A DNA stretch of 33,118 nt from Chloroflexota bacterium (GTDB lineage Bacteria; Chloroflexota; Anaerolineae; Anaerolineales; Villigracilaceae). The notes under the pieces are model-generated. The model made no database searches. It saw nothing but the letters and a program-made list of their open reading frames with translations, and was not told the origin of the DNA. Location: contig QMIW01000044.1 of NCBI GenBank assembly GCA_024434165.1, positions 1 to 33,118 on the forward strand, in the 5' to 3' direction. Made by a program: the position numbers and the translations under genes. This document shows positions 1 to 33,118 of this stretch, piece by piece (position 1 is the stretch's first letter; each line of letters begins with the position of its first letter).

Positions 1-62
1 CAGGAATTTGTTTTCTAAAAACTTATGACCGACTACTTAGAAAGTGTTTTGAAATTCGTTTA

Positions 63-180
63 TAACCACAGATGAACACAGATAAATTGGATTTAAAGCA
101 CGTAAATTGGCGTTTCCGTCAAAAATCAACGTTCATCCGCGTTTACACTTGCATCGAACGCAAGTGCGGTGTCTGTGGTG
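63..180. repeat. Dispersed inverted repeat, ACCACAGA family
   Basis: The gap upstream of hypA is bounded by ACCACAGA (65-72) and its complement TCTGTGGT (172-179). A small inner hairpin has arms ACTTGC and GCAAGT (147-165). The internal wording, with phrases such as GATGAACACAGAT and ATCAACGTTCATCCGCGTTTA, resembles noncoding repeats I know from many environmental bacterial genomes. A degenerate partial copy seems to lie at 18991-19022. No reading frame is visible here. It may lie in the hypA leader; function unknown. Confidence 0.6.
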
Positions 181-232
181 AATTTTGATTGATAAAACAC
201 TCTCTTAAACATCGGTGTATACTCACGGCAGC

Positions 233-577
233 ATGCACGAACTTACTGTCACCCAATCCTTGTTGAAGATCGCCCTCGAACACGCCGAAAAAGCAAACGC
301 GCAGCGCATCACCGCCCTGAACATCGTGGTGGGCGAGCTCTCCAGCATGGTGGACGACTCGATTCAGTTTTACTGGGAGATCATCGCCAAAGGTACCATC
401 GCCGAAAAAGCCGTGTTGAACTTCCGCCGCGTACCCGCCGAGCTGCAGTGTATGACCTGCTTCGAGAAATACCGCCCCACCGGCAGGGAACTCATCTGCC
501 CGCAGTGCGGCGGCGTCGGGGCGAAGGTCATCGCCGGGGAGGAATTCTTTTTAGAGGCAATTGACATCGAAAACTGA
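233..577 (+). CDS. hypA: Hydrogenase maturation nickel metallochaperone HypA
   Basis: HypA delivers nickel to the large subunit of NiFe hydrogenases, working with HypB in the cytoplasm. The protein from this ATG has 114 residues, the usual family length. It begins MHEL, so His2 is in place as the N-terminal nickel ligand. The zinc site is C73-x2-C76-x12-C89-x2-C92. A GTG 18 bases upstream is in frame but would bury His2, so the ATG at 233 is preferred. It is the first gene of a hypABFCDE operon, and an 82-base gap separates it from hypB. Nothing is unusual in the sequence. Confidence is high because both metal sites and the gene neighbourhood agree. Confidence 0.95.
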   Translation: MHELTVTQSLLKIALEHAEKANAQRITALNIVVGELSSMVDDSIQFYWEIIAKGTIAEKAVLNFRRVPAELQCMTCFEKYRPTGRELICPQCGGVGAKVIAGEEFFLEAIDIEN

Positions 578-659
578 GCAAAAAAATACGGAAGAAAATC
601 ATCCAAATTGTGGGGGAAAATGACTATCCCTGCCCTTTCGCCGGGCGTACAATCTTGTC

Positions 660-1313
660 ATGGCAAAAAGAATCCCCGTTGTCGAAAACATCCTCGACGC
701 CAACGACCGCCTTGCGGAGGAAAACCGCGCGCGCCTCGAAGCCGCGGGAGTCTTTTCCATCAACATCCTGGCATCCCCCGGCGCGGGCAAAACTTCGCTC
801 ATCGAACAGACCCTGCCGCGCCTCAAAGGCAAATTGCGCGTCGCCGCTGTGGATGGCGACATCGCCACCTCCATGGACTCAGACCGCGCCGCCGCCGCGG
901 GCGCAGCCGCAGCCGTGCAGATCAACACCGGCGGCGATTGTCACCTCGATGCGGTCATGCTGCGCGGCGCACTCGACCAACTCGACCTGGCGCAGTTCGA
1001 CCTGCTCATCGTCGAAAACGTCGGCAACCTTGTCTGCCCCGCCAACTTCAAACTCGGTACGCACAAAACCGTGCTGGTGGCGTCCGTGCCCGAAGGCGAC
1101 GACAAACCCTACAAATATCCCGGCACATATCGCGGCGTGGACGCGCTCATCGTCAACAAAATTGACCTCCTCCCCTACGTGGACTTCCGCATGGACTACT
1201 TCGAGCGCGGCGTGCAGGCGCTCAACCCCGGGGTGACGACCTTCCGCATCTCCTGCCGCACCGGCGAAGGGCTGGATACATGGGCGGCTTGGCTCATAAC
1301 GAACGCCAAATGA
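660..1313 (+). CDS. hypB: Hydrogenase nickel-incorporation GTPase HypB
   Basis: HypB is a SIMIBI-class GTPase that partners HypA in nickel insertion. The 217-residue protein shows the P-loop SPGAGKTS near residues 39-46, the GDCHLDA segment that carries the conserved Cys-His metal site at the dimer interface, and the guanine-specificity motif NKID. It lacks both the N-terminal His-rich nickel store and the CxxCGC motif found in some homologues, so it is the minimal form. No strong Shine-Dalgarno lies directly ahead of the ATG. The stop overlaps the probable hypF start as ATGA at 1310-1313, which suggests translational coupling. Long open frames on both strands across this gene are GC-rich shadows. 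Confidence 0.95.
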   Translation: MAKRIPVVENILDANDRLAEENRARLEAAGVFSINILASPGAGKTSLIEQTLPRLKGKLRVAAVDGDIATSMDSDRAAAAGAAAAVQINTGGDCHLDAVMLRGALDQLDLAQFDLLIVENVGNLVCPANFKLGTHKTVLVASVPEGDDKPYKYPGTYRGVDALIVNKIDLLPYVDFRMDYFERGVQALNPGVTTFRISCRTGEGLDTWAAWLITNAK

Positions 1314-3649
1314 AAGGCGCAGGTAAATCCCCGATGCAGGGCGCCCGAATTCACATCACAGGCATCGTGCAGGGCGTCGGTTTTCGCCCCTTTGTGTACA
1401 ACCTTGCCGCGAGCCTGAATCTCAAAGGCTGGGTGCGCAACACATCCGCCGGTGTGGATATCGAAGTGGATGGAAAAAAAGACGCATTGGATTTGTTCCT
1501 CCAAAAGTTGCGGGACGAAGCCCCGCCGCTCTCCCGCATTGACGAACTCACCGCCTCATTCGGACCCGGTAACGGGTTCACCCAATTCGACATTATCCAC
1601 TCCGAAAGCGTGGACGGCGCCTTCCAGCCCATTTCGCCCGATGTCACCGTCTGTGACGACTGCCTGCGCGAACTCTTCGACCCGAACGACAGGCGGTATC
1701 GCTACCCCTTCATCAACTGCACCAACTGCGGACCGCGCTTCACCATCATCAAAGATATTCCCTATGACCGACCCAAAACGACGATGGCGGGCTTCGCACT
1801 CTGTCCCGCTTGCGAGCGCGAATACCAGGACCCGGCGAATCGCAGGTTTCACGCCCAGCCGGTGGCGTGTCCGGTTTGCGGACCGAGGGTGTGGCTGGAA
1901 ACGAAAGCGGGAAGAGAAAAGAAATACGACAATGAAGCCATCACCGAGACCCAACGCCTCCTCGCCGAGGGAAAGATCGTCGCCATCAAAGGTCTGGGCG
2001 GATTTCACCTTGCCTGCGATGCGGCAAATGCCCGCGCTGTGAGCGAACTCCGCGCCCGCAAACTGCGCGTGGACAAGCCTTTCGCGCTGATGATGCCCGA
2101 CCTGGAAACCATCGAACGCCACTGCCTGGTCAGCGATGCGGAGCGCAAACTGCTGACATCTCCCGCCCGCCCCATCGTCTTGTTGAAGCGTAAGCCGGAA
2201 TCGAACATCGCCCGCGAGACTGCCCCAAAGCAGGACTGGCTTGGAGTGATGCTCCCCTACACGCCGCTTCATTATTTGCTTTTTTTCGATTCCATTCCTC
2301 CTTTGGTGATGACCAGCGGCAACCTCAGCGAGGAACCCATCGCCACCGGCAACGACGAAGCGCGCGACCGGCTCTCCAAACTAGCCGACGCTTTCCTGAT
2401 GCACGACCGGGATATTCATATTCGGTGCGACGATTCAGTAGTACGAGTTTTTGACGATGGACGATGGACCATTGACCGTGTTTCATCGTCCGCCGTTCAT
2501 CACCCATCGTCTGTTTATCCCATCCGCCGCTCTCGGGGCTATTCCCCATTCCCGGTGAAGTTACCGTTCCATGCCCCCAACCTCCTCGCGGCTGGCTCGG
2601 AGTTGAAGAACACCTTCTGCATCACGAACGGACAGTACGCCTTTCTCAGCCACCATATTGGGGATATGGAAAACTATGAAACGCTGCAATCGTTCGAACA
2701 GGGCGTGGAGCATTTTGAACGGCTCTTCCGTGTAAAGCCGGAGGCGATAGCCTACGATTTGCACCCCAACTATCTGGCTACACGATATGCGCTTGAACGA
2801 GCCGAACGCGAGAGGCTGCCTGCCATTCCGGTGCAGCACCACCATGCCCACGTCGCCGCCTGCATGGCAGAGCATGGGTTGAGCGAGCCAGTCATCGGCG
2901 TGGCGTTCGATGGGACGGGCTGCGGCGAGGACGGCGCGATCTGGGGCGGCGAGTTTTTGGCGGCGGATTACAAATCCTTTCAGCGTGCGGCTCATTTGGA
3001 ATATTTCCCCCTGCCGGGCGGCGACGCCTCCATCAAGAGACCGGCGCGCACGGCGCTGGCGCTGTTGTGGAGCCTCGGCTTGGAGTGGGATGAACAGCTC
3101 GCACCCGTCATGGAGTTTTGCGCCGAAGACCGGGCAACCCTGCGCGCGCAGTTGGAAAGGAAAATCAACACCCCGCTTACCTCCAGCATGGGGCGCCTGT
3201 TCGATGCGATGGCGGCGCTGGCGGGCGTGCGGCAGAAGGTCAACTACGAAGGGCAGGCGGCAATCGAATTCGAGGCAGTGGCAGATTCGGCTGAGGCGGA
3301 GATGTACCCCTTTGGCGTGGAATCAGGCCGGGTACGGGTCGGAGGCGCGGTGGAGGCGCTGGTCAAAGATGCAATGGCGGGAATCCCCATCCCCAAAATA
3401 TCCGCCCGCTTCCACAACGGTTTGGCGGAGGCAGTTCGGGAGACGGTTCAGAAAATCAGCGGCGAAACGTCGCTTCGGAGAGTGGTCCTCTCCGGCGGGG
3501 TTTGGCAAAACACCACGCTGCTGCAGCGAACGATTTCGCTGCTGCGCAAAGATGGTTTTGAAGTTTATATTCACCGGGAAGTACCGGCGAACGACGGCGG
3601 ACTCTCATTGGGTCAAGCCGTCATTGCCGCATCAGGATTGCGAGGTTGA
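1310..3649 (+). CDS. hypF: Carbamoyltransferase HypF, with an in-frame repeat insertion
   Basis: HypF makes carbamoyl-adenylate from carbamoyl phosphate and ATP and passes the carbamoyl group to the HypE C-terminal cysteine, the first step to the active-site cyanides. From this start it has 779 residues. In order it has an acylphosphatase domain (VQGVGFRPFVY, residues 20-30), two zinc fingers (C115-x2-C118-x18-C137-x2-C140 and C165-x2-C168-x18-C187-x2-C190), a YrdC domain (about 205-410) and a Kae1-like domain with HHHAH near residue 509 and GGVWQN near the end. The ATG at 1310 overlaps the hypB stop; ATG 1334 is also possible, and an upstream ATG at 1280 would cut deep into hypB. Odd feature: about 20 extra residues around 381-402, between DDSVVRV and YPIRRSRGY, are encoded by a palindromic repeat (2453-2512). 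Confidence 0.95.
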   Translation: MKGAGKSPMQGARIHITGIVQGVGFRPFVYNLAASLNLKGWVRNTSAGVDIEVDGKKDALDLFLQKLRDEAPPLSRIDELTASFGPGNGFTQFDIIHSESVDGAFQPISPDVTVCDDCLRELFDPNDRRYRYPFINCTNCGPRFTIIKDIPYDRPKTTMAGFALCPACEREYQDPANRRFHAQPVACPVCGPRVWLETKAGREKKYDNEAITETQRLLAEGKIVAIKGLGGFHLACDAANARAVSELRARKLRVDKPFALMMPDLETIERHCLVSDAERKLLTSPARPIVLLKRKPESNIARETAPKQDWLGVMLPYTPLHYLLFFDSIPPLVMTSGNLSEEPIATGNDEARDRLSKLADAFLMHDRDIHIRCDDSVVRVFDDGRWTIDRVSSSAVHHPSSVYPIRRSRGYSPFPVKLPFHAPNLLAAGSELKNTFCITNGQYAFLSHHIGDMENYETLQSFEQGVEHFERLFRVKPEAIAYDLHPNYLATRYALERAERERLPAIPVQHHHAHVAACMAEHGLSEPVIGVAFDGTGCGEDGAIWGGEFLAADYKSFQRAAHLEYFPLPGGDASIKRPARTALALLWSLGLEWDEQLAPVMEFCAEDRATLRAQLERKINTPLTSSMGRLFDAMAALAGVRQKVNYEGQAAIEFEAVADSAEAEMYPFGVESGRVRVGGAVEALVKDAMAGIPIPKISARFHNGLAEAVRETVQKISGETSLRRVVLSGGVWQNTTLLQRTISLLRKDGFEVYIHREVPANDGGLSLGQAVIAASGLRG
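2453..2512. repeat. Palindromic GACGATGGA repeat inserted in frame in hypF
   Basis: This stretch begins GACGATGGACGATGGACC and ends CCCATCGTC, with TTTCATCGTCC in the middle, so it is an imperfect palindrome. The reverse complement of the copy at 9287-9343 matches its first 16 bases at 15 positions, its middle decamer at 9 of 10, and its CCATCGTC end. It is read in frame in hypF and adds about 20 residues at a place where HypF proteins normally pass straight from the DDSVVRV strand to the RRSRGY motif. Length near 60 bases, a multiple of three, keeps the gene open. Confidence 0.75.
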
Positions 3650-3650
3650 T

Positions 3651-3908
3651 ATGTGTTTGGGTGTGCCCGGAAAAATTGTGGATGTGTATGAGAAGAGCGG
3701 GTTGAAAATGGCAAAGGTGGACTTTGGGGGCATCTTCCGCGAAGCCTGTTTGGATTACGTGCCCCAGGCGAAGGCCGGCGAATACTGCATCATCCATGTC
3801 GGGTTTGCCATCAGCGTGTTGAGCGAAGCCGAAGCGATGGAAACGCTGGAGCTGCTGAGGCAGATTGGGACGATGGATGAAGAATTGGGGACGCCGCAAG
3901 CCTCATGA
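3651..3908 (+). CDS. hypC: Hydrogenase maturation chaperone HypC
   Basis: HypC is a small chaperone that, with HypD, carries the Fe(CN)2CO precursor and hands it to the hydrogenase large subunit. The 85-residue protein begins MCLGVPGKI, with the essential Cys2 exposed once Met1 is removed; this motif fixes the start at 3651. It lies one base after the hypF stop and overlaps hypD as ATGA at 3905-3908. A much longer open frame runs into it from inside hypF in the same phase, but the part upstream of 3651 is a shadow. Length is at the upper end of normal for HypC/HupF. Confidence 0.96.
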
Positions 3909-4987
3909 AATACGTGACGGAATACCGCGATGCGGAGTTGGTCAAAGGTGTGATCGAAGAGATCCGCCGCACCGTGACGCGCCCCTGGACACTGATGGAA
4001 ATCTGCGGCGGGCAGACGCACGCGATTGTGCGCCACGGCATTGACCAGCTGCTGCCGCCGGAAATCGAATTGGTGCACGGACCGGGCTGCCCGGTGTGCG
4101 TGACTCCGTTGGAGTTGATTGACAAGGCGCTGGCAATCGCTTCACGCCCGGAGGTTATCTTTTGCTCCTACGGCGACATGCTGCGTGTGCCCGGCTCGGG
4201 GCGCGATCTGTTCTCGGTTCGGGCGGGCGGCGGGGATGTGCGTGTGGTCTATTCGCCGCTCGATGCGGTTACGCTGGCGGAAAAGCACCCCGATAAACAG
4301 GTCGTTTTCTTTGCCATTGGGTTTGAAACCACCGCCCCGCCGAATGTGATGAGCGTTTTGCAGGCGCAGCGGCTTGGCTTGAAGAATTTTTCCATTCTGG
4401 TTTCGCACGTGCGCGTGCCGCCCGCCGTCAACGCAATCCTGGGGTCGCCGTCCAACCGCGTGCAGGGATTTCTGCTGGCGGGTCACGTCTGCGCCATCAT
4501 GGGCTATTGGGAATATCCGCCGCTGGCGAAGAAGTTCCGCACACCGATGGCGGTGACGGGTTTCGAGCCGCTCGACATCGTGCAGGGAATTTTGAAAGCC
4601 GCGCAATTATTGGAGCAAGGCAGGGTGGAGGTCGCCAACGCCTATCCGCGCGCGGTGACGCTGGAAGGCTTGAAGCCCGCGCAGGCGGCAATTCAAAGGG
4701 TCTTCATGGAATGCGACCACAAATGGCGCGGCATCGGCATGATCCCCATGAGCGGCTGGCGCCTGCGCCCCGAGTTCGACGAGTTCAACGCCGAGAAACG
4801 CTTCGATGTGGGTTCCGTCCGCGCGGAAGAATCTCCGCTGTGCATTGCGGGGGAGATTCTGCAAGGCTTGAAGAAACCGCATCACTGTTCCGCGTTTGGG
4901 AAGGAATGCACGCCCGAACGCCCGCTTGGGGCGACGATGGTTTCCTCCGAGGGCGCGTGTGCGGCGTATTACAAATACAAAGGATGA
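3905..4987 (+). CDS. hypD: Hydrogenase maturation iron-sulfur protein HypD
   Basis: HypD is the scaffold on which iron receives its CN and CO ligands, in complex with HypC and HypE. It has 360 residues, a typical length. Conserved motifs are CGGQTH (C34) and GPGCPVC (C62 and C65), corresponding to the catalytic and redox cysteines of the family. C-terminal cysteines expected to hold the 4Fe-4S cluster occur in the [23 protein letters not shown] and GACAAYY segments. The start overlaps the hypC stop and the stop is three bases before hypE, so the genes are almost certainly co-transcribed. Confidence 0.96.
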
Positions 4988-4990
4988 ACG

Positions 4991-6061
4991 ATGATGGATG
5001 AAGGCAGAGCAGCCAATGTCGAAGGCGCGGTGTGCGCTCCGCCGCTGACCCACAACGAGCAGATCGTGATGGGACACGGCGCGGGCGGGCGGATGAGTCA
5101 CAGGTTGATTCAAAAAGCCTTCCTGCCTGCGTTTCAAAACCCGTCCCTGCTGGCGGGGAACGACGCCGCGCTGGTGGAGCCGGGGCTGGGACAAAAACTA
5201 TCCATCAGCACGGATGCGCACGTGGTCTCGCCGCTTTTCTTCCCCGGCGGCGACATCGGCAGACTGGCGGTGTGCGGCACTGTCAACGATGTGGCGATGC
5301 TCGGCGCGAAGCCGTTGTATCTGACGGCGGGCTTCATCCTCGAAGAAGGTTTGCCGATGGATACGTTGAAGCGCGTCATCGAATCCATGCGAACTGCCGC
5401 CGAAGAGGCGGGCGTGCAGATCGTGGCGGGCGATACCAAAGTGGTGCAAAGGGGCAAAGCAGACGGGATGTACATCACCACGGCGGGAGTCGGCGTGGTG
5501 CGTGACGGAGTGAATGTGGGCGGCGCCAATGCGAGACCGGGCGATGTCGTTATTCTTTCAGGCACAATTGGCGACCACGGCATAGCCGTCCTCGGCGCGC
5601 GGGGCGAACTGGGATTCGAGTCCGGTTTGCAGAGCGACGCGGCTCCGTTGAATCATCTCATTGCAGCAATGCTGGATGCGAGTCGGAACATCCATGTATT
5701 GCGCGACCCGACTCGCGGCGGGCTGGCGACGACGTTGAACGAAATCGCTTCACAATCAGACGTGGGGATTGTCCTGCATGAGCAGGCGATTCCCGTTCGC
5801 CCGGAGGTCCACGCCGCCTGCGAGATGCTGGGGTTCGATCCGCTCTACGTGGCGAACGAAGGGAAACTGGCGGCAGTTGTCGGGAAGGAAGATGCGGAGC
5901 AGGTCCTCTCGGCGATGAAAGCGGCCCGCTACGGCGAGGGGGCGGTCATCATCGGCGAAGTCGCCGCAGAGCCAAAGGGACGGGTTTTGCTCAAGACCGC
6001 GCTGGGCAGCACCCGTGTGGTGGACATGCTGGCGGGCGAGATGCTGCCCAGGATTTGTTGA
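4991..6061 (+). CDS. hypE: Carbamoyl dehydratase HypE
   Basis: HypE accepts a carbamoyl group from HypF on its C-terminal cysteine and dehydrates it with ATP to a thiocyanate, the donor of the cyanide ligands. The 356-residue protein belongs to the AIR synthase/PurM family (GHGAGG near residues 28-33, GNDAAL, AGDTKVV, RDPTRGGLATTLNE). It ends in PRIC, the invariant tail with the modified cysteine at the last position, so the 3' end is intact. Start at 4991 or the adjoining ATG at 4994; the first 20 or so residues are poorly conserved. It closes the hyp operon and stops only 5 bases from the convergent stop of the regulator at 6067. Confidence 0.96.
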   Translation: MMDEGRAANVEGAVCAPPLTHNEQIVMGHGAGGRMSHRLIQKAFLPAFQNPSLLAGNDAALVEPGLGQKLSISTDAHVVSPLFFPGGDIGRLAVCGTVNDVAMLGAKPLYLTAGFILEEGLPMDTLKRVIESMRTAAEEAGVQIVAGDTKVVQRGKADGMYITTAGVGVVRDGVNVGGANARPGDVVILSGTIGDHGIAVLGARGELGFESGLQSDAAPLNHLIAAMLDASRNIHVLRDPTRGGLATTLNEIASQSDVGIVLHEQAIPVRPEVHAACEMLGFDPLYVANEGKLAAVVGKEDAEQVLSAMKAARYGEGAVIIGEVAAEPKGRVLLKTALGSTRVVDMLAGEMLPRIC

Positions 6062-6066
6062 GGGAA

Positions 6067-9000
6067 CTACTTGCCGCCCATCAACTCGCCATAAAGCCTC
6101 TCGGTTTCAGGCATGGGCTTGGCGTTCAATTCCGCCTTCAACCGCGACTGTAACTCGGCATAGACTCTTGCCGCGCTGGCGCGGTCGCCAAGTTCGACAT
6201 ACGCCCGCATGGACAGGCGGTATAGGTCTTCGTTGAGCGGGTCGAGAGCGATGGCTTTTTCGGCGCAGGCGACGGCATGTTTAGGCGAACGGCTTGTCAG
6301 GTGATACGCTGCGAGTTCCTGCAAGGCGTTCAGATACGCCTGCGCCAATCTGCGGCGCTCGGGAAAGACCCATTCGTAATAAAGATTTTGCATATACTCG
6401 CCCTGATACAGCGTCACTGCCTGCTCGTACCATTCTGCTGCAGACTCGTTACTGGTCGCAGAACGAGTCTTGGCAATGGATAGGTTGAATTCGTCCACAT
6501 CAATGCTGAAGCGGGCGGAATCCAGCCAGTATTCGCCGACTTCGACGAGGATCAATCTTGGGCTGTCGTCCCCAGCCTTGAGCGCGTTGCGGAGGCGCGA
6601 GAGAGCCGTGTGAAAGGCGGTGCGACTCGTCCGCTCCTTTTCGCCCCAGATGGCGTCGAAAACTTTATCCGCCGGGCTTTTTTCTCCGCGCATGGTGACG
6701 AAGTACGCCAGCAGGTCACGCGCTTTGGCGGAGACCCAGCGCTCCTGCGAGACCTCCTCCCCATTCAACCATACATGGAAGTTACCGAAACATTGCACAC
6801 GGATGGAATAACGATCCTGCATCGTGATTTGTGCTGGTTTCTCCGGCAGATTTTCCAACACCCGTTCCAGGAATGGGCTCTTCTCACCGGCGCGAATCAA
6901 CGCCTCACTCACGACCTGCGAACGGACGCCTTGATCGAGAAAAAGCTGGAACGTGCGGGAGGCTTCGATCAGCCGCAGGGCTTTGCGGGCATATTCGATT
7001 CCGCTGGCGTTGCGTTTCGTTTCGAGATGGATATACGCAAGCCCGAAATACACCATCGCCAATGGAATGCGGAACTGACGCCGCTCGCCGACTTCCACCA
7101 ATTCGCCATACAAACGCTCGGCTTTATCGAGTTGGCGATTCTCCAACGCCACATCCGCAAGCACGCTGCGGCAAACGTACGCTTCGTACGTATCGGGGCT
7201 GCCCGTGTACGACCACAACGCGCCTTCCGCCAGTTGACGGGCTTCTTCCACACGGCCCTGCCCGCACAGGTTGTAGGCAAGATAACCGGTTGCCATCAAC
7301 TGTTCATACGAAGCCAAGCCCAATTGCCGGCCGATCTCCATACCCTGCCGCAGACTCGCTTCGGCGCGGGCGGTTTCCCCCAACCGCGTGAGCGCATTGC
7401 CCAAGGCTGTGTATGCGCTTGGCAGTAACTCTTTCAAATGAAGCGTCTGCGCGATCTGCAATCCGCGTTCGGCGTATTGCAGGGCTTTGTCGAATTCGCG
7501 CCAATACAAATAGGGTGTGACCAATGAAATACAGGCTTGCGCGCCGATGGGCGAAAATTCTTCGGGCGCGATCTGCAAGGCTTCCTGGCAATACCGCACC
7601 GCGGCTTGCGGGTCGCCATGCCACCAGCAGATTTGCCCGAGCGATTGCAAAAAGTTTGCGCGCGCCAACGCGCTGATATGCCTCCCCGCCAGCCGCGCTT
7701 CTTCCACGGCTTCTTCAGCGAGTTGACGTCCGGTGTCCATGCCCGTTAAAAATCCCGCGCTTTTCGCCAGCGACATGAGGGCTTCGGCGCGGGCGGCGTG
7801 ATCTTCATCGGCAAACGACAACGCTTCTTTGGATAACGTCTCTGCCTGGCGGTAATTGCCCTGGGCGCGGTTCACTTCGGCAAGGCGTGTAAGCGCGCGG
7901 CATACGCCGCTGGAATTCCTTTGTGCCGCAAACGATGAACGCGCGTCTTCAAAAGCGGCAATTGCCGCGCCTGTCTGTCCCAGGCGCCAATGGGTGTTGC
8001 CATGCTGCAAAATCAATTCGGGATTGGCTTTCATCACGCCGCCCGGCAACGCGCTGAGATAACGGTGCAGTACTTCCACGCGCCCCCGTTCGACATAATC
8101 GGCGGCGAAGATGGAGACGACCCTGGCAGCGGATTCAAAATCGCGGGCGCGGAGATAATGCGAAAACGACGCCTCCAACTCGCCCTGCGACTCGTAATAT
8201 GCGCCTGCGCTTCTTTCCACGCCGATCACTGATTCTGTTTCGACACGCTGGAGTCGGCTGAGAAGGAATTCCCGAAAAAGATAATGATAGCGATACCAGC
8301 GGCGCTGCGGGTCGAGACCGGCAAGGAAAAGATTCTGCTTCTCCAATTCCTCCAAAATGGACTGGGCGTTCTTCACGCCAGCCACTGCATTACAAGCGGA
8401 TGCGTCCATTTGGCTGAGGATGGAAGTTCGCAAAAGGAATTGCTGCAAATCATCCGGCAGGCGTTTGAAGACCTCCTCCGCCAGATATTCGAAGACGAAT
8501 TGCTGGGAACCGCTCAAACCGGAGAGCATGGCGTTGACATCCTGTGCATCCCGTCCGCTGAGCGAGGAGCGGATGATCTGCAACGCCGCCACCCAGCCCT
8601 CGGTCTTTTCACTTAACAGGTTGAGGTTTTCGGAAGAAATATCGGGCAGGTTCGTCTGCATCCAATTTGAAACTTCGTCTTCACGGAAACGCAGGAACGA
8701 AGCGCGAAGTTCCGCCAGTTGACCTCTCGCCCGCAGACGAGCCAACGCCAGCGGCGGATCCACGCGGGTGGAGATGATGATCCGCAAACCATCGGGGGCA
8801 TTTTCAAGCAGAAAGTCCACGAGTTGGTGGACGACCGGGCTGGTAACGAAGTGATAGTCTTCGAGCACGATCAGCCAGGGCGTCTGGATCCGCTCGGCAA
8901 GTTCGTTGACAAGCACGGTCAATACATGCTGAGGAGAAATGGTCGCTTCGGCGCTGTCGAGCAGCGATTGCGCCGTCTGCCCGATGGCATGGGTCAATGC

Positions 9001-9285
9001 CTCAGGGGCGCGCTTCATATTGCGGAGGGCTTCAATTAAGTAGGTGAGGAAAACCGTCGGGTCGGAGTCGCCTGCATCCAGGGTGTACCAGGCAAAGGCG
9101 GAGTCTGAGGCGTTGATGAAGTCGGCAAGCAGGGTGGTTTTGCCGTATCCAGCCGGGGCGGAGAGCAGGGTCAGGAGCTTGTTCGCCGTCGAATTCAGCC
9201 AATCCAAAAGGCGCGGACGCGGGAGCAGTTCGGGGCGCGGGCGCGGCACGAGAAACTTGGTACGAAGGAGTATGGAAGGCTTCAT
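6067..9285 (-). CDS. MalT-like STAND ATPase regulator with C-terminal BTAD domain
   Basis: Probable ATP-dependent transcription activator of 1072 residues. The N-terminus (MKPSILLRTKFLVPRPRP) and the P-loop APAGYGKTT (about 43-51) are those of the MalT/LAL group of STAND ATPases, with the region to about 330 forming the NTPase and helical parts. Residues about 380-800 are TPR-like helical repeats that usually bind an inducer. Instead of the LuxR helix-turn-helix of MalT, the C-terminus has an OmpR-type winged helix (about 820-905) followed by a bacterial transcriptional activation domain of SARP/EmbR type. The start at 9285 is chosen because an upstream in-frame ATG at 9339 lies inside a palindromic repeat and adds 18 unconserved residues. 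It diverges from the ABC transporter genes, so control of that cluster is a reasonable inference. The inducer is unknown. Confidence 0.85.
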   Translation of the reverse strand: MKPSILLRTKFLVPRPRPELLPRPRLLDWLNSTANKLLTLLSAPAGYGKTTLLADFINASDSAFAWYTLDAGDSDPTVFLTYLIEALRNMKRAPEALTHAIGQTAQSLLDSAEATISPQHVLTVLVNELAERIQTPWLIVLEDYHFVTSPVVHQLVDFLLENAPDGLRIIISTRVDPPLALARLRARGQLAELRASFLRFREDEVSNWMQTNLPDISSENLNLLSEKTEGWVAALQIIRSSLSGRDAQDVNAMLSGLSGSQQFVFEYLAEEVFKRLPDDLQQFLLRTSILSQMDASACNAVAGVKNAQSILEELEKQNLFLAGLDPQRRWYRYHYLFREFLLSRLQRVETESVIGVERSAGAYYESQGELEASFSHYLRARDFESAARVVSIFAADYVERGRVEVLHRYLSALPGGVMKANPELILQHGNTHWRLGQTGAAIAAFEDARSSFAAQRNSSGVCRALTRLAEVNRAQGNYRQAETLSKEALSFADEDHAARAEALMSLAKSAGFLTGMDTGRQLAEEAVEEARLAGRHISALARANFLQSLGQICWWHGDPQAAVRYCQEALQIAPEEFSPIGAQACISLVTPYLYWREFDKALQYAERGLQIAQTLHLKELLPSAYTALGNALTRLGETARAEASLRQGMEIGRQLGLASYEQLMATGYLAYNLCGQGRVEEARQLAEGALWSYTGSPDTYEAYVCRSVLADVALENRQLDKAERLYGELVEVGERRQFRIPLAMVYFGLAYIHLETKRNASGIEYARKALRLIEASRTFQLFLDQGVRSQVVSEALIRAGEKSPFLERVLENLPEKPAQITMQDRYSIRVQCFGNFHVWLNGEEVSQERWVSAKARDLLAYFVTMRGEKSPADKVFDAIWGEKERTSRTAFHTALSRLRNALKAGDDSPRLILVEVGEYWLDSARFSIDVDEFNLSIAKTRSATSNESAAEWYEQAVTLYQGEYMQNLYYEWVFPERRRLAQAYLNALQELAAYHLTSRSPKHAVACAEKAIALDPLNEDLYRLSMRAYVELGDRASAARVYAELQSRLKAELNAKPMPETERLYGELMGGK

Positions 9286-9286
9286 A

Positions 9287-9343
9287 GGTGGACGATGGAC
9301 CGTAGACAATAGACGATAAAACCATGATCCATCGTCCATTGTC
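9287..9343. repeat. Second copy of the GGACGATGGA palindromic repeat
   Basis: The element starts GTGGACGATGGACC and ends ATCCATCGTCCATTGTC, so GGACGATGGA is repeated as its exact complement TCCATCGTCC. It is the same family as 2453-2512 in hypF, in opposite orientation. It lies directly ahead of the regulator start codon, so it should be in the regulator leader or promoter, and it creates a misleading upstream start codon. Confidence 0.75.
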
Positions 9344-9376
9344 AGGTTGGTGAATTATAGCCTTCCAAAAGACGGA

Positions 9377-9395
9377 TTTGCAAACTTTTTGCAAA
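9377..9395. promoter_or_regulatory. Twin TTTGCAAA sites, candidate operator
   Basis: Two copies of the self-complementary octamer TTTGCAAA lie at 9377-9384 and 9388-9395, 11 bases apart, about one helical turn. They sit in the gap between the divergent regulator and transporter genes. The spacing puts both on one face of the helix, as expected for cooperative binding of a dimeric regulator. Binding by the adjacent regulator is inference. Confidence 0.4.
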
Positions 9396-9417
9396 TTGCC
9401 CATGTTAAGATTGTAAA
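9389..9417 (+). promoter_or_regulatory. Possible sigma-70 type promoter for the ABC transporter operon
   Basis: TTGCAA (9389-9394) and TGTAAA (9412-9417) are separated by 17 bases and each match the -35 and -10 consensus at four of six positions. The -35 would overlap the second TTTGCAAA octamer, an arrangement typical of regulated promoters. The start codon follows 26 bases after the -10. The match is weak. Confidence 0.3.
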
Positions 9418-9443
9418 ACCACCCATGTAAAAGAGGAGATCTT

Positions 9444-11105
9444 ATGAAACGCTTTACCCTGTTCTTGTCTCTGTTGGCTGCGCTGTCGCTGGTCTTGAGC
9501 GCGTGCGGCGGGAATGCACCTGCCGGGACCGATGCCCCCGGCGCTGAACCTGCTGTCACCGATGCGCCTGATGCCACAGAAGAAGCGCCTGCCGGACCGA
9601 TCGTGTTGAAGTACGCCAGCGCAGCGAACATCACCACCTGGGACCCCATCGCTTCCTTCTCGACCGAAGCGGCTTACATGGCAAACATGTACGAGCAGTT
9701 GGTGCGCGTCAACCCGCCCGGAAGCGCCGAACCATTTACCCCGCTGCTGGCTGAAAGCTGGACCAAGAGCGATGACGGCCTGGTGTGGACGTTCAAACTG
9801 CGCCCGAACGTGAAGTTCCACGACGGCGAGACGATGAACGCCGACGCCGTGGTCAAATCCATTATGCTCGCCAAGGAAAAAGCTGGCGCTTCATTCATCT
9901 GGCTCCCGCTCGATAAAGTGGAAGCCGTGGACGATCTGACCGTGCAATTCACGCTCTCGTATGCTCAGCCGCTGGAATTAATCCTCGGCTCGGAATATGC
10001 CGCATACATCATCAGCCCCAAGGCATTGGATGCCGCCGCAGCCGATGAGAACTTCTGGACATCCGGCGTTTCTGCGGGGACCGGTCCGTACATGATCGAA
10101 TCCTATACTCCTGACCAGGAGCTCGTTTTGACCCAATTCACTGACTACTGGGGCGGCTGGGAAGAAGGTCAATATGAAAAGGTGTTGGTGACCTTCGTGC
10201 CTGAAGCCACCACCCGCCAGCAATTGCTCGAAGGCGGCGAAGTGGACCTGGTAACAAGCGTCCCCAACGATTCGTTCGCTTCGTTCCAGTCGAATCCCGA
10301 TTACTTCACTTCACTCGAACCGGCATTGTTCAACTACACTGCGTTCTTCAACACCCTGCGCCCGCCGCTGGATAATGTTAAAGTGCGCCAGGCGCTTTCG
10401 TACGCCATCCCCTACGAAGACATCATCGCCATCGGCGCGAGCGGACGCGGCACACAATCGCGCGGTCCCGTCCCTGCGGGCGTGTTCCCCTACTCGGAAG
10501 ATGTTCCGCAATACACCTACGACCTCGAAAAAGCCAGGGCATTGTTGACAGAAGCCGGGTACGAAGGCGGCGGGTTCAGCCTCAAACTGACCTATGCCTC
10601 CGAGAACTCCACTGAAGAAGCCTTCGCCCCGCTCATCAAGGACTCCTTTGCGCAGATCGGCGTGGACGTCACCATCGAGGCGCTTGAGTTCACCCAGCAA
10701 TGGGAACTCGCCAAGAGCGACCCCGCCAACGCGCAGGATATCTTCCTCCTGCTCTACTGGCCCACCTACTCCGATGCCGGCGCCGACAATATGTGGAGCA
10801 TGTTCTACGGCAACCCCGCGAACCCCGGCAACCTCAATGCCACCAAGTTCAACCTCTCCTACTGGATGAACGAAGGCTACAACGCCATCATGGATGAAGC
10901 GGGCGCATTGAGCGGCACCGATATCGAAGCCGCACGCGCCAAGTATGCCGAAGCCCAGAAACTGCTCGTGGAAGAAGCGCCCGCCGCTTTCCTCTTCGAC
11001 ACCATGGTTGCCTTCGTCATCCCGAATCATGTGACGGGTTTCCAATACAACCTGAACTACCCTGACGTGCGCTACTGGTTTTACGACCTGCGCCCGGCGA
11101 ACTAA
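9444..11105 (+). CDS. Solute-binding lipoprotein of a peptide-type ABC transporter
   Basis: Extracytoplasmic solute-binding protein, family 5 (SBP_bac_5; oligopeptide, dipeptide and nickel binders). The 553-residue precursor has a lipoprotein signal peptide with lipobox LSAC and the lipidated cysteine at 21. A low-complexity Ala/Pro/Asp/Thr tether reaches to about residue 50. Family landmarks include the DPIASF segment, LAESWTKSDDGLVWTFKLRPNVKFHDG, and the hinge region around VRQALSYAIPYEDI. AGGAG lies 7 bases ahead of the ATG. The downstream permease and ATPase genes complete the importer. Ligand class cannot be decided from sequence; peptides are typical but family 5 also takes up opines, sugars and amides. 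Confidence 0.9.
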   Translation: MKRFTLFLSLLAALSLVLSACGGNAPAGTDAPGAEPAVTDAPDATEEAPAGPIVLKYASAANITTWDPIASFSTEAAYMANMYEQLVRVNPPGSAEPFTPLLAESWTKSDDGLVWTFKLRPNVKFHDGETMNADAVVKSIMLAKEKAGASFIWLPLDKVEAVDDLTVQFTLSYAQPLELILGSEYAAYIISPKALDAAAADENFWTSGVSAGTGPYMIESYTPDQELVLTQFTDYWGGWEEGQYEKVLVTFVPEATTRQQLLEGGEVDLVTSVPNDSFASFQSNPDYFTSLEPALFNYTAFFNTLRPPLDNVKVRQALSYAIPYEDIIAIGASGRGTQSRGPVPAGVFPYSEDVPQYTYDLEKARALLTEAGYEGGGFSLKLTYASENSTEEAFAPLIKDSFAQIGVDVTIEALEFTQQWELAKSDPANAQDIFLLLYWPTYSDAGADNMWSMFYGNPANPGNLNATKFNLSYWMNEGYNAIMDEAGALSGTDIEAARAKYAEAQKLLVEEAPAAFLFDTMVAFVIPNHVTGFQYNLNYPDVRYWFYDLRPAN

Positions 11106-11129
11106 TCAGGGTGTAAATTAAAATAATTT

Positions 11130-11274
11130 CGTAGGGGCGGCCCGTCAACGCCAAACAGAATCTCGGTTGAGCATTGAATGGTCGCCCTGTTTATAAACAA
11201 GGCGCTTTTGCACACCGGGCGACCCGCCCTGTGCGCAATGGGGTTCTTGACGATTAGAATGGGTCGCCCCTACG
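11130..11274. repeat. Nested inverted repeat of the CGTAGGGGCG family
   Basis: The outer arms CGTAGGGGCGGCCC (11130-11143) and GGGTCGCCCCTACG (11261-11274) pair at 13 of 14 positions. An inner pair GGTCGCCC (11180-11187) and GGGCGACC (11217-11224) is perfect. It fills the gap between the solute-binding protein and the first permease. Similar GTAGGGGC repeats are known to me from other large bacterial genomes. In an mRNA it would form a long branched hairpin and could protect or terminate the upstream transcript. Confidence 0.75.
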
Positions 11275-11286
11275 ATAACCATATTC

Positions 11287-12309
11287 ATGCAAAAACTCGA
11301 ATTCCTTCTTCGTCGTTTAGGCGCTTCCCTTTTCGTGTTGATCGGGGTCTCGGTCATCACGTTCTTCATTGCGCGGGTCGTGCCTGCCAACCCGGCAGCC
11401 TTGTACATCGGACCCAAAGCCCGGCAGGAGGATATCGAACGTGTAACAAGGCAGCTGGGTCTCGATAAACCGCTCCCGGTTCAATATGCGGTGTACATGC
11501 AGGAACTTCTACGCGGCGACCTGGGCACATCCATTTCCACAAAGCGCCCGATCACGGAAGAACTTGCCGGGCGCATTCCCGCCACCATGGAATTGCTTTT
11601 CTCCGGCATGCTCATCGCCATCCTTTTGGGAGTGCCGCTCGGCGTATTGAGCGCGCGCTGGCAGGGCAAACCATTCGATTGGATGGTACGCATCATTTCG
11701 ATTGTGGGCGTTTCGATGCCTGCCTTTTTCCTCGGACTTATTTTACAGATCGTCTTTTTCCGCAATCTGGAAATCCTTCCGCTGGCGGGCAGGGTGGACA
11801 GCGACTTACGCTTTTCACATCCGCTGACGGAGATCACCAACTTTATTTTGCTCGATTCTCTCCTGACCTCGAACTGGGTCACCCTCAAGGATGCTTTTCT
11901 ACACCTGATCCTTCCCGCCTTTACGCTGGCGGCATACCCCATCGGTCTCATCGCCCGCATGACCCGCGCCGCCATGCTCGAAGTGCTCGAGCAGGATTAC
12001 ATCCGCACGGCAAAGGCGTATGGCATTCGCCAGTATTTCATCATTTATTTTTACGCGTTGAAAAACGCCATCAGCCCCGCGTTGACCGTCATCGGCTTGA
12101 CCTTTGCTTTTGCATTGACGGGCACGTTCTTCGTTGAAGTGCTGTTCAACTGGCCCGGGCTGGGGCTGTTCACCGTCCGCTCGTTGTTGAATTTGGATTA
12201 TCCCGCCATCATGGGCATGACTCTCTTCGGCGCTACGGGCTATGTGCTCATCAACCTCCTCGTTGATTTGCTGCAAGCCTGGGTTGATCCGCGCATCAGT
12301 TTGAGATGA
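11287..12309 (+). CDS. ABC transporter permease, DppB/OppB type
   Basis: First integral-membrane subunit of the importer, 340 residues. The N-terminal helix and the segment IARVVPANPAALY, followed by the LGLDKPLPVQYAVYMQELLRGDLGTS region, are diagnostic of the DppB/OppB/GsiC branch. About six membrane helices are visible. The cytoplasmic coupling loop (EAA motif) that contacts the ATPase is at YIRTAKAYGIRQYFIIYFYA. It overlaps the next permease as ATGA at 12306-12309. A long repeat separates it from the solute-binding gene, but strand and family leave little doubt that they work together. Confidence 0.93.
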   Translation: MQKLEFLLRRLGASLFVLIGVSVITFFIARVVPANPAALYIGPKARQEDIERVTRQLGLDKPLPVQYAVYMQELLRGDLGTSISTKRPITEELAGRIPATMELLFSGMLIAILLGVPLGVLSARWQGKPFDWMVRIISIVGVSMPAFFLGLILQIVFFRNLEILPLAGRVDSDLRFSHPLTEITNFILLDSLLTSNWVTLKDAFLHLILPAFTLAAYPIGLIARMTRAAMLEVLEQDYIRTAKAYGIRQYFIIYFYALKNAISPALTVIGLTFAFALTGTFFVEVLFNWPGLGLFTVRSLLNLDYPAIMGMTLFGATGYVLINLLVDLLQAWVDPRISLR

Positions 12310-13220
12310 TGGACGACAGACCGCAGAAAACCATGACCATTGCCGCCACATCCACCCGTTCCACAGATTCCACGCGCACAGCGCGGCATGTGCTGTCGGT
12401 CATTTTGCGCGACCCGCTCTCATTGACCGGCACGTTTATCATCATTCTGGTGCTGTTCATGGCGGTCTTTGCCGAACAGGCGGCGCCGTATCCCGAAGAA
12501 GGAAAAGGCAAGACCAATGCGCCCAATACCCTCATGGCTCCCTCGGCCGACCATTGGTTTGGAACCGACAAACTCGGACGGGATATTCTCAGCCGCATCA
12601 TCATGGGGGCGCGCTCGGCGTTGATCGTTCCCATTGGGGTGGTGCTGTTTGCGGTGCTGCTCGGCGCGCCGCTTGGCGCGTTGGCTGGGTACAAAGGCGG
12701 CTGGCTCGATGAAGTCATCATGCGCATCACGGATTTGTTCCTTGCCTTCCCTTCATTACTATTGGCAATGGCAATTGCCTCCGCTCTCGGGCGCGGATTG
12801 GACAAAGCCGCCATCGCGCTGGTCGTTTCCTGGTGGCCCTGGTACACGCGCATCGCGCGCGGAGTGGCGGTCGGCTTGAGGGAGAGATATTTTGTAGAGG
12901 CGGCACAAGCCATCGGCGTGTCTGATGCGGTCATTATCTTCCGCCACATTTTGCCCAACACCATCTCCCCCATCCTCGTGCAAGCCACCGTGGACATGGG
13001 TACAGTCATCCTTGCCATGGGCGGGCTTGCCTTTCTTGGGTTGGGCACTCAGCCGCCCGCGCCCGATTGGGGTTTGATGGTCAGCGAAGGCAGGACGTAC
13101 ATCCTCGAACAATGGTGGATTGCGACCTTCCCCGGCATGGCGATCTTCATCGTGGTGCTGGCGTTCAATTTATTGGGCGACACGCTGCGTGATATCTTTG
13201 ACCCGAGGCAGTACAAATGA
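12306..13220 (+). CDS. ABC transporter permease, DppC/OppC type
   Basis: Second permease subunit, 304 residues, forming a heterodimer channel with the DppB-type protein. It has a hydrophilic Ser/Thr-rich N-terminus of about 30 residues, one membrane helix, the family segment HWFGTDKLGRDILSRIIMGAR, then five helices. The coupling loop is EAAQAIGVSDAVIIFRH. It ends with the typical NLLGDTLRDIFDPR tail. The start overlaps the stop of the upstream permease, so translation is probably coupled. An upstream start is ruled out by that overlap. Confidence 0.93.
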   Translation: MMDDRPQKTMTIAATSTRSTDSTRTARHVLSVILRDPLSLTGTFIIILVLFMAVFAEQAAPYPEEGKGKTNAPNTLMAPSADHWFGTDKLGRDILSRIIMGARSALIVPIGVVLFAVLLGAPLGALAGYKGGWLDEVIMRITDLFLAFPSLLLAMAIASALGRGLDKAAIALVVSWWPWYTRIARGVAVGLRERYFVEAAQAIGVSDAVIIFRHILPNTISPILVQATVDMGTVILAMGGLAFLGLGTQPPAPDWGLMVSEGRTYILEQWWIATFPGMAIFIVVLAFNLLGDTLRDIFDPRQYK

Positions 13221-13226
13221 ATCCTT

Positions 13227-13322
13227 CGTCATTGCGAGGGCGCTCTTGCTTTTCGCCCGAAGCAATCTCAGGTTTACTCATGAGATTGCTTCGTCGGGCT
13301 GTTGCCCTCCTCGCAATGACGG
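13227..13322. repeat. Double inverted repeat of the CGTCATTGCGAGG family
   Basis: The outer arms CGTCATTGCGAGG (from 13227) and CCTCGCAATGACG (to 13321) are perfect 13-base complements. The inner arms GAAGCAATCTCA (13259-13270) and TGAGATTGCTTC (13281-13292) are perfect 12-base complements. This word pair is a widespread noncoding repeat in unrelated bacteria. Here it occupies the gap between the DppC-type permease and the first ATPase, inside the operon. Confidence 0.8.
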
Positions 13323-13335
13323 GTAAAAGTATTTT

Positions 13336-14310
13336 ATGAGCACGTTACTGAATGTTTCTGATTTAAGTCTCGAATTCAAAACCGGGCGCGGCACGCTCAA
13401 AGCCTTGAACGGTATTTCATTCGACGTGCGTACGCGCGAAATCTTCGGCTTGGTCGGTGAGACCGGCTGCGGCAAGACCGTGACGGGGCTTTCGATCCTG
13501 CGCCTGCTTCCGCGCTCGGCGCGCATCACGAACGGCGAAATAGTTTTTTGGGACAAAAATCTACTGACCGTGCCGAACAAGGAAATGGAAACGATCCGCG
13601 GCGGCGAGATTGCGATGATCTTTCAGGATCCATCCTCTTCGCTCAACCCGGTCTTTACCATCGGTTCACAGATGGAACGAGTGCTGCGTCAGCATAAAGG
13701 CATGAACAGCAAAGCCGCCAACGAACGCGCCGCGCAAATGTTGAACGCGGTCGGCTTGCCCGATGTCAAACGCATGCTGGCGGCATATCCGCATCAACTT
13801 TCGGGCGGGCAGCAGCAGCGTGTGATGATTGCGATGGCTTTATCCTGCGAGCCGCGCCTGCTCATCGCCGACGAACCGACGACGGCATTGGATGTGACCA
13901 TTCAAGCGCAGATTCTGCGTCTGCTGCGAGACCTGCAAACGCAATTCGATTTTTCGGTCATTCTTATCACGCACAACCTCGGCGTCGTCGCGCAAACGTG
14001 CGACCGTCTTGCCGTGCTGTATGCGGGGCGCGTGGCGGAGATCGGCTCGACGAACGACATCTTCAACAATCCACAGCATCCCTACACGCGCGGGCTGATG
14101 AACGCCATTCCCAAGCCCGGCTCACGCGGCAAACGCATGCAAGCCATCCCCGGCACGGTTCCGTCGAATCCCGGCGCGGTTCAGGGATGTCCCTTCGCGC
14201 CAAGGTGTGAATCTGCCTTTGACCGCTGCGAAACTCAAACGCCGCCACTTTTGAATGTCAACGAAAGACATCTAGCATCCTGTTTCTTGATTGGAAAAAC
14301 TGATAACTGA
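13336..14310 (+). CDS. ABC transporter ATPase, DppD/OppD type
   Basis: One of two ATPases that power the importer; 324 residues. Visible motifs are Walker A GETGCGKT (41-48), Q-loop [10 protein letters not shown] (about 96-105), signature LSGGQQQR (155-162), Walker B LLIADE (175-180) and the H-loop in ILITHNLG. The C-terminus has the oligopeptide-transporter extension with spaced cysteines ([15 protein letters not shown]), typical of OppD/DppD/NikD. The last codons and the short gap after it contain a repeat-like ACTGATAACTGATCACT string. No strong Shine-Dalgarno is visible. Confidence 0.93.
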
Positions 14311-14323
14311 TCACTATTCACTA

Positions 14324-15313
14324 ATGACTGCTCTCATCGAAATCCACTCTCTCAAAAAACATTTCCGATTACCCGGCGGCTGGCTCTCCGGGCAGACCAA
14401 ACACGTCTATGCCGTGGATGGGGTTGACCTGACCATCGCCTCTGGCGAGACCTTTGGCTTGGTCGGTGAATCCGGCTGCGGGAAGACCACGCTGGGGCGG
14501 ATGATCCTGCGGCTGATCGAGCCGACCTCGGGCAGCATCCTGTTTGATGGCAAAGACATCACTGCGGTTGGCAGGCAGAATATGAAGCCCATCCGCCGCG
14601 AAATGCAGATCGTATTTCAGAATCCGCTTTCATCGCTCAGTCCGCGCATGAAGGTGGAGCAGATCGTGGCTGAACCGCTGCTCACTCACAAGGTTTTGGC
14701 AAGGGATGAAATCCGTCCGCGCGTGATCGAATTGCTCAAGCAGGTCGGCTTGGGCGAACAGCATTTAGACCGCTTTCCTCATGAAATATCCGGCGGGCAA
14801 TGTCAGCGTGTGGCGGCGGCGCGGGCTTTGGCATTGAACCCGAAGTTGATCGTGCTGGATGAACCCACGTCTGCATTGGATGTTTCGGTGCAGGCGCAGA
14901 TCATCAACCTGTTGGATGACCTTAAAAAATCGTTCGGGCTGACCTATCTTTTCATCTCGCACGATCTGAACGTCGTGCAGCACATCAGTGATCGCATTGG
15001 CGTGATGTATTTGGGCAAGTTGGTGGAAGTCGGTTCGGCGGAAGAGATCTATAACCAGCCGCTGCACCCGTACACGCAGGCGTTGTTTGGCGCGATCCCC
15101 ATGCCGGTGGTTGGAGAGCAGCGTGAATTGAAAGTCTTGGAAGGCAATGTGCCCAGCCCCGTCAACCCGCCGAGCGGCTGCCGCTTTCACACGCGCTGCC
15201 CGATCGCACAGAAAAAGTGTCAGGAAACCGAACCAGTTTTACGGGAAGTTCGAAGCGGCACTTCGTCTTCGCTCAGCACAGGGCATCTCGTCGCCTGCCA
15301 TCTTGTGGAATAA
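14324..15313 (+). CDS. ABC transporter ATPase, DppF/OppF type
   Basis: Second ATPase of the importer, 329 residues from this ATG. It has Walker A GESGCGKT (48-55), Q-loop [10 protein letters not shown], signature ISGGQCQR, Walker B LIVLDEPT and the H-loop ISHDLNVV. The C-terminal extension [16 protein letters not shown] is the OppF/DppF hallmark. A TTG start at 14291 would overlap the upstream ATPase and add 11 residues coded by repeat-like sequence, so the ATG at 14324 is preferred. The gap to the upstream gene is 13 bases. The amidase follows 21 bases downstream on the same strand and is probably co-transcribed. Confidence 0.93.
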
Positions 15314-15334
15314 ATCCCATTCTTGGAGAATATC

Positions 15335-16237
15335 ATGAGTCGTTTATTTGGAATCGCCGGTGTGCAAATGTCTGTGGAAGCATGGGATATGGACGGGACG
15401 TTCGAGAAGATGGCGGACGTGGCGTTGAACATCCGCAAGCAAATGCCGTGGATCAACATGGTGGTGTATCACGAGCTGGTGGTGCCAGGGTTGGTGCAAT
15501 TCAAAACGCCGGTGGATGTGAACTGGTGGAAGAAGAACAGCGGATCTGTGCCCGGACCACAGACAGATCGTTTATGCGACCTTGCGCGCAAGACCAGGCA
15601 ATGGCTGGTGCCCGGCTCGATGTGGGAAATGCACGAAGACAAGATGTACAACACATCAGTGGTGATATCGCCCAACGGTGACATTGTGGCGAAATACCGC
15701 AAGATGTTCCCGTGGCTGCCGTATGAAGCCGGAACAACCGCAGGTGACCAGTTCTGCGTGTTCGATATTCCCAATGTGGGTCGCTTCGGTTTGTGCATTT
15801 GCTACGACATGTGGTTCCCCGAAGTCTCGCGCACGCTGGCATGGATGGGCGCGGAGGTCATCATTCAACCGACACTCACGCCGACATCCGACCGCGAGTT
15901 GGAATTGGTCATGGCTCGCGCGAACGCGTTATTCAACCAATGCTACTTCGTCAGTGTCAACGGCATCGGGCAATGGGGCGGCGGACGATCCACGATCATT
16001 GACCCGGATGGGCGCATCCTGCAACAAGCGGGCACGAATCAAACCTTTATGACCGAAATGCTCGATCTCGATCACACCACGCGCACGCGTGAATATGGCA
16101 CGATTGGGCTGGCACAAACCCTCAAGCAATTACGAGACTCGGGACATAAGTTCCCGATCTATGAAAATCATGGACTGACGCAGGGAGGTTTCAAAGGGCT
16201 TGGGAAATTGACGTTCCATCACATCGAACATAAATAA
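15335..16237 (+). CDS. Nitrilase-superfamily amidase, aliphatic amidase/formamidase-like
   Basis: Probable cytoplasmic carbon-nitrogen hydrolase of 300 residues. The catalytic triad of the superfamily is visible: Glu47 in YHELVVPG, Lys123 in KYRKMFPW, and Cys156 in CICYDMWFPE. The KYRK-x2-PW-x-P-x-E stretch is closer to aliphatic amidase (AmiE) and formamidase (AmiF) than to cyanide or nitrile hydrolases, so amide cleavage with ammonia release is the likely reaction. The protein is shorter than AmiE/AmiF (about 335-345), lacking C-terminal residues. A TTG at 15323 is in frame, but GGAGA at 15325-15329 is the ribosome site for the ATG at 15335. Linkage to a peptide-type importer suggests that it acts on the imported compound. 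Confidence 0.85.
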   Translation: MSRLFGIAGVQMSVEAWDMDGTFEKMADVALNIRKQMPWINMVVYHELVVPGLVQFKTPVDVNWWKKNSGSVPGPQTDRLCDLARKTRQWLVPGSMWEMHEDKMYNTSVVISPNGDIVAKYRKMFPWLPYEAGTTAGDQFCVFDIPNVGRFGLCICYDMWFPEVSRTLAWMGAEVIIQPTLTPTSDRELELVMARANALFNQCYFVSVNGIGQWGGGRSTIIDPDGRILQQAGTNQTFMTEMLDLDHTTRTREYGTIGLAQTLKQLRDSGHKFPIYENHGLTQGGFKGLGKLTFHHIEHK

Positions 16238-16302
16238 AGGAGGTTCAGGGGCTGCGTCTTTTCATTTTCAATCGCCGTCATCCATCGCCAAAGGAGAAAA
16301 AA

Positions 16303-18597
16303 ATGAAAAAGTCCTTCATGGGAGTCTGCATCGGCATACTCCTGATCGTTTCCTTATTATTACCAAGAGCCTCAGGGGTGAAGGCACAAGCCAGTACCAT
16401 TTACACCACCAACTTCAACAGCGGCTATTCAGGGTGGACTGCGGCTGGGTCGGTTTCCAGCGTGTCCTCTCCAACCATTCAACCCAACTCAGTCCGCATG
16501 GTGGGCGCGGGCGCTTCCATTACCAAAACCGTTTCCACAGTGGGTTATACGGGAATTAGTGTTACATGGAATATGGCAGCAAGTTCTCTGGAAGATGGCG
16601 AATTTTGTTATATGGAGTATAACACCGGCTCCGGCTGGACTGTTATTGGCACGGTTGCTAATGGACAGGATAATTCCACGTTCTATAACGGAACAACGAA
16701 CAATATTTCCGGCGCGGATAACAACGCCAACTTCCAGGTGCGCTATCGCACTCAAACCGCGAATTCTACTGGCGACTATTGCTATGCTGAAGATATAACC
16801 GTGAGCGGAACCTCCGGTGCAGTGCCGACCAATACCCCGACTCTGACTCCCACCCCGCCAGGACCCACGCCCACTCCGCCTCCGGGCGGGTCTGTGCCGG
16901 GTGATCCGCTCACGGGCAATGGCAACGTCACCCGCACCCTGCTCACCCACAACGACTTGATGACCGGCTCCAGTTCTGCTCCTGTTGATGACAGTGCCTT
17001 TGCCCTGCCCGCCAATGCCGCCATGCCTGACCACGTCTTTGAAGGCAGGCTCGAACTCAGCAACGAAGCCACCAGTGGCGGATTCTCTGAAGTCAAAGAT
17101 ACCTATCGTTACACCGGCGCAGGCGACGACCCGCGCAAGCATCTGCCCGAATTCAGTTTTGAATTTGTTCAGAACGGCAGTCACTTGATCCCCGTCACAC
17201 AAGGGCTGATCTACACGGGTCACCCCTACTGGAACTACCTCATCGGTCCCGGACGTGTTTGGAAAGAAACCAGCGACAACGGCTATTCCCGTGCGGCTTT
17301 CCCCTTCGCGCTTGTGCAACGCAATGCCAACTGCACCCACAACGGCGTGATGACCTTCCTGTTCAACAACAGCGGCGTCTCCAAAGTCCGCTATCAGATC
17401 ACGCAGGAAACCTGTGTCTATTACAAGGTCAACATGTGGGGACAACTGACCGCGACGTATTCTCCCTACGCTGTGACGGATGCCGCCGCCCTCAAAGCGA
17501 ATCATGCGCTGGAAGTTGGCAACCGCCTCCCCACCAAGCCGATAACTGATCTTGCCACCGATTACCCATCCGCCGGGATAGATACCAACGTCTTCGGCAG
17601 TGGCGTCACCGCCCAGCATATGACCTATTACGGCGTGATCTATAACGGCGTCAACTATGTCTCCGGCTGTACCACACGCTATGGAACTTATGCCTTTTGC
17701 GAGAACTTGCGCGCACCATCGTACTCCACGGCAAAGTCCGCATTTGCAGGCACAGCGTTAATGCGTCTTGGACAAAAATACGGTACTGGTGTTTATAACC
17801 TGCTTGTCAAAGACTACGTCCCTGAAACCACATCCAGTATCGGCGTTTGGACAAACGTCACCTTCAACAACACCATTGACATGGCGACCGGCAATTACCG
17901 CCTTGCCGGGTATGAATCCGACGAAGCCGGCTCTTACATGGAAACCTTCTTCCTCGCCGAGCCCTATACCGATAAGATGACCGCCGCCTTGAACTTTCCC
18001 TTCAAGGTCAATCCGGGCGCCTATTGGGTCTATCACTCGTCCGATACCTTCATCGTGGCACGCGCCATGAACAATTACCTGCAAACGCAGGAAGGCTCCG
18101 GCGCAGACATCTTCAACATGGTGAAAAATGAAGTCTATGCGCCCATCAACTTGAGCGCCGGCGTCAGCACCATCCGCACGGATAATGCCTCCTTCGGTTC
18201 TCCATTCGGCGGTTATGGTCTGTTCTGGACGCGCGACGACATTGCCAAGGTCGCCAAATTCCTCAACAACGACAACGGCATCGCCAACGGGACGCAAATC
18301 CTGCAACCCGATATGCTCGCTGACTCGATGCAAGACGACGCCACCGATCGCGGTCTCGACACCACCGGCACACCCGTTTTCAAATACAACAATGGCTTCT
18401 GGGCAAAGAACATGACCCCGTCTGAATTCCCGCAATACTCCTGCTCGTTCTGGGTTCCGTTCATGTCTGGGTATGGCGGCATCACCGTCGCCATGGCACC
18501 CAACGGCGCCACCTACTACTACTTCAGCGACAACGAAGAATTCAGCTGGTACAACGCCGTGCATGAAATGAACAAGCTCAGCCCGTATTGCCCGTAG
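16303..18597 (+). CDS. Secreted serine hydrolase of the beta-lactamase/esterase fold
   Basis: Probable exported hydrolase of 764 residues. It has a signal peptide (about 1-30), an N-terminal beta-rich domain (about 33-165) that may bind substrate or the cell wall, a Pro/Thr-rich linker (about 175-201), a middle domain with paired cysteines, and a C-terminal beta-lactamase-like region. The catalytic set is S475-T-A-K478 (SxxK), Y577-H-S579 (YxS), and S-G-Y-G-G at 722-726 where lactamases have KTG. The Y/W-G-G third motif is like class VIII esterases such as EstB, so esterase, amidase or D-peptidase activity fits better than beta-lactamase. AAGGAG precedes the ATG. It lies 65 bases after the amidase. 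Substrate is unknown. Confidence 0.75.
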   Translation: MKKSFMGVCIGILLIVSLLLPRASGVKAQASTIYTTNFNSGYSGWTAAGSVSSVSSPTIQPNSVRMVGAGASITKTVSTVGYTGISVTWNMAASSLEDGEFCYMEYNTGSGWTVIGTVANGQDNSTFYNGTTNNISGADNNANFQVRYRTQTANSTGDYCYAEDITVSGTSGAVPTNTPTLTPTPPGPTPTPPPGGSVPGDPLTGNGNVTRTLLTHNDLMTGSSSAPVDDSAFALPANAAMPDHVFEGRLELSNEATSGGFSEVKDTYRYTGAGDDPRKHLPEFSFEFVQNGSHLIPVTQGLIYTGHPYWNYLIGPGRVWKETSDNGYSRAAFPFALVQRNANCTHNGVMTFLFNNSGVSKVRYQITQETCVYYKVNMWGQLTATYSPYAVTDAAALKANHALEVGNRLPTKPITDLATDYPSAGIDTNVFGSGVTAQHMTYYGVIYNGVNYVSGCTTRYGTYAFCENLRAPSYSTAKSAFAGTALMRLGQKYGTGVYNLLVKDYVPETTSSIGVWTNVTFNNTIDMATGNYRLAGYESDEAGSYMETFFLAEPYTDKMTAALNFPFKVNPGAYWVYHSSDTFIVARAMNNYLQTQEGSGADIFNMVKNEVYAPINLSAGVSTIRTDNASFGSPFGGYGLFWTRDDIAKVAKFLNNDNGIANGTQILQPDMLADSMQDDATDRGLDTTGTPVFKYNNGFWAKNMTPSEFPQYSCSFWVPFMSGYGGITVAMAPNGATYYYFSDNEEFSWYNAVHEMNKLSPYCP

Positions 18598-18621
18598 TAA
18601 GGTCAATCAACAATCACCAAC

Positions 18622-18655
18622 GAAGGGTGAACAGGCTGCAGCCTGTTCACCCTTC
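18622..18655 (+). terminator. Perfect 34-base palindrome after the serine hydrolase gene
   Basis: Two 17-base arms, GAAGGGTGAACAGGCTG and its exact complement, meet with no loop, 25 bases after the stop codon. Placement suggests transcript end formation or 3' protection. There is no T-run on the + strand, so a classical Rho-independent terminator is not certain; it may instead be a member of a repeat family. Confidence 0.5.
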
Positions 18656-18905
18656 ATAAGCACAGGCAAATTTTCACGGAGCAGCATATATCATGTGGAT
18701 GAGTATAAATTTCGCCCTACACCACTACATGCCGCAGCATGGCTCCCCAAATAAAAGAAACGTATCAACTGAACGAATTAATCTGGCACTGGCACGCGGG
18801 TAGCGGAAATGGAATGGGCAATCTCTCCACAGCACGTTCATATTGGCAGAAATGCGCAAAGCTCGCGCCATTCTTCGAACTGGCAGACGACAACTTCAAC
18901 GAACT

Positions 18906-18942
18906 AAAAAAGCCCGTCCATGAGCGCATCTGCCCGCGGGCT
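18906..18942 (-). terminator. Rho-independent terminator of the nar operon
   Basis: Read on the - strand, AGCCCG pairs with CGGGCT across about 20 bases and is followed directly by a run of six T. It lies 87 bases after the stop of the FmdE-family gene and would end the nar transcript. Confidence 0.6.
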
Positions 18943-18990
18943 ATAAACGCAGAAAGATTGGCTATAGAGGCGATTCTATCGGTCTTTTCA

Positions 18991-19022
18991 TCAAAATCAG
19001 CGTTCGTGTATGTTTATCTGTC
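18991..19022. repeat. Degenerate partial copy of the ACCACAGA-family repeat
   Basis: The string beginning TCAAAATCAGCGTTC and ending GTTTATCTGTC parallels TCAAAAATCAACGTTC...GTTTA at 119-146. Only one side of the element is recognisable. The resemblance is by eye. Confidence 0.35.
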
Positions 19023-19028
19023 GGGGGC

Positions 19029-19643
19029 TTATCGAGCCGCAGGTTTCTGCACAAAACGGATATACGAGCCGCCTGCACAAGCCTTGCATAAGACCGTTCC
19101 TTCGCGGACAACCTCCCGCTGGTTAATGATCTCCTCGCCGCAGATTTCACACGCCACACGCTTCCCTGCCTGACCCACGATCTGCTTCACGGGGACGGTT
19201 AATTCCACCCATTGCCAATGGAAAAGAAGTTCATCAGGGATGTATTTATAGCCGATGAGCTGCGCCTCCCAGCGATTGCGCGCGGACGGCGCGTAGTCCC
19301 ATGCCTGTTCGCGCGCGCCTGCTCTTGGGTGGATGCGAACGGCTTGCCCGGTGAGCGTATCCACAAATGTCACAGCGATCTTGCCAAAGTCTTCGATGCG
19401 CAGAGTACGCCTGCCGACGTAACAACCTGCCGCGGCGGAGAGACCGTCCACGAAACAGCCGTCCGTTTCGGCGATGGCGAGGAGGCGCTTCTCAGGCTGA
19501 GGCAAAGGCAGGTCGAGCAGGGGTCCAGCCAAAAGTCCGGCGCGAACGCCCAATACTTGTCGCGGACAAAGTTTGTGATGGTGAGTCGCGCTGAGAGCCA
19601 GCAGATCATCCAGTTCAGGGATATATGTCGGGGAATCATCCAT
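19029..19643 (-). CDS. FmdE-family protein with C-terminal zinc ribbon
   Basis: Protein of 204 residues related to FmdE, a family named after subunit E of formylmethanofuran dehydrogenase but widespread outside methanogens. The family motif appears as HHHKLCPRQVLGVRAG (21-36), where HGHxCPG is usual, followed by CFVDGLSAAAGCYVGRRTL (63-81) and the DFGKIAVTF strand. A C-terminal zinc ribbon has C165-x2-C168 and C186-x2-C189. It is the last gene of the nar operon, 23 bases after a narK-type gene. Because FmdE relatives accompany molybdenum and tungsten enzymes, a role in cofactor handling for NarG is possible, but this is inference. Biochemical function in bacteria is not established to my knowledge. 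Confidence 0.75.
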   Translation of the reverse strand: MDDSPTYIPELDDLLALSATHHHKLCPRQVLGVRAGLLAGPLLDLPLPQPEKRLLAIAETDGCFVDGLSAAAGCYVGRRTLRIEDFGKIAVTFVDTLTGQAVRIHPRAGAREQAWDYAPSARNRWEAQLIGYKYIPDELLFHWQWVELTVPVKQIVGQAGKRVACEICGEEIINQREVVREGTVLCKACAGGSYIRFVQKPAAR

Positions 19644-19666
19644 CGCTCACCTATCCGATCCACTGC

Positions 19667-21019
19667 TCAGGCGGGGTCGGACGCCGTATCATGGAAATCC
19701 AATTGATTTTCCAGTGCAGGCGATGCCTTTTGCAGCAAACTCATCACTGTAATATGCAGCCAGCCGAAACTGACCGCGGTAACCAGGAACATGAGGAAGA
19801 AGGTGGACTGGGGAATCAAGGTCAATTCATAGAACCATGCAAACAAAGGCGGCAGGAAGAATCCGCCCAATGCGCCCAACATGCCGACCAGCCCGCCGAC
19901 TGCGCCAACATCTTTCGGGAAATATTCGGGGATGTATTTATATACGGCGGCTTTGCCAACGCCCATGCAAACGCCGACGATGAAGACCCAGATCGTAAAC
20001 CAGGTGACGCTCATCGAAAATGCGAACGCTTCGCGCTGACCGCCGGGATCAACGCTGGTGGGAACGTCAATCACGATTTTTGCGCTGGGGAAGGATAGAA
20101 AGAGACAAGCTGCCAGCATGGCGCCAAAGACCCAATACATGATACGGCGCGCGCCAAATTTATCGGAGAGGTAGCCGCCCAGGGGGCGCAGCAAACTGGC
20201 GGGGAAGATGAACAACGCAGTCAGGAGCGCGGCGTGTTTCAATTCCAACCCGTACACATCCACGTAATATTTGGGAAGCCAGACCGAGAGCGCAACATAC
20301 GCGCCGAAAACCACTACATAATACAGGCTGAAACGCCAAACGCGGATGTATTTCAAAGGCTTGAGCATTTCCAGCATGGGGCGGTCTGCGCCTGGTTTAA
20401 TATCCTGCTTTGGCGTGAAAACCCAGATGGCAATGGCGGTGATGCCCAACAGGACACAATACATAAAGGGGACAAACCGCCAGCCGCCGGGAATCCACCC
20501 GCCTGCGAGCCCTGCCGCTGGAACCATCGCGATCAAGGTCGGACCGATGAGCTTGGTCACCGATGCGCCGACATTCCCCGCGCCGAAGACTCCCAGTGCG
20601 AATCCTTTTTGCTCACGCGGATACCACGCCGAGTTCCATGAGATGCCGATCGAGAAGGCATTTCCCGCCATGCCGACGAAGAACGCCCAGGCCATCAACT
20701 CGGTGTAGGTGTCTGCCTGGCTGACCATGTAGGATGGGATGATGGTCGCCAAAACCAGCAGCGTAAAGACAATCCGCCCGCCATAGCGGTCGGCGAGGAT
20801 GCCGAAGAGCAGCCGCCAGAACGAACCATTCAGGATGGCAATGGCGGCGAGCCAGCTGAGCTGCACATCGGTCAAGCCCAATTCTTTGCGGATGGGAATC
20901 CCCAGCACGCCGAACATTAGCCAGACGGCGAACATCAAGGTAAAGCCGATGGTGGAGAAAACGAGGACGCTGGTTCGCCCCTTTCTGTCGCTCATTTTCT
21001 CAGTGGGTTTTGTACTCAT
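19667..21019 (-). CDS. narK: NarK-type nitrate transporter, nitrate/proton symporter-like
   Basis: Major facilitator protein with about 12 membrane helices, 450 residues from the ATG at 21019. Features include the loop GILADRYGGR between helices 2 and 3, the nitrate signature region AGNVGASVTKLIGPTL in helix 5, and GVGKAAVYKYIPEYFPKDVGAVGG in the second half. The sequence resembles NarK1/NasA/NrtP-like importers, so proton-driven nitrate uptake is the likely activity. A GTG at 21043 adds 8 residues, but a palindrome (21036-21051) overlaps it, and the ATG gives the cleaner N-terminus. It follows a second NarK gene in the operon, separated by a hairpin repeat. Confidence 0.88.
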   Translation of the reverse strand: MSTKPTEKMSDRKGRTSVLVFSTIGFTLMFAVWLMFGVLGIPIRKELGLTDVQLSWLAAIAILNGSFWRLLFGILADRYGGRIVFTLLVLATIIPSYMVSQADTYTELMAWAFFVGMAGNAFSIGISWNSAWYPREQKGFALGVFGAGNVGASVTKLIGPTLIAMVPAAGLAGGWIPGGWRFVPFMYCVLLGITAIAIWVFTPKQDIKPGADRPMLEMLKPLKYIRVWRFSLYYVVVFGAYVALSVWLPKYYVDVYGLELKHAALLTALFIFPASLLRPLGGYLSDKFGARRIMYWVFGAMLAACLFLSFPSAKIVIDVPTSVDPGGQREAFAFSMSVTWFTIWVFIVGVCMGVGKAAVYKYIPEYFPKDVGAVGGLVGMLGALGGFFLPPLFAWFYELTLIPQSTFFLMFLVTAVSFGWLHITVMSLLQKASPALENQLDFHDTASDPA

Positions 21020-21035
21020 CGTAAAAATTCTCTTT

Positions 21036-21051
21036 CGTAACACATGTTACG
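21036..21051. promoter_or_regulatory. CGTAACA/TGTTACG palindrome ahead of the second narK
   Basis: Seven-base perfect arms CGTAACA and TGTTACG flank a two-base centre, 17 bases upstream of the narK start at 21019. Size and symmetry are those of a dimeric operator. No known regulator is assigned; as RNA it could also form a small hairpin. Confidence 0.3.
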
Positions 21052-21062
21052 CAATTCCTTCT

Positions 21063-21112
21063 CCCTCACCCCCGCCCCCTCTCCCAGTGGGAGAGGGGTG
21101 AAGGGGTGAGGG
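21063..21112. repeat. CCCTCACCCC palindromic repeat between the two narK genes
   Basis: Outer arms CCCTCACCCC (21063-21072) and GGGGTGAGGG (21103-21112) are exact complements. Inner arms CCTCTCCCA and TGGGAGAGG meet around a single base. This is a widespread REP-like noncoding sequence. Located between two genes of one operon, its very stable hairpin may cause partial termination or stabilise the upstream mRNA. Confidence 0.75.
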
Positions 21113-21140
21113 TGCGTAAGGTGAATATCGTAAATCACAA

Positions 21141-22466
21141 TCAGGATGGTTTTTCGCAACCTTTGCGGGTGTAATACCACCAGTTGATGGCAGTGGCGAT
21201 GACAAAGAACACCACGGCTCCGTAGAAAAACGGCAATGGGGAACCCGTGTTCGTAATGGAAGAACCGATCAAGGTGGAGAAGATGAACGGTCCGTATGCC
21301 GCGACCGCCGCCGTCCAGCCGATGACGCCCGCGCTCTGGCGGGGGGAATCGGCAAAGATGATCGGGTATTGCCGGAAGGTGGCGGCGTTGCCGATGCCCG
21401 TGAAGAGGAACAGGGTCAGAATGAAGATCACGAAGAGCGGGAATTGGTCGAGCGAGGTTGGCGTGAACAATCCCAGAAACGCCATTGACAGCGTGCCGAC
21501 GATCAGGACGATGCCTGTGATGTGTGTGAGAATCGCACCGCCGTACTTGTCAGCGACGGGTCCAAAAAGGATGCGTGCCAGCGAGCCGACCAAGGGTCCG
21601 AGGAAGGCATATTTCAAGGGGTCGGGCGCGCCGGGAAAAGCCCCATAGAGTGATTTGATCAAAAGGGGAAACGCAGCGGATAACCCTGAGAACGTGCCGA
21701 AGGTCATCACATAGGTGATGGTGCAAAACCACGTATGCTTCATCCCGAAGATGTCCATCTGCTCTTTGAAGGAGGCTTTGATGGGCACGCTTCGCAGGTA
21801 GATCCACGCAAGGACGCCCATGATAACGAGGAAAGGCGCATAAACGAAAGCCGCATTCTGAAGCCAGATGGGTTTGACAACCTCTTTGACGCTCATGGTT
21901 TGCGAACTGCCCACAATGGCAAAGCCGATGATCCACGGAGTGAGGAATTGCGTGAGGCTGACGCCAAAGTTGCCGATGCCCGCCTGAATGCCGAGCGCGG
22001 TGCCCTGCAATCGTTTCGGGAAGAAGAATCTGGTGCTGGGCATGTAGGACGAAAAATCGCCGCCGCCGAAGCCCGCCGAGAACGCCAACAGCATGAAGAC
22101 CCAAAAGGGGGTATTCGGGTTCATGACCGCCAGCCCAATGCCGATGACGGGAATGAGTTTCAGGAAGGTGGTGACGGTGATGACATGGCGCGTGCCATAG
22201 ATCGGCGTCAGGAACGTATGCAGGATGCGTAATGTCCCGCCTGCCAGCCCGGGCATAGCCGCCAGCCAGAATAACTGCATGGTGCTAAATTCGAATCCAA
22301 TTTGCGGAATGCGCACCACAATGCCGCTCATCATGAACCACGAAGCAAACGACAGGATCAATGCAAGCGTGGTGATGGTCAGCGTGCGCCAGGCGATCTT
22401 ACTGCCTGTTTCTTTCCAGAATTGCGGGTTTTCCGGTTCCCATGTGGTCAACCATGTGTCTTTCAT
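21141..22466 (-). CDS. narK: NarK-type nitrate/nitrite antiporter
   Basis: Major facilitator protein of 441 residues with about 12 helices. The nitrate signature in helix 5 (GFGGGDFSSYMPSTRFFFPKR then GTALGIQAGIGNFGVS) closely resembles E. coli NarK/NarU and Paracoccus NarK2, which exchange external nitrate for internal nitrite. The conserved arginines expected to bind the anions in helices 2 and 8 are plausible at GTLRILHTF and SLARILFGP. GGAG lies 7 bases ahead of the ATG. It starts 19 bases after narI. Pairing with the second, symporter-like NarK matches the two-transporter arrangement of several denitrifiers. Confidence 0.92.
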   Translation of the reverse strand: MKDTWLTTWEPENPQFWKETGSKIAWRTLTITTLALILSFASWFMMSGIVVRIPQIGFEFSTMQLFWLAAMPGLAGGTLRILHTFLTPIYGTRHVITVTTFLKLIPVIGIGLAVMNPNTPFWVFMLLAFSAGFGGGDFSSYMPSTRFFFPKRLQGTALGIQAGIGNFGVSLTQFLTPWIIGFAIVGSSQTMSVKEVVKPIWLQNAAFVYAPFLVIMGVLAWIYLRSVPIKASFKEQMDIFGMKHTWFCTITYVMTFGTFSGLSAAFPLLIKSLYGAFPGAPDPLKYAFLGPLVGSLARILFGPVADKYGGAILTHITGIVLIVGTLSMAFLGLFTPTSLDQFPLFVIFILTLFLFTGIGNAATFRQYPIIFADSPRQSAGVIGWTAAVAAYGPFIFSTLIGSSITNTGSPLPFFYGAVVFFVIATAINWWYYTRKGCEKPS

Positions 22467-22485
22467 TTTTTCTCCGAAGCAAGAA

Positions 22486-23166
22486 TTAATTCAATTTGAC
22501 TCTCCGCCGCGTCCAGATCACAAGCTGGAAACTGCGCCAGAGATAACTGACAGGGAAGCTCACCATGTGCACCAGCCTGCCAAACGGGAAGACCGCAATC
22601 AGCAGGGTCGCATTTAGAAAATGCAGTTTGGGAATCAACGGCAAAGAGGCGACATACTGCGGCGCAGGCTGGAAGGTCGCAAGCGATACCACCCAGGGCG
22701 TGACCGTGTGGATGAACCACGTCGCGCCCCAGCGGTAGCCGAACGCCATCCACAACCCCAACACCACCTGCACGATCAGCAGAACCAGCACAGCCCAATC
22801 GGCAGGAGTGGTAACCATGCGGACTTTGCTCGAAGCCACCCGCCGATAGAACATCGCCCCCGCGCCCACCAACGCCATGATGCCGAGAATCTTCCCCGCC
22901 AGTTCCGCGAGGTAGAGCGTTTCAGGCGTGCTGTGCAGGAAGAACATCAACTTGGGGGCGACAAACCCACCCAAATGGATGAGCAGGGTCGGCAGGATGC
23001 CATAGTGCCAGAGGGTCGAGCCCCAGAATTGAATGTCTGTTTCAAGGAATTGCGAAGAGAGACTCGTAAACGAAAACTGGTTGGTGAGGAAGCGGTAGAT
23101 CGTCCCCCCCACGGCGAGCGCAACCGCCACGTAGGGAAAAACAACATAGAGTAGTATGTCAAGCAT
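22486..23166 (-). CDS. narI: Respiratory nitrate reductase gamma subunit NarI
   Basis: Membrane cytochrome b that oxidises quinol on the outer side and passes electrons through two b hemes to NarH. The 226-residue protein has about five helices. Candidate heme histidines are in WHYGILP and LIHLGGF near the second helix and in KLHFLN and RLVHMVSFP near the end, as in E. coli NarI. Start and the narJ stop overlap by 8 bases (23159-23166), implying translational coupling. Length is the family norm, and the C-terminal basic tail RRRVKLN is on the cytoplasmic side. Confidence 0.94.
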   Translation of the reverse strand: MLDILLYVVFPYVAVALAVGGTIYRFLTNQFSFTSLSSQFLETDIQFWGSTLWHYGILPTLLIHLGGFVAPKLMFFLHSTPETLYLAELAGKILGIMALVGAGAMFYRRVASSKVRMVTTPADWAVLVLLIVQVVLGLWMAFGYRWGATWFIHTVTPWVVSLATFQPAPQYVASLPLIPKLHFLNATLLIAVFPFGRLVHMVSFPVSYLWRSFQLVIWTRRRVKLN

Positions 23167-23710
23167 GGCTCATTTCCTTTTCAGGAGTGTGTGTAAGAAC
23201 AAGTTGAAGCGCCTTCAACAAACCGACATAAGGGTTCTGCGACTCTGCGAACGCTTTCAACATTTTTTCGAGCGCGGGGATCAATCCCTGAACGAGCAGA
23301 GTCTGGCAAAACTCGCCCTGACGATTGGCAGCATCCAAACCGAGAAAACGCAGGATGACAGCGAGATGGTCAGGCAGTTCCCCGCCCGCCGAGTAGCCAA
23401 AGGCGTGATAGGCTTCATTCAACTGCGCCATGAACGCGCCGCGCTTGTAACTCTCGCCGAACAGTTGATAGCCCGCATACGGATAACAAACGGGCTGCAT
23501 ATCGAACGTGACCGTATAGAGTTCTTCGATTTTTTCAACGGACAGATTCTGGATGCCGTTCTGAAACGCCTTCAGTTCCTCCACCGCATCGGGATGGACG
23601 CCTCGCACTTCGCCGAGGCAGGTTTCCGTTATGGAGAACAGATCCTGGCTGGGATAGGAGAGCAGGTCAGCGAACAGGGTATAGAGCAGACCAGTGGAAT
23701 CTTTGTTCAT
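23159..23710 (-). CDS. narJ: Nitrate reductase assembly chaperone NarJ
   Basis: Cytoplasmic chaperone of the NarJ/TorD/DmsD family that binds apo-NarG and allows molybdenum cofactor and FS0 cluster insertion before membrane attachment. It has 183 residues, mostly helical. The SYPSQDLF start of the fold and the segment YGESYKR-like LFGESYKRGAFM followed by LPDHLAVILRFLG correspond to the conserved core. It begins two bases after the narH stop and overlaps narI by 8 bases. It is rather short compared with E. coli NarJ (236), lacking much of the variable C-terminus, as is common outside proteobacteria. Confidence 0.92.
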   Translation of the reverse strand: MNKDSTGLLYTLFADLLSYPSQDLFSITETCLGEVRGVHPDAVEELKAFQNGIQNLSVEKIEELYTVTFDMQPVCYPYAGYQLFGESYKRGAFMAQLNEAYHAFGYSAGGELPDHLAVILRFLGLDAANRQGEFCQTLLVQGLIPALEKMLKAFAESQNPYVGLLKALQLVLTHTPEKEMSHA

Positions 23711-23712
23711 GA

Positions 23713-25203
23713 TTACAGCCCTCGGCGCGCGCCCTGACTGCGACCAAAGCCCGCTTCGGCTTTGCGCTGTTGGGGGTCATACGTCTCTTCAATGTCACCT
23801 TCGCGGCTGGCGGGCGGGATCATGAAGCGTTCCTGGTACGACGGCAGGGAGGTCAGATGGTAGATGGCTTCGGCTTCTTCGGCGCTCATCCCTGCTTTGG
23901 CGAGAGCGGCGGCTGCCTCTTCGGCGGTCACATCGCCCACAGTTTGGGCGCGTTTGTAGATGCGGACAGCGATCATCTTTTGATAAGCTTTTATGACCAG
24001 TTCGTCATTCCCTGCCGCCAACGTGCGCGACATGTAACGCACAGGCACGCGGGCATTTTCCAACGAACTAAACAGGTCTGTTTCCACACGCTGGGTGCCG
24101 TTGTTCTGGGTGGCATTGAGAACAGGCAAAAGCGGCGGGACGTAGAACAGCATGGGAAGCGTGCGATATTCAGGGTGGAGCGGAAGCGCCAGTTCCCATT
24201 CCTTCACATAGCGATAGACAGGCGAACGCTGCGCAGCGGTGATCACACCGTCGGGGATGCCGCTCTCCTTCGCGGCGGCAACAACTTTCGGGTCGTGCGG
24301 ATCGAGAATCATCTCGCGCTGGCGCTGGACGAGTTGTGCATCGGGCGCTTTGACGGCGGCTTCGATCTGATCCGCGTCATAAAGCAAAACGCCCAGATAG
24401 CGGATGCGCCCCACGCAGGAGTGGAAGCAGGCGGGAGCCTGTCCCGATTCGAGGCGCGGGTAGCACAGGATACATTTTTCCGATTTGCCCGTTGACCAGT
24501 TGTAAAAGGTCTTCTTGTACGGGCAGGAGGAGACGCACATGCGCCAGCCGCGGCATTTATCCTGATTGATCAACACGATGCCATCCTCGGCGCGTTTGTA
24601 AATGGCGCCAGATGGACACGCCGCCACACAACCCGCGTTCAGACAGTGATTGCAAATGCGCGGCATGTAGAAATAGAAGAGTTGTTCGATGGAAAAGAGA
24701 CGGCGCTTTTCCTCCTCAGTCATGTTATCCAGCAGGGGATCATTGACCGCGTAAATATTGGAACCGCCCAGGTCATCATCCCAGTTCGGACCCGATTCGA
24801 TTTCAATCGGTTTGCCGTCAATGCGCGAGATGGGACGCGCGGTTGGCTGGTCGTCGCCAAGAGGCGAATTGAACAGATCGCCGTAGTTGTACGTCCACGG
24901 CTCGTAATAATCGTCCATCGTCGGCAGGGCGGGGTTGGAAAAAATGTTGCCGAGGGTTTGCGCGCGGTTTTGCAGTTTCAGTTCCACTTTGCCTTTTTTC
25001 AGTTCCCAGCCGCCTTTGTATTTTTCCTGGTCTTCCCAAAGGGTGGGGAAACCGGTGCCCGGCTTTGTTTCCACATTGTTCCACCACATGTACTCCGCGC
25101 CCTGGCGGTCAGTCCAGATGTTTTTACAGGCGATACTGCATGTGTGGCAGCCAATGCATTTATCGAGATGGAAAACCATTGATACTTGCGATCTTATTTT
25201 CAT
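23713..25203 (-). CDS. narH: Respiratory nitrate reductase beta subunit NarH
   Basis: Electron-transfer subunit linking NarI hemes to NarG. The 496-residue protein has four cysteine groups: C16-x2-C19-x2-C22-x3-C26 at the N-terminus, then CNHCLNAGCVAACP, CRGWRMCVSSCP and CILCYPRLESGQAPACFHSC. The Trp in CRGW, where a cysteine would be, is the NarH hallmark that leaves one 3Fe-4S cluster beside three 4Fe-4S clusters. AAGGA precedes the ATG by about 9 bases. The narG-narH gap is filled by a palindromic repeat, whereas narH-narJ are two bases apart. Length and motifs are complete. Confidence 0.96.
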   Translation of the reverse strand: MKIRSQVSMVFHLDKCIGCHTCSIACKNIWTDRQGAEYMWWNNVETKPGTGFPTLWEDQEKYKGGWELKKGKVELKLQNRAQTLGNIFSNPALPTMDDYYEPWTYNYGDLFNSPLGDDQPTARPISRIDGKPIEIESGPNWDDDLGGSNIYAVNDPLLDNMTEEEKRRLFSIEQLFYFYMPRICNHCLNAGCVAACPSGAIYKRAEDGIVLINQDKCRGWRMCVSSCPYKKTFYNWSTGKSEKCILCYPRLESGQAPACFHSCVGRIRYLGVLLYDADQIEAAVKAPDAQLVQRQREMILDPHDPKVVAAAKESGIPDGVITAAQRSPVYRYVKEWELALPLHPEYRTLPMLFYVPPLLPVLNATQNNGTQRVETDLFSSLENARVPVRYMSRTLAAGNDELVIKAYQKMIAVRIYKRAQTVGDVTAEEAAAALAKAGMSAEEAEAIYHLTSLPSYQERFMIPPASREGDIEETYDPQQRKAEAGFGRSQGARRGL

Positions 25204-25220
25204 AATGTCGTTTCCTTTTC

Positions 25221-25295
25221 ACCACGAAGGGTCACAAAGGATCACGAAGGAAGGGTTTGAAAAACCTTTGTGACCCTTCGTGTCCTTTGTGGTTA
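25221..25295. repeat. Palindromic repeat between narG and narH
   Basis: Arms CACGAAGGGTCACAAAGG (25223-25240) and CCTTTGTGACCCTTCGTG (25265-25282) are perfect 18-base complements, flanked by further CCACGAAGG/CCTTTGTGG words. This is another widespread noncoding repeat. In the nar mRNA it would form a long hairpin between two subunit genes, starting 6 bases after the narG stop in transcription order. Confidence 0.8.
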
Positions 25296-25301
25296 GTAGT
25301 C

Positions 25302-28934
<3,633 letters not shown>

Positions 28935-28939
28935 AGCTT

Positions 28940-28988
28940 CCTCCTTGGTTTCAAGGAGACCGGAAGGTTTTGTGTATCCGTCCGGTCT
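28940..28988 (-). promoter_or_regulatory. Competing hairpins over the narG ribosome-binding site
   Basis: On the - strand, CTCCTTG-AAAC-CAAGGAG is a perfect 7-base stem with a four-base loop (28941-28958) whose 3' arm contains AAGGAG of the narG Shine-Dalgarno. Just upstream, AGACCGGA and TCCGGTCT (28981-28988 and 28957-28964) form a second perfect 8-base stem. The two share two bases (28957-28958), so they cannot both be complete. It starts 15 bases after the cytochrome c stop. The layout fits translational control of narG, but no ligand or factor is known. Confidence 0.5.
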
Positions 28989-29003
28989 TGTCTTGTAAAT
29001 GTA

Positions 29004-29582
29004 TTATTGGTTTTTCAACGAATCCCGCACCAGCGCCTTGCGGACTCCACGCAAACGGCTGCGGTATAAAATTCCCAAAAATGCAACAGCCGCCGCAAAA
29101 CCGCCCAAACTGACGGCAACGACCAGCCATTCCCTGTCTGTTTCCGGCTGACCGGCAGACGCCGTCATGAAGACGATCAGGTCGGCTTGTTCTGTCTCGG
29201 TCAGGGGATGCGTGGTGTAGATAGGCTGCATAACGGGCGAAATCCCCTCTCCGCGATTGGCTAAAAGAGACGCCATCTCTTCCGGCGTGAGGCGCTGCGA
29301 AACATTGGTCAAGTCGGGACCCATGATTCCACCGCCGAGCAATCCGTTCTCGCCTACGCTGTGACATCCCATGCAGGGCGGACCTTCATATTCAAAGTGG
29401 GCGTAGCCCATGAATAATTTCCGCCCGTTTTCGACATCTCCCGCGGCAATGGCTTCAGCGGAAGCCGGCATCGCTGTCACACCCTCCGGCACGGAAATAC
29501 ACCCCGGCAACAGAACAACAAGAAATATCATCGTAATGAAGAGAACGGCTCTCTCCATTGGTTTGGCGCTTCGGTTAATCAT
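29004..29582 (-). CDS. Membrane-anchored monoheme cytochrome c at the head of the nar operon
   Basis: Probable electron carrier of 192 residues on the outer membrane face. It has an N-terminal hydrophobic segment ending in a lipobox-like LLPGC (C28), a heme-binding site C70-M-G-C73-H74, a candidate axial methionine at 118 (SPVMQPIY), and a C-terminal membrane helix (about 152-172) followed by a basic tail. It is the first gene before narG, with a 69-base gap. Thermus nar operons also open with a cytochrome c gene (narC), which is needed for their nitrate reductase, so a comparable role is inferred; that protein is diheme, unlike this one. AGGAG lies 11 bases ahead of the ATG; an ATG at 29558 lacks a ribosome site. 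Confidence 0.82.
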   Translation of the reverse strand: MINRSAKPMERAVLFITMIFLVVLLPGCISVPEGVTAMPASAEAIAAGDVENGRKLFMGYAHFEYEGPPCMGCHSVGENGLLGGGIMGPDLTNVSQRLTPEEMASLLANRGEGISPVMQPIYTTHPLTETEQADLIVFMTASAGQPETDREWLVVAVSLGGFAAAVAFLGILYRSRLRGVRKALVRDSLKNQ

Positions 29583-29602
29583 AGGCGCGGAAACTCCTGG
29601 TC

Positions 29603-29625
29603 TTGAACTAAAATCATGCGTTCAA
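29603..29625. promoter_or_regulatory. TTGAAC-N11-GTTCAA dyad, candidate nar operator
   Basis: Perfect six-base arms TTGAAC (29603-29608) and GTTCAA (29620-29625) lie 21 bases upstream of the cytochrome c start. A possible -10 element TATAAC on the - strand is at 29628-29633. A weaker overlapping dyad TTCAACA/TGTGAA spans 29621-29639. The site does not match the FNR consensus. The NarL-like regulator encoded just upstream is an obvious candidate binder, by inference only. Confidence 0.3.
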
Positions 29626-29716
29626 CAGTTATATGTGAAAAATGGAACAATGCTTGTCCCCAAGAATACACGATGTCCCGTTTCAATCCCATCCTCCTCC
29701 ATCCCGCCTTTGGAAT

Positions 29717-29750
29717 GAAAAAAGAGTGATTAATCAATCACTCTTTTTCA
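29717..29750 (-). terminator. Rho-independent terminator after the narL-like gene
   Basis: Complementary arms GAGTGATT and AATCACTC with a four-base loop are extended by A-runs and T-runs on both sides, giving a stem of about 13 pairs. On the - strand it ends in six T. It lies 24 bases after the response-regulator stop and separates the two-component operon from the nar operon. It is symmetric and could work in both directions. Confidence 0.8.
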
Positions 29751-29773
29751 AAAAAGAATTAGTTCTTCCGGGG

Positions 29774-30433
29774 CTACAAAATCCCTTTTGCCTGAGCCGC
29801 CTTTGCCGCTTCCCGCCGGGTGCGGACGTGAAGTTTGGATAGGATGTTTCGCATGTGGGTCTTCACGGTGTTCAGGCTGATGTTCAATACAGCGGCAATC
29901 TCCTTATCCGTGGCGCCTTTGGCGGCCTGCGCCAAAACCTGCTGCTCCCGTTCCGATAACCCGCCCTCCTCTTCCGTCTCTGAGGGGGTGTTTTTACTCA
30001 AACGGCGAAACTCCGAAAGGACCCGTCCCGCCAGGTGTGGCGGCAGGGCGGCTTCGCCGTGCAGCGCTCCCCGCAGCATGTCCAGCAGCGATTGCGAACG
30101 GATATCCTTCAACAAATACCCTTGCGCCCCGTTCTTAAGCGCTTCGAAAAGTTTGTCATCGTCGTCGCGGACGGTCAACATGACCATGACCGCCTCCGGC
30201 AGAATATGCCTGATCTGCCGCACCGCTTCGATGCCATCCATGCCGGGCATTTGCACATCCATGAGGATCAGGTCCGGCTTCAACTCCTGCGCTTTGACAA
30301 AGGCTTCCAAACCGTCGCTGGCTTCGCCGACCACCTGCATATCGGGCTGGGAACCGATGATGCCCGCCAGTCCCTCGCGGAAAAGCGCATGATCGTCAAC
30401 CAGCAATACTCGAACCTGTTCCATTTTGTTCAT
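29774..30433 (-). CDS. narL: NarL/FixJ-family response regulator
   Basis: DNA-binding response regulator of 219 residues. The receiver domain has acidic residues D13 and D14, phosphoacceptor D59 in LILMDVQMPGMDG, the conserved Thr in MLTVRD, and Lys in YLLKD. A linker of acidic residues leads to a LuxR-type helix-turn-helix (about 157-219; LSEREQQVLAQAAKGATDKE). The start region overlaps the 3' end of the kinase gene by 38 bases; ATG 30424 is an alternative. Pairing with a NarX-like kinase and the adjacent nar operon supports nitrate or redox control of the latter. The gene symbol is by family and context. Confidence 0.88.
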   Translation of the reverse strand: MNKMEQVRVLLVDDHALFREGLAGIIGSQPDMQVVGEASDGLEAFVKAQELKPDLILMDVQMPGMDGIEAVRQIRHILPEAVMVMLTVRDDDDKLFEALKNGAQGYLLKDIRSQSLLDMLRGALHGEAALPPHLAGRVLSEFRRLSKNTPSETEEEGGLSEREQQVLAQAAKGATDKEIAAVLNISLNTVKTHMRNILSKLHVRTRREAAKAAQAKGIL

Positions 30434-32381
30434 TTCCTTCCGCCGCCCACGTCAATGTGACGCGGGTTCCATGCCCTGGCGCAGATCGAATCTCGATCCG
30501 TCCGCCGATATGCTCGGCGCGCGCCTGCATGATCTGCAAGCCAAAATGCCCGTTTGAAACGGGCAGGGATGGATCGAACCCGCATCCATCATCCTCGATC
30601 GTCACATAATAATTCTTTCCGCTTCCGCCTGACCGCACGCTCACCGTCCGCGCATGGGCATGACGGGCGGCGTTAATCAACGCCTCACGGGCAATTTTGA
30701 ATACCTGCTCCGCCATTCGCGGAGAACAACTGAGCGTAGAGTCGCTTTCGGGCTGCCAGACCAGTTCAAAGTCATGCTGCGAGGCGACTTCATCCAATGC
30801 GGCGCGCAAGCGGTCCTGCAGATTTTGGGACAGCGGCGGTTCTTCCATCAAACGATCAATGGCGCGGCGGACATCGCGGGTGGCTTTGTTGATCGTCTCG
30901 CGCGTTTTGCGAAGACGTTCCAACGCCGGGCTTTCCTGCCCGTCGGATAGAAATTCCACCACCTGATCGGTCATCAAACCAAGGTAACTGAGCGTTTGTC
31001 CCAGTCCGTCGTGCATTTCCGCCGCCACGCGCCGGCGCTCTTCAAGCGCAGCCACGCGTTCCGCCTGCGCGAACAGACGCGCATTTTCCAGCGCAATCGC
31101 AGCCACGTTCGCCAGTTTGGTCAGCATATCCGCGGATTCGCTTGCAAACCGATTCTGCGCGGGGCTGCCCACGCACAACGCGCCGATCACACGGTCGCCA
31201 ATGCGAAGCGGCGCCGCCAGATGACTGGCGCGATATTCGTCCGAAAGCATGCGGCATCCGCCCCCGCAGGAATCCACGCCGCAGATCATAGTATGGTCGC
31301 TTGCAAGCACTGCATTTGCAAATTGATGATTGACGCGCATGGTACTGCCAACCACTGCATGTTTTGGCCCGCTCAAGGTTTGAAGTTTCAGCCAGCGCCG
31401 GGTTTCATCCACAAGACACAGCGAAGCCACCTCGCCGCCCAGCAGAGTGCGCGCCTTTTCCGTGACCGAGTTCAGCACTTGTTGAATATCGAGCCGCGAC
31501 GAAATCTCACGGCTGACCTGATTAAGCATCTCAAGTTCCTGCGTGCGCCGGGCGACGCGCTTTTCCAACGCTGTATTCCATTGGATGAGTTCTCCACGGG
31601 CGGCGAGAAGACTGGAACGCATATCATCGAATGCCCGAGACAAAACCCGCATCTCCTCTGGACCTTCAACCTGCACAGCCGCATCAAGCTGATTCTCCCC
31701 GAGTCGTTTTGCCGCCACTCCCAACGCCCGCAGCGGCTGCAACAACGAACGCCGCGTGATCCACGCGCCGACCGCCAGCAGACCCAATGCGCACGCCAGG
31801 AATACCGCCTGAATGATCCGCAGGCGGTTTACCTTGGCTATCGAAGCAGATTCGTACAAACGCACAACCAGATCGGCTTTTTGCACCAAATCATCAGACT
31901 GCACTTCGAGACCGACCTGCAGGGAATGCTTGTCCGGCGAGGCAATGACCGCCTCCAATGTGGAGCGGTACTGCTCCCAACCAGACTCTACTTCAAGTAA
32001 CGCCGCAAGGATCTGTGTATCGCCTGTCGCCGGCAATTCGGCGGTACGATTCGCCAGATACGGCGCGCCTCCCCCATACTGCAAGGCAGACAAGGTATCG
32101 CCGAATATCCGCTCCGACTCCCGCAAGTCCGCCAGCGCAGTGTCGTCCCCGCTTTGGAGTTGAAGGGCGAGCCGTGTCATCTGTTGAATCAGCATCCGCT
32201 GACGCCCTGCCAGATTTATGACAAGCGCGTCCTGCTGCTGGGTCTGCAAGCTCCAAAAGGTAAGACTTGCAGAAACACCCACAAGCAGGAAGAAGGCTGC
32301 GAACAGAAAAGTGAGTTGATCTTGAAGGCGTCGGAACATGATGCGGGTAGAAACAGCGGACTTTGATTGCAACTTTTTCAT
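30396..32381 (-). CDS. narX: NarX-like nitrate/redox sensor histidine kinase
   Basis: Membrane sensor kinase of 661 residues. Helix 1 (about 22-44) and helix 2 (about 189-209) enclose an extracytoplasmic four-helix sensor whose start INLAGRQRMLIQQMTRLAL (55-73) is the P-box by which NarX and NarQ bind nitrate or nitrite. A HAMP domain (about 210-262) and coiled coil lead to a GAF domain (about 298-435) with cysteines at 322, 367, 372, 376 and 403. The HisKA_3 motif EMHDGLGQ places the phosphorylated histidine at 457. The HATPase domain has EALINAARHA, DDGCGF and GHFGLQIM. Start at 32381; ATG 32339 is possible. It overlaps the response-regulator gene. Confidence 0.9.
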   Translation of the reverse strand: MKKLQSKSAVSTRIMFRRLQDQLTFLFAAFFLLVGVSASLTFWSLQTQQQDALVINLAGRQRMLIQQMTRLALQLQSGDDTALADLRESERIFGDTLSALQYGGGAPYLANRTAELPATGDTQILAALLEVESGWEQYRSTLEAVIASPDKHSLQVGLEVQSDDLVQKADLVVRLYESASIAKVNRLRIIQAVFLACALGLLAVGAWITRRSLLQPLRALGVAAKRLGENQLDAAVQVEGPEEMRVLSRAFDDMRSSLLAARGELIQWNTALEKRVARRTQELEMLNQVSREISSRLDIQQVLNSVTEKARTLLGGEVASLCLVDETRRWLKLQTLSGPKHAVVGSTMRVNHQFANAVLASDHTMICGVDSCGGGCRMLSDEYRASHLAAPLRIGDRVIGALCVGSPAQNRFASESADMLTKLANVAAIALENARLFAQAERVAALEERRRVAAEMHDGLGQTLSYLGLMTDQVVEFLSDGQESPALERLRKTRETINKATRDVRRAIDRLMEEPPLSQNLQDRLRAALDEVASQHDFELVWQPESDSTLSCSPRMAEQVFKIAREALINAARHAHARTVSVRSGGSGKNYYVTIEDDGCGFDPSLPVSNGHFGLQIMQARAEHIGGRIEIRSAPGHGTRVTLTWAAEGNEQNGTGSSIAG

Positions 32382-32530
32382 TATAACATCCGCCTTTGAA
32401 AAGAATTACCGCCGAGGGCGGGCCTCAGCACCCCCGCCGACTCCGAAATTGAAAGATTCCTTCACATTGGCGCAAGTGCCATTCCTGTAAATGACCCATC
32501 CGTGGATTTCATTGCCTTGTCCTTTGGCTC

Positions 32531-32560
32531 AGTGACAGCCACTTTGCAATGACTGTCACT
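32531..32560 (-). terminator. AGTGACAG/CTGTCACT hairpin after the membrane-protein gene
   Basis: Perfect eight-base arms AGTGACAG (32531-32538) and CTGTCACT (32553-32560) enclose a 14-base loop. It begins 17 bases past the stop codon that a frame-corrected upstream gene would use (32578). No T-run follows, so it is only a candidate; a second GC-rich hairpin with arms GGCGGG and CCCGCC lies at about 32416-32438 further on. Confidence 0.35.
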
Positions 32561-33101
32561 TGCATATCGAGTACGCCTTACAAATATCTTGCGACTGCCA
32601 TGCCAGCATGGCGACCGCCAGCAGAAAGAAGTCGAATTGATAGGCTTTCATCAACGACGACTGCAAGCGGTTCATCTCCTGGATTTGGGCTGGCTTCGGC
32701 GCACCCTGCGCGGATTCCATCTCCGCCCCCAGCCTGGCGATCCTGCCTTGCATTTTCCCGAAATAGGATGTGCCAAGAATGTACGAACCCAAAGCCGCCA
32801 CGGCGCCGACGGTAAACCCAAAGCCCGCACCCGTCGTCCAAATAAAACTTATTCCACCTGCGAAGAAGCGCGCATACAGCAACGCCCCCGAGAGCACGGT
32901 GACAGTGGTGACGATCCCCATCATTGCGCCGAATCGCGGACCAAACGCCTGCATGAATTTCTGCCCGGCGGATTGGACCGAACGAACGGCAGGGATGAGC
33001 AACAGCAGATAGAGCGCCGCGCTTCCCACCCACATGATCCCGCCGCCAAGGTGCAGGACGCGCAGGATAAGAATGACATAAAGGTTGTTTAGAATATTCA
33101 C
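32556..33101 (-). CDS. Small integral membrane protein, CopD/DUF2269-like, with probable C-terminal frameshift
   Basis: Unassigned membrane protein of 181 residues as read. Four hydrophobic helices are visible, with LRVLHLGGGIMWVGSAAL in the first; the histidine before a GxxWVG motif resembles CopD/DUF2269-type proteins. A hydrophilic helix (about 115-150) precedes the last membrane helix. The start is GTG at 33101, preceded by AAGGAG. The tail after LLAVAMLA reads WQSQDICKAYSICK, which is hydrophilic and odd. One extra base near 32601 would give LLAVAMLAMAVARYL and a stop at 32578, a much more natural helix end. This points to a frameshift or sequence error. Function unknown. Confidence 0.65.
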   Translation of the reverse strand: MNILNNLYVILILRVLHLGGGIMWVGSAALYLLLLIPAVRSVQSAGQKFMQAFGPRFGAMMGIVTTVTVLSGALLYARFFAGGISFIWTTGAGFGFTVGAVAALGSYILGTSYFGKMQGRIARLGAEMESAQGAPKPAQIQEMNRLQSSLMKAYQFDFFLLAVAMLAWQSQDICKAYSICK

Positions 33102-33118
33102 GGTTTTTCTCCTTTTAT

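Follow-up and report, generated by a model that had tools for sequence, protein, structure and literature searches.

The question raised by this locus is how a palindrome-forming sequence of ~60 bases came to be translated inside the hypF gene of a Chloroflexota bacterium. The gene was found at positions 1280..3649 on the plus strand of the window, i.e., the whole stretch of 33,118 nt that was analysed. Its product of 789 aa matched the TIGR00143 profile with 829.6 bits (cut-off of 466.1 bits); the reading frame is open across the insert and the gene is otherwise intact. The neighbouring genes, named by eye from their translations, give the order hypA-hypB-hypF-hypC-hypD-hypE-like. The insert itself (2453..2512, plus strand) contributes about 20 residues (392-411). 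Because Pfam places the YrdC-like domain at residues 227-398 and HypF_C from residue 432, it is located at a domain junction, as the first-pass annotation of this DNA had claimed. When aligned by sequence, the HypF proteins of known structure (3vth and 4g9i) have no insert and are ~16 residues shorter at that point. The structure model of HypF (mean pLDDT of 74.7, pTM of 0.53) was too weak at residues 379-423 to place the insert; the predicted pLDDT is below 50 there and, likewise, in the zinc-finger region. On comparative grounds, the site looks like a tolerant linker. The sequence 2453-2512 folds better than 200 of 200 shuffled sequences on each strand (z of -3.7 for plus and -4.2 for minus). 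A search of the window against Rfam at the gathering thresholds gave no match to a known RNA family.

A second copy of the same repeat family is located at 9287..9343, between the gene of a SARP/LuxR-type regulator and that of a substrate-binding protein, and is intergenic when the likely start of the regulator gene is used. The first-pass annotation had pointed to this copy, and the relatedness is real: the best local alignment of the two copies matched at 17 of 19 positions and scored 28, compared with 20 or less among 500 shuffles. The block of 15 matches in 16 quoted there was not recovered, as the best 16-mer agrees at 14 of 16 positions. The longest ORF of the regulator (6067-9339 of the window) begins within this copy, and the gene finder start is 9285; with a start inside a repeat, automatic annotation may append repeat-derived residues. 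In the window, GACGATGGACGATGGAC with up to three mismatches was matched six times against 0.08 expected, one of the matches (12305) being unrelated to both copies. With the element as BLAST query, 58 matches at E ≤ 10 were obtained in the same genome. The pattern GACNRTNGACNRTNGAC was found 201 times in this 4.4-Mb genome (104 forward and 97 reverse), compared with five matches (five forward, none reverse) for the reversed-pattern control. The insert thus belongs to a dispersed repeat with many further copies, as had been proposed. A separate dispersed repeat of ~150 bp occupies positions 55-205 of the window. It is matched over the greater part of its length at 14 places in the genome at 84-100% identity (itself counted) and at three short ones, and it might resemble a recently active MITE.

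The element is built as a mosaic in which 7-bp units face their own reverse complements; it is not one fixed palindrome. Its unit type is GACGATG with close variants. The preferred letters are GAC followed by G>C>A, A>G, T>C, and G>A>T (GACNNNN), where GAC, A/G at position 5, and T/C at position 6 are imposed on the outer units by the search pattern itself. A script returned 47 two-armed candidates, and removal of three below 44 nt left 44 elements; two loci hold two overlapping candidates each. The mean element size is 60 bp. Among the 51 clusters in the fetched stretches, all 16 two-strand clusters showed the convergent arrangement (plus, then minus). Over the outer 21 nt, the arms of the same element were 71.1% alike, compared with 73.5% (sd 1.0) when the arms were dealt at random across the 44 elements, and 99.7% of 2000 random deals reached the observed value. 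Since likeness within an element is slightly below that of random deals, there is no compensatory pairing between the arms. If anything, good pairing is avoided, which loss of long perfect palindromes or hairpins would explain. A hairpin maintained by compensatory change is not supported, as the arms of the 44 elements do not covary. The inverted arrangement given in the first description therefore stands, and the single defined palindrome does not; the 7-bp unit had gone unnoticed. The elements lack the unpaired terminal tag of GTAG/CGTC REPs: CGTC recurs alongside the heptamers of the 3′ arms, where it faces GACG in the 5′ arm. In 29 hypF loci, lag-7 runs numbered 29 against 0.1 in shuffled sequences, and other lags gave 0-1, except for 12 at lag 14. 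The excess was milder over 394 kb made up of the window and the hypF-region stretches (17 runs at lag 7, compared with 6 and 9 at lags 8 and 14), and this survey did not yield a usable tally of heptamer types.

As 7 and 3 are coprime, a heptamer array gives the same peptide in all three frames. In every frame, (GACGATG)n is read as DDGRWTM and (CATCGTC)n as HRPSSIV, free of stops; in GACGATA and GACCATT, one of the two strands has a stop every 21 nt. The arrays are therefore easily translated through, the peptide being independent of frame and steps of three units (21 bp) preserving it. Over the 47 candidates and six frames, 59% of frames were open, compared with 44% after letter shuffling (maximum of 52% in 50 shuffles). 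The clusters were placed with a home-made codon-based gene finder, whose gene lengths add up to 0.90 of the DNA surveyed. The tally of coding against intergenic copies is 16 of the 51 clusters within genes, 12 across gene ends, and 23 intergenic. Twelve copies are clearly internal, in 11 genes, and all of them are read in frame. L121 (dihydroorotase-like) and L139 (phytoene-desaturase-like), both named by eye, were left out of the twelve as natural-looking protein, together with L123 and L133, both at a gene end. The host genes, identified with Pfam and NCBIfam, code for HypF, AroA (two copies), MutL, MoeA, an ADH/GFO-IDH fusion, two NuoE/NuoF fusions, a formate-dehydrogenase-like molybdopterin protein, a histone-deacetylase-like protein, an FAD oxidoreductase, and a membrane protein. 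By these domain assignments, intragenic copies lie often, not always, between domains: at a junction in HypF, MutL (between two domains), the ADH/GFO-IDH fusion, and one NuoE/NuoF fusion, and inside the [2Fe-2S] domain in the second NuoE/NuoF fusion.

The HypF linker was compared in relatives, many of which are draft assemblies. HypF matches were obtained in 54 of 61 genomes, many being only short acylphosphatase-like stretches, and the best 30 loci were taken, with that of the present genome (G000) included. The stretch between DDSVVRV and YPIRRSRGY differs in sequence among these loci, and the 20 residues of the insert are not conserved across HypF proteins. By eye, a heptamer-like stretch was seen at the linker in 22 of the best 30 loci, weakly in some, and was absent in eight. 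The families were of the GACGATG, CAGTGAT, GAGTAAC, AATCGTA, CAATTAC, AACGTTC, ACGCAAC, GAAAGTG, GAAGAAA, TTGAAGG, and TCACGAC types. In a stricter test, the 7-bp lag in 45-nt windows of the 30 HypF genes was set against synonymous recodings, of which at most 1 in 500 could be as good. It revealed periodic segments of eight heptamer families at residues 389-412 in 18 of the best 30 loci. Other segments were located at 330-339 in nine genomes, at 207-213 in seven, at 99-102 in two, and at four single places. Three genomes from other families (G052, G043, and G038) have HypF segments; by the same test, none was found in the distant G049, G053, G040, G055, and G048 or in the genus members G027, G028, G023, and G001. 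A second HypF loop (loop 2; 2282..2305, plus strand) carries heptamer segments in other relatives. It has 24 nt here and 45 nt in G017 and G028, and the gap of 21 nt, equal to three heptamers, is most simply explained by loss in this genome.

The HypF and aroA trees were quick ones, with family labels assigned by eye. At least 17 changes are required to place the twelve by-eye labels on the HypF tree. The sister pairs G003/G029, G006/G009, and G020/G014 (SH-aLRT of 97-100%) differ in HypF family, and G000 and G017 share one. Different heptamer families at one protein spot in relatives make this spot look like a tolerated landing place with exchanged contents. Genomes with a GACGATG-type HypF are richer in motif copies (7 vs. 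15 genomes, one-sided p of 0.0045, uncorrected for kinship and control counts). GAGTAAC was found in 9 of 37 genus members, both genomes with a GAGTAAC-type HypF among them. The abundance of the CAGTGAT family does not track the HypF type, and genomes mix heptamer types across sites, so one type per genome setting all sites holds only partly.

Two further sites were analysed in aroA, which was matched in 51 of 61 genomes, remotely or only in part in some of them, and for which 30 loci were used. Site 1 has an insert in 22 of 30 loci, non-heptameric in some, and a short form in eight; on a weak tree, 19 changes are needed for the labels and seven for presence/absence. By eye, the residue right after the insert is I, V, L, or M in 22 of 22 loci, and N, D, or G in all eight short forms. 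This split suggests one old site whose contents were exchanged. No target-site duplication was evident by eye at site 1. Site 2 is 69 nt long in 26 of 30 genes and 75 nt in four. Its 7-bp lag exceeds that of synonymous recodings (p < 0.01) in 20 of 30, which are of the CATCGTC, ACTCGTT, or CACTGGT type. All 20 periodic forms have 69 nt, the same as six native non-periodic forms, and in the four 75-nt forms the lag is not significant. A change of family at constant length points to rewriting and not to simple insertion. At both aroA sites, the family is identical in G000 and G017. The same tolerant loops also contain in-frame palindromes of non-heptamer type or other repeats, namely in L063, L068 (hypF loop 1), L075 (hypF loop 1), L163, L164, and L170 (aroA site 1), and L295 (moeA). 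Their types include GGGG.GACTCGCGAGTCGCC, CCCTGAGCGAA.TCGAAGGG, and CCCTCTCCC..GGGAGAGGG.

Seven orthologous sites were compared between G000 and G017: two in HypF, two in aroA, and three in L131, a 9.6-kb stretch of the present genome. An 11-kb stretch of G017 is 87% identical to L131 over the aligned parts. At the first L131 site, the GACGATG-type array found here is represented in G017 by a stub, GACGATGGACGA, followed by a GAGTAAC/CTCGTTA-like palindrome. At the second, both genomes have the GACGATG type, rearranged. The third, in moeA, has (AATCGTC)n here and an unrelated CCCTCTCCC...GGGAGAGGGG palindrome in G017, and the frame is open in both. More repeats, with many short G017 matches, lie at 1073-1104, 4287-4348, and 8164-8215 of L131. 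For L141, another stretch of the present genome, no orthologous stretch was found in G017; the matches were only ~30 to 107 nt long, mostly at the repeats of L141. The G017 match to the window stops at 6059, short of the second copy (9287-9343).

At least one motif match was found in all 37 genus genomes (G000 included) and in 9 of 24 genomes from other families of the order. The counts within the genus range from 1 to 229. Several genomes have just 1 to 4, close to what the control gives, and the reversed-pattern control was itself high in some relatives (39 vs. 136 motif matches in G034, 31 vs. 110 in G031). The suggestion that the insert is private to this lineage had to be abandoned, since most of the genus members examined have an occupied HypF site, in part with other heptamer families. 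GACSATDGACSATDGACSATDGAC was found in at least 111 stretches of GTDB representatives. Among the 80 matches listed, 24 were from Chloroflexota (by title), four from cyanobacteria, and many from Bacteroidota. In a crude scan of these 80 stretches, 15 had convergent partners and seven had divergent ones. The heptamer is thus not confined to this phylum, and its convergent form is not universal. GACSATD arrays were found across many phyla, and (GACCATT)n arrays in contigs of Prevotellaceae and Bacteroidaceae (L185, L209, L213, and other Bacteroidota loci).

The data show a high-copy dispersed repeat of 7-bp units, one copy of which is the HypF insert, an open frame through it, recurrent sites, and different families at one site. 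We consider it probable that tolerant sites swap their resident sequence over time for other heptamer families or palindromes. The genome and its relatives carry several heptamer families, which appear to sit mostly between genes. Copies inside genes would persist at places, often linkers and loops, at which additional or changed residues do no harm to the protein, and the resident sequence would be replaced by another family, sometimes at unchanged length. In this exchange, short repeats may be copied ectopically onto one another through gene conversion or template switching, slippage would set the unit number, and the insert would be a passenger of no benefit to the host. Such copying between sites, together with slippage, is favoured by replacement in place, by the nesting of families, by the 7-bp period common to them, and by uncoupled arms, though insertions and losses recurring at tolerant loops could mimic exchange. 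A broader proposal is tentative, and we hold it to be possible rather than likely: a genus-wide, ongoing process would rewrite short tracts in place with heptamer families of the genome, in genes and between them, with the fixed loops of conserved enzymes as landing pads. Whole peptides would be replaced from one sister species to the next, with no transposition and in many cases no change of length, and heptamers would persist in genes owing to their frame neutrality.

The elements could also be non-autonomous mobile hairpins of the REP or RPE kind, moved by a transposase in trans, with families striking the same tolerant loops independently. Such hairpins would account for the dispersal to more than 100 places, the convergence in 16 of 16 two-strand clusters, the presence/absence at aroA site 1 (22 of 30 occupied), and the non-heptamer palindromes in the same loops. 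Intragenic REPs are known as well, and the available text of PMC3733652 reports different REPs at about one recB place in two Xanthomonas species. However, aroA site 2 was rewritten at constant length, the arms do not covary, and unrelated transposons would not be expected to share a 7-bp period over many families. Moreover, none of the three Y1 transposase (PF01797) matches in the present genome has a GAC-type pair within its ~1.5-kb flanks, so a REP moved by a RAYT-type transposase is unsupported; one loose lag-7 match lies beside one of the three. We regard mobile hairpins as rather unlikely.

It is improbable that local replication slippage creates the 7-bp repeats anew at each site, with no copying between sites. 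It would be in line with the GACSATD arrays of many phyla and with a survey, cited in PMC4679880, in which heptamers are the commonest class of 5-11-nt repeats in most genomes; the idea of a 7-nt polymerase footprint is reported there too, in the portion available. But one family occupies more than 100 places here, compared with 1 to 4 matches in some genus members, and slippage alone does not produce the convergent second arm. We find it very hard to believe that the elements are retained as functional hairpins (terminator, processing, or protein-binding), the HypF copy being a by-product. Compensatory pairing is absent from the 44 elements, in which complementarity is slightly lower than random, families are swapped at fixed sites, and the window has no Rfam match. 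These points stand against the good single-strand folds and the position of 35 of the 51 clusters between genes or at a gene end, though ~90% of the surveyed DNA was called coding.

Heptameric repeats are not new, the STRR heptamers of cyanobacteria being one case, and neither are translated palindromes; what is new is that heptamer families are exchanged at fixed loops of proteins. PMC4692102 describes heptameric repeats of the GGGAATC type in Xanthomonas and of the GGGGA(T/C)T type in Nostoc. As in the present genome, the units of Xanthomonas, (GGGANTN)n, are heterogeneous, occur at many places, and form convergent inverted pairs (70 and 75 cases); there are more than 180 arrays per genome, which differ between close species. 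Those arrays are 89-93% intergenic and 7-11% intragenic, whereas by the home-made finder the elements here appear less intergenic (23 of 51, with 12 at gene ends). In the sections of that paper at hand, each genome has a single heptamer type, and conserved proteins are not described as sites of family exchange (PMC4692102). Rickettsia palindromic elements, with which the first-pass annotation had drawn a parallel, are likewise dispersed, in frame in many unrelated conserved proteins, and apparently tolerated (PMC10969869, PMC2229807). The parallel holds for in-frame translation in several unrelated genes, and intragenic REPs likewise resemble the insert in being translated in frame; it fails for sequence family and size, as those families are ~105-150 bp long, with no 7-bp unit mentioned in the available parts of these papers, compared with 60-bp heptamer mosaics here. 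GTAG- and CGTC-tagged REPs are also short palindromes, some of them intragenic, and the CGTC type has no dedicated transposase, but in the accessible text they are defined stem-loops with an unpaired tag at one end and no heptamer unit (PMC3733652). The TAACTGA repeats of Beggiatoaceae, Cyanobacteria, and Bacteroidetes resemble the present elements as dispersed heptamer arrays in distant phyla, few of them in ORFs. As far as the available text goes, they differ in being direct repeats, mostly upstream of start codons, with one inverted case and with the in-ORF ones at protein edges (PMC4679880). Chloroflexus aurantiacus, of the same phylum, has 22 heptamer-derived (GATAGRA)n satellites; these are satellite arrays, and neither inverted arrangement nor in-frame insertion is described in the part available (PMC6749651). 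In general, long tandem repeats are normally represented and palindromes over-represented, according to the available part of PMC4060949. A search of mostly open-access literature found no description of translated heptamer elements or of family exchange in Chloroflexota.

Rickettsia and some REP-rich genomes offer the best-known cases of translated palindromes, and heptamers are known as a largely unexplained, mostly intergenic excess. Both phenomena meet here, in a genus with many sequenced species, in which the HypF and aroA loops differ in family between sister species. The origin of bacterial 7-bp repeats, whether by copying between sites, slippage, or transposition, thereby becomes testable by comparison. 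Such exchange would also be a route for fast rewriting of protein linkers, and rewritten linkers can mislead alignments and annotation. Elsewhere in the window, positions 23159-28934 hold what appears by eye to be a nitrate reductase cluster (large subunit, iron-sulfur subunit, chaperone, and membrane subunit), with two transporter-like genes, also recognised by eye, nearby at 19667-22466.
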